Below, piece by piece: positions 1 to 64,000 of a DNA stretch of 64,000 bases. A program made the position numbers and the translations under genes. The DNA is from Neolewinella litorea (lineage in GTDB: Bacteria; Bacteroidota; Bacteroidia; Chitinophagales; Saprospiraceae): NCBI RefSeq assembly GCF_004803465.1, contig NZ_SRSF01000007.1:62001-126000 (forward strand), in the 5' to 3' direction. A model generated the notes under the pieces. It saw only the letters and a program-made list of their open reading frames with translations, did no database searches and had not been told where the DNA came from. Within the stretch, counting starts at the first letter, position 1, and every line of letters starts with the position of its first letter.

Positions 1-343
1 TGTGGGGCACCTTTTCGCCGGGGCCCGGCCGAAATTGCCGCACCCGCTCGGGGAAAATGCCGAGGCACTCCACATCGCCCTCCTCGCTGTGACTGCACAG
101 CAACTGCATGCCCACGCACACTCCGAAGACGGGTTGGGTGAGGGAGCGGATCAGGTCGGCCAGGCCGCTTTCGTTCAGGTGGGCCATGGTAGAGGCCGCG
201 TGGCCCACGCCGGGAAAGATCACCTTGTCGGCGGCACGGATCCGGCCGTGGTCGGCCGTCAGCTCGTGCTCCACGCCGATGCGCTCTAGTGCGTAGAGGA
301 CCGAGCGGATGTTGCCGGCGTTATAATTGATGACTGCTACCAT
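1..343 (-). CDS. hisH: Imidazole glycerol phosphate synthase, glutaminase subunit HisH (partial)
   Basis: Amino-terminal 114 residues of HisH, cut by the left edge of the window. HisH hydrolyses glutamine and passes ammonia to HisF, which makes imidazole glycerol phosphate and AICAR in histidine biosynthesis. Visible are the start MVAVINYNAGNIRSV, the oxyanion-loop region FPGVGHA at about residues 44-50, and the class-I amidotransferase nucleophile elbow GVCVGMQLL around residue 80, whose Cys is the catalytic residue. The ATG at 343 is preceded by a TAnnTTTG promoter element. The His/Glu of the catalytic triad would lie outside the window. The identification is firm from the Cys elbow and N-terminus. 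Confidence 0.93.
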   Translation of the reverse strand, partial: MVAVINYNAGNIRSVLYALERIGVEHELTADHGRIRAADKVIFPGVGHAASTMAHLNESGLADLIRSLTQPVFGVCVGMQLLCSHSEEGDVECLGIFPERVRQFRPGPGEKVPH

Positions 344-364
344 ACACGTATTAGCTAAAGGGGG

Positions 365-372
365 CAAAGATA
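365..372 (-). promoter_or_regulatory. Bacteroidota -7 promoter element for hisH
   Basis: Read on the minus strand this is TATCTTTG, an exact match to the Bacteroidota -7 consensus TAnnTTTG, 21 bases before the hisH ATG. No clear -33 TTG was found. Confidence 0.55.
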
Positions 373-439
373 CGGCAGGACGCGGCCGCGCCTTCAACGG
401 CGGGCCAAGGCCACCTGGTGACGGGCCGCTACACGCGTG

Positions 440-464
440 GTAAGGCGGTTCGGAACCGCCTTAC
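440..464. terminator. Palindromic hairpin downstream of kbl
   Basis: A near-perfect palindrome (arms of about 11 bases built on GTAAGGCGGTT) lies 10 bases beyond the kbl stop. There is no clear T-tract. It is positioned to end the tdh-kbl transcript. Confidence 0.5.
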
Positions 465-473
465 GGCCAGGGC

Positions 474-1664
474 CTACTTGGCGAGTACCCCCAGTTCCTT
501 ACCTACCTCCACGAAGGCTTGGACGGCCCGATCGAGGTGCTCCCGCTCGTGGGCGGCGGAGAGCTGTACACGGATCCGTGCCTTGCCCTTCGGGACTACT
601 GGGTAGAAGAACCCGATGACGTAAATGCCTTTTTCCAACAGGCGGGCGGCGTATTGCTGGGCCAGTGGAGCCTCGTACAGCATGACCGGTACAATAGGGT
701 GGTCGCCGGGGATGATATCAAAGCCCGCTTCGGTCATGGCCTGGCGGAAGTACTTCGTGTTCTCCGTCAGTTTGTCCCTCAACTCGGTGGAGGCGCTGAG
801 CATGTCGAGCGCGCGGATGGAGGCGCCCACGATGGCCGGGGCCAGGGTGTTGGAGAAGAGGTAGGGGCGGGAGTGTTGCCGTAGCAGGTCTACAATCTCC
901 TGGCGTGCCGCGGTAAATCCGCCCGAGGCGCCGCCCAGGGCCTTTCCGTAGGTACCGGTGATGATATCCACCCGGTCCATGACGCCGCGGTACTCGTGTA
1001 CGCCGCGGCCGGTTTTGCCGATGAATCCGGTAGAGTGGCATTCATCGATCATGACCAGGGCCTCGTACTTGTCGGCTAGGTCACAGATCTTGTCCAGCTG
1101 GGCAATGGTACCGTCCATCGAGAAGGAGCCGTCGGTAACGATGAGTTTCCGGCGACTTCCCTCGGCGGCTTTCAGTTGTTCTTCCAGGGATTCCATATCG
1201 TTGTGATCGTAGCGGAAGCGTTTCGCTTTGCACAGGCGAATCCCGTCGATGATGGAAGCGTGGTTTAAGGCGTCAGAGATGACGGCATCTTCGGCGGTCA
1301 GCAAGGGCTCGAACAGGCCCCCGTTGGCGTCGAAGGCCGCCGCGTAGAGAATACTGTCTTCCATGCCGAGGAAGTCGGCCGTCTTACGCTCCAGTTCCTT
1401 ATGAATGTCCTGGGTACCGCAGATGAAGCGCACGGAAGACATCCCGAAGCCGTGGCTGTCGAGGGTTTCGTGGGAAGCCTTCAGGAGCTCGGGGTGGGAA
1501 GAGAGGCCCAGGTAATTGTTGGCGCAGAAATTCAGTACATCGGGGTTCTCCTCGGTGTCAATCTCCGCCCCCTGGGGCGTGGTGATGACGCGCTCCTCCT
1601 TGTACAGGCCGGCGGATTTGATATCGGCAATTTGTTCCTGGAGGGATTCTTTCAGATTATACAT
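474..1664 (-). CDS. kbl: Glycine C-acetyltransferase (2-amino-3-ketobutyrate CoA ligase)
   Basis: PLP enzyme of the alpha-oxoamine synthase family that cleaves 2-amino-3-ketobutyrate with CoA to glycine and acetyl-CoA, the second step of threonine degradation. The protein is 396 residues, matching the family's usual ~398. Visible are [15 protein letters not shown] near the N-terminus, the cofactor-site [11 protein letters not shown], and [13 protein letters not shown], which holds the PLP-binding lysine. The reading frame is open further upstream, but the family begins at [11 protein letters not shown], so the ATG at 1664 is chosen. It follows tdh by 107 bases on the same strand and forms a pathway pair with it. 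Confidence 0.96.
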
Positions 1665-1771
1665 GTGGGGTAGTTTGTGACATTCATCGTTGAATGTGGA
1701 GGATACGAAAACTTGCGCTAAGGGGCTGGGTTCAGTGGCGAAAGTGGAAAGGAGGTTGCGGAGACTGGGCT

Positions 1772-2737
1772 TCAGTCCTTCACTTCGGAATTCGCCTCGG
1801 CCCGCTGCAGCAGGTTGTCCAGCATCGTAGCGCAGATGCGGTCCAGGTCGTAAGCGGGTTTCCATCCCCAATCGTTCCGGGCCGGGCCGTCGTCGATGCG
1901 GTCGGGCCAGTCGGCGGCGATGTTCTGGCGGAAATCAGGGGCGTACCGCACTTCAAAGTCGGGCAAAATTTTCTGGATCGCCTCCGCCACGTCGGCCGGC
2001 GAGAAACTGCAGCCGCTCAGGTTGTAACTGGTACGGACCTTGATCGATGCCGTCGGGGCCTCCATCAGTTCCAGGGTGGCCCGGATGGCGTCGTCCATAT
2101 AGATCATGGGTAGGGTGGTGTCCGACTGCAGAAAGCAGGAATACGGCTGCCCCGCCGCGGCGGAATGGAATATCTCCACCGCGTAATCCGTAGTACCTCC
2201 GCCGGGGGCGGATTGGTGGCCGATGATGCCCGGGTAGCGGAGCGAGCGCACGTCCAGCCCGTAGCGCTCGAAGTAGTACTGCGCCCAGTTTTCCCCCGCC
2301 GCCTTGCTTATGCCGTATACCGTGGTCGGGTTGAGTACGCTGTGGTTTGGGGTGCACGACAGGTCGGCATGGTGGCCGAAAACAGCAATGGAACTGGGGT
2401 AAAATACCCGCTCGACACCCTCAGTGCGGGAAACTTCCAACACATTGAGCAGGGAATCCATATTGACCCGCCAGGTATGCAGGGGGTTTAGCTCTCCGTT
2501 GGCGGACAGGATGGCGCCGAGGTGGTAGATCTGGGTGACGCCCTCCCCGCGGACCAGCTGCCGCAGACTCTCTTCGTCGGTAGCATCAAGCAGGGAGAAA
2601 CGGCCAGTGGCACCGGCGAGGGGCGGCCGGATGTCGGTAGCAATTACGTTATCGTGGCCGTAGCGCTCACGTAAAACCGGAACAAGTACGGTCCCCAGTT
2701 GGCCATTGGCACCGGTAATCAACACGGTTGGTAGCAT
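1772..2737 (-). CDS. tdh: L-threonine 3-dehydrogenase, epimerase-like (extended SDR) type
   Basis: Oxidises L-threonine with NAD+ to 2-amino-3-ketobutyrate, the substrate of the neighbouring Kbl. The 321-residue protein has the Rossmann motif TGANGQLG at residues 8-15 and the SDR catalytic pair Y141xxxK145 in YGISKAAG, with the upstream Ser in YPSSIAVFG. This is the short, zinc-independent type known from Flavobacterium and animals, not the zinc-dependent E. coli type. A divergent Lrp/AsnC regulator sits 162 bases away, so control of threonine breakdown by that regulator is likely. UDP-sugar epimerase is the nearest alternative, but the kbl neighbour argues for threonine dehydrogenase. Confidence 0.93.
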
Positions 2738-2767
2738 AGAATCAGGTAGTTCCGAAACGGAAATTTT

Positions 2768-2781
2768 CGCTAAAGGTAGCG
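2768..2781. promoter_or_regulatory. Palindrome overlapping a tdh promoter-like element
   Basis: CGCTAAAGGTAGCG is an inverted repeat (CGCTA/TAGCG) 30 bases upstream of the tdh ATG. It overlaps TACCTTTA on the minus strand, one base from TAnnTTTG. It could be an operator for the divergent Lrp-type regulator; this is inference. Confidence 0.35.
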
Positions 2782-2899
2782 ATGCACCGTAATTTCGACC
2801 CTAATAAAGCCTCCAGGAAGGAAATTTATGGGTATAGTCGCCAAAAACCGCTTTTTTTAGTGCGCAACCGTCGTGATTCACCTCTCAACCATAAAGTAA

Positions 2900-3397
2900 A
2901 TGGCAGGATCCCCTCCCGATACCAAATACCACACCGCCGCCGACCTTGACGCAACGGATCTGGCCATCCTGCGCATCCTGCAAACGGACGCGAAGAAAAC
3001 GGCCAAAGAAATCGCGGCCGGACTCAACCTCACCCCCAGCCCGATCTACGAGCGAATCAAGCGGCTGGAGGAAAGGGGCTTCATCAAGCAGTACGTGGCC
3101 ATCCTCGACAAGTCCCGCTTCGATTACCCCGTCACCTCCTTCTGCCAGGTCAGCATGCGCTACCACGACAAGGAGTTCATCGAAAAATTTGAGGAACAAA
3201 TCCAGGCCCTCGAGGAGGTACAGGAGTGCTACCATATGGGCGGGGAGGTAGACTTCATCCTCAAGATCAATTGCCGGAGCCTCGAAGACTACCACGAGTT
3301 CATCAAGTTCAAACTCTCCAAGATCGAGAACATCGGGGTGCTCACCTCCTCTTTCGTGCTGAAGGAAATCACTAACAGCGTTGCCCTGCCTATATAA
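2900..3397 (+). CDS. Lrp/AsnC family transcriptional regulator
   Basis: 165-residue regulator. An AsnC-type helix-turn-helix spans about residues 16-65 (DATDLAILRILQTDAKKTAK, then LNLTPSPIYERIKRLEERG), followed by the ligand-binding RAM domain with the characteristic YHMGGEVDFILKI segment. Lrp/AsnC proteins bind DNA as dimers to octamers and respond to amino acids. Divergent orientation from tdh-kbl suggests it senses an amino acid, possibly threonine or glycine, and controls that pair. The effector is not visible from sequence. It has about 15 residues more at the N-terminus than minimal family members; the first ATG was taken. Confidence 0.92.
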   Translation: MAGSPPDTKYHTAADLDATDLAILRILQTDAKKTAKEIAAGLNLTPSPIYERIKRLEERGFIKQYVAILDKSRFDYPVTSFCQVSMRYHDKEFIEKFEEQIQALEEVQECYHMGGEVDFILKINCRSLEDYHEFIKFKLSKIENIGVLTSSFVLKEITNSVALPI

Positions 3398-3496
3398 GTG
3401 CGGGCGCGACCGCGGGTGCCGGGGTTAACCGGGTAAGGCTGGGTTCCGGGGAAGGCGGAGCTGACGTACGCACGCTTGGCGAACGCATCTTACTTC

Positions 3497-3511
3497 GCTG
3501 CCTGAGGTAAC
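3497..3511 (-). repeat. Degenerate copy of the GCTGCC hairpin repeat
   Basis: GCTGCCTGAGGTAAC resembles the 15-bp palindrome found at 12.3 kb, 12.6 kb and 62.7 kb, with one damaged arm. The adjoining ATCTTACTTC matches the reverse complement of the spacer in those arrays. Confidence 0.45.
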
Positions 3512-3517
3512 TTGGTG

Positions 3518-5383
3518 CTAGCGGCCGAGGTGTACTAGCAGGACGCTTACGTCGGCCGGACTAACCCCGCTGATGCGGCTGGCTTGACCGATAGTGACGG
3601 GCTTGAGTTGGTTCAGTTTCTGGCGGGCTTCCTTGGACAGGGCGGTGAGTTGCTCGTAGTCGAAGGCCTTGCCGAGTTTGATACCTTCAAGGCGACTCAT
3701 CTTCTCTACGGCCTGTCGTTCGCGCTCGATGTAGCCCTCGTACTTGAGGGTGACCTCGGCGAGATTGACGGTTTCGGCGTCGTAGGGCGCGAGGAATTCG
3801 CGCAGGGCGGGTACCGCTCCGGCCAGTCCTTCCAGGCTTACGCCGGGGCGGGCCAGGATGGAATCGAGTTTCACGCCCTGTTTGAGGGGGGCGGTGCCTA
3901 CTTCTTCCAGGTACCCGTTGATCTGCTCCGGGGTGATGCTGTGCTGACGCAATTCACCGGAGATCGCGGCTACGCCGTCCACCTTGTTTTGCACCCGCGC
4001 TTGCCGCCCTTCCATATTACCGACGCCGAGGGCGGCGGCCATGGGGGTGAGGCGGAGGTCGGCGTCGTCTTGCCGCAGCAGGATGCGGTACTCGGCCCGG
4101 CTGGTGAACATGCGGTAGGGCTCCTCGGTGCCTTTATTGATGAGGTCGTCGATGAGGACGCCGATGTAGGCGTCGCTGCGCTTCAGGATGAAGGGGTCGC
4201 GCTCCTGGACGGCGAGGGCGGCGTTCATGCCGGCGATGAGGCCCTGGCAGCCGGCTTCCTCGTAACCCGTAGTACCGTTGATCTGGCCGGCAAAGAAGAG
4301 GCCGGGTACCAGCCGCGTCTCCAGCGTGGGACCGAGTTGGGTGGGGGGGAAGAAGTCGTACTCGATGGCGTAGCCGGGACGGAACATCTTCATATTTTCG
4401 AAGCCGCGCACCTTGCGCAGGGCCTTGTACTGTACGTCCTCGGGCAGGCTGGAGCTGAAGCCGTTGACGTAGATCTCGCAGGTGTTGCGGCCCTCGGGCT
4501 CGACGAACAACTGGTGCTGGTCGCGGCCGGCAAAGCGGTCGATCTTGTCTTCGATGCTGGGGCAGTAGCGGGGCCCGAGGCCGCGGATGCGCCCGTTGAA
4601 CATGGGGCTGCGGTCGAAGCCCTCGCGGAGGGTCTCGTGGACTTCCGGGCTGGTGTAGGTGACGTGACAGGGCAGTTGATCTACCAGGGGGGGAGTGTCG
4701 GTATAGCTGAAGCGGCCCGGGTTCTCGTCGCCTTCCTGGACGGTCATGACGCTGTAGTCGAGGGTGCGGCCGTCGAGGCGGGCGGGGGTGCCGGTCTTCA
4801 TGCGGCCGGCCTCAAAGCCCAGTTCTTGTAGTTGCTCGGTAAGTCCCTTGGCGGAACGTTCACCGGCGCGGCCACCGCCGAACTGCTTTTCGCCGATGTG
4901 GATGGTGCCGTTCAGGAAGGTGCCGTTAGTGAGGACTACGGAGCGGGCGGGGATCTCCATGCCCAATCCGGTGTAGACGCCGCGGGCCCGGCCGTCCTTG
5001 ACCAGGATGCCGGTGACCATCTCCTGCCAGAAGTCAATATTGGGGTGTGCCTCCAGCTTTTCGCGCCAATTGAGGGCAAAAGCCATGCGGTCGCTCTGCG
5101 CGCGGGGGCTCCACATGGCGGGGCCTTTGCTGCGGTTCAGCAGGCGGAACTGCACCATGGTCTCGTCGGTAACGATGCCGGAGTATCCGCCCAGCGCGTC
5201 GATCTCGCGGACGATCTGTCCCTTACCCACGCCGCCCATCGCGGGATTGCAACTCATCTGGGCGATGGTCTGCATATTCATGGTGGCCAGCATTACCTTG
5301 GCGCCGAGGTTGGCGGCAGCGACCGCGGCTTCGCAGCCGGCGTGACCGGCACCGACCACAATTACGTCGTAGGTTGGAAACAT
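3518..5383 (-). CDS. mnmG: tRNA uridine-5-carboxymethylaminomethyl modification enzyme MnmG (GidA)
   Basis: FAD enzyme that with MnmE installs the cmnm5 group on wobble uridine-34 of several tRNAs. At 621 residues it has the usual length. The FAD dinucleotide motif VVGAGHAGCEAA is at about residues 9-20, followed by CNPAMGGVGKGQIVREIDALGG, which carries a conserved active-site region, and the C-terminal helical MnmE-binding part ends YEQLTALSKEARQKL. An exact TAnnTTTG element is 43 bases before the ATG. It is a single gene, convergent with the Lrp-type regulator and divergent from the nqr operon. Confidence 0.97.
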   Translation of the reverse strand: MFPTYDVIVVGAGHAGCEAAVAAANLGAKVMLATMNMQTIAQMSCNPAMGGVGKGQIVREIDALGGYSGIVTDETMVQFRLLNRSKGPAMWSPRAQSDRMAFALNWREKLEAHPNIDFWQEMVTGILVKDGRARGVYTGLGMEIPARSVVLTNGTFLNGTIHIGEKQFGGGRAGERSAKGLTEQLQELGFEAGRMKTGTPARLDGRTLDYSVMTVQEGDENPGRFSYTDTPPLVDQLPCHVTYTSPEVHETLREGFDRSPMFNGRIRGLGPRYCPSIEDKIDRFAGRDQHQLFVEPEGRNTCEIYVNGFSSSLPEDVQYKALRKVRGFENMKMFRPGYAIEYDFFPPTQLGPTLETRLVPGLFFAGQINGTTGYEEAGCQGLIAGMNAALAVQERDPFILKRSDAYIGVLIDDLINKGTEEPYRMFTSRAEYRILLRQDDADLRLTPMAAALGVGNMEGRQARVQNKVDGVAAISGELRQHSITPEQINGYLEEVGTAPLKQGVKLDSILARPGVSLEGLAGAVPALREFLAPYDAETVNLAEVTLKYEGYIERERQAVEKMSRLEGIKLGKAFDYEQLTALSKEARQKLNQLKPVTIGQASRISGVSPADVSVLLVHLGR

Positions 5384-5426
5384 AGGATTCTCTTTGGGGG
5401 TGTCCAGGAAACGCCCTGCGAATCGG

Positions 5427-5434
5427 CAAAGTTA
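5427..5434 (-). promoter_or_regulatory. -7 promoter element for mnmG
   Basis: Minus-strand TAACTTTG, an exact TAnnTTTG match, 43 bases upstream of the mnmG start. Confidence 0.55.
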
Positions 5435-5569
5435 CGGAGTGCCAGAGGGTTGTACCACATTTAGGTAAGGATAAACGTGCCGGCGAGCCGTGCTAAATGG
5501 ATTCAATCTAAATAAGCCCGTCAACTTAACAACTAAAATGCATGGGTGGCCTAGATGTTGGCGATGTCG

Positions 5570-5577
5570 TAACTTTG
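5570..5577 (+). promoter_or_regulatory. -7 promoter element for the nqr operon
   Basis: TAACTTTG matches TAnnTTTG about 95 bases before the chosen nqrA ATG, implying a leader of some 85-90 bases. Confidence 0.5.
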
Positions 5578-5672
5578 CGGCCATTCATAAAGGCAGGCAG
5601 TGATTGCCGGCTTTTTCTACCGTCGGTCGCCTCCGGTGACCGAGTCATTTGTACAACCGCACGCTTCCGCGT

Positions 5673-7292
5673 ATGAAAATCCTAAAGAGACCGGCCGGCT
5701 TGATTCTCCTCCTGCTGGCCGCGCTTTCGTTCCAGTCGCAGGACGGAGTGGCTGGCAGCAACCTGCTGTTTTACGGCCTTGCTGCCCTGGCCCTGATCAT
5801 CTTCTTCTACATCGTTGTCAGCGTGGCCGATAACTTCATGGTTATCGAGTCCAAGCAGATCGGCGTAAAGGATACCGGTTCCATGGGATTGTTTCCCTCT
5901 TTCCGGGAGATCTTCCGCCCCAAGAAACCGGAGTACCTGGAGAAGGCCCACGTGTACACCCTCACCAAGGGATACGATATCCCGATGGCGGGTGAGCCCC
6001 GGGAAGAGATCCGCGAACCCAAGGTTACGCGCTTCGCCCTCACGCCACCCGATTTCTTCGGCCTTATGCCCATCCCCAAGATGCTGGTCGAGGAAGGAGA
6101 CACGGTGAAGGCCGGCGATCCGATTTTCTTCGACAAGAAACTTAACCGCATCAAGTTTGCCACGCCCGTAAGCGGGGAGGTCATCGCCATCAATCGGGGC
6201 CTCAAACGGTCGATCGCCGAAGTGGTCATCCTGGCCGATAACGAGCAGCAAAGCCGCGATTACACTCTGCCGGCCGCTACCGCATCGCGGGAGGAGCTGG
6301 TGGAATTTCTGCTGGAAAGCGGTGCCTGGCCGGCCATCCGGCAGCGCCCCTACAACGTGGTGGCCGATCCCGACGTCGTGCCCCGCGACATCTTCATCTC
6401 CACCTTCGATACCTCACCCCTGGGTCCGGACCTGAAACTGACCGTTCGGGGACGCATGGATGTATTCCAGGCCGGTATCGATGTAGTGCGCCGCCTCACC
6501 AACGGTCTGGTTTATCTCGGGCTCGACGGACGCGGGGAAGACCCCTCGCCCTTTGAGGCGATCAACGGCGCCGAGAAGCGCTACTTCCGCGGTGCCCACC
6601 CGGCGGGGAACGTCGGTGTACAGATCCACCACATCCATCCCTGCGGGGCGGGTGAAAACACCGTATGGACGCTCGGCGTGGAAGAGGTACTCCTCATCGG
6701 TGAGCTGTTCAAGAACGGCCGTTACGACACCACGCGCCTGGTGGCCCTGACGGGTAGTTCCTTCAGCGATCCTTGCTACGTAAAGACCTACGCCGGAGCC
6801 AACATCGCTGAACTCCTTTCCGGTGCCGGTGAGGATATCGCGGAGAACGCCCGCGTCATCAGTGGCGACGTGCTTTCGGGTACGCAGAAGAGCACCGACG
6901 GTTTCGTAGGCTTCTTCGACAATCAGATCACTGCCATTCCGGAAGGCAACGAAGCCGAGATGTTTGGCTGGTTACTGCCTTTGAAGCCACGCGCCTCCAT
7001 CTCCCCCACCATCCCGGTCCTGAGCGACGACATCGAGATCACGACCAACACCCACGGTGAGAAGCGGGCTTTCGTCGTAAACAACGACTACGAGCAGGTA
7101 ATGCCGATGGATATCTACCTGACCCAACTCATGAAATCGATCCTCGTCAACGACCTGGAAAGCATGGAAGGACTGGGCATTTACGAACTGGTGCCGGAAG
7201 ACGTGGCGCTGGCGGAATTCGCCTGCGTCTCGAAGCAACCCCTGCAGCAGATATTGCGTCAGGGTCACGACACCATGATTGAGCAAGGATAA
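5673..7292 (+). CDS. nqrA: Na+-translocating NADH:quinone reductase subunit A with an N-terminal membrane extension
   Basis: NqrA is the peripheral cytoplasmic subunit near the quinone site of the Na+-pumping NADH dehydrogenase. Its canonical beginning (lysine-glycine-x-aspartate-[LI]-P-[IM]-x-G) appears here as LTKGYDIPMAGEP only near residue 97. The preceding ~95 residues are extra: a hydrophobic segment at about residues 8-20 (GLILLLLAALSF), a second at about 30-55 (LLFYGLAALALIIFFYIVV), then a charged linker. The rest aligns with the usual ~445-residue protein, ending in the Cys-containing EFACVSKQPLQQIL. The ATG at 5673 is chosen; an in-frame TTG lies eight codons upstream. First gene of nqrABCDEF, 55 bases before nqrB. 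Confidence 0.94.
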   Translation: MKILKRPAGLILLLLAALSFQSQDGVAGSNLLFYGLAALALIIFFYIVVSVADNFMVIESKQIGVKDTGSMGLFPSFREIFRPKKPEYLEKAHVYTLTKGYDIPMAGEPREEIREPKVTRFALTPPDFFGLMPIPKMLVEEGDTVKAGDPIFFDKKLNRIKFATPVSGEVIAINRGLKRSIAEVVILADNEQQSRDYTLPAATASREELVEFLLESGAWPAIRQRPYNVVADPDVVPRDIFISTFDTSPLGPDLKLTVRGRMDVFQAGIDVVRRLTNGLVYLGLDGRGEDPSPFEAINGAEKRYFRGAHPAGNVGVQIHHIHPCGAGENTVWTLGVEEVLLIGELFKNGRYDTTRLVALTGSSFSDPCYVKTYAGANIAELLSGAGEDIAENARVISGDVLSGTQKSTDGFVGFFDNQITAIPEGNEAEMFGWLLPLKPRASISPTIPVLSDDIEITTNTHGEKRAFVVNNDYEQVMPMDIYLTQLMKSILVNDLESMEGLGIYELVPEDVALAEFACVSKQPLQQILRQGHDTMIEQG

Positions 7293-7347
7293 CTATAGAA
7301 ATTGCCGGGCTGTTAGCATTCGCTAGTCCGCACACATAAAGCTTCCC

Positions 7348-8751
7348 ATGAAAGCACTTCACGATTTTGTCACCAAGTTCGAGCCGGATCACAGCAAGTC
7401 GCCCTTCCTGGCAACGACCTACGACGCTTTCTACACCTTCCTTTTCCAGCCGCCGACCGTAACCAAGGGAGGCGTGCACGTGCGGGACGGCATGGACCTC
7501 AAGCGGCTCATGGTATGGGTGGTGCTGGCGCTGCAACTGCTCTACGTCTTTGGTACCTGGAACATCGGTCACCAGCACTTCCTGGCACTCGGCAAGTACT
7601 CCGGATTGCTGGAGGGCTTCCACCTGAAAGTGGTGTACGGCCTGATCCAGATCATTCCGATCTTCGTGGTCACCCACATTGTCGGCCTCGGCATCGAGTT
7701 TCTCTACGCCGCCAAGAAGGGCCATTCGGTCGAGGAAGGATTCCTCGTTTCCGGAGCCCTTATTCCCTTGATCATGCCGCCGGACATCCCCCTGTGGATT
7801 CTGGCCGTCTCCGTTGCCTTTGCCGTAATTTTGGGTAAGGAAGCCTTCGGAGGTACGGGTATGAACATCTGGAACATTGCCCTGCTTTCGCGGGTGTTCA
7901 TCTTCTTCGCTTACCCGACCACCATTTCCGGTGACGAAGTGTGGGTTAGCGGCATCGAAAAAGTAGACGTGGGACTGTACGCCAGTGAGGCCTACAACTG
8001 GGCCCACCACGTGTTCGACTGGATCTTCGCCGGCTTTGGCTGGTCGACCTTCGGTCAGGGTGGTGAACTCGTAGCCGACGGCTGGACCGGCGCCACCCCC
8101 CTCGGCATTGCCGCCAAGGAAGGTTGGGAGGGCGTTGAGGCCGTCTACGACCAGAGCAGTATTTTCTGGGGCACCATCCCCGGATCCATCGGTGAATCGA
8201 GCGTACCCCTCATCCTGATCGGTATGGCCTTCATCATGTTTGCCCGCGTGGCCGACTACCGGATTATCGTAGGTGGCCTCATCGGTTTCATGGTCGGTGG
8301 CCTGATGCTCAACGCCATCGCTCCCGCCGAGCTTACCCCGGACACCCCGGGTATATTCAAGTTCATGGCCATCCACCCCCTGCGGCAGATGATCATGGGC
8401 AGCTTCCTGTTCGCGATCACCTTCATGGCGACCGACCCCGTCAGCAGCGCCGATACCCCCACCGGAAAGTGGATATACGGATTCCTGATCGCCTTCATCG
8501 GCCTCATCATCCGGGTACTCAACCCGGCTTACCCCGAAGGCTGGATGCTTTCCATCTTGCTGCTGAACACCTTCGCTCCCCTGATCGACCACTACGTCTA
8601 CCAGGCCAATATCAAGCGCCGCGCCAAGCGGACCGCCGCCATGGCCAAAACCCGCGATGAGCTGATCACTAAGCGGAATGAGGATGTGGAGATCTTCACG
8701 CCCCAGAACGCCGAAGGCTACCGACCCGTCGGAAACGTTGGCAACTACTAA
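7348..8751 (+). CDS. nqrB: Na+-NQR subunit B
   Basis: Integral membrane subunit carrying a covalently attached FMN and riboflavin, and forming part of the Na+ channel. The 467-residue protein starts with the amphipathic segment containing FLFQPPTVTKGGVHVRDG and has about ten hydrophobic segments. The flavinylation motif DGWTGATPLG places the FMN-bearing threonine at residue 250 (equivalent to T236 of Vibrio NqrB). NqrB is about 50 residues longer than the Vibrio protein owing to loops around residues 195-240. ApbE, needed to attach FMN, is not in the window. Confidence 0.97.
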   Translation: MKALHDFVTKFEPDHSKSPFLATTYDAFYTFLFQPPTVTKGGVHVRDGMDLKRLMVWVVLALQLLYVFGTWNIGHQHFLALGKYSGLLEGFHLKVVYGLIQIIPIFVVTHIVGLGIEFLYAAKKGHSVEEGFLVSGALIPLIMPPDIPLWILAVSVAFAVILGKEAFGGTGMNIWNIALLSRVFIFFAYPTTISGDEVWVSGIEKVDVGLYASEAYNWAHHVFDWIFAGFGWSTFGQGGELVADGWTGATPLGIAAKEGWEGVEAVYDQSSIFWGTIPGSIGESSVPLILIGMAFIMFARVADYRIIVGGLIGFMVGGLMLNAIAPAELTPDTPGIFKFMAIHPLRQMIMGSFLFAITFMATDPVSSADTPTGKWIYGFLIAFIGLIIRVLNPAYPEGWMLSILLLNTFAPLIDHYVYQANIKRRAKRTAAMAKTRDELITKRNEDVEIFTPQNAEGYRPVGNVGNY

Positions 8752-8769
8752 TCTAAACTCCACTCAATT

Positions 8770-9516
8770 ATGAGTACGAAATACATCTACACCTTCGGCG
8801 TCATCATGACCGTGGTCGTGGCCCTTACGCTGGCCGGATTCCGGACGGTGACGGCCGAGTCCGCCGCGCGCAACGAGGACATCTTCAACAAGCGCGAGAT
8901 TCTGGCTACCGTAGCCGAACCCCTGGCCGAAGCGGGGTCGCCGATCAGTACCCTGACCGACGAGGAGGTACTCGAGATCTTCAACGAGCAGGTAGAGCAG
9001 ATCGTCGTTAACTCCTCTGGAGAGGCGGTGGCCGACGTTGAATTCAGCGCCATCGACCTGGCCAAGGAATACAAGAAACCCGAGGAACAGCGGCTCTACC
9101 CCATCAATATTTTCAACATCGACGGCGATCGCTATTACGTGTTCAGCGTAAGGGGAAACGGACTCTGGGACGCCATCTGGGGCAACATTGCCCTGGCTTC
9201 CGACCTGAATACCGTGACGGGAGCCAGCTTCGACCACGCCGGTGAAACCCCTGGCCTCGGTGCCGAGATCAAGGACAATGCCGGCTGGAAGTCCCAGTTC
9301 AAGGGCAAGAAGATCTACAACGGCGACGAATTCGTGAGCATCCTCGTGCGTAAGGGCGGTGCTATCGATCAGGAGCATGAGGTTGACGGCCTCAGCGGAG
9401 CCACCGTTACCGCTGATGGCGTGACCAAGATGCTGTACAACGGCCTGAAGGCCTACCAGCCCTTTATTGAAGAGCAGCGTGCGGAAGCGAATGCTACCAG
9501 CATGAACCTAAAGTAA
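8770..9516 (+). CDS. nqrC: Na+-NQR subunit C
   Basis: Single-span membrane subunit with periplasmic FMN. One N-terminal membrane helix (about residues 6-24) is followed by the FMN-binding domain. The flavinylation motif DGLSGATVT is near residues 206-214, with T212 as the expected attachment site. Length 248 is close to the family's ~257. It starts 18 bases after nqrB. Confidence 0.96.
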   Translation: MSTKYIYTFGVIMTVVVALTLAGFRTVTAESAARNEDIFNKREILATVAEPLAEAGSPISTLTDEEVLEIFNEQVEQIVVNSSGEAVADVEFSAIDLAKEYKKPEEQRLYPINIFNIDGDRYYVFSVRGNGLWDAIWGNIALASDLNTVTGASFDHAGETPGLGAEIKDNAGWKSQFKGKKIYNGDEFVSILVRKGGAIDQEHEVDGLSGATVTADGVTKMLYNGLKAYQPFIEEQRAEANATSMNLK

Positions 9517-9524
9517 ATCCTACC

Positions 9525-10289
<765 letters not shown>

Positions 10290-10345
10290 ACGGGGGATAT
10301 TCCCGCCATCCTCCCCCCTCTTCCACACTTTAAATTCCTCACCCC

Positions 10346-10960
10346 ATGGGCGAATTTCTGAATATCTTCATCAAGTCGGCCTTCATCGAGAATATGGTCC
10401 TGGCCTACTTCCTCGGGATGTGTTCCTTCCTGGCCGTCTCGAAGACCCTCTCCACGGCTACCGGTCTCGGCATGGCCGTCATCTTTGTACTCGGCATTAC
10501 GATGCCCATCAACTGGCTCATTAACGAGTACATCCTCATTCCCGCCGAATTGGAGTTCCTGCGCTTCATCCTCTTCATTGCCGTAATTGCTTCTACCGTA
10601 CAGCTGGTAGAAATGGTGGTGGAGAAGTTCAGCCCCGGCCTCTATGCGGCCCTCGGTATCTTCCTTCCGCTGATCACGGTGAACTGCGCCATCCTGGGCG
10701 GCAGCCTCTTCATGGTAAGCCGGGAGTACAACCTGAGCGAGTCGATCGCATTCGGACTGGGCGGCGGCTTCGGCTGGTTCCTGGCCATCATTGCCCTGGC
10801 GGCTATCCGGGAGCGCATCCGCTATAGCAACGTGCCCCCCGCTATGCGCGGACTGGGCATGGCCTTCCTGATCACTGGCCTGATGGGCATTGCCTTCCTG
10901 AGTCTTACCGGTATCGACCCTGCCGTCTTTGCCGGCTGGAGCGGTAATGTCGCCGAATAG
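10346..10960 (+). CDS. nqrE: Na+-NQR subunit E
   Basis: Six-helix membrane subunit, homologous to RnfA. It is 204 residues (usual ~198). The Cys in AYFLGMCSFLAVSK and in LITVNCAILGG are the expected partners of NqrD's cysteines in ligating the intramembrane iron centre. It lies 56 bases after nqrD in the same operon. Confidence 0.96.
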   Translation: MGEFLNIFIKSAFIENMVLAYFLGMCSFLAVSKTLSTATGLGMAVIFVLGITMPINWLINEYILIPAELEFLRFILFIAVIASTVQLVEMVVEKFSPGLYAALGIFLPLITVNCAILGGSLFMVSREYNLSESIAFGLGGGFGWFLAIIALAAIRERIRYSNVPPAMRGLGMAFLITGLMGIAFLSLTGIDPAVFAGWSGNVAE

Positions 10961-11021
10961 TTTTACCCAGAACTGATGAACCGTCGGCCCGCGGGCTGGC
11001 TTACCTATAAAATACGGTCTC

Positions 11022-12296
11022 ATGATAACCATAGGATTAGCGGTAGTAGTTTTCACCATCATCGTGCTGGCCCTCATCACGATGTTGCTGGTGGCCCGCC
11101 GCCGCCTCGTCCCCCAGGGAGAGGTCAGTATTATCGTAAACGGTGATAGAGACAACCCCCTCCGGGTACAGCCCGGCAATACCCTGCTGACGGCCCTCTC
11201 CGACAAAAGCGTCTTCCTCCCCTCTGCCTGCGGCGGTGGCGGAACCTGCGCCATGTGCGAATGCCACATCACCAAGGGCGGCGGCGACGTGTTGCCCACC
11301 GAACTCAACCACCTTACCCGCCGCGAAGTAGCCGAAAACAAGCGCCTCGCCTGTCAGGTAAAGGTGCGCCAGGATATGGAAATCCAGATCCCGGAAGAGA
11401 TCTTCGGCATCAAGAAGTGGGAATGTACTGTTGACCGGAACTACAACGTGGCCACCTTCATCAAGGAATTCGTGGTGCGGCTGCCGGAAGGAGAAACCCT
11501 CGATTTCGAATCGGGCGGTTACATCCAGGTTGACGTACCCAAGTGTGAAGTGCACTTCAAGGACTTTGACATTACCCCCCACCCGGTCTTCCACAAGGGA
11601 GCCCCGGCCGACAAGTTCAAGCCTGACTGGGACAAGTTCGGCATGTGGGATTTCGTCATGAAAAACGACGAAGAGCAGTTCCGCGCCTACTCCATGGCCA
11701 ACCACCCGGCGGAGGGCGACATCATCATGCTCAACATCCGTATCGCGCCCCCGCCCTTCGACCGGCAGAAGAACGCCTACATGGACGTGAACCCCGGCGT
11801 GTGCTCCAGCTACGTCTTCAACCAGAAGCCCGGCGACAAGGTGACCATCTCCGGTCCCTACGGTGAATTCTTCATCAAGCCGACGGAAAAGGAAATGGTA
11901 TACATCGGCGGTGGTGCCGGTATGGCCCCCCTGCGGAGCCACCTCTTCCACCTATTCCATACCCTCAAAACCGACCGTAAGGTCAGCTACTGGTACGGCG
12001 GCCGCTCCAAGGCCGAGCTCTTCTACACCGAGGAGTTCCGCGCCATCGAGGAGGATTTCCCCAACTTCAAGTACCACATCGCCCTCAGCGACGCCCTGCC
12101 CGAAGACAACTGGGACGGTATGACCGGATTCATCCACCAGGCCGTGCTCGACAACTACCTCAAGGATCACCCCGAACCCGAAGAGATCGAATACTACCTC
12201 TGTGGTCCGCCCCTGATGCTTCAGGCCGTCCAGAACATGCTGGACGAACTCGGCGTACCCGAGGAGAACATCGCCTTCGACGACTTCGGCAGCTAG
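11022..12296 (+). CDS. nqrF: Na+-NQR subunit F (NADH-oxidising, FAD and 2Fe-2S)
   Basis: Electron-entry subunit: NADH to FAD to 2Fe-2S. An N-terminal membrane helix (about residues 2-24) precedes a plant-type ferredoxin domain with [15 protein letters not shown] and a later RLACQV cysteine. The FAD-binding motif [10 protein letters not shown] and the NADH-binding [12 protein letters not shown] follow, and the protein ends with the conserved DDFGS. Length 424 is slightly above the usual ~407. Last gene of the operon; a strong hairpin follows 52 bases later. Confidence 0.97.
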
Positions 12297-12302
12297 TACA
12301 AA

Positions 12303-12343
12303 GCTGCCTCCGGCAGCGCCAGTAAAATGCTGCCTCCGGCAGC
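12303..12343 (+). repeat. Two hairpin repeats, 26-bp period
   Basis: GCTGCCTCCGGCAGC occurs at 12303-12317 and 12329-12343, 26 bases apart with the spacer GCCAGTAAAAT. It is the same unit and period as the array at 62.74 kb. Confidence 0.75.
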
Positions 12344-12347
12344 GCTG

Positions 12348-12385
12348 ACGACAGCCCGCCAAGATCTTTCTTGGCGGGCTGTCGT
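12348..12385. terminator. Strong hairpin at the end of the nqr operon
   Basis: Perfect 17-bp stem (12348-12364 pairing with 12369-12385) around a four-base loop TCTT. There is no T-tract after it, so it may act as a Rho-associated or mRNA-protecting hairpin. Confidence 0.65.
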
Positions 12386-12577
12386 GATTCAGGTCAGGAA
12401 GTGGGGGCAATGGTTTTCCAACCGCGTTGGAACCCTGCACTTCAGGTAGCGCCGCGTTTTAAGCTGGCCTGGGCATCACCCTGCGGCTTCACCGGGGACA
12501 CGCTTTGTGGTTTCGGGCTGGTGGGCTGTTGGGGCTTGCTTTGGTCGCTTCGTTAATTCAAACGGTACCCTTCCGCC

Positions 12578-12619
12578 GCTGCCTGAGGCAGCGTTGTACT
12601 TGCGCTGCCATGAGGCAGC
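12578..12619 (-). repeat. Two hairpin repeats in opposite orientation
   Basis: GCTGCCTGAGGCAGC at 12578 and a 16-base variant at 12604 keep the 26-base period. The flanking TACTT spacers are the reverse complement of those at 12.3 kb. The two pairs therefore face each other around a 234-bp segment with no gene, between the nqr operon and the glycosyltransferase. Confidence 0.7.
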
Positions 12620-12622
12620 ATC

Positions 12623-14230
12623 CTACTTAGCCAACCCCAAATGCTTCACGCTATAGTAAAAGATGGCCCCATAACCCAGTGCCAGCAGCGCGTGAAAAAC
12701 AATGAAAGTGGTATTCTGAATGTAAAGGCCACCGGCAACCGCAAACAGGAAATACAGGGAGAGCACGCCTTCCCCCACGGTGACCCAGTTGAACTGGCCG
12801 GAAAGGTATTTGCGGGCCTGTAGCTTGTCGCGCACGGAACTGATGTTGAACTTGGGTGTGCGGACAAACGGGCTCTTCTTGCCGCGGTAGCCCTGCAGCA
12901 CGGCTACGGAGTTATGCAGGGAAAGACCCATACTCAACGCCAGGAACAGCGGAAAGAGAAAGAGAAATTTCAGGGCCGCCTTGCCGTATCCCGCTTCCTT
13001 ATTGGCGACGCTCTGTACGTTGGCGGCGTAGTACACCCCAATTACCGAGAGCAGACCGACCAAAAAGACCACGAAGAAGTTCTTGTTGAACCCCACATCG
13101 GCCAGTTCGCCGAGCAGGAAGAGCAGCGGTACGCTGAAAACGCCGCACAGAAAAACGAAAAGGAAGATGGAGCTCGCCAACAGGTGGGCTGAGGCGTGCA
13201 CCTTGTGTCGGAATGGCAGGCCACTCGACCACACGGCGGGGAGCATCTTGCGGGCCGTTTCGGCACCTCCTTTCATCCAGCGGTGCTGTTGACTCTTGAA
13301 GCTGTTCATTTCCACGGGCAGTTCGGCCGGGCTGCCCACGTTTTCCAGGTAGCGGATCCGGTACCCCGCCAGTTGGCTTCGGATGCTCAGGTCGAGGTCT
13401 TCGGTGAGGGTGTCGGGTTGCCAGCCGCCGCCGGCTTCGATGGCTTCCCGCCGCCATACGCCGGCCGTTCCGTTGAACTGCAGCAGGTGCCCGCCCTTCA
13501 TGCGGCCCACCTGTTCCACGGTAAAGTGTACGTTGAGTTGCAGGGCCTGCAGGCGGGTGATCAGGCTATAGTCCTGGTTCAGGTGCTCCCAGCGGGTCTG
13601 CACCACGCCCACCCGCTTGTCGGCAAAGTGCGGAATGGTGCGGCAGAGGAAATCGGGCTGGGGCACGAAGTCGGCATCGAAGATCGCCAAAAATTCCCCC
13701 TTCGCCTCCGACATGGCATCGCGCAGGGCACCGGCCTTGAACCCCTGTCGGCGGGGTCGGATGATTTGCCGGATCCGGTAGCCGCGGGCCCGATAGGCCC
13801 TGACCTTTTCGGCCACCAGTTCGACGGTTTCGTCGGTACTGTCGTCGAGAATGTGGATCTCGTACCGGTCACGGGGGTAGTCAAAGGCGGCCACGGCATC
13901 GATAAGTCGACCGATCACGTAGTATTCGTTGTAGATCGGCAGCTGAACGGTCACGAAGGGGTAATGGGGCGGCGCCGGCGCGGGTGCCAGGGCAACATCC
14001 GAACCGCAATGGGCGCCGGCAGCGGAGGTGCCGGCATAGGAAGAGGCGGTCGCCAGCCGTGGCGCGGCCTTGCGTCCGTTGGCCAACTGAGCGAAGGATA
14101 CCGGACGGTCGGTGGGGTCCTCCCCGTGCTTGTAGTGGTATAGCAGGTTGAACTGCAGCAGGCAGTACACCGTGATGTAGAGCAGACTGATCGTATAGAT
14201 ACCCAGAACCACAAAGGCAAGCACGGTCAT
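12623..14230 (-). CDS. Membrane glycosyltransferase family 2 (cellulose synthase/CslA-like)
   Basis: 535-residue processive-type GT2. One N-terminal membrane helix (residues 3-25) is followed by a low-complexity Ala/Pro linker (about 55-88). The catalytic domain has VQLPIYNE, the ILDDSTDE nucleotide-binding site, the metal-binding FDADF, the catalytic TEDLDLS and the acceptor motif QQHRWMKG (QxxRW type). Three to four C-terminal helices complete it. Such enzymes polymerise or transfer beta-linked sugars at the cytoplasmic membrane; the polymer made here is unknown. It begins two bases after the upstream glycosyltransferase and is likely co-translated with it. Confidence 0.88.
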   Translation of the reverse strand: MTVLAFVVLGIYTISLLYITVYCLLQFNLLYHYKHGEDPTDRPVSFAQLANGRKAAPRLATASSYAGTSAAGAHCGSDVALAPAPAPPHYPFVTVQLPIYNEYYVIGRLIDAVAAFDYPRDRYEIHILDDSTDETVELVAEKVRAYRARGYRIRQIIRPRRQGFKAGALRDAMSEAKGEFLAIFDADFVPQPDFLCRTIPHFADKRVGVVQTRWEHLNQDYSLITRLQALQLNVHFTVEQVGRMKGGHLLQFNGTAGVWRREAIEAGGGWQPDTLTEDLDLSIRSQLAGYRIRYLENVGSPAELPVEMNSFKSQQHRWMKGGAETARKMLPAVWSSGLPFRHKVHASAHLLASSIFLFVFLCGVFSVPLLFLLGELADVGFNKNFFVVFLVGLLSVIGVYYAANVQSVANKEAGYGKAALKFLFLFPLFLALSMGLSLHNSVAVLQGYRGKKSPFVRTPKFNISSVRDKLQARKYLSGQFNWVTVGEGVLSLYFLFAVAGGLYIQNTTFIVFHALLALGYGAIFYYSVKHLGLAK

Positions 14231-14232
14231 GA

Positions 14233-14943
14233 TCAGATGAGTTTAAAGATGGTCCAGAGTATCTTATGTCCGGCCAGGAAAGTCCCCCGCACCGTGCCCG
14301 ATATCTTGGACGTGCCGATGCGGCGGCGGTAGCGAACGGGCACTTCAGTGCACTTCAGGCCGGCTTTCGCCGCGCGCACCTGCATTTCCACCGTCCATCC
14401 GAAGTCGGGATCCTGCATGCCCAACGCCCGCAGGGCCGGGTAGCGGATAGCACGGAAGGGACCCAGGTCCGTAAACTCATAACCGTAAAACAGGCGAATA
14501 AGATTCGTAGCCAGCCAGTTACCGAAGATCTGGGGGAAGGTCATGCTGCCGGATTCCACCTGGCCGCGGGCGCGCGAGCCGATGACGAGATCGTAGCCTT
14601 CGTCCATGATCGGGGCGATCAATTCGGTGAGGTCCTCGGGGTAATCGCTGTGGTCACCGTCAAGAAAAACCACGATATCCGGCTGCTCGGCCGGGGGGCG
14701 TGCGGCAATGTGGCGCATCCCGCGCAGACAGGCGGAGCCGTAGCCCGCCCGCGGTTCGCTGACGACCGTTGCACCCGCGGCCGCGCCCACCGCTGCGGTA
14801 CGGTCGCGGCTGTTGTTGTCGCATACGATGACCTCCCGCAAGAGGTGATGGGGGAGTTCCGCTACCACCAATCCAATGCTGGCCTCCTCATTATAGGCGG
14901 GGATAATAACGTCGATAACGGGGGCTGGCGCGGGCAAATTCAC
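14233..14943 (-). CDS. Family 2 glycosyltransferase, polyprenyl-phosphate mannosyl/glucosyltransferase-like
   Basis: 236-residue cytosolic GT-A enzyme resembling DPM1-type synthases that load a sugar from a nucleotide donor onto polyprenyl phosphate. Visible are VDVIIPAYNEEASIG, CDNNSRDRT, the glycine loop EPRAGYGSACLRGM, the metal motif FLDGDHSDYPED and the downstream VIGSRARGQ. It lacks the C-terminal membrane helices of some relatives. Placed between fabG and the membrane GT2 in a likely operon, it may provide a lipid-linked sugar for envelope glycan assembly. Confidence 0.85.
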   Translation of the reverse strand: MNLPAPAPVIDVIIPAYNEEASIGLVVAELPHHLLREVIVCDNNSRDRTAAVGAAAGATVVSEPRAGYGSACLRGMRHIAARPPAEQPDIVVFLDGDHSDYPEDLTELIAPIMDEGYDLVIGSRARGQVESGSMTFPQIFGNWLATNLIRLFYGYEFTDLGPFRAIRYPALRALGMQDPDFGWTVEMQVRAAKAGLKCTEVPVRYRRRIGTSKISGTVRGTFLAGHKILWTIFKLI

Positions 14944-14984
14944 TATTTCCGCAAAGATACGACCCCGGTGACGGCCCGGTTTTC

Positions 14985-15716
14985 CTAGCTCAGTCCACCG
15001 TCCACGCTGATCACCTGCCCGGTGACGTAGCTGCTCAGGTCAGAACCCAGGTAGATGCAGGCGTTGGCGATCTCTTCCGGCGTGCCGAAGCGCTTGAGGG
15101 GGATGTTGGAGAGGTAACCTTCGCGGACCTTTTCCGGAAGCTCGTCGGTCATGTCGGTCTCGATGAAGCCCGGGGCGATCACGTTGCAGCGGACGTTGCG
15201 GCTGCCCATTTCCTTGGCGATCGACTTGCTGAAGCCGATGATGCCGGCCTTGCTGGCGGCGTAGTTGGCCTGTCCGGCGTTGCCCTGGATGCCGACGATG
15301 CTCGACATATTGATGATGCTGCCCCCGCCGCGCATCATGGTGCGCAAGGCGTGCTTGGTGAGATTGAAGACGGACTTCAGGTTGTTGTCCATGACCGTGT
15401 CCCACTGCTCCTCGTTCATGCGCAGCATGAGGGTGTCGCGGGTCACACCGGCGTTGTTGATGAGGATGTGCAGGCCGCCCATATCGGCGACGACGGTCTT
15501 GATGAGTGCTTCGGCCTGGGCGTAATCGGCCGCGTCGCTCTGGTAGGCTTTGACGTTTTCGCCGAGTTCCTCGACCAGGGCGTTGGCCGGTCCGGCGGAA
15601 CTGCGATAGGTGAAGGCTACCCGCGCACCGGCGGCGGTCAGGGAACGGACCAGGGCGGCACCGATGCCACGTGATCCTCCGGTGATGAGGGCTACTTTTC
15701 CGTCGAGTAAGCTCAT
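14985..15716 (-). CDS. fabG: 3-oxoacyl-[acyl-carrier-protein] reductase
   Basis: NADPH-dependent reduction of 3-oxoacyl-ACP in fatty acid synthesis. 243 residues. The glycine-rich TGGSRGIG is near residue 12, then NNAGVTRD, SSIVGIQGNAGQANYAASKAG with the catalytic Ser, Tyr and Lys, and the C-terminal YVTGQVISVDGG. The frame is open ten codons upstream, but MSLLDGKVALITGG is the family start, giving 15716. An exact TAnnTTTG lies 27 bases before. It is probably co-transcribed with the two glycosyltransferases. Confidence 0.95.
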   Translation of the reverse strand: MSLLDGKVALITGGSRGIGAALVRSLTAAGARVAFTYRSSAGPANALVEELGENVKAYQSDAADYAQAEALIKTVVADMGGLHILINNAGVTRDTLMLRMNEEQWDTVMDNNLKSVFNLTKHALRTMMRGGGSIINMSSIVGIQGNAGQANYAASKAGIIGFSKSIAKEMGSRNVRCNVIAPGFIETDMTDELPEKVREGYLSNIPLKRFGTPEEIANACIYLGSDLSSYVTGQVISVDGGLS

Positions 15717-15743
15717 GGGGGCGTATCTTTTTTTGGTGGGGGC

Positions 15744-15751
15744 CAAAGGTA
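15744..15751 (-). promoter_or_regulatory. -7 promoter element for fabG
   Basis: Minus-strand TACCTTTG, exact TAnnTTTG, in the short gap between divergent fabG and ybaB. Confidence 0.55.
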
Positions 15752-15806
15752 GGGTAAACTTAAGCGAGCGCCCCGGCCTTTTAGTAGCTCACCAAATAGT
15801 GCAGCC

Positions 15807-16118
15807 ATGTTCGGAGATATGATGAAGCAGATGGAAGAGATGCAGGCCAAGATGCAGGAGCAACTGGCCCAGCAGTCCTTCGAAGCCGAGGCCGGCGGCG
15901 GCGCGGTACGGGTCAAGTGTGACGGTACCCGCACGATCCAGAACGTTAGTATCGACCCCGAGCAGGTAGATCCCTCTGATCTGGAGGCACTCGAAGACCT
16001 CATCGTGGTCGCCACCAACCGCGCGCTGGAGAAGGCCGCGGAGTACGAGGCCAAGCAAGCCGGTGGCATGATGGACAATATGCTGCCCGGCGGGCTGGGT
16101 AGCCTCCTTGGCGGATAA
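15807..16118 (+). CDS. Nucleoid-associated protein, YbaB/EbfC family
   Basis: 103-residue DNA-binding protein that forms tweezer-like dimers. The N-terminal helix MFGDMMKQMEEMQAKMQEQL, the central RVKCDGTRTIQNVSIDPE strand region and the C-terminal ATNRALEKAAEYEA helix are all family hallmarks, followed by a Gly/Met-rich tail. It is usually beside dnaX and recR; here it sits 38 bases before an antiporter gene instead. Confidence 0.93.
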   Translation: MFGDMMKQMEEMQAKMQEQLAQQSFEAEAGGGAVRVKCDGTRTIQNVSIDPEQVDPSDLEALEDLIVVATNRALEKAAEYEAKQAGGMMDNMLPGGLGSLLGG

Positions 16119-16156
16119 GTCTTACTTTTCAGGGAGAAAATCCCACCGGATAATTT

Positions 16157-18052
16157 ATGGAAGAACTTGCGGGGATCATCATACTTGGAATTTTCGCCCA
16201 GTGGTTTGCCTGGCGCGTAAAGATTCCCGCTATCCTGCCCCTGATCGTTATCGGGTTACTGGTGGGTCCCCTGTCGACCCTCTTTACGGCCGACGGCAGC
16301 AAACTGATCAGTCCCATTTTCGAAGTCGGGCTGAACGAGGAGCCGGGGAGGGGACTCTTCCCGGGGGAGTCGCTGTTCTATTTCGTAAGTCTGGCCATCG
16401 GAGTCATCCTCTTTGAAGGGGGATTGACGCTGCAGTTTCGCGAAGTGCGGGAAACCCAGCGGTCGATCCTGCGGCTCATCTCGCTGGGCAGCCTGATCAC
16501 TTTCGTGGGTGCAGGACTGGCCGCGCACTTCATCATGGATCTGGGCTGGAGCATCAGTTTTCTCTTCGCGGCCCTCATCATCGTTACCGGGCCGACCGTG
16601 ATCGCGCCTATTCTGCAGAACATCCCGCTGAACCGCAACGTCAGTACGGTCCTGAAGTGGGAGGGTATCCTGATCGACCCCCTCGGGGCCCTGGTGGCGG
16701 TGCTCGTGTTTGAGTTCATCAGCTCTACGGAGCACGGCATCGGCTTTACGACCGAGGCCCTACGCACCTTCGTACAGATCGTCATCTACGGTGGCACCCT
16801 CGGTTTTCTGGCGGGCTACGGCCTGTTCCACATCATCAAGCGGGAGTTGGTGCCTCACTATCTGCTCAATGTATTCATCCTGGCCTACGTCCTATTCATC
16901 TTCGTGCTCAGCGACCAGCTGGCCCACGAATCCGGACTGCTTGCCGTGGTGGTCATGGGACTGGTGCTGGCCAATAAGGACGTGCCGCGCATCAAGGAGA
17001 TTCTGTCGTTCAAGGAGTCGCTGAGCGTACTGCTGATATCGATCCTCTTCATCCTCCTGGCGGCCAACATGAATATGTCGGAACTTCGGCTGCTCACGGA
17101 AGACTGGCGTCCCCTGGCCCTGTTCGGCTGCGTCATTCTGGTACTGCGGCCGCTGAGCGTCTTCATCAGTACGGCCCGGGGCAACCTGAGTACCAACGAA
17201 AAACTCTTCATCAGCTGGGTGGGCCCGCGGGGCATCGTAGCGGCGGGTATAGCCTCCCTGTTCGGACTAAAGCTGGCGGCCGACGGTGTACCCGGGGCCG
17301 AGTACATCACTCCACTTGTCTTCATGATCGTACTCGGAACGGTGTTGATCAACGCCACCACCGCCCGCCTGGTCGCGCGCCTGCTGCACGTGATCCAGGA
17401 CACCTCCAGCGGGGTGCTGGTACTGGGGGCCAATGATTTCGCCATCACCATCAGTGAGTACCTCAAAAAGCAGGGTCGCGAAGTTTTCCTCGTAGACAGC
17501 AACAGCAGCAACATCCGCCGGGCGCAGGAGAGAGGACTGCGCGGTATCGTGGGCAACATCTACAATTCTGATCTCAGTGACGAATACGACCTGCTCGACG
17601 TGGGGTACATGCTGGCCCTGACCGGTAGCAACGACGTAAACTCCTACGCCATCAACCGCTATGAAGACATCTTCGGTGAGCGGGGCGCCTACCGCCTGAT
17701 CACGGCCGATGAGATGAAGTCGCCGGGCGCTACGGCCGACCACGAGCACATTTTCAGCCACACCGACGACTTCATCAACCTCAGCGAGGCTCACCGCGAG
17801 GCCGGCGTGATCCACGAACGCAAGTTGTACAGCCAGCGGGAGCTGGTTGATCTCCTCCTGATCGCCGCCGAGGAAAAGTATTCCATTCCGCTATTCATCA
17901 AGTCTCCCGACGGGTCGCTGAACGTGGTTCCCTACGACCCCGAAACCCTGGATGTGGACTCCGGCGGCTACCAATTGGTTTATCTGGGCGTGGAGCTACC
18001 GAACGTCAAAACCAATCAGCAGACGGTCACGGAAGAGCAGGGCAAGCTTTAG
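16157..18052 (+). CDS. Cation:proton antiporter (CPA1/NhaP type) with TrkA-N-like regulatory domain
   Basis: 631 residues. About twelve membrane segments occupy residues 1-400, with the exchanger signatures LFEGGLTL, ALIIVTGPTVIAPIL, ILIDPLGALVAV (the ion-binding Asp) and SWVGPRGIVAAGI. After residue ~410 comes a nucleotide-binding TrkA-N-like fold (VLVLGANDFAITISEYL, then VFLVDSNSSNIRRAQ), then a TrkA-C-like tail. Such proteins exchange Na+ or K+ for protons; a Na+ cycle would fit the Na+-NQR nearby. A second full-length paralogue lies at 41665-43533. Ion specificity cannot be read from sequence. Confidence 0.9.
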   Translation: MEELAGIIILGIFAQWFAWRVKIPAILPLIVIGLLVGPLSTLFTADGSKLISPIFEVGLNEEPGRGLFPGESLFYFVSLAIGVILFEGGLTLQFREVRETQRSILRLISLGSLITFVGAGLAAHFIMDLGWSISFLFAALIIVTGPTVIAPILQNIPLNRNVSTVLKWEGILIDPLGALVAVLVFEFISSTEHGIGFTTEALRTFVQIVIYGGTLGFLAGYGLFHIIKRELVPHYLLNVFILAYVLFIFVLSDQLAHESGLLAVVVMGLVLANKDVPRIKEILSFKESLSVLLISILFILLAANMNMSELRLLTEDWRPLALFGCVILVLRPLSVFISTARGNLSTNEKLFISWVGPRGIVAAGIASLFGLKLAADGVPGAEYITPLVFMIVLGTVLINATTARLVARLLHVIQDTSSGVLVLGANDFAITISEYLKKQGREVFLVDSNSSNIRRAQERGLRGIVGNIYNSDLSDEYDLLDVGYMLALTGSNDVNSYAINRYEDIFGERGAYRLITADEMKSPGATADHEHIFSHTDDFINLSEAHREAGVIHERKLYSQRELVDLLLIAAEEKYSIPLFIKSPDGSLNVVPYDPETLDVDSGGYQLVYLGVELPNVKTNQQTVTEEQGKL

Positions 18053-18109
18053 AACTTGTTTGGGCTTTACCATTTGACCTAATAAACGGTCCCTTTCCGC
18101 TTTGTCCTT

Positions 18110-18164
18110 CGTTGCTGAAAATGCCTATGTAGGTGGGCTACGATCTACTTTAAGCGCCTCGGCA
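18110..18164. repeat. Imperfect inverted repeat in a 265-bp gap
   Basis: The left arm (CGTTGCTGAAAATGCC...) and right arm (...TACTTTAAGCGCCTCGG) are partly complementary around a GTGGG centre. The segment is non-coding in all frames and less GC-rich than its surroundings. It could be a dispersed repeat or a decayed structured RNA; it was only seen once in this window. Confidence 0.3.
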
Positions 18165-18317
18165 ACCCAAAGAGTGACTCCTTTTCAATCAGAGAAGGAA
18201 AACCCGTCCAAGCTCTATTTAGTATCTTCGGGGTTTAGCACCTAAAGAACTGTGGTCCGGAAGCACCAAACCAACTCCGCCCGCCGTTCCTGACCTACCT
18301 ACCTGGAGTTTAGCCAT

Positions 18318-18737
18318 ATGCAATACATAATTATGTTAGTCCTTATGGGCTGCGCCTCGGTTTCCTTTGCACAGGATCCCGCGGACATATTCCATAAGAC
18401 CGTCGATGTCGACGCCGTCAACCAAATTTCCTTTGACGTATATCCCAAGGATCAGGTGGAATTCCGATCCTGGCCGGGAGATGACCTGCTCATAGAAACG
18501 ACCGTGCAGATCAAGAACGTCAAGCAGGATATCCTCGATTTCTACATGCGACAGAAGCGGTACGTCCTCAAACCGCAGGTCACCGGCGATGAGATGCAAC
18601 TCGTCAGCTACGATAAGAACCGCCGCATGGTCAAGGGGACGGAGGGCACCGCCGCCGAAGAGGTGGTCATCGTCGTCTATCTCCCGGAAGACTTCACCCC
18701 GGCCGGTGACCGACAGTATACCCGCATAAGCCGGTAA
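18318..18737 (+). CDS. Exported protein of unknown function
   Basis: 139 residues with a signal peptide (MLVLMGCASVSFAQ; cleavage likely after SFA). The mature part is predicted mostly beta, with a repeated strand pattern (ISFDVYPKDQVEFRSWPGDD, LLIETTVQI) weakly like the adhesin/DUF4097 domains that follow RNA-polymerase sigma or anti-sigma genes. No catalytic motif is seen. It stands alone between the antiporter and the FAD dehydrogenase. Confidence 0.7.
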   Translation: MQYIIMLVLMGCASVSFAQDPADIFHKTVDVDAVNQISFDVYPKDQVEFRSWPGDDLLIETTVQIKNVKQDILDFYMRQKRYVLKPQVTGDEMQLVSYDKNRRMVKGTEGTAAEEVVIVVYLPEDFTPAGDRQYTRISR

Positions 18738-18757
18738 CCAGGCCCGGTGGGAGTGCG

Positions 18758-18765
18758 TAACTTTG
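18758..18765 (+). promoter_or_regulatory. -7 promoter element close to the start codon
   Basis: TAACTTTG ends six bases before the ATG at 18772, so the transcript is expected to start at or next to the start codon. Confidence 0.6.
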
Positions 18766-18771
18766 CCCTCC

Positions 18772-20343
18772 ATGCCGACCACCCTCGAAATAAAGCTTCC
18801 CCCCGCCGACCTGCAGGACCCGGCCGCGCTCCGGCGTGCCGTCAGCCGGCAGGGCAAGATTCCCGAGCAAGCCATTGCGGACATTGCCGTCAACCGCCGC
18901 AGCATCGATGCCCGGGGGGCTACGCCAGTTTTCCGGCTTCGCGTCGACGTATGGCAGCAGGGGGAGGAAGTAACCCCTGAATCCCCTCCCGCCCTTCACC
19001 TGCGCGACGTATCGAAAGCGCCGGCCGTGGCCATTGTAGGCTGTGGGCCAGCGGGAATGTTCGCGGCCCTGGAACTGATTGAACTTGGTCTTCGACCGAT
19101 TATCCTTGAGCGGGGAAAGGACGTACGCGAACGCCGGCGCAGCCTGCGGGCGATTCAGCAGGAGGGGGTCGTGGATCCCGACAGCAATTACTGCTTCGGG
19201 GAGGGCGGCGCCGGAACCTACAGCGACGGCAAGCTCTACACCCGCAGCCTCAAGCGGGGCAACTACCTCAAAGCCCTGCAAACCCTCGTCGCCCACGGGG
19301 CACAGGAGGATATCCTGATCGACGCCCACCCCCACATCGGCTCCAATAAACTACCGGGCGTGGTGGCAAATATGCGGCAGACCATCCTCGACCACGGTGG
19401 GGAAATCCGCTTCGGTCACCGCGTCGATGACCTGGAGTACACCGATGACCTGACCGCCCTGATCGTAACCAACCCCGAGGGGGAATCGTACCGCTTCAGC
19501 GCATCGGCCTACATCCTGGCCACGGGGCATTCGGCCCGGGATATGTACACCCTCCTGCACCGCCGGGGCCTCCAGCTTGAGGCCAAGCCTTTCGCCCTCG
19601 GCGTACGCATCGAGCATCCGCAGCCCCTGATCGACCGGATTCAGTACGGGCAGGAGCAACGAGACGAAAATCTGCCCGCCAGCAGCTACAAGCTGGTGAC
19701 CCAGGTCCGCGACCGGGGGGTATTCAGTTTTTGCATGTGCCCGGGCGGACTGGTCGTACCCGCCGCCACGGCCCCCGGCGAGATCGTGGTCAACGGTATG
19801 AGTCTCTCGCGCCGCGACAGCCCCTACGCCAATTCCGGCACCGTGGTGGCCGTGGAGATAGAAGACCTGGCGCCCTACGCCGCGGAGGGCATCTTCGCCG
19901 GTATGGCTCTCCAGCAAGCCGTGGAGCGGGCCATGTTCGCGAGCGGCGACGGCAGCCAACGGGCGCCGGCGCAGCGACTTACCGATTTCGTACAGGGCCG
20001 GGTATCGCGCGACCTTCCGGACACCAGTTACATACCCGGACTGCATCCCGCCCCCCTGCACGAACTGCTGCCCTCCAGCATTTACGACCGCCTACAGGAG
20101 GGCGTTCGCGCCTTCGGTCGAAAGATGCGGGGCTACTTCACGGAGGAGGCAAACGTCATCGGTACCGAAAGCCGCACCTCATCGCCGGTACGCATTCCCC
20201 GCGACCGCAAGACCTACCAACACCCCCAGGCGGCCTCACTATTTCCGTGCGGGGAGGGGGCGGGCTTCGCCGGGGGCATCCTGAGCGCCGCCATGGACGG
20301 ACAGAACGTGGCCCGCGCCGTGGCCGCAAAGGTATTGGCGTAG
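18772..20343 (+). CDS. FAD-dependent dehydrogenase, COG2509 family
   Basis: 523-residue flavoprotein. A ~90-residue N-terminal domain precedes the FAD-binding Rossmann motif AIVGCGPAGMFAALEL; then LERGKDVRERRRSL, CFGEGGAGTYSDGKLYTR, a middle domain, and the C-terminal FAD motif FPCGEGAGFAGGILSAAMDG. The family is widespread but its substrate is not established. An earlier in-frame TTG exists, but a promoter element abutting the ATG at 18772 supports that start. The stop codon overlaps the next gene's start by one base. Confidence 0.88.
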   Translation: MPTTLEIKLPPADLQDPAALRRAVSRQGKIPEQAIADIAVNRRSIDARGATPVFRLRVDVWQQGEEVTPESPPALHLRDVSKAPAVAIVGCGPAGMFAALELIELGLRPIILERGKDVRERRRSLRAIQQEGVVDPDSNYCFGEGGAGTYSDGKLYTRSLKRGNYLKALQTLVAHGAQEDILIDAHPHIGSNKLPGVVANMRQTILDHGGEIRFGHRVDDLEYTDDLTALIVTNPEGESYRFSASAYILATGHSARDMYTLLHRRGLQLEAKPFALGVRIEHPQPLIDRIQYGQEQRDENLPASSYKLVTQVRDRGVFSFCMCPGGLVVPAATAPGEIVVNGMSLSRRDSPYANSGTVVAVEIEDLAPYAAEGIFAGMALQQAVERAMFASGDGSQRAPAQRLTDFVQGRVSRDLPDTSYIPGLHPAPLHELLPSSIYDRLQEGVRAFGRKMRGYFTEEANVIGTESRTSSPVRIPRDRKTYQHPQAASLFPCGEGAGFAGGILSAAMDGQNVARAVAAKVLA

Positions 20344-21683
20344 TGCGGGCGGCGGCCCGGCTGCTGGGGGCGGTGCTGCTTACGCTGGGGGTGGTTTACC
20401 TGGGTTTCGCGGTGGACCGCACGGATTTCTGGTCGCTGTTCGGAGCCTTCACGGTGGCATTCGCCGGCTACTTGCTGGTGGTTCGCTTCGTGGGGGAGGA
20501 TCGCGTGACGTCCTGGATTGTTCTAGGTATTCTGCTCCGCGTGGCTTTGGTTTTCGCCTTTCCCCGCCTGAGCGACGACGTCTACCGCTTCATCTGGGAC
20601 GGCCAGCTTCTGGTAGCCGGGGAGAACCCCTTTGCGCACCCCCCCGCTCATTATCTGGAGGACACCGCGGCGGCGACCGGCCCTGATACGGCCCTGTTCA
20701 GTCGGCTGAACTCTCCGGATTACCATTCGGTATACCCGCCCGTCGCCCAAGCGGTCTTTACACTGGCGGCCTGGATCAGTCCGGGAAGTTGGTACGGTGC
20801 CGCCGTGGTCATGAAAGTGGTGCTGTTGCTCGCCGAACTGGGCACGCTCTGGCTGCTGCTGCGATTGTTGTCGGGGTACGGGCTCCCGCGTTCCCGCCTC
20901 TTGCTTTATTGGCTCAACCCGCTGATCCTCGTCGAGATTGTGGGTAACCTGCACTTTGAGGGGGTCATGCTCTGTTTTCTCTTGCTTTCGCTCTACCTGC
21001 TCACGCGCAGCAGGTACGGCGCGGCCGCGGGTGCAATGGCCTTCTCCGTGGCCAGCAAACTCCTGCCGTTGATGTTGCTCCCCTTCCTGCTGCAGCGCCT
21101 GTGGAAGCGACCGTTCTGGACCTATTTCCTCACCTTCGGGGCGGTTACTATGGCCCTTTTTCTGCCCTTGCTGATAGGAGGCGGGTTCCTGAGCGGATTC
21201 GGCAACAGCCTGGACCTCTACTTCCGCAAGTTTGAGTTCAATGCCAGCCTGTATTACCTGCTGCGCAGCTACGGGTTCTATGAAGTGGGGTACAACCAGA
21301 TCGCCCGTTTCGGCCCCCTGCTTGCCCGGGTGGCGGCCCTGACCATTCTGATCATAGCGCTGGCCGACCGAAAGACCGACTGGCGCTCGCTGCCCGGAAT
21401 GTGGCTGGCGGCCTTCGTGATATACCTGCTCTGCGCCACTACCGTACACCCCTGGTACCTGGCCGCGCCGATCGTACTGTGTTGCTTTACGCCCTGGCGT
21501 TTTCCGCTTGTGTGGTCGTACCTTATAATGTTAACTTACACCAGTTACACCACCGTACCGTACCGGGAGAACCTCTGGCTGGTGGGGGTAGAGTACTTGC
21601 TCGTGGCCGCATTCTTCCTCGTGGAACGCGGGTACCGCACAAAAGAAAGGCCCGCGCGAATCTCGCACGGGCCCCGATTGTAG
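20343..21683 (+). CDS. Polytopic membrane protein, GT87/DUF2029-like polyprenol-sugar glycosyltransferase
   Basis: 446 residues with ten or more membrane helices. The first periplasmic loop after helix 2-3 has DDVYRFIWDGQLLVAGENPF, the acidic-loop signature of GT-C mannosyltransferases (GT83/GT87-like), and LNPLILVEIVGNLHFEGVM is typical of the DUF2029 group. GT-C enzymes take sugars from polyprenyl phosphate. No ATG fits: a GTG at 20343 shares its first base with the last base of the preceding TAG, which implies translational coupling. The 3' end overlaps a terminator belonging to the opposite strand. Confidence 0.8.
   Translation: MRAAARLLGAVLLTLGVVYLGFAVDRTDFWSLFGAFTVAFAGYLLVVRFVGEDRVTSWIVLGILLRVALVFAFPRLSDDVYRFIWDGQLLVAGENPFAHPPAHYLEDTAAATGPDTALFSRLNSPDYHSVYPPVAQAVFTLAAWISPGSWYGAAVVMKVVLLLAELGTLWLLLRLLSGYGLPRSRLLLYWLNPLILVEIVGNLHFEGVMLCFLLLSLYLLTRSRYGAAAGAMAFSVASKLLPLMLLPFLLQRLWKRPFWTYFLTFGAVTMALFLPLLIGGGFLSGFGNSLDLYFRKFEFNASLYYLLRSYGFYEVGYNQIARFGPLLARVAALTILIIALADRKTDWRSLPGMWLAAFVIYLLCATTVHPWYLAAPIVLCCFTPWRFPLVWSYLIMLTYTSYTTVPYRENLWLVGVEYLLVAAFFLVERGYRTKERPARISHGPRL
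21641..21673 (-). terminator. Rho-independent terminator for the 42-codon gene
   Basis: An 11-bp stem with one mismatch (21649-21659 with 21663-21673) is followed, on the minus strand, by TTTCTTTT. It starts 38 bases past the small gene's stop and lies inside the 3' end of the GT87-like gene. Confidence 0.75.
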
Positions 21684-21710
21684 CTTTCAGACTACCGGAA
21701 TAACTGGAAT

Positions 21711-21839
21711 TTAGTGCGCGTAATGCGCAGGGATATAGTACAAACCTTCAAAACGCGGCGGTGGGAAAACCAACAATCCCAGTCGCCATAAATAAGTGAA
21801 CACGCTTTTTGGAAAAACTCGAAGGAGATGTTGCACCAT
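21711..21839 (-). CDS. Small basic hydrophobic protein, 42 residues (not previously called)
   Basis: A 42-codon frame starting MVQHLLRVFPKSVFTYLWR and ending EGLYYIPAHYAH. It is rich in aromatic residues (four Phe, four Tyr) and basic at the N-terminus. A central stretch (VFTYLWRLGLLVF) could lie along or in a membrane. The case for a real gene is its complete transcription unit: an exact TAnnTTTG element 13 bases upstream and a T-tailed hairpin 38 bases downstream. No family is recognised. Alternatively the unit is a small RNA and the frame is fortuitous. Confidence 0.55.
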   Translation of the reverse strand: MVQHLLRVFPKSVFTYLWRLGLLVFPPPRFEGLYYIPAHYAH

Positions 21840-21852
21840 CTCTTCGATATGA

Positions 21853-21860
21853 CAAAGATA
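21853..21860 (-). promoter_or_regulatory. -7 promoter element for the 42-codon gene
   Basis: Minus-strand TATCTTTG, exact TAnnTTTG, 13 bases before the ATG. The GC-rich sequence just upstream (21861-21905) contains short palindromes such as CCCCACGACCGTGGGG. Confidence 0.55.
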
Positions 21861-21939
21861 GGCGTGGGGGTGGGGGGTGGACCACCCCACGACCGTGGGG
21901 TGCCCGCAAAAATTATTGTTAAAATTTAGCTAAGAGCCG

Positions 21940-23358
21940 CTAGTCTTCCACCGGGTGCAGCGACATTCCGGCCGCCACCTCAATCATCTTCGCGTAGGCC
22001 GCGGCGTACTCATTGGGAATATCGCCGTCCAGGATAGCTTCCCGCACGCTGTCCTTGATCGCGCCCACCTCCCGGCTGGGGGGGATTCCGAAGGTTTCCA
22101 TGATCAGTTCGCCCGAGATGGGGGGTTGCCAGTTGCGCAGGTGGTCTTTTTCCTCGATCTCCCGCATGCGCTCCCGCAGTTGCTCGTAATTTTCGAGGTA
22201 GCGCTGCACCTTTTTGGCATTCTTGCTGGTGATGTCGCTCTCGCAGAGGGTCATCAGGTCTTCAATATCCTCGCCGGCGTCAAAGAGGATGCGGCGTACG
22301 GCCGAGTCGCTGATCTCTTCCTGGGTCAGGGAGATGGGTCGCTGGTGCAGGGCCACCAGTTTCTGAACGTACTTGAGTCGGTCGTTGGGCAGCCGGAGGC
22401 GGCGGAAGATCTTCGGAACCATCCGTTCGCCGACGGCATCGTGGGCGTGGAAAGTCCAGCCGGCTTCGGGCTCCCATCGTTTGGTGCGGGCCTTGCCAAT
22501 GTCGTGCAGCAGGGCCGCCCAGCGCAGCCAGAGGTCGTCGCTGCGGTCGGCCAGGTTGTCGACCACCTTGGTGGTGTGGATGAAGTTGTCCTTGTGCTTG
22601 CGGCCGTTGCGGCTTTCCACTCCGCGCAAGGCGGCCAGCTCCGGCAGGATGAAGGCCAGCAACCCGCTCTCGTCGAGCAGGCGCAGGCCCACGCTGGGCG
22701 TGGAGGCCAGCAGGATCTTGTTCACTTCGGTGGCGATGCGCTCCCAGCTAATGATCTTGATCCGTTCGCGGTGCTCCTTGATGGCCCGGAAGGTGACCGG
22801 ATCAATGCGGAAACCAAGTTGGGTAGCGAAACGGATAGCCCGCAACATACGCAGGGGGTCGTCGCTGAAGGTCTTGCCGGGCTCCAGGGGGGTGACGATG
22901 CGCTTGGCTTCGAGGTCCTCCAGTCCGTTGAAGGGGTCGATGATGCTGCCGTAGTCACGCTCGTTCAAACTGATCGCGAGGGCGTTGATCGTGAAATCGC
23001 GGCGGTTCTGATCGTCGCTCAGGGTGCCCGATTCTACAGTAGGCTTGCGGCTATCGGAACGGTAGCTCTCCTTACGGGCCCCGACGAATTCGATCTCAAG
23101 GTCGTGGTGCTTCAGGGCGGCAGTGCCGAAGCGCTTGTATACGGTTACCCGGCTGCGGGGGTGCAGGTTTTCGCCCACCCGCTTGGCCAGTTCTATGCCA
23201 CTGCCGACGCAGACGATATCAAGGTCCTTACTCGGCCGCGCCAGCAGCCGGTCGCGCACGTAACCACCTACCACGTAAGTGGGGTAGCCGAGGGCCGCGG
23301 CGGACTGCCCGATAACCTCAAAAATCTTGCGTTCGTCTTCCCTGATCTGAAATATCAT
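21940..23358 (-). CDS. cca: CCA tRNA nucleotidyltransferase with HD domain
   Basis: Adds or repairs the 3' CCA of tRNA. 472 residues. The class-II nucleotidyltransferase head has YVVGGYVRDRLL and the metal pair in DLDIVCVG; RRDFTINALA and DDPLRMLRAIRFATQLGF follow. The C-terminal HD domain has HDIGKARTKRWE with downstream FHAHDAVG, giving possible phosphohydrolase activity. The frame opens earlier, but the nucleotidyltransferase core begins right after the ATG at 23358 (MIFQIREDE). A near-consensus TATCTTCG lies eight bases upstream. Poly(A) polymerase is the alternative for this family. Confidence 0.92.
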   Translation of the reverse strand: MIFQIREDERKIFEVIGQSAAALGYPTYVVGGYVRDRLLARPSKDLDIVCVGSGIELAKRVGENLHPRSRVTVYKRFGTAALKHHDLEIEFVGARKESYRSDSRKPTVESGTLSDDQNRRDFTINALAISLNERDYGSIIDPFNGLEDLEAKRIVTPLEPGKTFSDDPLRMLRAIRFATQLGFRIDPVTFRAIKEHRERIKIISWERIATEVNKILLASTPSVGLRLLDESGLLAFILPELAALRGVESRNGRKHKDNFIHTTKVVDNLADRSDDLWLRWAALLHDIGKARTKRWEPEAGWTFHAHDAVGERMVPKIFRRLRLPNDRLKYVQKLVALHQRPISLTQEEISDSAVRRILFDAGEDIEDLMTLCESDITSKNAKKVQRYLENYEQLRERMREIEEKDHLRNWQPPISGELIMETFGIPPSREVGAIKDSVREAILDGDIPNEYAAAYAKMIEVAAGMSLHPVED

Positions 23359-23433
23359 ACCGGGGGCGAAGATAAGACTTAACACTACTCCACCCCCAGT
23401 AGAGTGGGCCGCTCTACCTATGCGCAAAAACTA

Positions 23434-25281
23434 ATGAACGCACATCTTTACCCCTGCCTGCTCGTATTGCTCCTTACTGCCTCGCCCGGCACCCGCGGCC
23501 GCGCCCAAGACACGATAGCCCGCCAAAATTTCGAGCCCGTCGCGCAGCCAGTCCTTACCTACACTACCGAAACCGCCCCCTACGGCTCGGGCGGGATACC
23601 CACCTGGAATGTGGTCGACCGCATCCGGGGCATTGAGGATGCCGCCGATGGAACCCGGTTCTGGGCCGCGCGCGACGTGGAAAACACCATCTCGGGTGCC
23701 CCCCGCAGCGCCATCACCTTTGACGCCGGCAATATCTGCTCCCTGACCAGTGCCCGCTTCGTGTTCGCGTACCGCGTGGTGGGCTACGACGGCGGCGACG
23801 ATTTCGGTTACGTGCTGCATCTCGACGGCTTCCCCGAACCGGAAGTGATCCTGATCGACGGGCGCAACGGGGGCGGCATTTCCACCGACGGTTGGGTATA
23901 CGATACCGTGGCCATTCCCGGCACCGCCCAAACCGCGGCCCTAAGCCTGTTCTTCGACCAGAACGGCGACGACGTGGCCGCCATCGACGATGTCCAGCTC
24001 CTGGCGACCGGAAACCAGGGGAGTTGCCGGCCCATCTGTGGCATCCGGCTGGGGGAGCCCGTCGTAAGCTGTGAGAGTTTCACCCCGGACGCCGACGAGC
24101 TTCAACTGCGCATCCCCTACTCCGGGGGCGAATCGGGCGTAAGCGTGACCAGCAGCACTGGAATCATCGGCGGAGACGACCCGGCCTCCCAGGCCGACGG
24201 CACCATCACCCTCGGCCGACTTCCCGAAGGGGAGGTACACGTATTGCGGGTGAAGGGCGGTGACTGCGACCTGACCCTCCAGCTGGCGTACCCGGCAGAC
24301 TGGTGCACGCCCAGCGACCTGGTCATCAACGAAGTGCTGGCCGACCCCGGCGAAGACATCAACGGCGACGGGGTCATCAACGGAGCGGACGAATTCGTGG
24401 AGATCTATAACCGGGGAACAGTAGACCACGACCTTGGTGGGCACACCGTGCACGAGGGGTCCAACTCCGGTGCCCGCTTCACCTTTCCCGCGGGAACCGT
24501 TTTGGCACCCAACGCCACCTTCCTCGTGCTGGCGGGGGGCGGAAGCTTGAATCCCGACTGCGCCCACGGAATCGCCAGCGGTTTCCTTGGTCTGAATAAC
24601 GACAGCCCGGAGACCGTGACCCTCCGCGACCCGGACGGCAAGGTGATCGCCCAGTTTTCCGTCGAAGACGCACCCGCGGGCGAATCGCTCGTGCTGTCGC
24701 CCGACGGAAACCTCGACGGTGGATACCAATTGCACACCGCCGTGGCCGGCACGCCGTCCTCGGCCTGCGTGGAGACGGCCCGCCTGCCGGTGGTCCTGCA
24801 ATCCTTTACCGCCACTTCCCTGCACGATGCGGTACGGCTGGACTGGCGGACAACCCAGGAAACCGATAATGAGGTATTCGTGGTGGAGCGGAGCAAATCC
24901 GGTCGCAGCTTCAGGGAAATCGGGCGCGTTCCCGCCGGTAACGGACGGTACTTTTTCGTGGATTACGCGCCCTTCCCCGGGCAGAATATCTACCGGCTGC
25001 GACAGTTGGATACCGACGGACAGGAAACGGTCTTCGGGCCCCGGCTGGTCCGCCTCGACAGCGGAACCGTGCGTGTGTACCCCAATCCGACCAGCGGAAA
25101 GCTGTTCCTGAGCGGTGAGATTGAGCCCGACGCGGTTGCTTCTGTACACCGGCCCGACGGCCGGCGGGTACTTTCCTTCCGGGGGGGTGCGGTGAATGTG
25201 CGCGCGCTACCCGCGGGTGTGTATTACCTGCGCATCCGGCGGGCTTCGTCTTCCGAATCGTTCCGCTTTATAAAGGAATAG
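23434..25281 (+). CDS. Secreted lamin-tail-domain protein with type IX sorting signal
   Basis: 615 residues. A signal peptide (LYPCLLVLLLTASPG) precedes a beta-sandwich region up to about residue 290. A lamin-tail (LTD) domain follows, beginning SDLVINEVLADPGEDINGDG with an EF-like acidic loop and reaching DEFVEIYNRG. A further domain has DWRTTQETDNEVFVVERS, and the last ~75 residues form a type A C-terminal sorting domain (RVYPNPTSGKLFLSG ... LPAGVYYLRI). It should be exported by Sec, then across the outer membrane by T9SS. The end overlaps the convergent serine hydrolase by 58 bases. Confidence 0.88.
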   Translation: MNAHLYPCLLVLLLTASPGTRGRAQDTIARQNFEPVAQPVLTYTTETAPYGSGGIPTWNVVDRIRGIEDAADGTRFWAARDVENTISGAPRSAITFDAGNICSLTSARFVFAYRVVGYDGGDDFGYVLHLDGFPEPEVILIDGRNGGGISTDGWVYDTVAIPGTAQTAALSLFFDQNGDDVAAIDDVQLLATGNQGSCRPICGIRLGEPVVSCESFTPDADELQLRIPYSGGESGVSVTSSTGIIGGDDPASQADGTITLGRLPEGEVHVLRVKGGDCDLTLQLAYPADWCTPSDLVINEVLADPGEDINGDGVINGADEFVEIYNRGTVDHDLGGHTVHEGSNSGARFTFPAGTVLAPNATFLVLAGGGSLNPDCAHGIASGFLGLNNDSPETVTLRDPDGKVIAQFSVEDAPAGESLVLSPDGNLDGGYQLHTAVAGTPSSACVETARLPVVLQSFTATSLHDAVRLDWRTTQETDNEVFVVERSKSGRSFREIGRVPAGNGRYFFVDYAPFPGQNIYRLRQLDTDGQETVFGPRLVRLDSGTVRVYPNPTSGKLFLSGEIEPDAVASVHRPDGRRVLSFRGGAVNVRALPAGVYYLRIRRASSSESFRFIKE

Positions 25282-26549
25282 ATCATCTCGTGGATCCGCG
25301 GCCGGATCGAGAGCTCGTAAATACCCCGGCGGTTTCGGCTCGGGTGCACCCGGTTGCTTAGGAAGATGTAGAGCAGGTCGTACTCCGGGTCCGCCCACAC
25401 AAAGGTGCCGGTATATCCACTGTGCCCGAAACTAGCCGGGGAGGCGTCCTTGGCCACCGAACTGGTCGCGGCGTCGTACTGTAGCAGGGGCTTGTCGAAG
25501 CCCAGGCCGCGGTGGCTCCCTTCCTCGGGATATTGGTAGCGGGTGAATTCCTGCACGGCCTCCTCGGTGAGATAACGCCGGCCCTGATAGGTGCCGCCGT
25601 TCATGAGCATCTGGTACAGCTTGGCCAGGTCTTCCGCCGTTGAGAAAAGTCCGGCGTTGGCGCTTACCCCGTTCATCAGGGCCGCGCCCTCATCATGAAC
25701 TACCCCGTGCAGGGTATCCATGCGGAAGAAGGTGTCCACCTCGGTCGGCACGATGCGGTCGAGCGGAATGCCGCGGTCCAGGGGGCGGTAGCCCAGTTCG
25801 TCCGCCCCCAAGGGGTCGTAGAAGTTTTCCCGGAGGTAGCTGCGGTAGTCCTGCCCGGTAGTGCGCTCCACGTACTGCGGCAGCAGGTAGAAGAGGAGCC
25901 CGGAGTAGACGTAGTCGCCCGGTGGTTTAAGGGGCGATTTGCGGATCGCGCGGTAGATGTCTTTTTCCCGGTAATTATGGTGGAGCCACAGGTCGTCGGT
26001 GAGCCGGATGGGGAAGCGGCGGGAGCTGTCGCGGCGGATCGTGCGGGGGCGGAACCGGTAATCGTTGGTGCGGGTAGCGTCCCAGCTTTTGCGCCAGGGG
26101 TAGCGGGCGTTCCCGCGGAGGGTGGACTGCCAATACGGTACCCAGGGTAGGAGGCCGGCGCGGTGGGCCAGCACGGAGCGTAGGGGGATTTCCTGCTTAT
26201 CCGTCCCCTTCAGTTCCTCAAACAGGAGGCCGAGCGGGGCATCGAGGTCCAGGCGGTGCTCCCCGTATTGCTGCATGAGCACCAGGAGGGCGGTGGAGGT
26301 CTTCGTTACGGAGGCCAGGTCATACACGTCGTCCGGTCGGGTGGCGCGCTCCTTATCGTAAGTATGGTAACCTGCAGTAACGTGAACCAGGGGTTGGCCG
26401 TGGTGCCACACCAGCACCTGCGCACCGGGAAAGGCGCCGGCCGCTATGCCCTTTTCGAGCACTGAGCGGATGGAGTCCTCCAGGGTATCCTGGGCCGTGA
26501 GCGGTCCAAGCAGCAGGACCAACAGGGGCAGTAGAAGTCGCATAGGCAT
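25224..26549 (-). CDS. Exported serine hydrolase of the beta-lactamase/penicillin-binding family
   Basis: 441 residues with a signal peptide (LLLPLLVLLLGPLTAQ). Class-C beta-lactamase fold: the S-x-x-K motif is SVTK in DLASVTKTSTALL, the tyrosine motif is in GDYVYSGLLFY (Y-S in place of Y-x-N), and the third motif is HSGYTG. Members hydrolyse peptides, esters or cell-wall fragments; the common Bacteroidota relatives sit beside beta-N-acetylglucosaminidases, but here the neighbours are a T9SS cargo and a thioesterase. The substrate is unknown. The Y-S variant of motif two is worth noting. Confidence 0.87.
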   Translation of the reverse strand: MPMRLLLPLLVLLLGPLTAQDTLEDSIRSVLEKGIAAGAFPGAQVLVWHHGQPLVHVTAGYHTYDKERATRPDDVYDLASVTKTSTALLVLMQQYGEHRLDLDAPLGLLFEELKGTDKQEIPLRSVLAHRAGLLPWVPYWQSTLRGNARYPWRKSWDATRTNDYRFRPRTIRRDSSRRFPIRLTDDLWLHHNYREKDIYRAIRKSPLKPPGDYVYSGLLFYLLPQYVERTTGQDYRSYLRENFYDPLGADELGYRPLDRGIPLDRIVPTEVDTFFRMDTLHGVVHDEGAALMNGVSANAGLFSTAEDLAKLYQMLMNGGTYQGRRYLTEEAVQEFTRYQYPEEGSHRGLGFDKPLLQYDAATSSVAKDASPASFGHSGYTGTFVWADPEYDLLYIFLSNRVHPSRNRRGIYELSIRPRIHEMIYSFIKRNDSEDEARRMRR

Positions 26550-26589
26550 AGGGTTTGGGCGGGTGCGCGGGTGCCGTGCAAAGTACCGA

Positions 26590-27396
26590 TTAAAGCGGAG
26601 TCCAGTGGGTCTCCATCGTCGCCAGCACCTCCGACCCGTCGCGGTAGAGGGCGTGAGAATGGGCGCCGCTTGCCGTTTCCGTTTGCGCCGTGAGCCGGTC
26701 GCCGTAGCGGGCTTCGCGGTGGTAGGCGATGTCGGCGCGGCGGGGCAGGTGGGCAGACAGGAATTCCGCCCCCAGCGGCTCCAGCATTAGTTCCGGGAAG
26801 GCGGGGTTGGTCAGGTGGTTGTTGAAGTCCAGGTGCGAGAAGGCCACCCGGAACTTCATTTCTCCCGTCGGATGTTCCGGCGCGACCAGCTTTCCTTCCG
26901 GGCGGGGCAGGTGGGTGGCGGGGTCCGGCAACTCGCCGAGGCGCTCCACCACCTCATCCGGGATGGGGCGGATGCGCCGAGCATCGAGGCTCATGACCGA
27001 CCAGGACGAGGTGGAGCGGATGATGGGGGTATGATCCTGGTCCAGCAGGTAAAAATCCCGATAGGTGATCAGTCGGCGCTCAATGTGGGTCGGCAGGGTG
27101 ACCACATTCACGGGTTCACCAAGCGTGGGCCAGCGCTCCGCTTCGATGACCTGTCGGTGCATGACCCAGGTTAGGCCATGGGAAGCCAGCAGGTCGGTGC
27201 TGGATACGCGGAGGCGGTCGGTATTCTGAATGGCGGCTTCCTGGAACAGCCGGATCAGGTGGGGCAGGGTAAGGTAGCGGTGGGGCCCGACGGTAGACGC
27301 TGCGATCCGGGCCGCGACGGTTTCCCGCAGGGGCGATTCGGGGCCGCGAAATGGAATTGGCTGTAACAACTTTTTGTTTATTTTTGCCAAACTCAA
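26590..27396 (-). CDS. Acyl-ACP thioesterase (FatA/FatB-like double hotdog)
   Basis: Hydrolyses acyl-ACP to free fatty acid. 268 residues as drawn, with two hotdog domains: the first has LIRLFQEAAIQNTDRL, the second FSHLDFNNHLTNPAFPELML, where the D-N-H trio corresponds to the family's active-site region. No ATG is available before residue 79, so a TTG must be used (27396, or 27390 or 27369); homology begins at about residue 25. It diverges from the next gene with only 10 bases between the two starts, so their promoters must overlap. Confidence 0.85.
   Translation of the reverse strand: MSLAKINKKLLQPIPFRGPESPLRETVAARIAASTVGPHRYLTLPHLIRLFQEAAIQNTDRLRVSSTDLLASHGLTWVMHRQVIEAERWPTLGEPVNVVTLPTHIERRLITYRDFYLLDQDHTPIIRSTSSWSVMSLDARRIRPIPDEVVERLGELPDPATHLPRPEGKLVAPEHPTGEMKFRVAFSHLDFNNHLTNPAFPELMLEPLGAEFLSAHLPRRADIAYHREARYGDRLTAQTETASGAHSHALYRDGSEVLATMETHWTPL
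27379..27386 (+). promoter_or_regulatory. -7 promoter element for the 27407 gene
   Basis: TATTTTTG, exact TAnnTTTG, 20 bases before the ATG at 27407 and inside the 5' end of the divergent thioesterase frame. Confidence 0.55.
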
Positions 27397-27406
27397 AACA
27401 TACAGT

Positions 27407-27892
27407 ATGGCATTACGGGCGGTTACCCGCAGACCCGTGTTTATCGCCTCCTTTGGTCCGTCGCCGGTGGAGCGGACGGTGGTTGACGGTGGGGGCGGTG
27501 GCGCGGAAGATACTCCGACGCCGACATTCCGGCTGCGCGACCGTTTTCCCGAAGCCGGGGCCGAAGCGCAGGGAGGGGTTTCCGATGGTTACTGCTTCCG
27601 CATCACCTTTGCCGCGGGCCGGCTCGGCCAAACGTTGGAACTGCTCCGCGCCTTCCTGGCGGAAGAGGGCTACGGGGATATTCCCCTGCCTGCAGATGCC
27701 GAGGAGCTGAAGAAATTTCGCCTGCCGCCCAAGCTTCGGCACCAGTTGTCGCTGTTCGGGGAAGACGGCTACGTCCACAACCCGGTGAAGGTACTTTTCC
27801 CGCCCCCGGGGGCACGCCGAGGAGCGCTGACGTTGGAAATTTACAACGAGCACGCGCCAGGCCACCTGCTCCGCTTTCACCGGCGGAGTTAG
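27407..27892 (+). CDS. Conserved-looking hypothetical protein, 161 residues
   Basis: Cytosolic protein with no recognised domain. It starts MALRAVTRRPVFIASFGPSP, has a Gly/Pro-rich linker at about residues 28-40, then an alpha/beta portion (DGYCFRITFAAGRLGQTLEL, LRAFLAEEGYGDIPLP) ending in DGYVHNPVKVLFPP and LTLEIYNEHAPGHLLRFHRR. The ATG at 27407 is preferred over an upstream TTG because a TAnnTTTG element lies between them. The acyl-ACP thioesterase is divergent; no functional link is visible. Confidence 0.7.
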   Translation: MALRAVTRRPVFIASFGPSPVERTVVDGGGGGAEDTPTPTFRLRDRFPEAGAEAQGGVSDGYCFRITFAAGRLGQTLELLRAFLAEEGYGDIPLPADAEELKKFRLPPKLRHQLSLFGEDGYVHNPVKVLFPPPGARRGALTLEIYNEHAPGHLLRFHRRS

Positions 27893-28097
27893 GGAAAAGG
27901 GGGAAAACGGACGGTTTTCCTAAGGGTTTGGCCCAAAAGTTATCTAGGTAAGGGTTTATTGTCCTAAAATTGCACCCCGTAACATATCGCCCTGAACAAA
28001 AAGCGTTTGTAGGCGATAAACCGGTAGGTGTTTCCACGCGATGGCGGGGAGGCAGTCTGCACAATATGTAATTAACCCAAACGTCAAACCCGCAAAT

Positions 28098-29765
28098 ATG
28101 CTCAAGCAGTTACTTCTAGTTTTCGCGGCACTCTCCTGTATAAACTTATATGGTCAGGATGTTCCGGCCAGCACAGAAATGCCCGAAAGCCCTTATCCGT
28201 GGGAATTCGGAATTAAGGTAGGAACCGCAGCCCTCGGCGGTGATATGATCGAAGACGACCTCGTTTTCTTCAACCAGGCGCACTTCGGTGCCGGCCTTTA
28301 CCTCAGTCGCCGACTGGGTGCCGCCGCGTCCCTCCGCGCCGGTCTCATCTACGGATCGCTCCACAGCGATGACGCCAAAAGCGAAGATCCCACTATGGTT
28401 TCCCGCGGCTACAGTTCGGAAGCTACCGTCATCGAACCCAGCCTGAGCCTCGTGCTCGAGCCCTTCTACGGTACCCGCTTCTCCGATGACTTCCTCTTTC
28501 GGGGCGGTCTGTCTCCCTACATCTCCGCCGGTGTCGGCTACGGCATCTGGGGCGATGTAACCACCAACTTCAACGGCGACACCGGATCGGACGTCCAGGC
28601 CGACATTACCGCCGAAGCCGATGACTCGGGTGGGGTTGTATTCCCCCTCGGCGTTGGTCTCCGCTACCACCTGTCGCCCAAGTCCTCCATCGGCATCGAC
28701 TACAACGTACGCCTTACCGGATCTGACCTCATCGATGGGGTTTCTGCTTCCGGTAATCCCGACAACGACGACACTTACGCCCTCTTTGGCCTTACCTACT
28801 CGGTAGGCTTTGGTGCCCGCGACGCGGATAAGGACGGTGTTAAGGACCTCGTTGACGAGTGTCCTACCGAAGCCGGTCCCGTTGCTACCAACGGCTGCCC
28901 CGACCGCGACGGTGACGGCGTTGCCGACAAAGACGACCGCTGCCCCGACGAAGCCGGCGTAGCCAACCTCGCCGGTTGCCCCGATGGCGACAGCGACGGC
29001 GTTGCCGACCGCGACGACGATTGCCCCACCGAGCCCGGTACCGCAGCCACCAACGGTTGCCCCGATGGTGACGGCGACGGCGTAGCCGACAAAGACGACC
29101 AATGCCCCGACGAAGCCGGACTGGCCAGCCTGAACGGTTGCCCCGATGGTGACGGCGACGGTATCGCCGACAAAGACGACGAATGTCCCTCCGAAGCCGG
29201 TCCCGCCTCCACCAATGGCTGCCCCGACCGCGACGGTGACGGTATCGCTGACAAAGACGACGAGTGCCCCGACGAAGCCGGTGTTCCCGAGCGCAACGGC
29301 TGCCCGATGCCCAACGAACGTCCCGAGAACCTGGAGGAGCGCATCGCCCGCTATGGCCGTATCCTTGAAGGACAGGACTTCCAGCACATCCGTATCGACT
29401 CCGTCAACGGAACCATCGAGATCGACCGCATCTACTTCCCCACCGATGTATCGAGCCTGAACCGGCCCGACCGCATCATCATCCAGGAGATCGATCGCTT
29501 CATGGCCCTGCCCGGTGCCGAGGACTTCAACATCCGCTACGAAGGTCACGCCGACCGCCGTGCCTCGGATGAGTACAACATGAACCTCTCGCAGCGCCGT
29601 GCGGAATCCGCCAAGGAATACACCCTCCGCCAGGAAGGTGCCCGCGAAGCCAACCTGAGCACCATCGGATTCGGTGAGAACCAGCCCGTGGGTGAGACCC
29701 TCCGCGAGAACCGCGTGGTCATTCCGGTAGCTACCGAGCCTACCCGGATGATGCCTAACAACTAG
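28098..29765 (+). CDS. OmpA-family outer membrane protein with thrombospondin type-3 repeats
   Basis: 555 residues. Signal peptide MLKQLLLVFAALSCINLYGQ, then an outer membrane beta-barrel-like domain (about 30-250). Five to six calcium-binding TSP3 repeats follow (DxDxDGVxDxxDxCP pattern, for example DKDGVKDLVDECPTEAG) to about residue 415, then a peptidoglycan-binding OmpA C-terminal domain with YEGHADRRASDEYNMNLSQR. It links outer membrane and cell wall. A TAAAATTG element at 27965 would give a leader of ~120 bases, common for highly expressed OmpA mRNAs. A strong terminator follows 27 bases after the stop. Confidence 0.93.
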   Translation: MLKQLLLVFAALSCINLYGQDVPASTEMPESPYPWEFGIKVGTAALGGDMIEDDLVFFNQAHFGAGLYLSRRLGAAASLRAGLIYGSLHSDDAKSEDPTMVSRGYSSEATVIEPSLSLVLEPFYGTRFSDDFLFRGGLSPYISAGVGYGIWGDVTTNFNGDTGSDVQADITAEADDSGGVVFPLGVGLRYHLSPKSSIGIDYNVRLTGSDLIDGVSASGNPDNDDTYALFGLTYSVGFGARDADKDGVKDLVDECPTEAGPVATNGCPDRDGDGVADKDDRCPDEAGVANLAGCPDGDSDGVADRDDDCPTEPGTAATNGCPDGDGDGVADKDDQCPDEAGLASLNGCPDGDGDGIADKDDECPSEAGPASTNGCPDRDGDGIADKDDECPDEAGVPERNGCPMPNERPENLEERIARYGRILEGQDFQHIRIDSVNGTIEIDRIYFPTDVSSLNRPDRIIIQEIDRFMALPGAEDFNIRYEGHADRRASDEYNMNLSQRRAESAKEYTLRQEGAREANLSTIGFGENQPVGETLRENRVVIPVATEPTRMMPNN

Positions 29766-29792
29766 TCAGGCTCATCCCGGTAAACCCCGATG

Positions 29793-29830
29793 ACAGGGGG
29801 TGCTTCCGTCAGGAGGCACCCCCTGTTTTT
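29793..29830 (+). terminator. Rho-independent terminator of the ompA-like gene
   Basis: A 15-bp stem (ACAGGGGGTGC core plus four more pairs, one G-T) with loop GTCA, followed directly by six T residues. Confidence 0.9.
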
Positions 29831-30076
29831 TCGTTCCCTTTCGCGGGGAATGGTTCAGAAATCTTGCCCCCCATCCGCACTTTTAACAGTTCAGGGTGTT
29901 GCAAAATGCTGATTAGCAGCTAATAAAGAGGGGGCGGTCTTGGTCCATAGTTTTTCAGCCTACATGTGTCTCACCACCAGGTAACGCTATCCAATGTCCC
30001 ATTCACTCCGGGAAAGTCCAACGATTACGGGGAATTTTGTGCTATTTGTTCAGTTTACGATAAAGTTGTTAGGGAA

Positions 30077-31021
30077 ATGTCTGAGTACAAGGTGATCATC
30101 GCGGGGCAGCTCGAATTCGGTTCGGAACGGGCGTATAATCAGGTCATGGAGCAGTACGCGCACCGGATGGAGAATTATTACAAAAATGATATCCTTCTGA
30201 AGCCGGAAACCATCTTCAAGGAGGATGAACTTACCCTGGACGTCCCCCGCACGGTGCTCCCAAGTACCGAACGGCTTTGGCTCAACACCCTAAACCTGCT
30301 CGAGAGAGTAGTAACCTTCAGCATCGCGGGTAGCCTTAACCTGTGGCGACTGGACGCGGGCGTCATGATCGATCACTACCAACTGGAACCCAAAAGCGAC
30401 CGCACCACGGTACAGCTGTTCAACCGGGGCCGGGAAATGGTCGACCAGCGAGACAACGAGGAAGAAGCCCTGAAGATGATGACCAAAGTGGTCTCCCGCT
30501 TCGAGCGCCACGCCCAGGCCTACGAGCGACGCGGCTTCGTGAATTACCGGCTCGGCAACGACAAGGACGCCCTGTACGACTACACCAAAAGCATATCCAT
30601 TAACCCGCTCATGCCCGAAAGCTATTACGGCCGGGGGCTGGTCCACTCCCGCCAGAACAACATGGCCGAAGCAGCGGCCGACTTCGAGGCGGTAACCAAG
30701 AACAGCATCCCCCACCAGGCGATCTACTGGATGGCCCAGGTGGCCCTTGGCGATGCCTACCTTACACTGGGACGCCTGGCCGATGCCATGCGTATTTTCG
30801 GCATGTTCACCAAACGCAAGCAGCGTATCGCCAGCCTCGACCGCTACGACCGCCGCGTCGCCTTCCAGCTCGGCAACCTCTACGCCAAGGCCGGCCGGAA
30901 CCGGGATGCTGTGGCCGCCTACGAACGGGCCCTCAAGTCGGAAGCCGACCACAAGGCCCCAACCGAGGAAAAAATTACCCAGGAGCTGGACAAGCTGAAG
31001 GCCGCCTCCAGCGAGGCCTGA
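30077..31021 (+). CDS. Cytosolic tetratricopeptide-repeat protein with an unrecognised N-terminal domain
   Basis: 314 residues. The first ~130 form an alpha/beta domain I do not recognise (MSEYKVIIAGQLEFGSERAY start; contains LNTLNLLERVVTFSIAGSLN). From about residue 140 there are four TPR-like helix pairs, clearest at AYERRGFVNYRLGNDKDALY and PESYYGRGLVHSRQNNMAEA. No signal peptide. The frame is open to a possible GTG at 29966, but the upstream part is AT-rich and non-family-like, and TAAAGTTG (one base off consensus) lies eight bases before the ATG at 30077. A scaffold or regulatory role is likely. Confidence 0.78.
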   Translation: MSEYKVIIAGQLEFGSERAYNQVMEQYAHRMENYYKNDILLKPETIFKEDELTLDVPRTVLPSTERLWLNTLNLLERVVTFSIAGSLNLWRLDAGVMIDHYQLEPKSDRTTVQLFNRGREMVDQRDNEEEALKMMTKVVSRFERHAQAYERRGFVNYRLGNDKDALYDYTKSISINPLMPESYYGRGLVHSRQNNMAEAAADFEAVTKNSIPHQAIYWMAQVALGDAYLTLGRLADAMRIFGMFTKRKQRIASLDRYDRRVAFQLGNLYAKAGRNRDAVAAYERALKSEADHKAPTEEKITQELDKLKAASSEA

Positions 31022-31085
31022 CCCATTAAGGCGTACTATCCGACGCCGCCGACCGTTCTTAGGGTATACGATAATCCCGTAGGTC

Positions 31086-33026
31086 ATGCTCGCGCGCTTT
31101 ACATCCCTCCTGTTGTTATTGCTCGCGTTTCTTTTCGTCGCCCCGGTTGGCAGTCAGTCCACGCCGCGTGAAATGAAGAAAAGCGAGCTGCGGGAACTGG
31201 CCGCTACCCAGTCCTTGCTTACCCTGCGGAAGTATCCCGAAGCACGGGAGAAACTCAATCGCTTACTTAAACGCCACGGTAACCTGGCCGACCTCCACTA
31301 CTTGCAGGCGGAGATCTGTCGCGGTGAAAATGACTACGCCGGCGCCCTGGCCGCCCTGAAAAAAGGAGTGGAACTAGAAGCTGAATCGGCCTCCATCGCC
31401 TACCGGGAAATGGGGGAATTGCATTCCCTTATGGGCGATTACGCCGCGGCCCTGACTGCCTATGAGCAATACCTGGCCTCCCTCAAGCGCGCCGGGCGCA
31501 GTCCGGACCAGCTGCAACAGGTGGAAGCCCGCGTAGCCGACGCCCGCGTGGCCGCCCAACTGGCCGCCGACCCCCTGCCCTTCTCACCCGAACCTCTCGG
31601 GCCCGGGATCAATACCCCCCAACACCTCGAGTATTTTCCCAGTCTGAGCGTGGACGGCCACCAGATGATCTTTACCCGGCGTGTCAATAAGGAGCAGGAA
31701 GATTTCTACCAGAGCGACCGCCTCCCCGACGGTACCTGGGACCGGGCCGTACCGCTCAGTGGCGTGAATACTCCCATGAACGAAGGAGCCCAGACCATCA
31801 CGGCCAACGGGAAGTACCTCATCTTTACCGGCTGCGGTCGCCGCGACGGGGCCGGCTCCTGCGACCTTTACTTCAGCGAGCGGATCGGGGACCGCTGGAC
31901 GGAAGCCGAGAACCTCGGTCCGGCCATTAATACCCGCGCCTCGGAAAGCCAGCCGAGCCTGTCGCGCGACGGCAAACTGTTGTTCTTTACCAGCAACCGG
32001 GCCGGTGGATTGGGCAACGACGATATCTACGTATCCGGTCGCGACGCCAGCGGCAACTGGAGCCGACCGGTGAACCTGGGTCCGACCATCAATACCTCGG
32101 GCAACGACCGCTATCCTTTCTGGGCGGCGGACAACAAGACCCTGTACTTCACCTCCACCGGGCGGCGCGGTATGGGCGGTGCCGACCTCTTCAAGACCTC
32201 GGTCGACGAGAACAACAAATGGGAAACACCCGTCAACCTCGGTTATCCCATCAACACCGCCGGAGAGGAAACCAACCTGTTCATTGCCCTCGACGGCAAG
32301 ACGGCTTTCTTCAGCAAGGGGGTAGGCGACGATATTGACATCTACTCTTTCATCATGCCGGAAGGCATCCGCCCCGCCGCCGCCACCTACGTGGAGGTGA
32401 GCGTGGTCGATGACAATACCGACCAGCCCCTCGTCGCTACGGTACGCCTGCAGACCCAGGACAAGCAGGGTCTCGTTTCTTCCAGCCAGACGGACAGCCG
32501 CGGTTGTTACCTGACCGTGTTGCCGACGGGACAGGATTACGGATTTTCGGTAGAGAAGTCCGGCTACCTCTTCTATTCCGATCGCTTCGAACTCACCGGC
32601 GAGCACTCCGTAAGCGAGCCGTTCAAGCTCAAGATCCGCCTCCAGCCCATTGAGGAAGAGTCGCTGTCAGAAGCGGCCGAAGCAGACGGCGCGATTGTAC
32701 TCCGCAACGTATTTTTCGAGACGGCTAGTGACGAGTTGCTCGAATTGTCGACCGAAGAACTCGACCGCTTGGTCGCTCTGCTGGAAAGCAAGCCCGGGCT
32801 CGGAGTGGAAATCGCCGGGCATACCGACGATGTGGGCTCCGACGAGGCCAACCAGCGCCTGAGCGAGCGCCGCGCCGCCTCCGTCAAGGCCTACCTGGAG
32901 AGCCAGGGCATCGCGGCCGACCGCATCCGCTCGGTGGGGTACGGGGAGAGCCGGCCGGTCGCACCCAACGATACGGAAGAGGGGCGGGCCCGTAACCGAC
33001 GGACCACCTTCCGGCTGCTCTTCTAG
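31086..33026 (+). CDS. PorE-like TPR / WD40-propeller / carboxypeptidase-regulatory / OmpA protein
   Basis: 646 residues with a signal peptide. Domain order: TPR (about 20-140), beta-propeller of PD40-type blades (about 165-420; SLSVDGHQMIFTRR, PSLSRDGKLLFFTSNRAGG, PFWAADNKTLYFTSTGRRG), a small carboxypeptidase-regulatory-like beta domain (about 430-520), and an OmpA C-terminal domain with IAGHTDDVGSDEANQRLSER. This is the exact layout of PorE, which anchors the type IX secretion machinery to peptidoglycan in Porphyromonas. Bacteroidota carry several paralogues of this layout, so assignment to PorE itself is tentative. Confidence 0.75.
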   Translation: MLARFTSLLLLLLAFLFVAPVGSQSTPREMKKSELRELAATQSLLTLRKYPEAREKLNRLLKRHGNLADLHYLQAEICRGENDYAGALAALKKGVELEAESASIAYREMGELHSLMGDYAAALTAYEQYLASLKRAGRSPDQLQQVEARVADARVAAQLAADPLPFSPEPLGPGINTPQHLEYFPSLSVDGHQMIFTRRVNKEQEDFYQSDRLPDGTWDRAVPLSGVNTPMNEGAQTITANGKYLIFTGCGRRDGAGSCDLYFSERIGDRWTEAENLGPAINTRASESQPSLSRDGKLLFFTSNRAGGLGNDDIYVSGRDASGNWSRPVNLGPTINTSGNDRYPFWAADNKTLYFTSTGRRGMGGADLFKTSVDENNKWETPVNLGYPINTAGEETNLFIALDGKTAFFSKGVGDDIDIYSFIMPEGIRPAAATYVEVSVVDDNTDQPLVATVRLQTQDKQGLVSSSQTDSRGCYLTVLPTGQDYGFSVEKSGYLFYSDRFELTGEHSVSEPFKLKIRLQPIEEESLSEAAEADGAIVLRNVFFETASDELLELSTEELDRLVALLESKPGLGVEIAGHTDDVGSDEANQRLSERRAASVKAYLESQGIAADRIRSVGYGESRPVAPNDTEEGRARNRRTTFRLLF

Positions 33027-33033
33027 AAGTCCG

Positions 33034-33041
33034 TATTTTTG
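33034..33041 (+). promoter_or_regulatory. Leaderless-type -7 element
   Basis: TATTTTTG ends four bases before the ATG at 33046; transcription would begin at the start codon. Confidence 0.65.
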
Positions 33042-33045
33042 CGGC

Positions 33046-33735
33046 ATGTCCGCCGAAGCACAGCTCACGGAGGCCCCACGCACGAAATCCTACCTGGCCC
33101 TGGCCATCAGTGGGTTGTTTCACCCGTTGTTGGTCCCTACCTACATTTTTCTGATCCTCGCCGGGGTCAATCCCTACCTTTTTGGCACCTCCGACCTGGG
33201 TGAGCCGCGGGCCATGAGCAACCTGATCCTCATCTTCCTGGACACCTTCGTCATTCCCGTGGTGGCCGTCCTTATCATGGTCAAGCTGAACATGATCAAC
33301 AGCGTGATGATGCACGAGAAATCGGAGCGTATCGGTCCGCTGTTGCTCGTCATGGTGCTCTACTTCTGGATCTTCTACAACTTCAGCCAAAGCAATCAGA
33401 CGCCAACGATCTTTTCCTCCTTCCTGCTGGGCGTAATCATTGCATTGGTGGCCAGCTTCGTCATCAACCTGCTGGACAAGATCAGTCTGCACGCCACGGG
33501 CATGGGTGGACTGGTAGCCGTAGCGGTTATCATGCTCGCCCTCTTTGGCCCGAACGGCATTGAAGTGGGCAGCGCCACGATTGGCCTTCCGGTGCTGCTG
33601 ATCTTCACCGTATTGATCGCCGGGGCGGTAGGTTCGGCCCGCCTGGCCCTGGGCGCCCACGACCGCATGCAGCTCTACGCGGGTTACCTTTTGGGCTTCG
33701 TTTCCCAGTTCGTCGCCCTCAAATTTTATTTCTGA
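33046..33735 (+). CDS. Membrane protein distantly like PAP2 phosphatases
   Basis: 229 residues, six hydrophobic segments. The C-terminal part RLALGAHDRMQLYAGYLLGF recalls the SRx5Hx3D...GYxLG motif of PAP2 lipid phosphatases, and ISLHATGMGGL sits where PSGH is expected, but the key residues are only partly kept (ALGAHDRMQ lacks the motif's Asp at +4). It could be an inactive or diverged PAP2 relative. Its stop overlaps the next gene's ATG by one base, so the two are probably coupled. Confidence 0.65.
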   Translation: MSAEAQLTEAPRTKSYLALAISGLFHPLLVPTYIFLILAGVNPYLFGTSDLGEPRAMSNLILIFLDTFVIPVVAVLIMVKLNMINSVMMHEKSERIGPLLLVMVLYFWIFYNFSQSNQTPTIFSSFLLGVIIALVASFVINLLDKISLHATGMGGLVAVAVIMLALFGPNGIEVGSATIGLPVLLIFTVLIAGAVGSARLALGAHDRMQLYAGYLLGFVSQFVALKFYF

Positions 33736-34724
33736 TGCTGAGGTTACCGGAGACCGACCCACACGATCCGCTCGGGGAGTCACCCCGCGTGATCGGCCAT
33801 TACATTGGGGAAGAGAGCGGACCGCTGGTGGTGGCCATAGGCGGCATTCACGGCAATGAGCCGGCCGGCGTGACCGCCCTTGAGCAGCTCTTTGACCTGC
33901 TGCGGGAGGAGCCCCTACTCAATCCCGGCTTTTCCTTCCGCGGCGAACTCCTCGCCCTGCGCGGCAACCTGGAAGCCCTGCGGCTCGGGAAACGCTACAT
34001 CGATACCGATCTGAACCGGATCTGGAAGCACGTGGTCCGTGGTACCGACGACAGCTACGCATCCGCCGAGGCCCGCGAACTTGATGGAATGCTCGCCGCC
34101 ATCGATAACGCCCTGATAGATTCTTCGGCCCGGGAGATCGTCCTGTTGGACCTCCACACCACTACGGCGACCGGCGGCGTATTCGCCATTACGGGCGACG
34201 ATGCCCCGAGCCTGTCCCTGGCCGCCGAACTCGGCGTGCCCGTGGTCAAGGGTATGCTCAGCGGCCTGCAGGGCACCACGCTGAGTTACTTCCGTTCCGG
34301 GCAGTACGACCTCGACCGCCCCTGCCGGGCCGTAACCTTTGAGGCCGGGGCCCACACCGAGGAAGAATCTGTGGACCGCGCCCTGGCCGCCACCGTCAAC
34401 CTGCTGCGGTCGGTAGGCTGCGTCAGTGATGAAGATGTAAGCACCCACCACGAAGAGAAACTCCGCGCCGCCAATCCCGGCGTACCCCCCCTTTTGGAAC
34501 TGGTGTACGTGCACCGCCTGGAATCCGGTGGCGATCACGACTTCGTAATGCGGCCGGGCTTCACCAACTTCACCCCCATTAGTGAGGGCACCCTGCTGGC
34601 CGACGACCGCAACGGGCCCATCGCCGCCCCCTGTGGCGGCTACGTACTCATGCCCCTTTACCAGGACCAGGGCGGGGAAGGCTTTTTCATCGTGCAGCGC
34701 TACGACAGCTCCGCGACCTACTAA
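33735..34724 (+). CDS. Succinylglutamate desuccinylase/aspartoacylase family deacylase
   Basis: 329-residue M14-type zinc amidohydrolase. Metal ligands are in GGIHGNEPAG (His and Glu) and LLDLHTTT (His), and the catalytic Glu is in AVTFEAGAH. The C-terminal beta domain (RPGFTNFTPISEGTLLADD) is as in aspartoacylase-like proteins. The true substrate, an N-acyl amino acid or similar amide, cannot be told. No arginine-catabolic genes are nearby; it overlaps the PAP2-like gene by one base and precedes nadD by 13 bases. Confidence 0.85.
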   Translation: MLRLPETDPHDPLGESPRVIGHYIGEESGPLVVAIGGIHGNEPAGVTALEQLFDLLREEPLLNPGFSFRGELLALRGNLEALRLGKRYIDTDLNRIWKHVVRGTDDSYASAEARELDGMLAAIDNALIDSSAREIVLLDLHTTTATGGVFAITGDDAPSLSLAAELGVPVVKGMLSGLQGTTLSYFRSGQYDLDRPCRAVTFEAGAHTEEESVDRALAATVNLLRSVGCVSDEDVSTHHEEKLRAANPGVPPLLELVYVHRLESGGDHDFVMRPGFTNFTPISEGTLLADDRNGPIAAPCGGYVLMPLYQDQGGEGFFIVQRYDSSATY

Positions 34725-34737
34725 CCCCACCGCACTT

Positions 34738-35319
34738 ATGAGCAGGCGACAGGTCGGACTCTTCTTCGGCTCCTTCAACCCCGTCCATATCGGACACATG
34801 ATCCTGGCCAATTTCATGGCCACGCGTACCACCCTGGATGAGGTCTGGCTCGTGGTCAGCCCCCACAACCCCCTGAAAAAACGCGGCAGCCTGGCCCGCG
34901 ACCACGACCGCCTGCACCTGGTTGAACTGGCCATCGGTGATGCCCCACACCTGAAGGCCAGCCGCGTCGAATTCGATATGCCCCAGCCCTCGTACACGAT
35001 CGATACGCTGGCCGTACTGCGGGAGAAATACCCCACTCACGATTTCTCCCTCATCATGGGCAGCGACAACCTGATCTCTCTGCCCAAGTGGAAGAACTAC
35101 GAACTGATCCTCCGCGACTTTAGCATCCAGATATACCCCCGCCCTGGTTACCCCGGCGGAGAATTGCTGGAGCATCCCGGTGTCACCCTCCACGATGCCC
35201 CGTTGATGCACCTTTCGGCAACCTACGTGCGCGACGCGATCCGCGCGGGCCACAGCATCCGTTACCTCGTACCCCCGGCGGTGGAGGAGGAATTGCAGAA
35301 ATCGGGACTGTACCGCTAA
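34738..35319 (+). CDS. nadD: Nicotinate-nucleotide adenylyltransferase
   Basis: Transfers AMP to nicotinate mononucleotide in NAD synthesis. 193 residues, typical. The nucleotidyltransferase motif GSFNPVHIGH is near residue 11, PHNPLKK binds phosphates, and SATYVRDAIRAG is the ISSTxxR-like C-terminal motif. The frame is open upstream, but MSRRQVGLFFGSFNP is the family start. The stop codon overlaps the palindrome that precedes htpG. Confidence 0.95.
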   Translation: MSRRQVGLFFGSFNPVHIGHMILANFMATRTTLDEVWLVVSPHNPLKKRGSLARDHDRLHLVELAIGDAPHLKASRVEFDMPQPSYTIDTLAVLREKYPTHDFSLIMGSDNLISLPKWKNYELILRDFSIQIYPRPGYPGGELLEHPGVTLHDAPLMHLSATYVRDAIRAGHSIRYLVPPAVEEELQKSGLYR

Positions 35320-35336
35320 AATGTCACCGACATTTT
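35318..35336. promoter_or_regulatory. Perfect palindrome upstream of the htpG promoter
   Basis: AAAATGTC and GACATTTT are exact complements separated by ACC. A further TGACA follows at 35336-35340. The site is centred about 27 bases upstream of the -24 GG of the sigma-54-like promoter, a plausible activator or heat-shock regulator site. Confidence 0.5.
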
Positions 35337-35352
35337 GACAGGGCAGGTCTGA

Positions 35353-35368
35353 TGGAATGATAGTTGCC
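35353..35368 (+). promoter_or_regulatory. Sigma-54-type (-24/-12) promoter of htpG
   Basis: TGGAATGATAGTTGCC has GG and GC separated by exactly ten bases and keeps TGG, the internal G and TTGC of the sigma-54 consensus. The start point would be near 35378, about 28 bases before the htpG ATG. No TAnnTTTG is present in this gap. Confidence 0.6.
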
Positions 35369-35406
35369 TTTTTGCTCCAGGACTATCCGCAACGAAATAA
35401 ACAGCT

Positions 35407-37293
35407 ATGCAAAAAGGTAACATATCCGTACAAACGGAGAATATCTTCCCCATTATCAAGAAGTTTCTCTACTCCGACCAGGAGATCTTCTTGCGTGAAT
35501 TGGTTTCCAACGCCACCGACGCCACCAGCAAACTAGCCACCCTGGCCCGCAAGGGAGAGGCCAAGGGCGACTACACCGACAAGACCATCGATATCCTGGT
35601 CGACAAAGAAGCCGGTACCCTGACCATCCGCGACCGCGGCATCGGCATGACGGAAGAGGAAGTGAAAAAGTACCTCAACCAGGTGGCCCTTTCCTCCGCC
35701 CAGGAGTTCGTGGACAAGTACCAGGACGACGCCTCCATTATTGGCCACTTCGGTCTGGGCTTTTACTCGGCCTTCATGGTGGCCGACAAAGTGGAGGTCG
35801 TAACCAAGAGCTACCGGGAGGATGCCCCCGCCGTGCGCTGGATCTGTGAAGGTGACCCCAGCTACGAAATCGGTGAAGCCGAGCGCGATATGCAGGGAAC
35901 CGATGTGATCCTCCACATCGGCGAAGACAGCAAGCAGTACCTCGAAGAAGAGGAGATCGAAAGCCTACTGCTCAAGTACTGTCGCTTCCTGCCCTACCCC
36001 ATCCGCTTCGGCACCAAGACGGAAACGACCTACGAGGAAGTGGAAGCCACCGGAGAGGAAGGCGAGGAAAAACCCAAGCCCAAGAAGATCGAGACGGAGG
36101 TCGACAACATCATCAACAACACCGACCCCCTCTGGAAAAAGACGCCTACCGACCTCACCGACGAGGATTATAAGGCCTTCTACCGGGAGCTCTACCCCAT
36201 GGGAGAGCCGCCCATGTTCTGGATCCACCTCAACATCGACTACCCCTTCAACCTGACGGGTATCCTGTATTTCCCCAAGGTGAGCGGTAAGCTCGAACTC
36301 CAGCGCAATAAGATTCAACTCTACAGCAACCAGGTCTACGTCACGGACAATGTGTCCGAGATCGTGCCGGAATTCCTGACGTTGTTGCACGGGGTCATCG
36401 ACTCCCCCGACATCCCCCTGAACGTATCGCGCAGCTACCTGCAGGCCGATACCAACGTCAAGAAGATTACCGGCTACATCACGAAGAAGGTTGCCGAGAA
36501 GCTCAGCAGCCTCTTCAAGGAGGACCGCGAAGCCTACGAAGCCAAGTGGCCGGACCTGGGCGTATTCGTGAAGTACGGCATGATCTCCGAGGACAAGTTC
36601 TACGACCGCGCTACCAAGTTTGCCCTGCTGGAGAATACTGAAGGCAAGTTCTTCACCCTGGAAGAGTACCGCGAACGCATCAAGGAGAACCAGACCGACA
36701 AGTACGACCGCCTGGTGGCCATCTACACCGCCGACGCCGATCGCCAGCACACGCTGATCCAGTCGGTGCAAGACCGCGGCTACGACGTCCTGAAGTTCGA
36801 GCATGCCATCGACGCCCCGACCATCCAGACCCTGGAGCAGAAGGAGGAGAAACTGAACTTCGTCCGGGTGGATTCCGCCACGCCTGACCAGCTGGTCCAG
36901 AAAGATGAGGAGCAGGAAAACCTGCTGAGCGAAGAGGAACAGGAGAAGGTCACCAAGGTGTTTACCGAAGCCGTCGGAAAAGGCGGTTCGGTGGAGCTGA
37001 AGCCCCTTGGCGTGCAGGATGCCCCCGTTCAAATCGTACGCAACGAATTCATGCGGCGCATGAAGGAGATGCAGATGATGCAGGGCATGGACGCCAGCAT
37101 GTTCCCCGATTCCTACCAGGTGGTGGTCAACGCCAACAGTCCCCTGGTGAAAGAGCGGCTGCTCGAGGTGGAAGACGAATCCGCCCGCGCCGAGAACGCC
37201 ACCTACCTCTATCAGTTGGCCAAGCTAAGCCAGCAGATGCTGAGCGGCGCCGAGCTGAAGGCCTTCATCGACCGCTCGCTTAAGTTGATGTAA
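35407..37293 (+). CDS. htpG: Molecular chaperone HtpG (bacterial Hsp90)
   Basis: 628-residue ATP-dependent dimeric chaperone of the cytosol. The GHKL ATPase domain has LRELVSNATDAT, IRDRGIGMTEEEV (the DxGxG ADP loop) and IGHFGLGFYSAFMV. The middle domain has LNVSRSYLQ, with the catalytic-loop Arg, and the C-terminal dimerisation part ends LIDRSLKLM-like (AFIDRSLKLM). An acidic Lys/Glu linker lies at about 215-240. It is regulated, on sequence grounds, by a sigma-54-like promoter and adjoining palindrome. A terminator is embedded in the convergent downstream gene. Confidence 0.97.
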   Translation: MQKGNISVQTENIFPIIKKFLYSDQEIFLRELVSNATDATSKLATLARKGEAKGDYTDKTIDILVDKEAGTLTIRDRGIGMTEEEVKKYLNQVALSSAQEFVDKYQDDASIIGHFGLGFYSAFMVADKVEVVTKSYREDAPAVRWICEGDPSYEIGEAERDMQGTDVILHIGEDSKQYLEEEEIESLLLKYCRFLPYPIRFGTKTETTYEEVEATGEEGEEKPKPKKIETEVDNIINNTDPLWKKTPTDLTDEDYKAFYRELYPMGEPPMFWIHLNIDYPFNLTGILYFPKVSGKLELQRNKIQLYSNQVYVTDNVSEIVPEFLTLLHGVIDSPDIPLNVSRSYLQADTNVKKITGYITKKVAEKLSSLFKEDREAYEAKWPDLGVFVKYGMISEDKFYDRATKFALLENTEGKFFTLEEYRERIKENQTDKYDRLVAIYTADADRQHTLIQSVQDRGYDVLKFEHAIDAPTIQTLEQKEEKLNFVRVDSATPDQLVQKDEEQENLLSEEEQEKVTKVFTEAVGKGGSVELKPLGVQDAPVQIVRNEFMRRMKEMQMMQGMDASMFPDSYQVVVNANSPLVKERLLEVEDESARAENATYLYQLAKLSQQMLSGAELKAFIDRSLKLM

Positions 37294-37296
37294 TCT

Positions 37297-37878
37297 TCAC
37301 AAGTGCAGCGTTCCCTGTGGTCCGCGGAGCACCGCCCCAATCTTCGGGGCGGCTCCGCGGATTGCTTTTTGGGGCAGGCCCATCCGTTCCAGGCTTGTAT
37401 TTACGGCGGCGGGGCGCGGGTGCTCTAGTTGGAGGGTCTGCAGCCGCAGCCCGTGGTCTGGCAGGCGTTCGGCCGGGTGGAAATCCGATCCGTTCCATTC
37501 GATCACGAACGGTACCACGTCAACTGCCGGGCGCACGCCCGGATCGGAGAGTCGCCAGCGCAGGGTCCGACCGTCGGCCAGCTGCCGGGAACCACCGTAC
37601 AGGGCACCCGGGAAGTTTACGGCACCCGCGTGTACCGCCCAACGGGTGATCGCGGGGCCTTCCACCAGATCAATGCCCATCCAGCGGGGCGGGGCTACCG
37701 TCGTCTCGGGATCCACGGCCAGCAACTCCAGGTAGGAGCGGGGCCCGAGGCGCAGCAGTGCGTTGTAGGTGCCGCGGTCCGAATGACGGCCACCGGGAGC
37801 GGGGGGATAGCCGGCGGCGGTGAATCGGTCGATAGCCGAATCGAGATCAGGAACGACGTATACAAGGTGATCCAACAT
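37297..37878 (-). CDS. VOC/glyoxalase-like domain protein
   Basis: 193 residues starting MLDHLVYVVPDLDSAIDRF, the typical beginning of a glyoxalase-like (VOC superfamily) fold in which paired beta-alpha-beta-beta-beta units form a metal site. HLVYVVPD supplies the first likely metal His, and SYLELLAVD holds a Glu at the expected second position. The substrate is unknown. A longer frame exists upstream, but a TAnnTTTG element ending four bases before this ATG fixes the start. It ends three bases from htpG on the opposite strand. Confidence 0.82.
   Translation of the reverse strand: MLDHLVYVVPDLDSAIDRFTAAGYPPAPGGRHSDRGTYNALLRLGPRSYLELLAVDPETTVAPPRWMGIDLVEGPAITRWAVHAGAVNFPGALYGGSRQLADGRTLRWRLSDPGVRPAVDVVPFVIEWNGSDFHPAERLPDHGLRLQTLQLEHPRPAAVNTSLERMGLPQKAIRGAAPKIGAVLRGPQGTLHL
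37321..37370 (+). terminator. htpG terminator inside the convergent VOC gene
   Basis: A 16-pair stem (TCCGCGGAG and CCGCCCC with a two-base bulge, 37321-37338, pairing with 37346-37361) is followed on the plus strand by TTGCTTTTT. It begins 28 bases after the htpG stop and is also coding sequence of the VOC gene. Confidence 0.75.
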
Positions 37879-37882
37879 TTGC

Positions 37883-37890
37883 CAAAGGTA
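37883..37890 (-). promoter_or_regulatory. Leaderless-type -7 element for the VOC gene
   Basis: Minus-strand TACCTTTG ends four bases before the ATG at 37878. It lies back to back with the plus-strand element at 37896. Confidence 0.65.
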
Positions 37891-37895
37891 TGCAC

Positions 37896-37903
37896 TAACT
37901 TTG
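37896..37903 (+). promoter_or_regulatory. -7 element for the 37943 gene
   Basis: TAACTTTG, exact TAnnTTTG, 39 bases before the ATG at 37943 and five bases from the divergent element of the VOC gene. Confidence 0.55.
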
Positions 37904-37942
37904 CCCCGCTTTCGGGCTGGACTACCCCATAACCTCTTGAAT

Positions 37943-38545
37943 ATGCGTAGCTTTCTGTGTTTTGTGTTTCTGTTATTCAGTACAGCTCCCTTCCTTGCCC
38001 AGCAGAGTGGCAACTCCGCTCAGGACGGCGACGGATCCCTGGAATCGCAGTTTGAGACCATACTGAGCCAGTCAAACCGCTACCGGGAGGGCAGCCGTGA
38101 ATTCAAGGTTGTGCCGCGCGACCGACTGGACGCTTTCATGAAGAACGTGAGCGACTCGATCGCCACCTACACCACGCGCATTGGCGAACTGGAAAGTCAG
38201 CATGCGGCCCTGCAGGCCCGCATCGACGATACCTCCTCCGAGGTGGCCGACCGCGACGCCCTGATCGCGGAGCTCAACGAGGAGCGGGATACCGTAGGGC
38301 TGCTTGGCATGCAACTCGACAAGGGGACCTACAGCCTGATCATGTGGTCGCTCGTGATCGGACTGCTGATCGCCCTGCTCATTGCCCTGGGCAGTACCCG
38401 CATCGCCGCCGGCAACAACTCCGCCCTGAAGCGGGAGCGCGACAAGCTCGCCGAGGAACTCGAGCAAAGCCGCAAAAGCCGTCTGACCGTGGAGCAGGAC
38501 CTGCGCCGGCAGTTGCAGGACGAAATCAATAAGCGGCTGCCCTGA
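37943..38545 (+). CDS. Membrane-anchored coiled-coil protein often mislabelled tRNA (guanine-N1)-methyltransferase
   Basis: 200 residues: signal peptide (MRSFLCFVFLLFSTAPFLAQ), a conserved LESQFETILSQSNRYREG segment, a coiled coil (about 60-120), then the conserved GMQLDKGTYSLIMWSLVIGL membrane helix and a charged C-terminal coiled coil ending RRQLQDEINKRLP. Homologues throughout Bacteroidota carry the name of a tRNA methyltransferase in databases, but no SPOUT knot or methyl-donor site is visible and the protein is exported. An envelope role is more likely; the function is unknown. Confidence 0.78.
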   Translation: MRSFLCFVFLLFSTAPFLAQQSGNSAQDGDGSLESQFETILSQSNRYREGSREFKVVPRDRLDAFMKNVSDSIATYTTRIGELESQHAALQARIDDTSSEVADRDALIAELNEERDTVGLLGMQLDKGTYSLIMWSLVIGLLIALLIALGSTRIAAGNNSALKRERDKLAEELEQSRKSRLTVEQDLRRQLQDEINKRLP

Positions 38546-38743
38546 TGCCGGAGCCTCGCTACGGCAAGGTAGCCGACAGGGTAACGGACCGGCCGGGCCG
38601 GCGGGAAATATTAAGATTTCGAACACAATAGTTCTTCATCCGATTCGGTTAAACTAGCCGTAGGTCGATGACTGGTCCCGTGAACAGCGGTGCCCGGTTC
38701 CGCCGACCGTGTTTACGTAAACTCTTTGGACTACCACCGCAAC

Positions 38744-40255
38744 ATGAAGATATTGCTCAAGACGCTGCCCTACCTCTGCCTGGTACTCCTGGTGGCGAGC
38801 TGTAATCGCAACAACGACCGCTCCCGCACCACGAACTGGAAGTACAACGACGAGAAATGGGGCGGCTACGAAAGAAACAACGACTTTGAAGGGCAGGAAA
38901 CCCCGCCCAACATGGTCCTTATTCCGGGGGGCACCTTCGTAATGGGCTTCACCGAAGAGGACGTGCCCTACGACTGGGATAACATCCCGCGGCGCGTTAC
39001 CGTATCCAGCTTCTATATGGACCAGACGGAGATCAGCAACGAGGATTACCTGCTGTACCTGCACTGGACGGAGGACGTATACAGCGCCTACCCCGAAGTA
39101 CTTCAGGCCGCGCTGCCCGACACCCTGGTGTGGCGCGACGAACTGTCGTTCAATGAGCCCTACGTTACCGGATACCTGCGTCACCCCGCCTACGCACAGC
39201 ACCCCGTGGTGGGTGTGAGCTGGGTACAGGCGCGTGAGTACAGCCGCTGGCGCACCGACCGGGTGAACGAGGCGATCCTGATCGACCGCGGCATCCAGGA
39301 GCAACGCCCCGACCAGGAGGGTTCCGATGTTTTCGTCACCGATGCCTACCTGGCCGGCCAGTACGAAGGCGTTGAGCGCAAGGGCATGAAGGACATGAAG
39401 ACCGGCGACACCCGCCCGGTACGTCTTGAAGACGGTATCCTCCAACCCGACTTCCGTCTGCCCACCGAGGCCGAGTGGGAGTACGCCGCCCTGGCCCTGG
39501 AAGGCCTGCAGGCCAACGAAAAGGACGAGAACTACACCGACCGCCGGATCTACCCCTGGAGCGGTACCAGCATGCGCTATCAGAAGCACGACCGGAACCA
39601 GGGCAAGATGTACGCCAACTTCAAGCGGGCCGGTGGTGACTACAGTGGTATCGCCGGAAAGCCGAACGACGAGAACATGATTACCAGCAACGTCTTCGAC
39701 AACTACCCCAACGACTTCGGCCTGTACAACATGGCCGGTAACGTCAACGAATGGGTGCTGGACCTCTACCGCCCCCTGACCACCCAAACGCTGGTTGACG
39801 TGGAAAACCACGACCTGAACAGCTTCCGGGGTAACGACTACATGAACGTCAAGCGCGACCAGGACGGCCGCGCCACCGAGAAGGATAGCCTGGGCCGCCT
39901 GATCTACGTACCCGTCGAGGACGAGGACGTCGCCGACCGCGACAACTACAACCGCGGCCGGGTATACGACTACCTGGACGGCGACGAGGAAAGCGGTGCG
40001 GAGTACGCCACCAACCAGCACACCCTGATCAGCGACAAGTCGCGCGTCTATAAGGGCGGCAGCTGGGCCGACCGCGCCTACTGGCTCAGCCCTGGCACCC
40101 GCCGCTTCCTGGACCAGGACCGCGCCTCGCGCACCATCGGCTTCCGCTGCGCGATGGTTCGCGTGGGCAACAGCCAGGGAGACGACGAGGCTTCGATGAA
40201 CCGCTTCGGTGTCCGCCCCGGAAAGCAACTGAACCGCCGGCGTTCCCGGCGCTAG
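38744..40255 (+). CDS. gldJ: Gliding motility lipoprotein GldJ-like (formylglycine-generating-enzyme fold)
   Basis: 503 residues. Lipoprotein signal with Cys at residue 20 (LVLLVASC). An SUMF1/FGE-like domain follows: MVLIPGGTFVMG, MDQTEISNEDYLLYL, VVGVSWVQAREYSRWR, RLPTEAEWEYAA, LYNMAGNVNEWVLD and KGGSWADRAYWLSPGTRRF. GldJ is an outer-membrane lipoprotein needed for gliding and for stability of T9SS parts; it keeps the fold but not the enzyme activity. The presence of murF next door is the arrangement seen around gldJ in flavobacteria. GldK shares the fold but would be followed by gldL, which is absent here. Confidence 0.85.
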   Translation: MKILLKTLPYLCLVLLVASCNRNNDRSRTTNWKYNDEKWGGYERNNDFEGQETPPNMVLIPGGTFVMGFTEEDVPYDWDNIPRRVTVSSFYMDQTEISNEDYLLYLHWTEDVYSAYPEVLQAALPDTLVWRDELSFNEPYVTGYLRHPAYAQHPVVGVSWVQAREYSRWRTDRVNEAILIDRGIQEQRPDQEGSDVFVTDAYLAGQYEGVERKGMKDMKTGDTRPVRLEDGILQPDFRLPTEAEWEYAALALEGLQANEKDENYTDRRIYPWSGTSMRYQKHDRNQGKMYANFKRAGGDYSGIAGKPNDENMITSNVFDNYPNDFGLYNMAGNVNEWVLDLYRPLTTQTLVDVENHDLNSFRGNDYMNVKRDQDGRATEKDSLGRLIYVPVEDEDVADRDNYNRGRVYDYLDGDEESGAEYATNQHTLISDKSRVYKGGSWADRAYWLSPGTRRFLDQDRASRTIGFRCAMVRVGNSQGDDEASMNRFGVRPGKQLNRRRSRR

Positions 40256-40282
40256 CCACCGGCTAAACACCTACAATTCTGG

Positions 40283-40313
40283 AATGCCCCACCCAAATTT
40301 TGGGTGGGGCATT
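40283..40313. terminator. Bidirectional-looking hairpin after gldJ
   Basis: Perfect inverted repeat ATGCCCCACCCAAA/TTTGGGTGGGGCAT with an A/T-rich centre, 28 bases after the gldJ stop; only a short T-rich stretch follows. Confidence 0.7.
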
Positions 40314-40333
40314 TCCGTTTCCCCTCCCGCTCT

Positions 40334-40341
40334 TAGCTTTG
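40334..40341 (+). promoter_or_regulatory. Leaderless-type -7 element for murF
   Basis: TAGCTTTG ends four bases before the murF ATG. With the gldJ terminator just upstream, murF has its own transcript. Confidence 0.65.
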
Positions 40342-40345
40342 TGGA

Positions 40346-41668
40346 ATGAAGCTGACCTACGCTGACCTTCCGGACTTGTACCGGGTATACCTCCAGCACC
40401 CCCAGGTGAGCATTGACAGCCGCAAGGTGGCTGCCGGAGGACTCTTTATCGCCCTGCGCGGGCAGTCCGACGGAAACCGCTTCGCCGCCGCCGCCCTCGA
40501 TGCCGGCGCCGCCTACGCCGTGGTGGACAATCCGGGCGTAGTAGTACCGGAAGACGATCGCTACCTGCTGGTGGAAGACAGCCTGCGCACCCTGCAGCAA
40601 CTCGCTCAGCGGCACCGGGCCGCTTTCCGTATGCCGGTGTTCGCCATCACCGGGAGCAACGGGAAGACGACCACGAAGGAACTCATCGCGGCGGTGATGT
40701 CGCAACAGTATCGCGTCCACGCCACGCCCGGCAACTACAACAATCACATTGGCCTGCCCCTGACCCTCCTGTCCATGCCGGCGGGGACGGAGTTCCTAAT
40801 CCTGGAAATGGGGGCCAACCACAAGGGGGAGATCGCGGAGTTGTGCGGTATCGGTCGGCCCACCCACGGCCTCATCACCAATATCGGCGAGGCCCACCTT
40901 GAGGGGTTCGGGGGCAAGGAAGGCGTAAAAATTGGAAAGGGGGAACTGTTCGACTTTCTGCACGCCAACGGTGGGGTAGCCTTCGTCAATACCGATGAGT
41001 CGGAACTGGCGGAGATGTCGCAGCGGCTCGCGCGCTGTATCGCCTATTTCAGTAGCGAGAACCCTTCGCTGACGGTTGCCGGACTGGAAATAAAGACCGT
41101 GGCTACGCATCCGCACCTGCGGGTAGCCTTCTTCAGCGAAGCCCGGGAATTGATCGAAACGGATACCCAGCTTTCGGGAGAGCATAACCTGCAGAACGTC
41201 AAATCGGCCATTGCGGTAGGACGCTACTTCAAGGTGCCGGGGGCGGGCATCTGTACCGCCTTGGCGAATTACCGTCCCGCAAACCACCGCAGCCAGTGGC
41301 TCAACCACCGCGAGGTAGCCTTCTACTGGGATGCTTACAACGCCAATCCGAGCAGCGTGGCGGCCGCGCTGAACAGTTTCGCCGCCGATCACGAACCCGC
41401 AGACAGCGTGGTAATCCTCGGCGAGATGCTGGAACTGGGAGAGGCCGCGCCGGCCGCCCACCGAAGGGTGGCGCTGCGGGCGGGACAGGTAGCCAGAACG
41501 GTGCTTCTGGTGGGCGAGGAAATGAAGGAAGTGGCACGCGAATTTGACCGCCCCTGGTTCGCCGACAGTCGCCAACTTGCAGAGTGGTTCTGGCTACAGG
41601 ACTGGTCCGGCAAGACGGTCTTCGTAAAGGGCAGTCGGGGCAATCGCCTCGAGCGGCTCCTCGACTAG
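40346..41668 (+). CDS. murF: UDP-N-acetylmuramoyl-tripeptide:D-alanyl-D-alanine ligase
   Basis: Last cytosolic ligase of the peptidoglycan precursor pathway, adding D-Ala-D-Ala. 440 residues: the N-terminal substrate domain has IDSRKVAAGGLFIALRG; the ATP loop TGSNGKTTTKE is at about residues 102-112; then TPGNYNNHIGLP, LEMGANHKGEI, NIGEAHLEGFGG with the carbamylated-lysine region, and DAYNANPSS in the C-terminal domain. Its stop overlaps the stop of the convergent antiporter in one CTAG. Confidence 0.96.
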   Translation: MKLTYADLPDLYRVYLQHPQVSIDSRKVAAGGLFIALRGQSDGNRFAAAALDAGAAYAVVDNPGVVVPEDDRYLLVEDSLRTLQQLAQRHRAAFRMPVFAITGSNGKTTTKELIAAVMSQQYRVHATPGNYNNHIGLPLTLLSMPAGTEFLILEMGANHKGEIAELCGIGRPTHGLITNIGEAHLEGFGGKEGVKIGKGELFDFLHANGGVAFVNTDESELAEMSQRLARCIAYFSSENPSLTVAGLEIKTVATHPHLRVAFFSEARELIETDTQLSGEHNLQNVKSAIAVGRYFKVPGAGICTALANYRPANHRSQWLNHREVAFYWDAYNANPSSVAAALNSFAADHEPADSVVILGEMLELGEAAPAAHRRVALRAGQVARTVLLVGEEMKEVAREFDRPWFADSRQLAEWFWLQDWSGKTVFVKGSRGNRLERLLD

Positions 41669-43533
41669 GCTTCGACCTCCTTCGGGAGCTGACGGGCGGC
41701 CGACTTGTTGATTGACGGGAGCGGCTCACCGATATAGTAGAGGGTATCGCCGGCACTGACGCTCAACTTCTGGTCTCCACCGGCGGGTATAAAGGTGATG
41801 TCACCGTACTCCGTGCAGCGCAAATACAGGGGAACCGCGCGTTCCTCCCGCAGACGTGCAATCAGGGTAGGAAGTTCCTTGGGGTCCAGCAGCTCGATGG
41901 CATTGACGGTGCCGAAATTGCGTGCGGCGCGGTTGAACAGCAGGTAACTTACGTGGTGGCCGAACAGGGCCTCCTGACCGTAGCGCTGCGCCTGGATCTC
42001 TTTGCGCGTGACGAGGCGAAAAGCACCCCGGATGCCCTCGCGGCTGCGGTAGTTGTTGAGCAAGTAGAAGTTGTCTTCGTCGTTACCGGTCAGGGCCAGG
42101 ACGTACCCGATGTCCGTCAGATCAAGTTGACTGTCCAGCAAGTCGGAATTAAGCTGTACCTGCAGAACGGTAAGGTGCTGTTCCTCGGCGATGTCGCTCT
42201 CCGCCCGGTTGGGGGTTACCAGGGTGACGTCGCGCCCGCTTTCCACTAGGGAGTGGGCCAGTTGGCGCGCACCCTCGGACGCACCGAAGATGAGGACCCC
42301 GCTGCCCTTGGGCAGGCTGACCTTCAATTTGCGGGCCAGGAAACCGGCCAGCGTTGCGTTAAGCAATACGGTGCCAAGGACGATGAGGAAGACCAGGGGC
42401 GTGATGTACTCCGCGTCCGTGATACCTTCCTTGGCCAGTTCAATCCCGAACAGGGAGGCGACACCAGCCGCCACGATCCCCCGGGGGCCTACCCAACTGA
42501 CAAATGCCTTGTCGCGCCAGCCCAGGCCCGATGTATTAAGGCTCCAGAATACGCCGAGGGGGCGGGCCAGGAAAACCACGATCAGGAAGACATATAGGCT
42601 TTCCTGGTTCATGACCAGCTTGATCTGCTCGACGGTCATATTGGCCGAGAGCAGGATGAAAAGTAGTGAGATCAACAGCAGGGTAAGGCTTTCCTTGAAG
42701 TCCAGGATATCGTGCAGGAAAGGCACTTCCCGGTTGGCCAGGTAGGCACCCATCACTACAGTAGTCAGCAGACCGCTCTCGTGGGCGATGGCGTCCGAGA
42801 TCAGAAAGGCTCCGACCACGAAACCCAGCGTCACGATGTTGAGCAGGAACTTGGGAATGTACAGCCGGGATATCAGCACGAACAGCAGGTGGCCCAGCAC
42901 GAACCCCAGGCCGATGCCTACCAGGCCCGACTGCAGGAATTTGATCAGGGAATTGTACACCGTGGCTTCCGGATCGTAATAGGCCACGATGAAATTGTAG
43001 AAGAGAACGGCCAGAAAAGCTCCGACGGGGTCGATAATGATACTTTCCCACTTCAGGATCGTAGCGACCTGTCGTTTGACGTTGATCTGCCGCATGATGG
43101 GCGCGATGACCGTGGGGCCGGTCACGACAATGAGCGTGGAAAACAGGAAGGCGATCTGCCAGTTGAGATCGAGGATGTAGTGGGCGGCCAGGCCGGCGAC
43201 CACCGTGGTGGTCAGGGCGCCGTAGGTGGTCAGTCGCAGGATGCTGTCGGCCATCCCCCGGATCTCCTTGAGCTTGAGCGTCAGGCCACCCTCGAAGAGA
43301 ATCAGTCCGATGGAGAGGGAGACGAAGCTGTACAGCAGGTTGCCGGGGAAGAGTCCGGTGCCGGATTCACTGTCGAAGCGGGGACTCAGCAGCCGGTGGC
43401 CGGTGTATAACTCCCAGCCCGGGCCGATCATAATTCCGGCTAGAATAAGGGGCAAAATGGCCGGCACCTTAAGTCGCCAGGCGATCCACTGCGCGACAAC
43501 TCCGAGAATAATCAGGCTTCCGATTTCGTACAT
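41665..43533 (-). CDS. Cation:proton antiporter (CPA1/NhaP type) with TrkA-N-like domain, second copy
   Basis: 622 residues, same architecture as the gene at 16157-18052: about twelve helices (LFEGGLTLKLKEI, TLIVVTGPTVIAPIM, IIIDPVGAFLAV, SWVGPRGIVAAGV), then a nucleotide-binding fold (VLIFGASEGARQLAHSL, then VTLVTPNRAESDIAEE) and a TrkA-C-like tail ending with DTLYYIGEP. The Asp of the ion site is kept. Divergence in the tails suggests different regulation from its paralogue. Confidence 0.9.
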   Translation of the reverse strand: MYEIGSLIILGVVAQWIAWRLKVPAILPLILAGIMIGPGWELYTGHRLLSPRFDSESGTGLFPGNLLYSFVSLSIGLILFEGGLTLKLKEIRGMADSILRLTTYGALTTTVVAGLAAHYILDLNWQIAFLFSTLIVVTGPTVIAPIMRQINVKRQVATILKWESIIIDPVGAFLAVLFYNFIVAYYDPEATVYNSLIKFLQSGLVGIGLGFVLGHLLFVLISRLYIPKFLLNIVTLGFVVGAFLISDAIAHESGLLTTVVMGAYLANREVPFLHDILDFKESLTLLLISLLFILLSANMTVEQIKLVMNQESLYVFLIVVFLARPLGVFWSLNTSGLGWRDKAFVSWVGPRGIVAAGVASLFGIELAKEGITDAEYITPLVFLIVLGTVLLNATLAGFLARKLKVSLPKGSGVLIFGASEGARQLAHSLVESGRDVTLVTPNRAESDIAEEQHLTVLQVQLNSDLLDSQLDLTDIGYVLALTGNDEDNFYLLNNYRSREGIRGAFRLVTRKEIQAQRYGQEALFGHHVSYLLFNRAARNFGTVNAIELLDPKELPTLIARLREERAVPLYLRCTEYGDITFIPAGGDQKLSVSAGDTLYYIGEPLPSINKSAARQLPKEVEA

Positions 43534-43616
43534 AGCAGTAAATCGCCCGAGGATGAAAGTTGTTTATCGTCCCCTTGGGGTATCTTCGCTGCCCAACCAG
43601 TTATAACCTTTCGCCC

Positions 43617-43907
43617 TTGACCCGCCAGGAATTTGATCAATCACTATCCGACGCCCAGCCCCCCGCAGACGCCGGCGTAGAGCTAACCTCGCTGTGGTGG
43701 ATCAGCAAAAACCAGTGGGAGAAAGCCCATTTGCTCATCGACCGGGCCCCGGGCTCCGACTGTGCCTGGGTACACGCCCACCTGCACCGCATTGAAGGCG
43801 ACGATGCCAATGCCAGCTACTGGTACCGCCGGGCCGGGCGCGATAAACCCAACTACGGACTGGTCAAGGAACGCGAGGTGCTCCTGCAGCATTTTCTGGA
43901 CCAGTAG
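43617..43907 (+). CDS. Small conserved-type hypothetical protein (HRxEGDxxNAxYWYRRAG motif)
   Basis: 96 residues from a TTG start (the only in-frame choice near the conserved part). The core ELTSLWWISKNQWEKAHLLI, then AWVHAHLHRIEGD and ANASYWYRRAGR, matches a small alpha-helical family I have seen annotated only as hypothetical. No signal peptide. A near-consensus TATCTTCG sits upstream. The TTG start and absence of an ATG make the exact N-terminus uncertain. Confidence 0.65.
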   Translation: MTRQEFDQSLSDAQPPADAGVELTSLWWISKNQWEKAHLLIDRAPGSDCAWVHAHLHRIEGDDANASYWYRRAGRDKPNYGLVKEREVLLQHFLDQ

Positions 43908-43938
43908 CCCTCATTCGGCCCGACCACAACCCTCCATC

Positions 43939-44814
43939 ATGCGCCCCTTACTTCTGCTCCTGCCCCTTCTGAGTCTTGCCTACTGCGCGCGTCCGGTGGC
44001 CGGCTTCACGGTCGCACCAGCGAGCGTAGTGGCCGCCGATACCCTTCGCTTCAATAATACCTCGGAGCGGGCGGTAAACTACCAGTGGGACTTTGGTAAT
44101 GGCACGACCAGTACCGAAGCCGAACCGGCCGTCCGCTATTTCCGTTCGGGCGACTACCGGGTCGTACTTACGGCCACCAACGAAAAGGGAAAATCCCGTA
44201 CCACCGCACAAACCATCAACGTGACTCCACCTAAAGAATGTCTCATCCGCATCGAGACGCCGCTCGGTAATATGTTGGCCCGCCTGTCGGATCAGACCCC
44301 CCAGCACCAGGACAATTTCGTCAAGCTCGTGGAAGAGAACTTCTACGACAGCCTCCTTTTTCACCGGGTCATTGAAGGGTTCATGATCCAGGGTGGCGAC
44401 CCCACCAGTAAAAATGCGGGTCCGAACGACCGGCTGGGCAGCGGCGGCCCCGGCTACCAGATTCCCGCGGAGTTTGACCCCTCACTTGCGCACGTCAAGG
44501 GAGCCATCGCCGCGGCGCGGACGAATAACCCCGAAAAGAAGAGTTCGGGCTCTCAGTTTTACATCGTCCAGGGCCGGCCGGTAACCGAAGCCGAGCTCAA
44601 CCGTCAGGAAAGCCAGACCGGCGTGCGCTACCCCAGCGACGTACGCGCAACCTACCTCGAAATGGGCGGCGTGCCCTTCCTGGACCAGAACTATACCGTC
44701 TTCGGGCAGGTGATCGAGGGAATGGACGTTATCGACAAAATCGCCGCTACGGCCACCGGCGCGGGCGACCGGCCGCAGGAGGACGTACCCATGAAGATCA
44801 GTCTCGTCCGGTAA
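43939..44814 (+). CDS. Lipoprotein peptidyl-prolyl isomerase (cyclophilin) with a PKD domain
   Basis: 291 residues. A lipoprotein-type signal (LLLPLLSLAYC, Cys at 16) precedes a PKD/Ig-like beta domain (about 20-95; NYQWDFGNGTTSTEAEP is the PKD hallmark). The cyclophilin domain follows: FHRVIEGFMIQGGDP with the catalytic Arg, GSGGPGYQIPAEF, SGSQFYIVQG and NYTVFGQVIEGMDVIDKI. It should catalyse proline isomerisation in the periplasm or on the outer membrane; the PKD domain may bind protein or glycan. Confidence 0.92.
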   Translation: MRPLLLLLPLLSLAYCARPVAGFTVAPASVVAADTLRFNNTSERAVNYQWDFGNGTTSTEAEPAVRYFRSGDYRVVLTATNEKGKSRTTAQTINVTPPKECLIRIETPLGNMLARLSDQTPQHQDNFVKLVEENFYDSLLFHRVIEGFMIQGGDPTSKNAGPNDRLGSGGPGYQIPAEFDPSLAHVKGAIAAARTNNPEKKSSGSQFYIVQGRPVTEAELNRQESQTGVRYPSDVRATYLEMGGVPFLDQNYTVFGQVIEGMDVIDKIAATATGAGDRPQEDVPMKISLVR

Positions 44815-44879
44815 CCGGCACCGGACCGGTGAGGCCGGACGGGAAAGCAATTAGCCGACAAAATCCTATCTTGACCCCC

Positions 44880-45677
44880 ATGGCAAATTCGAGCGGAAGC
44901 AACAGTACTACCATTCTCGGCGTCGACGTCGGCGCCACGGGATTCAAAGGCGGATTGGTCGACGTGAAAACCGGCACCATGCTTACGGAAAGGTTCCGTT
45001 TCGATACCCCCCAACCGGCCACGCCTTCCGCCATGGCCTACACCTTCCGCAGCCTGATCGATCATTTTGATTACAGCGGGGTAGTGGGCGTGGGTTTTCC
45101 CGCCACCGTACACCGCAACGTGGCCGGAAGCGCCTCCAATATCGATAAAGCCTGGATCGGAACATCCATCTCCGAGACCTTCGGAAGGATGCGCGACGTC
45201 TCCATCTACGCCCTCAACGACGCCGACGCGGCCGGCATCGCGACTATGAACTTCGGTACCGGTCGTTCCCACAAGGAAGAGGGTACGGTGGTCATGATCA
45301 CCATCGGCACCGGACTCGGGGGAGCCATGTTTCTGGACGGGCAGCTGGTGCCCAATTTCGAACTCGGTCAGCTCTACCTGAAGGGTATGGACATCGTCGC
45401 GGAAAAGTACATCTCCAACAAGGTGCGTAAGGACACCAACATGGACTGGAAGACCTTCGGCAAGCGACTCAACAAGTACCTCACCTTCGTCAATTCCATC
45501 CTCAATCCTGATCTCATCATCCTCGGGGGCGGCGGCAGTAAGTACTTCACCGACTACAAGAAATACCTTAAGGTTCCCTGCGCGGTCAAACCGGCCGAAA
45601 TGCGCAATACCGCCGGAACGGTCGGGGCGGCCGTATACGCTTACCAGCGGCACCACCGCAAGGTGGCCTCGGTCTAA
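44880..45677 (+). CDS. ppgK: Polyphosphate glucokinase-like ROK-family kinase
   Basis: 265 residues. Phosphate-1 motif GVDVGATGFKGGLVD at the N-terminus, the sugar-binding LNDADAAGIATMNFG, then TIGTGLGGAMFLDGQLVPN and FELGQLYLKG, which parallel the polyphosphate-glucokinase signature (GTG[IL]G...NTELGH). These enzymes phosphorylate glucose using polyphosphate and/or ATP. The ROK zinc-binding CxCGxxGC is absent, as in the polyphosphate type. TATCTTGA lies five bases before the ATG. Confidence 0.85.
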   Translation: MANSSGSNSTTILGVDVGATGFKGGLVDVKTGTMLTERFRFDTPQPATPSAMAYTFRSLIDHFDYSGVVGVGFPATVHRNVAGSASNIDKAWIGTSISETFGRMRDVSIYALNDADAAGIATMNFGTGRSHKEEGTVVMITIGTGLGGAMFLDGQLVPNFELGQLYLKGMDIVAEKYISNKVRKDTNMDWKTFGKRLNKYLTFVNSILNPDLIILGGGGSKYFTDYKKYLKVPCAVKPAEMRNTAGTVGAAVYAYQRHHRKVASV

Positions 45678-45708
45678 ATCCTTCGATATTACTGGATAAG
45701 GCTCTTGC

Positions 45709-47208
45709 CTACCCGATGGTCCATTCGGCCCCGTCCTTCCCGTCTTTCACGGTGATGCCGGCCCCGGAAAGGGCGTCCCGCAGTTTGTCGGACAATGCCC
45801 AGTCCTTGTCGGCGCGCGCCTGCTGCCGCAAGTCGAGGACAATTTGCATCACCTTGTCCAGGGCTTCCTGCTCGGCCCCCGCACCGGCAGCCTCGTCGCG
45901 GAGCCCGAGCACGTCGAACAGCAGGTTGCCCAGTCCTTTCTTGAACGATTCCAGACCTTCGGCACTTACCTCTTCTAAGGAGAGTTGTCCTCCCTTGAGG
46001 GCGTTTATCCTGGTGACCAGTTCGAATATGCGGGCAACGGCGCGGGGAGTATTGAAATCGTCATCCATCTCCTCGTAGGCAGCCGCCAGTCCGGCGGCCA
46101 ATTCCTTGCCGACCGTTCCGTTCTGCGCGCCCCCCTTAGCTTCCAGGGAACCCAGGGTGGTCCAGGCCTCCATGAGCCGTACGTATCCCTTCTTGGCGGC
46201 CTGCAGGGCATCGTCGCTGAGGTCCATGGTGCTGCGATAATGCGTTTGCAGCATGAAGAACCGGATCACCATCGGGCTGTACCCTTCGGAGACGTGCTCG
46301 CTCTCGCCGGTGAAAAGTTGTTCGGGCGTGATGGTGTTGCCGTCGGATTTTGACATCTTCTTGCCGTTCATCAACAGCATATTGGTGTGCAGCCAGTAAC
46401 GGGCACCGGCGTGGTGGCACGCGCCGACGTTCTGGGCGATCTCGTTTTCGTGGTGGGGAAACTTGAGGTCGTTGCCGCCGCCGTGGATGTCGAATTGCTC
46501 ACCCAGGTATTTGGTACTCATGGCGGAGCATTCCAGGTGCCAGCCGGGAAATCCTGGTCCCCAAGGGCTGTCCCAGCGCAGGATGTGGTCGTCGGAGGCT
46601 TTCATCCAGATGGCAAAGTCGGACGGGCTCCGCTTTTCATCCTGGGCCTTCAATTCCCGGCTCTCGGCCAGGAGTTCGTCGATGCGGCGGCCGGACAGCT
46701 CCCCGTACCGCTCGTCGTTGGCGTTGTTGTAGGCCTCGACGTCGAAGTATACCGAGCCGTTTACCTCGTAAGCGTACCCGTTGCGGAGTATCTCCTGCAC
46801 CATCTCGATCTGTTCAATGATGTGGCCTGTGGCGCGGGGCTCGATGCTCGGGGGCAGCGCATTGAAGGTGCGCATCATGTCGTGAAACTGATTGCTGAAC
46901 TTCTGGGCCACTTCCATGGGCTCGAGTTGCTCCAGTCGGGCACCCTTGCTCATGCGGTCCTCCCCGTCGTCGGTGAGGTGACCTACGTCGGTGATGTTGC
47001 GGACGTAGCGCACCCGGTAGCCCTTAGCCATCAGGTAACGGTAGATGATGTCGAAGCTCACGAACGTGCGGCAGTTACCAAGATGGACGGGGTTGTACAC
47101 CGTCGGGCCGCAAACGTATAGTCCCACGTGTCCCTCTACCAGCGGCTTGAAGGTTTCCTTGCGGCGGGTCAGGCTGTTGTAGAGGATAAGATCGGTGGGC
47201 ATAAGCAT
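45709..47208 (-). CDS. cysS: Cysteinyl-tRNA synthetase
   Basis: 499-residue class-I synthetase. Zinc Cys and HIGH-like motif in [15 protein letters not shown]; the zinc ligands continue in [11 protein letters not shown] and [17 protein letters not shown]; the KMSKS loop is [10 protein letters not shown]. The long open frame upstream to 48021 is a shadow of the neighbouring glycosylase gene. A TAnnTTTG element 14 bases before the ATG at 47208 supports this start (an in-frame ATG two codons later is possible). Confidence 0.96.
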
Positions 47209-47222
47209 ACTGTTTCGGGCGG

Positions 47223-47230
47223 CAAAATTA
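47223..47230 (-). promoter_or_regulatory. -7 promoter element for cysS
   Basis: Minus-strand TAATTTTG, exact TAnnTTTG, 14 bases upstream of the ATG. Confidence 0.6.
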
Positions 47231-47247
47231 AGGTATTCCCAGGAGTA

Positions 47248-47283
47248 GGGACCGTCCAACCGCTTAAACCGTTGGACGGTCCC
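47248..47283. repeat. Hairpin and GTCCAAC repeats upstream of cysS
   Basis: Perfect 13-bp arms (GGGACCGTCCAAC/GTTGGACGGTCCC) with a ten-base loop. Further GTCCAAC half-sites follow at about 47290 and 47309. It lies between cysS and the upstream glycosylase gene; no T-tract on either side. Confidence 0.5.
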
Positions 47284-47351
47284 CCCACCGTCCAACGGCT
47301 CACCTGTCCAACCGCAGGTGGTCCGACCACTCAGCAGCAGGACCAACCTAG

Positions 47352-47966
47352 CTAAAGTTCCGTATCCCCCATCTCCCACAAGTAACGGCTGGCGTAGCTG
47401 CGGTACGGGCGCCAGGGCTCCGCGGCGGCCTCCATGGCCTGCAACAAGGCTCTGCCCTTCAGGTGGTGGAGGTCGAAAAGGGCGATCAAATTGCGGCGCA
47501 CCACGAGGTCGTCGAGCGGCAGCAGGTCCGGGCGGTGCAGAACGAACATGAGCACCATCTCCACGGTCCACTTCCCAACCCCCTTGATTCGGGTAAGCAG
47601 TTCTATGATCTCCCCGTCGGAAAGGATGCTCCATTCCTGGTCGATCAACTTGTGTTCCAGCCAGAAGCTCGCCACGTTGTGGAGGTAAGCGGCCTTGGAC
47701 CGGCTCATGCCCACCGCCCGCAGGTCTGCCACGGAGAGTTCCAGGAGCCTGTCGGGGTGGGGGTAGCCGTCCGGAAAGACGTCCATAAAGCGGCCAAATA
47801 TGGTCCCCGCCGCCCGCCCGCTGAGCTGCTGGTAGGTGATCGAGCGGAGCAAGCCGAAGTAGACATCGCCCCCGAAATCGGGCCGCTCCTGCAACTGGTG
47901 GCGGGCTACGATAGGTGCCAGGCGGGGCTCCTGGCTCAGGTGGGCGATGATGGCGGGGTCGGTCAT
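47352..47966 (-). CDS. DNA-3-methyladenine glycosylase II-like (HhH-GPD)
   Basis: 204-residue base-excision enzyme that removes alkylated purines. The helix-hairpin-helix LTRIKGVGKWTVEMVLMF is at about residues 125-141, and the catalytic Asp follows in LLPLDDLVVRR (D152 or D153). GLLRSITYQQLSGRAA is typical of AlkA-like minimal glycosylases without the N-terminal AlkA domain. It lacks the Cys cluster of Nth/MutY. Confidence 0.9.
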   Translation of the reverse strand: MTDPAIIAHLSQEPRLAPIVARHQLQERPDFGGDVYFGLLRSITYQQLSGRAAGTIFGRFMDVFPDGYPHPDRLLELSVADLRAVGMSRSKAAYLHNVASFWLEHKLIDQEWSILSDGEIIELLTRIKGVGKWTVEMVLMFVLHRPDLLPLDDLVVRRNLIALFDLHHLKGRALLQAMEAAAEPWRPYRSYASRYLWEMGDTEL

Positions 47967-47981
47967 GGGATAGGGTAACGC

Positions 47982-48014
47982 AAAAAGGTCCCCGACGGTC
48001 GACCGTCGGGGACC
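47982..48014 (-). terminator. Terminator after the flavin reductase gene
   Basis: A perfect 28-bp palindrome (GGTCCCCGACGGTC and its complement) with five T residues following on the minus strand, 60 bases past the stop at 48075 and just before the glycosylase start. Confidence 0.8.
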
Positions 48015-48074
48015 CCGGCATGCGGTGTCAGCGGCCGTTGCCCCGCTGGGGCCGGCCGGCGACGGTGCCTTGGT

Positions 48075-48611
48075 TTAGCTTTGCGGACTGGTGCCCTCGT
48101 AATGCTTGCGGGTATCGGCCTCGGTGATGGGCTGCCCGTCCTTGCTGATGGCGTTGACGATGCGTCCCACGAACAGCAGATGATCGCCGGGGGTCGTCAG
48201 AGCATCTTCGAGTTTGCATTCCAGGGTGGCGATGCCGCAGTCGAGGAGGGGCGCGCCGGTCTTTCCCTCCTGGTAGGAAATGCCGTTGACGGACCGGTTG
48301 CTATAATCCACCTCGTGCTGCTCGGCGAACTTCTGAATGAGCTTCTCGTCGCTCTTGCCTAGCACGCTGAGCGAAAAGGACTGCGCCCGCTGGATCGTCT
48401 CGTTGAGGTCGCTGTCCTTCTGTACGGCGATGGTGATGAGGGGCGGTTCAAAACTGGACTGCATCGCCCAGCTCACGGTAGAGGCGGTGACCCAGTCTTC
48501 GTCGCGCGACGAGAGGTCCTCCCCGCCCTTGCGGGTGGCGACGATGTAGAATCCGTACGATAATTGTTTGAGGGCTTTGTCTAGTTGCTGGTCGGCTTTC
48601 TGTTTGGCCAT
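48075..48611 (-). CDS. Flavin reductase-like (FMN-binding split barrel) protein
   Basis: 178 residues. LKQLSYGFYIVATRK, DDWVTASTVSWAMQSSFEPP-like segment (here DEDWVTASTVSWAMQ), PLITIAVQKDSDLNETI, FSLSVLGK, then GDHLLFVGRIV are the pattern of the FMN reductase/HpaC flavin reductase family, which reduces or binds FMN with NAD(P)H. The partner monooxygenase is not in the window. The frame is open upstream, but the family starts near MAKQKADQQLDKAL, so 48611 is used. Confidence 0.88.
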   Translation of the reverse strand: MAKQKADQQLDKALKQLSYGFYIVATRKGGEDLSSRDEDWVTASTVSWAMQSSFEPPLITIAVQKDSDLNETIQRAQSFSLSVLGKSDEKLIQKFAEQHEVDYSNRSVNGISYQEGKTGAPLLDCGIATLECKLEDALTTPGDHLLFVGRIVNAISKDGQPITEADTRKHYEGTSPQS

Positions 48612-48787
48612 GGGGTATGATGGTTTTCGTTTACAATGCGTTAGTGCAACGGTACCCTTCCGACGGTTGTTCAGCCAGTTTGTCCGCCGCAACGCCGAGA
48701 ATACGCCCGCAGCCGTTGGGCTTATCACTCGCCTGCCGCGTTATATTGCTTTGGGGTAAAGCCCCTGCACCCGCGTCCGCGCCGCCT

Positions 48788-49546
48788 ATGAAATACCTCC
48801 TTCCCCTGCTTGTGCTTCTCCCCCTGTTGGGATGTCTTGACGACGACGACCAACTCGATCCGCTGCGCGATGTACAGTTTACCCTGAACTACCGCGCCAC
48901 CTACGGCGGTGACCCCCTCGGCATCCAGCGGGAAACCTACGGATATCCCACGGGCGATTCCCTCAAGGTGCTCCTGTTTCAGTACTACGTGTCCGACCTG
49001 GAGTTGCTGCCGGCCGACGGCGATGATGCGGTACGCCTTGCGGAGATTGACCTGATCCGGTGGATGTCGGCGGCCGAGGACGCCACCCAGCAGCGCACCT
49101 ATCTGGTGCCCCCCGGCGATTACCGTGGCCTGCGCTTTGGACTGGGCGTGAAACCCTCCCTGAACGCCCGCGACCCAAGCGAATTTGCGGCCAACTACGT
49201 CCTCAACGAAGCGGAATTCTGGGGGCCGTCCACCCGCTACGTATTCGCCAAGATTGAAGCCAACGCCATGCTGGAAGACGACGGCCGCTTCGACACCGGC
49301 CTGAGCTACCACATGGGAAGCGACGCGCTGTACCGGACAGTGTCCCTGGAGCAGCCCTTCACGGTCGGAGGCAACGAAACGCCCACGCTCACCCTAACCG
49401 CCGATGTGCTGCGGGCGCTGAGCGGCAACGGACAGACCTTCGACATCACCTCCCCCGACAAGCAGACTGTACACGGGGGCAACCAGGAAGTAGCCACCGG
49501 CATCTGGAACCGGCTTGCCGGACAGTTCACCCTGTCGGTGGAGTAA
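48788..49546 (+). CDS. MbnP-like copper-protein-family lipoprotein
   Basis: 252 residues. Lipobox LLPLLGC with Cys 16 followed by an acidic run. The mature domain (VQFTLNYRATYGGDPLGIQ, SLKVLLFQYYVSDLEL, LVPPGDYRGLRFGLGV) has the features of the MbnP family. In methanobactin producers MbnP is the partner of the di-heme enzyme MbnH, which converts an MbnP tryptophan to kynurenine and creates a copper site. Three Trp (92, 145, 240) are candidates here. It abuts a di-heme peroxidase gene with no gap, supporting the pairing. Confidence 0.8.
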   Translation: MKYLLPLLVLLPLLGCLDDDDQLDPLRDVQFTLNYRATYGGDPLGIQRETYGYPTGDSLKVLLFQYYVSDLELLPADGDDAVRLAEIDLIRWMSAAEDATQQRTYLVPPGDYRGLRFGLGVKPSLNARDPSEFAANYVLNEAEFWGPSTRYVFAKIEANAMLEDDGRFDTGLSYHMGSDALYRTVSLEQPFTVGGNETPTLTLTADVLRALSGNGQTFDITSPDKQTVHGGNQEVATGIWNRLAGQFTLSVE

Positions 49547-50611
49547 ATGTGCCGGTGGTGGACCATACTCCCCCTGCTCTGCCTGGCCTGCGTGGAGGAA
49601 TCCGCCGCCCCGGCAGATTTTGCCGCCATCCTTTACCCGGCGGGTAACCCCTCCACCGCAGCGGGCGTAGAACTGGGAGAACGGCTGTTCTTCGACCCCA
49701 TTCTTTCGGCCGATTCCACCGTCAGTTGTGCAAGTTGCCACCGGCCGGAGCGGGCCTTTGCCGACGGCACCGCGGTGAGCCTCGGACTGGGTGGCCTGGC
49801 GGGAACACGCAATACGCCAGGTCTTACCAACGTCGGATATTTCCACCACCCCCTGTTCTGGGACGGGCGCGCCGACAACCTGGAAGCCCAGGCCGGACAT
49901 CCCGTCGGCACCCCCCACGAAATGGGCGGCACGTGGCCGGAAGCGGTAGCGCGCCTGGCGGCCTCGGACACCTACGGGGCGCTGTTTGCCCGGGCGTTCG
50001 GCTCTCCGGATATCGACTCCTCCCGCGTGGGGCACGCCCTGGCCCAGTACCAGCGCACCCTCGTCTCCCGCAACAGCAAATACGATCGCGTGCGCCGCGG
50101 AGAAGCCACTTACACCGCCCTGGAGGCACTCGGCCACGCCCTGTTTTTCGACTTCGGCGACGATCCGGAAGGTGCCTACGCGGGCCTGCCCACCGCCGAA
50201 TGCGCCCACTGCCACACCCCTCCCCACTTCACCAACCAGCGCTACGAAAACAACGGTCTCGACGAAGCAATGGACCTGCAGACCTTCCCCGATCCCGGCC
50301 GCGGAGCCGTCACGGGCATCCCCTACGACAACGGGAAATTTCGTAATCCCGGCCTGCGCAACGTGGCGCTTACGGCCCCCTACATGCACGACGGCCGCTT
50401 CGCCACCCTCGAGGAGGTGGTCGACCACTACAATTCCGGCGGCCGGTACGCGGAAAACCGCAGCGCGAACGTTCACCCCCTGCACCTGGATGCACGACAA
50501 AAGGCGGCCCTGGTCGCCTTCCTGCACACCCTTACCGATACCTCGTTTGTTGTGTCGTTCAGTACGAAATCCGATAGGCTGATCGAGGGCGCCGGCGCGC
50601 GGGTGCAATAG
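49547..50611 (+). CDS. Di-heme cytochrome c peroxidase/MauG/MbnH-family lipoprotein, first copy
   Basis: 354 residues, lipobox LLCLAC (Cys 15). Two c-type haem sites: CASCH at 61-65 and CAHCH at 219-223, with RLFFDPILSADSTVS before the first and TAPYMHDGRFATLEEV near the end. The ATG follows the MbnP-like stop directly (no intervening base), so translation is coupled. The family includes H2O2-scavenging peroxidases and enzymes such as MauG and MbnH that oxidise tryptophans in partner proteins; the MbnP-like neighbour favours the latter. A lipid anchor would keep it at the membrane surface. Confidence 0.9.
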   Translation: MCRWWTILPLLCLACVEESAAPADFAAILYPAGNPSTAAGVELGERLFFDPILSADSTVSCASCHRPERAFADGTAVSLGLGGLAGTRNTPGLTNVGYFHHPLFWDGRADNLEAQAGHPVGTPHEMGGTWPEAVARLAASDTYGALFARAFGSPDIDSSRVGHALAQYQRTLVSRNSKYDRVRRGEATYTALEALGHALFFDFGDDPEGAYAGLPTAECAHCHTPPHFTNQRYENNGLDEAMDLQTFPDPGRGAVTGIPYDNGKFRNPGLRNVALTAPYMHDGRFATLEEVVDHYNSGGRYAENRSANVHPLHLDARQKAALVAFLHTLTDTSFVVSFSTKSDRLIEGAGARVQ

Positions 50612-50633
50612 GCAGCAAAAAGAGCAAGCGAAT

Positions 50634-51749
50634 ATGGTTCGTCAATTCCTCATCACCGGCACACTGATCCTCCTCGCGGCTATGGGCTGCCAGGAAGAGC
50701 CGACGGGTGAGGTAACCATCGACGAAGGCGCGATCACCGGCCCGGCCAGTCCGACGCCCTACGCCCTGGAGGTGCCCGCTTACTTTCCCGCGCCTATCGA
50801 TGATCCCGAGAACCCCCTCTCGGAGGAGGGCATTGCGCTGGGTCGTCACCTCTTTTACGATGCCGGCATCTTCAGTACCGAAGGCACCATGTCGTGCGCC
50901 ACCTGCCACAAGCAGGAACTGGCCTTTACGGACGGCTTCGGACGAGCGATCGGCGTGCGGGGCGAGCCAGGACTGCGCAGTGCCATGTCGCTGGTGAACC
51001 TGGCCTTTAATCCGAATGGCTTCAACTGGGACGGCAGCGAGGAGAAGTTGTGGCGGCAGGCCATTCACCCCGTGGAGGACATGCTGGAGCTTGACAACGA
51101 CTGGGAAGAGGTGATCCACAAGCTACGGGAACACGAGGACTATCCCGCCCGGTTCCGGGCGGCCTTCGGGATCGATAATAAAGAGGAAATCAACCAGGAA
51201 CTGACCGTGAAGGCCCTGGCGCAGTTCCAGCGGACCATCATCTCCGCCAACAGCAAATTCGACCGGGTCTTCTACCAGAATACCGACTTCTTCACAGAGG
51301 AGGAACAGCTGGGGGCCGACAGCCTCTTCTTCGTGGAGAATGTACCGCCGGGTACCCTGCACCCTGGTTGCGGGCACTGCCACAATGCACCGCAGTTCGG
51401 TGATAACAAGTTCAAGAACAACGGCATCACGGACGTGGCGAGCATCTACGACTTCGTAGACAAGGGCCGCGGCGACATTACCGGTAACCCCTTTGACAAC
51501 GGCAAATTCCGCACGCCTACCCTGCGCAACATCGCCCTCACCGCACCCTATATGCACGACGGCCGCTTCGCTACCCTGGAGGAGGTGATCGACGATTACG
51601 CCGCCGGCGGCCACGGCGTTGAAAACGAGGACCCCAACATTACCGGCTTCACCCTGACCGACCGGGAAAAGCGGGCCCTGCTTGCCTTCCTCAATACATT
51701 GACGGACGAGTCGCTGCTTACTGATCCCCGCTTTGCCCCGCCGGAGTAA
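50634..51749 (+). CDS. Di-heme cytochrome c peroxidase/MauG-family lipoprotein, second copy
   Basis: 371 residues, lipobox AAMGC (Cys 19). Haem motifs CATCH at 88-92 and CGHCH at 246-250. Similar in layout to the preceding gene (ISANSKFDRV, then YMHDGRFATLEEVIDDY), so the two are probably an ancient tandem duplication, now well diverged. It follows by 22 bases in the same operon. One of the pair may modify the MbnP-like protein and the other act as a peroxidase. Confidence 0.9.
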   Translation: MVRQFLITGTLILLAAMGCQEEPTGEVTIDEGAITGPASPTPYALEVPAYFPAPIDDPENPLSEEGIALGRHLFYDAGIFSTEGTMSCATCHKQELAFTDGFGRAIGVRGEPGLRSAMSLVNLAFNPNGFNWDGSEEKLWRQAIHPVEDMLELDNDWEEVIHKLREHEDYPARFRAAFGIDNKEEINQELTVKALAQFQRTIISANSKFDRVFYQNTDFFTEEEQLGADSLFFVENVPPGTLHPGCGHCHNAPQFGDNKFKNNGITDVASIYDFVDKGRGDITGNPFDNGKFRTPTLRNIALTAPYMHDGRFATLEEVIDDYAAGGHGVENEDPNITGFTLTDREKRALLAFLNTLTDESLLTDPRFAPPE

Positions 51750-51797
51750 GCCAGCTTGGTGATGCTGTGAAATTGACCGCACCACCTATATTCAGGC

Positions 51798-52394
51798 ATG
51801 CAAAACCTGAAGTACCCCCTCACCTTCACCTTCAAGATCGGCACCCTGGCCAACGACTTTACCGCTACCGACGCCACGGGGCGGGTGGTGGCCTACGTGC
51901 GGCAGAAGATGCTGCGGCTGAAGGAGGATATACAAATCTACAGCAACGAAAGCCGCAGCCGGGTACTCTACAACATTCGGGCCGACCGGTGGCTCGACTG
52001 GTCGGCCGCCTATGCCTTCTACGACGAACGGGGCACCCAATTCGGGAAGGTCGCGCGCAAGGGATGGCGGTCCATTTGGAAAGCCGAGTACGAGATCGTA
52101 GACCGCCACGACCAGCCCCAGTACAAGGTGCAGGAGGAGAACGGCTGGGTGAAGGTCATCGATTCCCTGGTGGGTGAGGTGCCGGGACTCGGTCTGCTGA
52201 CCGGCTATTTCTTCCACCCCAGCTACGTGGTGACCGACCGCCGGGACCGGGAGGTGGCGCGCCTGAGCAAACTGCCCTCGTTCTTCGGACGAAAATTTCG
52301 GGTCGACAAACTGACCGAGGTCGAGGACGAGGACGACGACCGCATCATGCTCGGCCTGATGATGATGATTCTGCTGGAACGGCGGCGGGGCTGA
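51798..52394 (+). CDS. LURP-one-related/scramblase-like protein
   Basis: 198 residues with the tubby-like beta-barrel pattern of the LURP-one/phospholipid-scramblase family: LTFTFKIGTLANDFTATDAT, VVAYVRQKMLRLKEDIQIY, then YVVTDRRDREVARLSKLPSF. No signal peptide. The C-terminus is acidic then Met-rich and hydrophobic (IMLGLMMMILL), possibly a membrane-associated helix. The molecular role of bacterial members is not established. Confidence 0.8.
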   Translation: MQNLKYPLTFTFKIGTLANDFTATDATGRVVAYVRQKMLRLKEDIQIYSNESRSRVLYNIRADRWLDWSAAYAFYDERGTQFGKVARKGWRSIWKAEYEIVDRHDQPQYKVQEENGWVKVIDSLVGEVPGLGLLTGYFFHPSYVVTDRRDREVARLSKLPSFFGRKFRVDKLTEVEDEDDDRIMLGLMMMILLERRRG

Positions 52395-52505
52395 ACCCCT
52401 TTCCAAACACCCATTCCGAGAATTGCCGGAGCGCCCAAGTGCGCCCGGAAGTTTAGCTTTAGGCCAAGCCCTTCATGGGCGGGCACCAATCCTCAACGCC
52501 TCAGT

Positions 52506-53642
52506 ATGCGCATCCTGTTTTTCATTCTGGCTTCCTTTCTGTCGGTAACCGGCTTGTTTGCCCAGCACGGTCATGCCCATCCACATTCCCACGGGTCGGA
52601 CCGCTCCATTGACTTTCCGGACACGAAAGAATTCCTCACCCTCATCTGTGATTTCCACCAGCATACGGTCTTCAGCGACGGGAGCGTGTGGCCCGACATC
52701 CGCATTCAGGAGGCCCAGCGCGACAGTATCGACGCCGTAGCGATGACCGAGCACCTGGAGTACCAGCCCCACCGGGAAGACATTCCCCACCCCGACCGGA
52801 ACCGCAGCCATGTACTGGCCACCGAGTACGCGGAAGCTACGGGCATCATCGTGATCCAGGGCGCGGAGATCACCCGCGACCTGCCCCCGGGCCATGCCAA
52901 CGCACTCTTCATCGACGACGCCAATGCGTTGCTGCACGAGGACAGCCTGTCGGGCTTCACCGCGGCAAGGGAGCAGGGGGCCTTCATTTTTTGGAATCAC
53001 CCCAATTGGATCGCCCAGCGGCCCGACGGGGTAGCCGAACTTACGCCTTTCCACGAATACCTTATCGCCAACGACCTGCTGCACGGCATCGAGGTGGTCA
53101 ATGAGTTCACCATCAGTAAGGAGGCCTTGCAAATCGCCTTGGACCACGACCTCACCATCATGGGCACCTCGGACATCCACGGCCTGATCGACTACCAGTT
53201 TGGCGTAGCCGAAGGCGGCCACCGGCCCGTTACCCTCGTTCTGGCCAGAGAGCGAACTGCGGACGCCATCCGCGAAGCCCTCTTCGCCGGCCGCACCGTA
53301 GCCTGGTTCGAGAATACCCTAGTGGGCAAGCCGGAAAATGTGAGCGCCGTGGTCGAAGGCAGCCTGAAGGTGACGCGTGCCACTTATCGCGGTAAATCGT
53401 CCGTAGCCGCCGTGACCATCCGAAACGACAGCGATGCCGATTTCACGGTGGAAAACCTGAGCGGCTACTCCCTCCAAAGCGACCTGGGCGTAATCCACCT
53501 GCCGCCCCACAGGGAAACTACCCTGGAGGTGATGACCTTGGAACGGCTGCCCAACTTCGACTTGCGCTTCCGCGTGCTCAACGCCGTGACCTCCCCCGAG
53601 GAGCGGCTGGAAATGGTGCTCCCGGTCACGGTGAATAACTAA
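52506..53642 (+). CDS. Exported PHP-domain phosphoesterase (Sb-PDE-like)
   Basis: 378 residues. After the signal peptide comes a His-rich stretch (HGHAHPHSHG) that may bind metal. The PHP metal ligands are all visible: DFHQHTVFSDG (HxH), MTEHLEY (His), QGAEITRD (Glu), FWNHPNW (His) and MGTSDIHGL (DxH). A C-terminal beta domain (about 280-378) resembles those of secreted Sb-PDE-type phosphodiesterases. It probably hydrolyses a phosphodiester or phosphomonoester in the periplasm, possibly for phosphate scavenging. Confidence 0.87.
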   Translation: MRILFFILASFLSVTGLFAQHGHAHPHSHGSDRSIDFPDTKEFLTLICDFHQHTVFSDGSVWPDIRIQEAQRDSIDAVAMTEHLEYQPHREDIPHPDRNRSHVLATEYAEATGIIVIQGAEITRDLPPGHANALFIDDANALLHEDSLSGFTAAREQGAFIFWNHPNWIAQRPDGVAELTPFHEYLIANDLLHGIEVVNEFTISKEALQIALDHDLTIMGTSDIHGLIDYQFGVAEGGHRPVTLVLARERTADAIREALFAGRTVAWFENTLVGKPENVSAVVEGSLKVTRATYRGKSSVAAVTIRNDSDADFTVENLSGYSLQSDLGVIHLPPHRETTLEVMTLERLPNFDLRFRVLNAVTSPEERLEMVLPVTVNN

Positions 53643-53782
53643 AGGTGGGCTTCACCCGACCCGATACCGGCTCGCCCGGCGCGGCGTCAGCCGCCCCCCG
53701 GCATTTGGCACCCGCGTCCGCGCCCTAACGGTCACGGACTTCCCACACCCGTGCACCGTATTTTCATGCCAAACGAACGATT

Positions 53783-55534
53783 ATGAAGTACTTGTACTTG
53801 CTGCTGCTGGCGGGCCTCACCGCCTGTACCACCGGCCAGGAGCCCGAAAAAGATGTGATCGGCCAGTCCGGAAACGGGGCGGAGTGGTGGAAGGAGATCA
53901 TCGTCTACCAGATTTATCCCCGCAGTTTCCAGGATACGGACGCCGACGGGGTGGGCGACCTGCAAGGCATCATCAACCGGCTGGACTACATCAAAAGCCT
54001 GGGCGTCAGCGCCGTATGGCTGAACCCAATTTACAGTTCGCCGAACGACGACAGCGGCTACGATGTGAGCGACTACCGCGACATTATGGCCGACTTCGGT
54101 ACCATGGCCGACTTCGATCGTATGCTGGCCGGCATGCACGAGCGCGACATCAAGTTGATCATGGACATCGTCGTCAACCACAGCAGCGACGAGCACCCCT
54201 GGTTCCAGGCCTCGCGCAGCAGTCGCGACAGCCCTTACCGCGACTACTACCACTGGTGGCCCGCCGAGAAGGGTACCCCGCCCCACCGCTACAGCCTATT
54301 CGATGCGGAGGGCAACGCCTGGAAGTACGACTCCACCACCAACGCCTACTACCTCCACTACTTCGCCGAGGGGCAGCCCGACCTGAAATGGGAAAATCCG
54401 GAGCTGCGGCAGGAAGTCTACGACATCATGAAGTTCTGGGCGGAAAAGGGCGTGGACGGCTTCCGCCTCGATGCCTTTCAGTTCGCGGCGAAGGATACCA
54501 CCTACCCCGAGTTTCCGGACGACCTGGACGAGAATTTCATCCAGTACTACGCCATGCAGGACGGCCTGCACAACTACCTGCGGGAGATGCACGCCGAGGT
54601 ATTCAGCCGCTACGACGTGATGAGCGTAGCCGAGGGCGCCGGCCGCAACTTCCGGGAAGCCCACGAACTGGTCGACGCCGACCGCAACGAACTCAATATG
54701 GCCTATGCCTTCGACGGGGTGGACGTGCCGAAGTACGGCGGCTACGAACTGACCGCCATGAAGGAGGTCTTCAGCCGTTGGGACAGCGCCTTCGCCGAGG
54801 AGGGGTGGCTGTCCATCTTTCTGAGCAACCACGACCAGGCGCGCATGGTGAGCCGCTGGGGTGACGACCGTCCGGAATTCCGGGACCCCTCCGCTAAGCT
54901 GCTCAATACCTTCCTGCTGAGCATGCGCGGCACGCCCTACGCCTACTACGGCGACGAGCTGGGCATGACGAATATTGACTTCGACGAGATCGAGGACTAC
55001 CAGGACATCGCCGCGATCAACGGCTACAAGAAAGCGCAGTCGGAAGGCAGGGATATGGAGCAGTTCCTGAAGGAGCTCAACTTCACCTCCCGCGACAACG
55101 GCCGTACGCCGATGCAGTGGAGCGACTCGACCTACGCCGGCTTCTCGACCGTGGCGCCGTGGCTGCCCGTGAACGACAATTATCGGACCACCAACGTCCA
55201 GGCGGAGGAGGACGATCCGGCATCGGTACTCAACCACTTCCGGCGGATGACGGCCCTACGCAACAGCAACAAGGTACTGGTGTACGGCGACTACGAGCTA
55301 CTGCTCCCTGACCACGAGCAGGTGTACGCCTACAGGCGCACCCTCGGCGACGAGCGGTTGCTCGTGCTGCTGAACTTCTCCTCCGAAAAGGTCGCGATCG
55401 ATTGGCCAGTGGGCGGGGACGCGGGTGCCGTATTGATCAACAACTACGATGCCCTCACCACCGAGGCGGGCCAGGTGGAGTTGCTCCCCTGGCAGGCGGT
55501 GGTGTACGAGCTTGCCGCGGGACAGGGCGGGTAG
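53783..55534 (+). CDS. Lipoprotein alpha-glucosidase, GH13 (oligo-1,6-glucosidase-like)
   Basis: 583 residues. Lipobox LTAC (Cys 15). The TIM barrel begins WWKEIIVYQIYPRSFQD. Region II GFRLDAF supplies the nucleophile D230, SVAEGAG the acid/base E284, and LSNHDQAR the stabilising D351; VVNHSSDEHPWF is region I. A C-terminal beta domain follows. It likely hydrolyses alpha-1,4 or alpha-1,6 glucosides at the cell surface or in the periplasm. There is no SusCD pair next to it, so it is not part of an obvious polysaccharide locus. Confidence 0.93.
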   Translation: MKYLYLLLLAGLTACTTGQEPEKDVIGQSGNGAEWWKEIIVYQIYPRSFQDTDADGVGDLQGIINRLDYIKSLGVSAVWLNPIYSSPNDDSGYDVSDYRDIMADFGTMADFDRMLAGMHERDIKLIMDIVVNHSSDEHPWFQASRSSRDSPYRDYYHWWPAEKGTPPHRYSLFDAEGNAWKYDSTTNAYYLHYFAEGQPDLKWENPELRQEVYDIMKFWAEKGVDGFRLDAFQFAAKDTTYPEFPDDLDENFIQYYAMQDGLHNYLREMHAEVFSRYDVMSVAEGAGRNFREAHELVDADRNELNMAYAFDGVDVPKYGGYELTAMKEVFSRWDSAFAEEGWLSIFLSNHDQARMVSRWGDDRPEFRDPSAKLLNTFLLSMRGTPYAYYGDELGMTNIDFDEIEDYQDIAAINGYKKAQSEGRDMEQFLKELNFTSRDNGRTPMQWSDSTYAGFSTVAPWLPVNDNYRTTNVQAEEDDPASVLNHFRRMTALRNSNKVLVYGDYELLLPDHEQVYAYRRTLGDERLLVLLNFSSEKVAIDWPVGGDAGAVLINNYDALTTEAGQVELLPWQAVVYELAAGQGG

Positions 55535-55579
55535 GAAGGCGGCCTGCGGCGGCGCAAATTTGTTAGTGGGTCCTTGTTT

Positions 55580-56749
55580 TCAGGTTTCGTCCACCGCAAA
55601 CAACACATTGCGCACCACCGACCGCGAGTCTGCCGAGCCGCCCAGCGATCCTGAAAGGATACCCACGGCCGCCAGGAAAACGACCAGCCGCAGGTGCGCC
55701 CCGGTGGAGGACCCATCCCGGTCCGAGGTCCAGGTACTCATGAGGGGGTCGGGAAAGACAAAGACCACCACGCCGTACATCAGGACGGCGAACAGGGCAA
55801 AGAGGCAGCAGAGCGTAAGCACCAGCGCGAGATAGGTGGCTCCGGCCGTGACGACGTTGCTTTCGGAGGTATTGCCCTTGCGGGTAGGTACCAGTCGGAA
55901 GGAAAAGGCCTGGTACAGTACGAAGGTCGCCGCCAGAAAACTGGCCACCACAAAGACCGCCAGTTGGGCGGTCGAGGCGGAGGCGGCAAAATCCCACGTC
56001 TCCGCCCCGAAGATCAGCAGTACGATCACCGAGAAGGCGGTGGCGATCATGGTGGGCAGTTTGGTCGCGATGCGTACGGGGTTGGCGCGCAAGGCGCCCC
56101 GGACGATGCGGGGCAGGTTGCTGAAGGTTTGCTGCAGTACAAACCCCCACTTTCCCCCGCTAGAGTACCGGTCGTTGGCTTCTTTGGGCAGGTTGACGGC
56201 CATTTTCCCAAATTGCTGATCGGTGAAGTGATCCATGCCGTCGAGGTCGGCCGGTCGTTCGATGCGTGCTAGGTAGTTGGCGGGGTCGGCTTGGTAACTC
56301 AAGTTCAACAGCCGGCCGAAGCAGTGCAGCATCAGTTTACCCAGGCGGCCGGCGAGCAGGGCTTCGTCTTGCGGTTCCGCGGTACCGGGATCCGCCAGCC
56401 GGCGCGTGGAGATGATGGCTACGTTGGTGAGCTGGGAAGGTAGCGCCAGCAGATATGAAAGGGAGGCGGCGGAAATTTCTACTTCCGTAACGATGAGCAG
56501 AAATGCGAGTCGGCGTTCCGTTTTCTCGTTGATGCCGAACTGCACGAAGTCGAGCGCCCGGTAGCCGTTCTCTTGCGGCGCGATGGGTGGCCCATCGAAG
56601 GTGAGGGAAGTAATCTCGAGTCGAGGTTCCCGCTCCAGTACCTGGGTAAAGCGGTGGCTGGCCCTTTCGGTAAGTCGACTCAGGGCCCGGTCGTCGCGGC
56701 CGGCGACGTCCATTTTCATGATGCCTACAACTATGGGGCGCTGGGTCAT
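55580..56749 (-). CDS. Membrane protein of unknown function, four C-terminal helices
   Basis: 389 residues. The N-terminal ~215 residues form a soluble alpha/beta domain beginning MTQRPIVVGIMKMDVAGRD and containing RLAFLLIVTEVEISAASLSY and LTNVAIISTRRLADPG. After a linker (FSNLPRIVRGALRANPVRIA) come four hydrophobic segments at about 228-250, 258-275, 305-335 and 350-370. No enzyme motif is recognised. It is transcribed out of the repeat-rich island, whose edge lies just upstream of its ATG. Confidence 0.75.
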   Translation of the reverse strand: MTQRPIVVGIMKMDVAGRDDRALSRLTERASHRFTQVLEREPRLEITSLTFDGPPIAPQENGYRALDFVQFGINEKTERRLAFLLIVTEVEISAASLSYLLALPSQLTNVAIISTRRLADPGTAEPQDEALLAGRLGKLMLHCFGRLLNLSYQADPANYLARIERPADLDGMDHFTDQQFGKMAVNLPKEANDRYSSGGKWGFVLQQTFSNLPRIVRGALRANPVRIATKLPTMIATAFSVIVLLIFGAETWDFAASASTAQLAVFVVASFLAATFVLYQAFSFRLVPTRKGNTSESNVVTAGATYLALVLTLCCLFALFAVLMYGVVVFVFPDPLMSTWTSDRDGSSTGAHLRLVVFLAAVGILSGSLGGSADSRSVVRNVLFAVDET

Positions 56750-56890
56750 CTGGGAAAGATCGGGTATTTGCTGCGATCGGCTTGGAGGCGGGGCTTGCTT
56801 GATGGCTTTTCGCAGCCGGAGCTCACGTAAAATTTAGGTGCATCGAATACCTGGCAAAGGGTATTACCGAGGGTATGGAAGTAATCCTCG

Positions 56891-56946
56891 AGCCGCGCGA
56901 GCAGAAAAAATCTGCGCCAAAATCCGCGGAATCCGCGGTTCAAAAC
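56891..56946 (+). repeat. Dispersed 'CTGCGCCAAAAT' repeat, partial copy
   Basis: Starts AGCCGCGCGAGC and includes AATCTGCGCCAAAATCCGCG and a CCGCGGTTCAAAA end, matching the units of the tandem array at 58665-59330. Confidence 0.7.
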
Positions 56947-56954
56947 ACTTCTTC

Positions 56955-56980
56955 GTCCTTTTGTCTAGCTACAAAAGGAC
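56955..56980. other. Perfect 10-bp hairpin
   Basis: GTCCTTTTGT and ACAAAAGGAC flank CTAGCT. It is followed by a second short stem (CCAGGGG ... CCCCTGG, about 56992-57010). There is no gene directly upstream on either strand. Confidence 0.5.
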
Positions 56981-57357
56981 CAAACCACGAGGCCAGGGGT
57001 GGGGGCCCCTGGGCGAAGTTGTGATATCGCCTCTATCGTGCAGCGAAACCCAAAAGGGCGGAATGCTGCAAACTCGCCGCCAAATCCGTTCTCCGGCGCC
57101 AATCCGTCGATAGCTTCCATCCGTTTTTTTCAATCTGAATCTCTAGCCCGCTCAAACAGTGCAGCCTTCTTTTTCTCCCTTTTGCGCTCCGCCGCCCGGG
57201 CGATCTCAAGGGCGGTTTGCACCACTTTTCGCCGCCCGCAAGTTTTCGGTGCTCCGTGGTAAATGACGTAAGAAGAATACACTTTGCGTCTGCACCGCCG
57301 AAGGTGGAATAGTCTGCGCGAATCCGTGAGCCGCGCGAGCGAATAAATCTGCGCCAA
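56965..57357 (-). pseudogene. Degenerate reading frame interrupted by one TGA
   Basis: The minus-strand frame 57357-57130 (75 codons; RKVVQTALEIARAAERKREK) ends at TGA. It then continues in the same frame for about 54 codons (MEAIDGLAPENGFGGEF ... GLVVWSFCS) to a TAG at 56965. The second half includes the hairpin DNA described above, so part of it is probably not protein-coding. No family is recognised; a decayed gene or repeat-derived sequence is the best reading. Confidence 0.3.
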
Positions 57358-57465
57358 AATCTGCGCAATCCGCGGTTCAACACATCTGAAGCGCTAAAAA
57401 CTTACCGCAGATTTCGCTGATTGGGGCGCTGATTAAGGCGCAGATGAATTTCCCCTAAATTTTAA
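57329..57465 (+). repeat. Dispersed repeat, one full-length unit
   Basis: Runs from AGCCGCGCGAGCGAATAAAT through TCTGCGCCAAAATCTGCGCA and CTTACCGCAGATTTCGCTGA to TTTCCCCTAAATT, the same order of blocks as the tandem units at 58665-59330. Confidence 0.75.
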
Positions 57466-57480
57466 AAGAGAAATTCAAAG

Positions 57481-57597
57481 GCGGCGGGTGTCGCTGGCAG
57501 TACTGATGGCTTCGTTGAGGTCCATAATCTCGCGGGCCAAAGCGTCGTATTCATCCCAGTCTTTCCTGGGCAAGGTAGCTTGATCCGGGCACTTCAG
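57481..57597 (-). pseudogene. Decayed fragment of the BNR/sortilin-like gene
   Basis: These 117 bases align without gaps to 59743-59859 inside the intact gene, about 75% identical by hand count. On the minus strand they still encode ILKCPDQATLPRKDWDEYDA and REIMDLNEAISTASDTRR, matching VKYLDQATLPTEDWDEYDA and RQIMDLSKAISAAGDIRR. Nothing else of the gene is present on either side, and dispersed repeats lie next to it. It is the remnant of a second copy or of a related neighbour lost by rearrangement. Confidence 0.8.
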
Positions 57598-57656
57598 GAT
57601 AATCTACTTACTTGTAGATTGGACTCTGAAGTATATGTAGATTAGAGAATATGCCC

Positions 57657-57848
57657 TTACAATTGTTTCTGCTTTGTTTCTTTGGTTTGCTTATAATAAA
57701 TGTAAGCGAATGATACCGCCAGCAAGGAAACATAGGAAAACCAATCCTCAAAGTGGTACGTGCCCCGGTAAATGTCAATTGAATTGAGCAGAAGCATCAA
57801 GGTGACGATCGTGATGAGTGCGTACAAGTACGAAGTGTAAGGTTTCAT
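57657..57848 (-). CDS. Small two-helix membrane protein, possible immunity protein
   Basis: 63 residues starting MKPYTSYLYALITIVTLML. Two hydrophobic segments at about 7-23 and 36-52 are separated by a polar loop (SIDIYRGTYHFEDW), with a Lys-rich C-terminal tail (KQTKETKQKQL). The frame opens 16 codons earlier, but those codons run through the palindrome at 57861-57890, so the ATG at 57848 is chosen. It is last in a minus-strand row behind two double-glycine-leader peptide genes. Small two-helix proteins in this position are often bacteriocin immunity proteins; that role is inferred only from position and shape. The DNA is clearly AT-richer than the chromosome around it. Confidence 0.55.
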   Translation of the reverse strand: MKPYTSYLYALITIVTLMLLLNSIDIYRGTYHFEDWFSYVSLLAVSFAYIYYKQTKETKQKQL

Positions 57849-57860
57849 TATCAATAGTTT

Positions 57861-57890
57861 AGCTCCGAAGATACTAGTATCTTCGGAGCT
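57861..57890. promoter_or_regulatory. Perfect 30-bp palindrome
   Basis: AGCTCCGAAGATACT followed directly by its exact complement. It lies between the second leader-peptide gene and the membrane-protein gene. There is no T-tract, so an operator, attenuating hairpin or recombination site is as likely as a terminator. Confidence 0.7.
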
Positions 57891-57898
57891 GGACAAGG

Positions 57899-58072
57899 TT
57901 ATGCTTGGTGTCGTGGTTCAAGGCCATTATATCCATCGTGAAATCCTTCTCTGATGTCGGGAAGGTTATCTAGCCCATTAACAATTATTTTGTAGATGGA
58001 AATCCCTGCGAGAAAATTCCAGACCCAACCACCGGAGGTGGATTTGCAATCTTGAATAGAAAGTGGTGTCAT
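57899..58072 (-). CDS. Double-glycine-leader peptide, second of pair
   Basis: 57 codons, not in standard long-ORF lists. Leader MTPLSIQDCKSTSGG: Leu at -12, Asp at -8, Gly-Gly at -2/-1. The predicted mature 42-residue peptide begins WVWNFLAGISIYKIIVNG and ends GFHDGYNGLEPRHQA, with a GxxxG motif at residues 43-47 and a hydrophobic first half. It resembles class II bacteriocin or peptide-pheromone precursors processed by a peptidase-containing ABC transporter. The GG site is at the same position (14-15) as in the neighbouring peptide. It starts 35 bases after the first peptide's stop. Confidence 0.65.
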   Translation of the reverse strand: MTPLSIQDCKSTSGGWVWNFLAGISIYKIIVNGLDNLPDIREGFHDGYNGLEPRHQA

Positions 58073-58107
58073 AATTATCGAATTTAAAAAGTGAAATAAT
58101 TAAAGAT

Positions 58108-58275
58108 TTATCCATAGGGCCTGGCGGGGCTCCATTCGTATGCGGCGGGTTGAGACAAGCGTTCCAGGTCCTCCTCAATCTCCTTGCATACCCAGCCTGC
58201 CGCGTAGGCTATCCAGTACCAAGGACTTTCTCCGCCGGAAATCATGGATACATCCGATTCTGTTAAGTGCTTCAT
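58108..58275 (-). CDS. Double-glycine-leader peptide, first of pair
   Basis: 55 codons. Leader MKHLTESDVSMISGG fits the double-glycine consensus at every key position: Leu -12, Asp -8, Val -7, Ile -4, Gly -2, Gly -1. The mature 40-residue peptide starts ESPWYWIAYAAGWVCKEIEE (one Cys, an AxxxG stretch, three Trp) and ends YEWSPARPYG. Such leaders direct cleavage and export by C39-peptidase ABC transporters. Bacteriocin, signalling peptide or modified peptide are all possible; no maturase or transporter gene is seen nearby. AATCAA precedes the ATG with no clear ribosome site. Confidence 0.7.
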   Translation of the reverse strand: MKHLTESDVSMISGGESPWYWIAYAAGWVCKEIEEDLERLSQPAAYEWSPARPYG

Positions 58276-58664
58276 TTGATTATACGTTACTATTAAAAAA
58301 TGGTTATTGTTTGTCCTGACATAAATCGGTATTTGTGTTCACTTGATTGTGGACAACGCAATACCTTTCCGCTCTTCAGGTGATACGGTGGCTGTAGGCT
58401 GTATATGATGAATATTTAAAATTCAACCTCCGTAATCCAGGTGTCTGAGTGGTTACATAATGCAAGGATCGGGTTCCCCACTCTACTCCCGGTGGAGTGA
58501 TGTTAAATTTTGTGCTGAGTTGGCAAAGAACACCCCTTATATTGATTTATGGCTGGCAATTACTGGTTGCTCGATTGATGAAGGTTGGATGGATACTGCC
58601 ACACCATGACCTGAGGCTGCGTGACACAGAAATTTGTGCTTTTCGGTATGCGAGTGAAAGACTG
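58276..58664. other. AT-rich gap upstream of the peptide genes
   Basis: No supported gene. A 49-codon plus-strand frame at 58460-58609 (starts MQGSGSPLYSRWSD) has no recognisable features. The promoter of the peptide pair should lie here, but no exact TAnnTTTG was found on the minus strand. Confidence 0.5.
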
Positions 58665-59330
58665 AAGCCGCCTGAGCGGAGAAATCTGCGCAAAAATCCG
58701 CGCAAGAATCTGTGTTATCCGCGGTCAAAAAGCGCCAAAGGCGCCAAAAGCTCACCGCAGATTGCACTGATTGGGGCGCAGATTGAGGCGCAGATTAATC
58801 TACCCTAATTTCCAAAACTAGCCAGCCGCACGAACGAAAAAATCTGCGCCAAAATCTGCGCAAGAATCTGAGTAATCCGCGGTTCAAAAGCGCCAAAGGC
58901 ACCAAAAACTCACCGCAGATTGCACTGATTAAGGCGCAGATTAAGGCGCAGATGAATCTACCCTAACTTCCAAAATCAGCCAGCCGCTTGAGCGAAAAAA
59001 TCTGCACCATAATTCGCGTAAGAATCCGCGTAATCCGCGGTTCAAAAAGCGCCAAAGACGCCAAAAGCTCATTGCAGATGCACTGATTAGGGCGCAGATT
59101 AATCTCCCCTAATTTCCAAAACTAGCCAGCCGCACGAGCGAAAAAATCTGCGCCAAAATCTGAGTAATCCGCGGTTCAAAAGCGCCAAAGGCGCCAAAAA
59201 CTCACCGCAGATTTCACTGATTGGGGCGCAGATTAATCTACCCTGACTACCAAAATAAGCCAGCCGCGCGAGCGATGAAATCCGTGTCGATCCGTGAAAC
59301 CAAATCCGTGGAATCAGTGGTAAAAAAAGC
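58665..59330 (+). repeat. Tandem array of ~130-160-bp dispersed repeats
   Basis: Five units starting at about 58665, 58821, 58979, 59125 and 59259. Each begins GCCAGCCGC-CGAGCG, then AAAAAATCTGCGCCAAAATC, AATCCGCGGTTCAAAA, GCGCCAAAGGCGCC, CTCACCGCAGATT-CACTGATT, GGCGCAGATTAATCTACCCT and CCAAAA. Lengths differ because the GGCGCAGATT block is present once or twice. The last unit is truncated and runs to the stop of the BNR gene. No coding frame is preserved. Confidence 0.88.
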
Positions 59331-59349
59331 CGCAGGCATTGCGATCCCC

Positions 59350-62300
59350 TTACTCGCCCGACCAGGTAGGCCAGCGCCCAGGAGTGTAAGGCGCGCCCTG
59401 CATTTCCAGTTGCTGCTCCAGGGCACGTACGTCGGCGTCAATTGCCTTCAGATCCGATAGTAGCGGACCAAATTCCGCAGCCGCCACCCGGTAACTCTCC
59501 CGGTAGGTTTCCGTGGGGTCGCTGGTCACGTTCCACATGCCGTACTCCAGGGCACCCACGCGGCCGGCCACCGAGGGGGCCGTTTCCATTTGCAGGTTGC
59601 TGCGGACACGGTCGCCATACAGGGCTTCGGTGAGGTCGGCCAGTCGCTCGCGCAGGTCGTGGAGCGTGGTCAGTGCTGCCTCCGGACTGGTGGTAGTTTC
59701 CAGGGCGGCTTTTTCCAGCGCATCGAGGCGCTGATTAAGGTTGCGGCGGATGTCGCCGGCGGCACTGATGGCCTTACTGAGGTCCATAATTTGTCGTACG
59801 AAGGCATCGTATTCGTCCCAGTCTTCCGTAGGCAGCGTGGCCTGGTCGAGGTACTTCACGCGGAAGGGCTGCGGCTCAGCCAATTGCCGGAAGGTGCCGT
59901 CGAAGAACTGACTCATCGTCACGGTATAGTTGCCCGGAGGCACGAGCGCACCCATTGAGGGACTGCCGAAGAGCACATCGGGGGCCGGAGAGTAGCGGTT
60001 ATTGACGGGGTCCGGACTGGGGTAGCGCAAATCCCAATGGAAGCGGTGTAGGCCCTTGCTCGCGTCGCGCTTCAATTGCCGCACTACCTCCCCGGCTTCG
60101 TTGCGGATGGTGAAGAGCAGGTAGGGGTCTTGCTGCCGCTCCTCCATGCGCAGGGAGTCTACCGGCGGATAATAGACGGAGGCCTTGCGCGACATAATTT
60201 CCCGCTCCCGCTCCTGCCGCTGCTCCTTCAGGGTTTTTGGTTTTTCCTTGAGGTAGTAGGTGAAGCCCGCGCCATAGGCCGGGTTGTCCGATCGGAAGTA
60301 GCTGCTGCCCAGGTGGCCCTTGTCGCGCAGGCCCAGGGGGGCGCGCTCCACGTAGAGCCAGGGGTCGCGGGTGGTCATCAGCGCCGCATCTTGCTCGAAG
60401 GTGGCCGGCTGCAGTTTGCGCAGGGCGGTGTAGTCGTCGAGAACGTAGAAGCCGCGACCGAACGTAGCAACTACCACGTCGTTCTCCTGCCGTTGGAGTT
60501 CAATGTCGCGTACCGCCACCGTAGGCAGGCCGCCGCCGAGTTCGATCCACTGCTGGCCGCCGTCGTTGGAGAAGAAGGCACCGAACTCCGTACCCGCGAA
60601 GAGCAGGTTGGGGTCCTCGTGGTCCTCGGCGATGGTGTACACGCTGCCGCGTTCGGGAAGGGTGGCGGACAGGGAGGTCCATGTGGCTCCGCCGTCGCTG
60701 GTCTTGAGCAGGTAGGGTTTGAAGTCGCCGTAGCGGTGATCATTGAAGGCCACGTAGGCCACGTTGCGATCGTGGAGGCCGGCGATTACCTGATTGACGT
60801 AGCTCATTTCCGGTACGCCAGGCAGGTTGTCGAACTTCTGCCAGGTCTGTCCGCCGTCGGTGGTTTTGTGGAGTAGTCCGTCGTCGGTGCCCACCCACAG
60901 TAGATTCTCGTCCAGTGCGCTCTCGGCGATGGTGGTGGTCTGTCCGAAGATGGAGGTGGAGGTATTCTTCGCTACGGCATCCACGCTCCACACCTGGTCC
61001 ATGACGGGCAGCGTATTGCGGTCGATGCTGCGGCTAAGGTCCGGACTGATCACCCGCCAGCTGTTGCCGCGGTCGTCGGTGCGGAACACCTTGTTGGCAC
61101 CGTAGTACAGTCGGGTGGGCTGGTGACTCGAGATGGTCAGGGGCGCGTCCCAGTTCCAGCGCAGGGGCTTGTCGTCGGCGCCCTCGGTGGGCTGAATGAA
61201 GAGGTATTCGCCGCTGCGGCGGTCGAAGCGGCGCAGGCTGCCGTACTGGGCCTGGGCGTAGATGACGTTCGGGTCGGTGGGGTCCACTTGGGTTTCAAAA
61301 CCGTCGCCGGTGCTGGTGATGTACCAGTCGCTGTTCACGATGCCGTTCACGCTGGTGTTTTTGTTGGGGCCGCCCAGACTGAGGTTGTCCTGCGTGCCGC
61401 CGTGAACATGGTAGAAGGGACCCGACTGGTCGGTGGCCACCTTATAGAACTGGGTCACCGGCAGATTCGGCTTGAAGTGCCAGGTCGCGGCGAAGTCCCA
61501 CGTTTCGTAGATGCCGCCGTCGCAGCCCACCAGCAGGTGGTCGGTATCGGCGGGGTCGATCCAGATGGCGTGGTTGTCGATGTGCTTGTTGAGTTCCCCG
61601 AGGTTGCGGACGGTTTTGCCGCCGTCGTCGCTGACCTGGTAATAAGTGTCGGTGATGAAGATGCGGTCCACGTTCACAGGGTCGCAGGTAATTTCCTGGT
61701 AGTAGTTGCCACTGGAGAAGTAGTCGTTCTGCTTGGTCCAGCTGACACCGGCGTTGTCCGAGCGGTAGATGCCGCCCTTGCCGTCGGGGGCTTCGACTAC
61801 GGCGTACACTACGTCGGGGTTGACGGGTGATACATCAATGCCAATGCGTCCGATGTCGCCGCCGGGCAGTCCGCCCTTCAGTTGCGTCCAGGTAGCGCCA
61901 CCGTCGGTGGTTTTGTAGAGGCCCGATTCCGGTCCGCCGCCCAGATAGGTATACACTTTGCGCTGCCGCTGGTGAAATGCCGCGTACAATACATCCGGGT
62001 TTCGTGGATCCATGCGCAGGTCATTGCAGCCCGTATAGTCGCTGACGTGCTTGACGCGCTCCCACGTATCGCCGCCGTTGGTGGATTTATAGACCCCGCG
62101 CTCGCCGCCATTACTCCAGACGGGGCCGTAAGCGGCTACCCATACGACGTCGGAATCGGTAGGGTCCACGATGACATTGGCGATGTGCTGGCTTTTCTTC
62201 AGCCCCTTGTGCTGCCAAGTCTTGCCGCCGTCCTCGGATTTGTAGACGCCGTCGCCGTAGCCCACCGAGCGCTGGTTGTGGTTCTCGCCGGTGCCTACCC

Positions 62301-62661
62301 AGACCGTCTGCCGGTTGTTCGGGTCCAGCGATACGCAGCCGATGGAGTAGGAGCCCTGGTCGTCGAAGATCGGCTCGTAGGTGGTGCCGTGGTTGTCGGT
62401 TTTCCACACGCCCCCGCTGGCCGTGGCTACGTAGTACTGGTTCGGATTGTCGGGGTTCACCGCGAAGTCGGCAATGCGGCCCGAGGTCACCGCCGGACCG
62501 ATGCTGCGCCACTTAAGGGCATTATAGGTAGCGGACTGGAGGTGGATGGGCGTTTCGGCCTTTGCGGTGTCGGCCGGGGTGGCCTTCTTTTTGCGCTGGG
62601 CGGTGGCGTCATGGGGTGAAAGAAGGCACAGCAGGCAAACGAGGAGGAAGAAGTGGCGCAT
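59350..62661 (-). CDS. Large exported BNR/sortilin-like (VPS10) beta-propeller protein
   Basis: 1103 residues, signal peptide MRHFFLLVCLLCLLSPHDATA. About the first 720 residues are tandem BNR/Asp-box repeats of two propellers (SEDGGKTWQHKG, STNGGDTWERV, TTDGGATWTQL, TTDGGQTWQKF, TSDGGATWTSL). An Ig-like C-terminal part follows (about 880-970), then helices containing DQATLPTEDWDEYDAFVRQI. Family members in databases are called glycosyl hydrolases or sortilin-related, but no catalytic residue is established. No T9SS sorting domain is visible at the C-terminus. A decayed fragment of a related gene lies at 57481-57597. Confidence 0.9.
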   Translation of the reverse strand: MRHFFLLVCLLCLLSPHDATAQRKKKATPADTAKAETPIHLQSATYNALKWRSIGPAVTSGRIADFAVNPDNPNQYYVATASGGVWKTDNHGTTYEPIFDDQGSYSIGCVSLDPNNRQTVWVGTGENHNQRSVGYGDGVYKSEDGGKTWQHKGLKKSQHIANVIVDPTDSDVVWVAAYGPVWSNGGERGVYKSTNGGDTWERVKHVSDYTGCNDLRMDPRNPDVLYAAFHQRQRKVYTYLGGGPESGLYKTTDGGATWTQLKGGLPGGDIGRIGIDVSPVNPDVVYAVVEAPDGKGGIYRSDNAGVSWTKQNDYFSSGNYYQEITCDPVNVDRIFITDTYYQVSDDGGKTVRNLGELNKHIDNHAIWIDPADTDHLLVGCDGGIYETWDFAATWHFKPNLPVTQFYKVATDQSGPFYHVHGGTQDNLSLGGPNKNTSVNGIVNSDWYITSTGDGFETQVDPTDPNVIYAQAQYGSLRRFDRRSGEYLFIQPTEGADDKPLRWNWDAPLTISSHQPTRLYYGANKVFRTDDRGNSWRVISPDLSRSIDRNTLPVMDQVWSVDAVAKNTSTSIFGQTTTIAESALDENLLWVGTDDGLLHKTTDGGQTWQKFDNLPGVPEMSYVNQVIAGLHDRNVAYVAFNDHRYGDFKPYLLKTSDGGATWTSLSATLPERGSVYTIAEDHEDPNLLFAGTEFGAFFSNDGGQQWIELGGGLPTVAVRDIELQRQENDVVVATFGRGFYVLDDYTALRKLQPATFEQDAALMTTRDPWLYVERAPLGLRDKGHLGSSYFRSDNPAYGAGFTYYLKEKPKTLKEQRQEREREIMSRKASVYYPPVDSLRMEERQQDPYLLFTIRNEAGEVVRQLKRDASKGLHRFHWDLRYPSPDPVNNRYSPAPDVLFGSPSMGALVPPGNYTVTMSQFFDGTFRQLAEPQPFRVKYLDQATLPTEDWDEYDAFVRQIMDLSKAISAAGDIRRNLNQRLDALEKAALETTTSPEAALTTLHDLRERLADLTEALYGDRVRSNLQMETAPSVAGRVGALEYGMWNVTSDPTETYRESYRVAAAEFGPLLSDLKAIDADVRALEQQLEMQGAPYTPGRWPTWSGE

Positions 62662-62742
62662 GAGAGCGGTAGTTGGTCAGGCAAAGGAATCCGTCCATCC
62701 GGGCGGACCACTAAACATACTGCCTTCGCCCCAAAGTACGAA

Positions 62743-62914
62743 GCTGCCTCAGGCCACCGCCAGTAAGAAGCTGCCTCAGGCAGCGGCAGTAAGAAGCTGC
62801 CTCCGGCAGCGGCAGTAAGAAGCTGCCTCCGGCAGCGATAGTACGATGCTGCCTCAGGCAGCGAAAGCAAGATGCTGCCTCCGGCGGCGAAAGTAAAAAA
62901 CTGCTTCAGGCAGC
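62743..62914 (+). repeat. Array of seven hairpin repeats, 26-bp period
   Basis: Units of GCTGCCTC[AC]GGCAGC start at 62743 (degenerate), 62770, 62796, 62822, 62848, 62874 and 62900, separated by an 11-base spacer of the type GGCAGTAAGAA. The palindromes alternate A or C in the centre and the last two show decay. The array fills the gap between the divergent BNR gene and the 63040 gene. Confidence 0.9.
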
Positions 62915-63039
62915 GAAGAAGACCCTACAGTCCGAGGATCCCCAGCCCCCCAAGAAAACCAAACAAGTAGGTTACCTTCCACACCCCCGTCCATAAACCT
63001 ACTGGCAGGCGATTCCCCGCCCTAAGAAAGTCACACATA

Positions 63040-64000
63040 ATGGACAGGAAAAGACATAACAGCATTCGAGTTTATTTCTACGTACTCCTCGCGGCATGCT
63101 TACCGCAAACAGCTAGTGCACAGGAGTTGCCGGCCTCCATCGTGGCGGAATCCCCGCAACCGTTGAATGCCCGGGAGCGCCAACAACTATTGTCCGACTA
63201 CGACACCAGCCTCACTGCCTCCGCCCTGCCTTTTGGTGAGTTGGACGGCCCGGCCCTGCAACAGTGGGCCACCATGAATCGCATTGAAATGGTGAGTATG
63301 AACCAACAACTGCTCCGACTCGAGACGCGCTTGCAGCAGATGGAGCAGGAGCAGCAGCGGACCTTGCAGGCCGTCGAAGGGGTACGGGAGCGGGACTCAG
63401 AGCGGCAGGCCATGGAGCTTGACCTGCTGCGCGCGGAATACCGGACCGCCATGGACGACGTAGAACAACTGCTGGTCGATACCGACAAGCTTCGGTCGCT
63501 GCACGACTGGGAACAGTTTGTAGGGCAAGCCCGGGATCTAGGCAACCCGCACTCTTACGCGGGCTTCACCGAAAGCCTGGCCAAGTTGCGCGAGGAGCAG
63601 AAGAACAGTCTGCGGCTGCCGGACATCGAACCACAAGACAATCCCTTTCTAAGTTCTTTCTACACCCTGGCCACCGCACTCGGCAGCAAGAACGATGCGG
63701 AAGAAGTAGCGGAAATCAACCGGCTGGCCATCATCCTCGACTTCGCCATGCAGGCCGGACGGCAGCTCGACTACGTGGCTACCGAGGTGGCTTTTGCCCG
63801 CCAGACCGGCGACGCCCTGTATAAACAGGTACAAGCGCTGCGTACCAAATTGTATGGACTCTTCAACCTGGGTGCCGGGGAGCGGGACGCCGCCCACATC
63901 AGCTACTTCACACAGCAGTTCACTTCCGACTTCGCGAATCAGCACCGGGAAACGATCGAAAGTCACCTGGCCGAAATCAAATACTTACAGAATGAGTACG
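63040..64000 (+). CDS. Exported coiled-coil protein (truncated by window end)
   Basis: Open for 320 codons from ATG at 63040 to the right edge with no stop, so it is missed by complete-ORF searches. Signal peptide MDRKRHNSIRVYFYVLLAAC, with cleavage probably after ASA in LPQTASAQELP. A Gln/Glu-rich coiled coil spans about residues 85-145 (QLLRLETRLQQMEQEQQR), followed by a helical region (LAIILDFAMQAGRQLDYVAT). No family is recognised. The coiled coil and leader suggest an envelope scaffold. Confidence 0.8.
   Translation, partial: MDRKRHNSIRVYFYVLLAACLPQTASAQELPASIVAESPQPLNARERQQLLSDYDTSLTASALPFGELDGPALQQWATMNRIEMVSMNQQLLRLETRLQQMEQEQQRTLQAVEGVRERDSERQAMELDLLRAEYRTAMDDVEQLLVDTDKLRSLHDWEQFVGQARDLGNPHSYAGFTESLAKLREEQKNSLRLPDIEPQDNPFLSSFYTLATALGSKNDAEEVAEINRLAIILDFAMQAGRQLDYVATEVAFARQTGDALYKQVQALRTKLYGLFNLGAGERDAAHISYFTQQFTSDFANQHRETIESHLAEIKYLQNEY

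Follow-up and report, generated by a model that had tools for sequence, protein, structure and literature searches.

In a 64-kb stretch of the genome of Neolewinella litorea (label G000, 4.40 Mb), referred to here as the window, two genes for peptides with a double-glycine (GG) leader of 55 and 57 aa are followed on the minus strand by a gene for a 63-aa membrane protein (58275-57657). This block is probably a cassette for a two-peptide class II bacteriocin and its immunity protein that relies on a distant exporter acting in trans; there are no expression, cleavage, killing or immunity data. What is observed are the conserved genes, the gene for the exporter, an operator, a hairpin and a tendency of the membrane-protein type to track the peptide type. 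The two-peptide bacteriocin inferred in a first-pass annotation of the same DNA gains support from the C39 transporters and the homologous short frames that we find, with the term bacteriocin remaining an inference.

Peptide precursors, hairpin and membrane-protein gene

The first gene, pep1 (58108..58275, minus strand), encodes a 55-aa precursor composed of a 15-aa GG leader and a 40-aa mature peptide (ESPWYWIAYAAGW...YEWSPARPYG). The second, pep2 (57899..58072, minus strand), encodes a 57-aa precursor with a 15-aa GG leader and a 42-aa mature peptide. The first-pass annotation had described both open reading frames with Gly-Gly at residues 14-15, Leu at 4 and Asp at 8, and had matched the pep1 leader to the consensus at -12, -8, -7, -4, -2 and -1; frames and residues are present as described. 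The leader of pep2 is weak and departs from the consensus with Cys at -7 and Thr at -4, the GG being retained. Its orthologue in N. xylanilytica (MKPINHSQISCIRGG) has Ile at both -7 and -4, and hydrophobic residues at -4, -7 and -12 are present in pep1 and in both N. xylanilytica orthologues, with window pep2 lacking those at -4 and -7. pep2 failed a strict leader scan, which was applied across the 64-kb window with ATG starts and at least four of five features required. The two matches were pep1 and a 99-aa ORF, which by eye encodes a YbaB-like protein and is probably a false positive.

The mature peptides carry net charges of -4 (pep1) and -2 (pep2), their N. xylanilytica counterparts 0 and 0; class II bacteriocins are typically cationic. 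Mature pep1 contains one cysteine and mature pep2 none. AlphaFold places helices at residues 18-40 of pep1 and at 15-35 and 41-48 of pep2, at low confidence (pLDDT 67.7 and 59.8, from two-row alignments).

The conservation search covered 60 genomes, G000 and 59 relatives. It returned a strong pep1 homologue in one genome of the same genus, N. xylanilytica DSM 29526 (G007; E 9.5e-20). The pep2 homologue in this species scores E 7.9e-39 against a profile that itself includes it. N. xylanilytica keeps pep1, pep2 and the membrane gene in the same order, with 32/54, 28/57 and 19/54 aligned residues identical, respectively. Counts of differences at the three codon positions are 18/10/33 (pep1), 26/20/34 (pep2) and 28/22/38 (membrane gene). 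The corresponding dN values are 0.32, 0.51 and 0.71; dS could not be computed, which we read as saturation, and no dN/dS is given. The cores ESxWYWIAYAAGW, YEWSPARPY and, in pep2, LDNLPDIREGFxDGYNG are kept between the two species, and an EGFxDG-like C-terminal motif as in pep2 is also seen in sister peptides. Strong relatives of pep1 are found only in G000 and N. xylanilytica, besides three weak matches. For pep2, 398 family genomes yielded strong matches in the same two genomes only, a weaker one in G009, which is a type-E peptide (see below), and 12 weak ones; a scan of GTDB contigs yielded N. xylanilytica only. Among the ORFs at the loci of weak matches L009, L010, L012 and L014 (pep1) and L019, L020, L021 and L024 (pep2), and for these loci only, no GG-leader homologue was recognised. 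The first-pass annotation had also looked to homologous short frames elsewhere as a check of its proposal, and frames with the same leader do occur in the same genome and in relatives.

A perfect 13-bp hairpin (57861..57890, minus strand) lies between pep2 and the membrane gene. Its MFE is -21.5, and none of 200 shuffles is as low. The hairpin is near-identical in N. xylanilytica. There is no T-run behind the window copy, and the terminator scan did not flag it as terminator-like; two terminator-like sites were flagged around the cassette, neither at the hairpin. Partial termination at this position is for these reasons a guess. The exact sequence of the hairpin occurs in 2 of 21 genus genomes (G000 and G007), and other cassettes carry other hairpins in the same place. 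On these grounds, a role as a fixed recombination site was rejected.

The gene behind the hairpin (57657..57848, minus strand) encodes 63 aa from the ATG at 57848, and a TTG frame would give 79 aa. For this small membrane protein an immunity role is proposed. The two-helix protein of 63 residues expected earlier is borne out in part: the ORF exists and has two hydrophobic stretches, but the second is weaker and a 19-residue window counts one only.

GC content is 41.5% at 57600-58300 compared to 60.1% for the whole window, in line with the AT-rich block noted before. The repeats and the gene fragment noted at its borders are likewise present. REP-like repeats flank the cassette at 56904-57412 and 58666-59281, those on the right side being 158-nt units with inverted halves; they are perhaps substrates of REP transposases. 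A piece of the neighbouring 1103-aa gene (59743-59858) recurs alongside as a degenerate copy (57481..57596, minus strand; 76%, 116 nt). Acquisition of the block, also suggested earlier, is supported by an empty syntenic site in G016, the nearest relative by these genes. There the flanking genes stand in the same order and encode proteins 90% and 92% identical, at a distance of ~0.96 kb compared to 2.6 kb in the window. The segment 57364..59343, which contains the cassette, has no counterpart in G016 apart from short repeat pieces. Among eight relatives compared, the two flanking genes are side by side in G016 only; G001 has them separated by several kb, and the 11 kb taken for the remaining six does not include the 1103-aa gene. 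Gain in G000 and loss in G016 cannot be distinguished, and gain is favoured because of the low GC of the segment. Since no relatives were found for pep2 in phages, for pep1 in plasmids or for either in viral contigs, the peptides were rejected as phage- or plasmid-borne.

The low-GC segment with its gene fragment and repeats, the weakened pep2 leader and the lack of expression data would also fit chance or decayed ORFs that are not expressed. This explanation is barely tenable, given cores kept in two species despite many silent changes, a conserved hairpin and an intact operator.

Cassettes and exporters across the genus

A profile built from 32 GG peptides (A4) located more loci at G000 C23, G001 C45 (196 kb) and G004 C1 and C30, and matched G000 C12 weakly (E 0.042). 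G000 contains four cassettes: the one in the window, one beside the transporter on C1, one on C12 and one on C23, where the contig ends and only one peptide is seen. We compared 15 cassettes, picked because GG peptides had been found there, and sorted their peptides by eye into six types. Type A comprises the window and N. xylanilytica; type B G012, G017 and G000 C23; type C G001, G016 and G004 C1; type D two cassettes in G004 and G000 C12; type E G009 and G001 C45; and type F the cassettes at the transporter in G000 and G020. Types A, B, C and D each adjoin the transporter in one genome and lie away from it elsewhere. At several loci the number of GG peptides is three to five rather than two.

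All 15 cassettes share the order of GG peptides, strong hairpin and membrane-protein gene. The gap before the membrane gene (43-84 nt) holds a hairpin in 15/15, with MFE from -17.5 to -28.2; no shuffle out of 200 is as low for 14 of them, and two are as low for the remaining one. The 11 gaps between peptide genes have MFE of 0 to -0.9, but they are shorter (9-36 nt vs 43-84). Hairpin sequences differ between cassettes.

The membrane genes are of several kinds, as in class IIb immunity. They encode proteins of 55-66 aa in which one or two hydrophobic stretches pass the threshold, proteins of 38 or 48 aa with one stretch, VanZ-like proteins (a sub-threshold match) or CAAX-protease-like proteins. 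PF02517 (Rce1-like) was found in both cassettes tested, which belong to two types, and the other CAAX-like assignments are by similarity. Within a type, 12 pairs of membrane proteins are similar at z 4.7 to 48.7. Across types (93 pairs), the highest values are 8.9 and 4.7, followed by 4.3, and the top two pairs both join members of two types whose membrane proteins are CAAX-protease-like. A weak case is the 38-aa protein of G004, whose same-type values (4.7 and 5.2) do not stand out from the best cross-type pairs. Judged from the sequences, the membrane-protein type tends to follow the peptide type. In type D (L114:3459-3828, L110), the one-TM protein ends in GHEFGHWFYGN and its peptide has GHHFGHWWYGN. 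The proposed immunity protein of this type may mimic its toxin.

The first-pass annotation had also called for a C39 transporter in the genome. Two PF03412 matches exist, and for one of these proteins the nearest family is that of bacteriocin export; both lie on contig C1 of G000 and none on the contig of the window, and no transporter is linked to the cassette within the window. The transporter (Peptidase_C39 and ABC domains) and an HlyD-like adaptor are adjacent to each other at C1:1365-1369 kb. Against TIGR01193 (peptide cleavage/export ABC) the transporter scores 521 bits, 2.9 under the cut-off of 523.85. In N. xylanilytica, a C39-ABC transporter of 725 aa, accompanied by its HlyD-like adaptor, is encoded ~5 kb upstream of pep1. 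The G000 transporter is 84% identical to this one and is found on another contig than the window cassette.

Orthologues of the 725-aa transporter (at least 64% identity) are encoded in 11 of 21 genus genomes. GG-leader ORFs lie near it in 8 of these 11, one to five each, with likely chance matches set aside and including the G000 peptide MNQLCK..., which was found by reading the locus. In the other three (L067, L069 and L068, the last cut by a contig end) no GG peptides were found near the orthologue. G009 has a cassette and operators without an orthologue of the 725-aa transporter. Some transporter loci (L004:13765-13911, L015 near 11106, L061:14705-14854, L064 and L066) have a conserved ORF of 47-63 aa (...IPHLPLDWNEDLSLEEYLER...) after the operator and ahead of the GG peptides; its L004 copy has no Pfam match. 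Outside the 15 cassettes, G002 and G006 encode pairs of hydrophobic GG-leader peptides of 68-74 aa in the vicinity of another C39 ABC transporter (L111, G002:C26; L112, G006:C65), and G006 a single GG ORF. No perfect hairpin of at least 8 bp was found with these two pairs; the L111 peptides match TIGR03949 below its cut-off.

Several transporter loci are headed by a short GG peptide with mature F...C.FP, while the remaining peptides vary. C39 transporters also export pheromones. The peptides could be secreted signals that induce a regulon, with the membrane protein as sensor or modulator; the conserved F...C.FP peptide and the operator common to most cassettes would suit such a function. We give this explanation little credence, without excluding it. 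pep1 and pep2 vary between genomes and are paired, and the types are paired with 1-2 TM, VanZ-like or CAAX-like proteins rather than with histidine kinases, none of which was recognised by eye among the cassette ORFs listed. Should one of the peptides act as a signal, the F...C.FP peptide that comes first beside the transporter would suit this role better than pep1 or pep2.

A shared operator

The upstream regions have a 28-bp operator pattern in common, TTAAC-N2-CACTCCAC-N5-GTRGAGTG, which was searched with up to three mismatches. It matched in 8 of 21 genus genomes, and a reversed control pattern in 0/21. In 377 family genomes outside the genus, 19 were matched by the operator and 29 by the control (hand count). 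Matches outside the genus are consequently taken as chance. In the window, two matches were found compared to none in 100 shuffles. The palindrome alone is less striking, with six matches vs a mean of 1.06, a number reached by one of 100 shuffles.

The operator of the window cassette (58479..58506, minus strand) reads TTAAC-N2-CACTCCAC-N5-GTAGAGTG with 0 mismatches and lies 203 nt 5' of the pep1 start. A -7-like box, GATCCTTG, of the Bacteroidota type xANNYTTG follows 8 nt past it (58463..58470, minus strand); the -7 box consensus of Bacteroidota is TAnnTTTG. A sigma-70 consensus scan around the cassette gave no site on the cassette strand and one on the plus strand, fewer than in shuffles.

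The operator is found upstream of 11/15 cassettes, the window cassette included. A variant form lies upstream of three more, CACTATCA...TGAGAGTG in N. xylanilytica and CACTCTCA at two G001 loci, and at G000 C23 the contig ends too early to show an operator. A looser variant scan of nine loci gave three further, chance-like matches (L069, L107 and L111). Six tandem copies, ~110 nt apart, lie ahead of the GG peptides in G020 (L066:5551-6131), and three copies ~140 nt apart in N. xylanilytica (L015) and in G001 (L062). In a hand-copied subset of 49 rows, G017, G020 and G007 each have their own form of the half-sites at all listed sites; G000, G004 and G012 mostly have the common form, and G016 and G009 are mixed. 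The window cassette carries the form of its host, and the N. xylanilytica orthologue that of its own. From half-sites that follow the host we infer one regulator per species; the regulator itself was not found.

G000 contains nine distinct operator sites: the transporter locus has three, the window and C12 cassettes have one each, and one site each precedes two REP-transposase-like genes, a GxxExxY gene and a lamin-tail T9SS gene. The last (window 23379-23406, plus strand, 1 mismatch) is located 27 nt before the gene 23434-25281, which encodes a 615-aa lamin-tail-domain T9SS secreted protein. By eye, this pairing recurs in G004, G017, G009 and G016 and probably in G012. Three of the other sites are L163, L164 and L165 (G000 C23, C1 and C39). 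Two REP-associated transposase-like genes, which match NF047646 below cut-off, begin 39 and 20 nt after the operator, and a GxxExxY gene (TIGR04256, 141.6 bits) has it right at its start. Because the operator is so close to the starts of these genes, near-leaderless mRNAs are expected. The same gene kinds are found by eye downstream of the operator in other genomes.

An operator before transposase-like and nuclease-family genes could also fit a stress or lysis regulon. The nap island of Neisseria gonorrhoeae is horizontally acquired and has the same parts, several GG peptides, a C39 peptidase and an immunity-like protein, and it encodes a LagC-like protein. According to the available part of the source, its GG peptides do not kill competitors, and the island is reported to drive autolysis instead (PMC11798529). 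The Neolewinella cassette might likewise target the producer's own population in autolysis or programmed lysis. We think this improbable: six diverged types in genome-specific combinations look like warfare between strains, and the Neisseria system is described as a single island.

Relation to known systems and proposed function

Neither pep1 nor pep2 scored above cut-off against Pfam and NCBIfam (best E 0.048). For pep1, two class IIb models give E ~0.05; for pep2 there is no such match. With TIGR03949 (class IIb), five of 32 GG peptides reach E <=0.1, and three of the ten sister peptides given pass the cut-off of 21.5 (26.5, 23.9 and 22.3 bits). Bacteriocin_IIc and Lactococcin are matched by single GG peptides (E 0.005-0.008). 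In 27 mature peptides, 37 GxxxG motifs were counted vs 13.4 expected, distributed over 21/27, with shuffles that ignore relatedness; AxxxG was not enriched in the same set.

Three features of class IIb are present. Distinct short precursors stand side by side, pep1 and pep2 being adjacent in two species; the genome encodes a C39 exporter and an accessory protein, unlinked to the window cassette; and GxxxG is present, with GFxDG kept in pep2. The leader criterion is satisfied by pep1 and only in part by window pep2, and the gene behind the peptides, its types mostly paired with theirs, has the expected position, its protective role being inferred from this arrangement alone. No curated family model is matched by pep1 or pep2. 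Since the window peptides fail such models and activity is unshown, we file the pair provisionally as class IIb-like, not as a proven member.

Gram-positive class IIb systems (lactococcin G, plantaricin EF/JK, cerein 7B/lactobin A, TIGR03949) share with the Neolewinella cassettes adjacent GG-leader peptides, GxxxG enrichment, a C39-ABC transporter with adaptor and a membrane immunity-like gene behind the peptides. In contrast, the Neolewinella host is a Gram-negative member of the Bacteroidota, the exporter is unlinked to the window cassette, the mature window peptides are acidic, their precursors fail the family models and some cassettes encode more than two peptides. Class IIb immunity proteins, as far as the accessible text covers those studied, have one to four TM segments (PMC6957408). 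The blp locus of Streptococcus pneumoniae, in the portion of the source at hand, combines variable GG peptides, CAAX-protease and small membrane immunity genes, a dedicated transporter and shared regulation (PMC4860687). The Neolewinella cassettes differ in being dispersed over contigs with a palindromic operator in common, and no histidine kinase or regulator was identified.

Within the same phylum, Bacteroides sp. 2_1_56FAA has a cluster predicted to make an unmodified bacteriocin, with a PF14406 peptide directly 5' of a CAAX-protease self-immunity gene; a C39 ABC transporter and a pair of HlyD-type genes belong to it as well. In the section of that 2015 source available, one peptide is reported, the transporter is linked and the cluster is a prediction only (PMC4573289). 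PF14406 is matched by neither pep1 nor pep2. Bacteroidetocins are likewise from Bacteroidota and have a 15-16-aa GG leader and a C39 ABC transporter. The text that could be consulted describes proven one-peptide systems in which the peptide has two or more cysteines (A and B have four), neighbouring genes for a multi-TM protein, a transporter and usually a thiol oxidoreductase, and no immunity protein found (PMC6671954). The window, in contrast, has a peptide pair with one or no cysteine and one membrane gene per cassette. The bacteroidetocin features are not met: neither mature peptide has at least two cysteines, no C39 transporter is linked (PF03412 only on C1), and neither a multi-TM protein nor a thiol oxidoreductase was seen by eye. 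A genome survey, known to us from part of its text, predicts class II precursors across Gram-negative phyla including Bacteroidota (PMC12648078). In a literature search mostly at the level of title listings, no two-peptide system with cognate membrane proteins was found for Bacteroidota.

C39 transporters also serve RiPPs. pep1 and pep2 could be precursors of modified peptides with an unlinked maturation enzyme, and there are Cys-rich sequences among the sister peptides; CCRG-2 is matched by one peptide in 32 (E 0.004). This is very unlikely with one cysteine in mature pep1 and none in pep2, and no modification enzyme was recognised by eye near the window or among the listed ORFs of the G000 and G007 transporter loci.

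We prefer the bacteriocin-immunity cassette and propose the following mechanism. A still unidentified regulator would bind the 28-bp operator and give one transcript through pep1 and pep2. The hairpin behind pep2 may pass only part of transcription on to the membrane gene, or protect the peptide mRNA, and the two peptides would be made in excess. The C39-ABC transporter and its HlyD-like adaptor would cut the leaders after Gly-Gly and export peptides of 40 and 42 aa. These two peptides, predicted to be largely helical, could jointly attack the envelope of close relatives, with the 63-aa membrane protein shielding the producer.

Beyond the known kinds are the dispersed cassettes, the one exporter and the operator that varies between species and reaches transposase-like and nuclease-family genes; the literature on operators was not covered. 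In streptococci, competence and fratricide are coupled. By analogy, and as a tentative idea that we consider possible rather than probable, Neolewinella could hold a distributed arsenal, in which exchangeable toxin-immunity cassettes are spread over the chromosome and served by one exporter in trans and by one regulator whose palindromic operator has, in some species, drifted at all of its sites together. The same switch would act on REP-associated transposases, GxxExxY nuclease-family proteins and the secreted lamin-tail protein and would link warfare by peptides with the acquisition of DNA or with rearrangement of the genome. If the reading as a two-peptide bacteriocin system is true, it would be a testable Gram-negative counterpart of the blp locus, offering six peptide sets for synthesis and, with the operator, a lead to the regulator.
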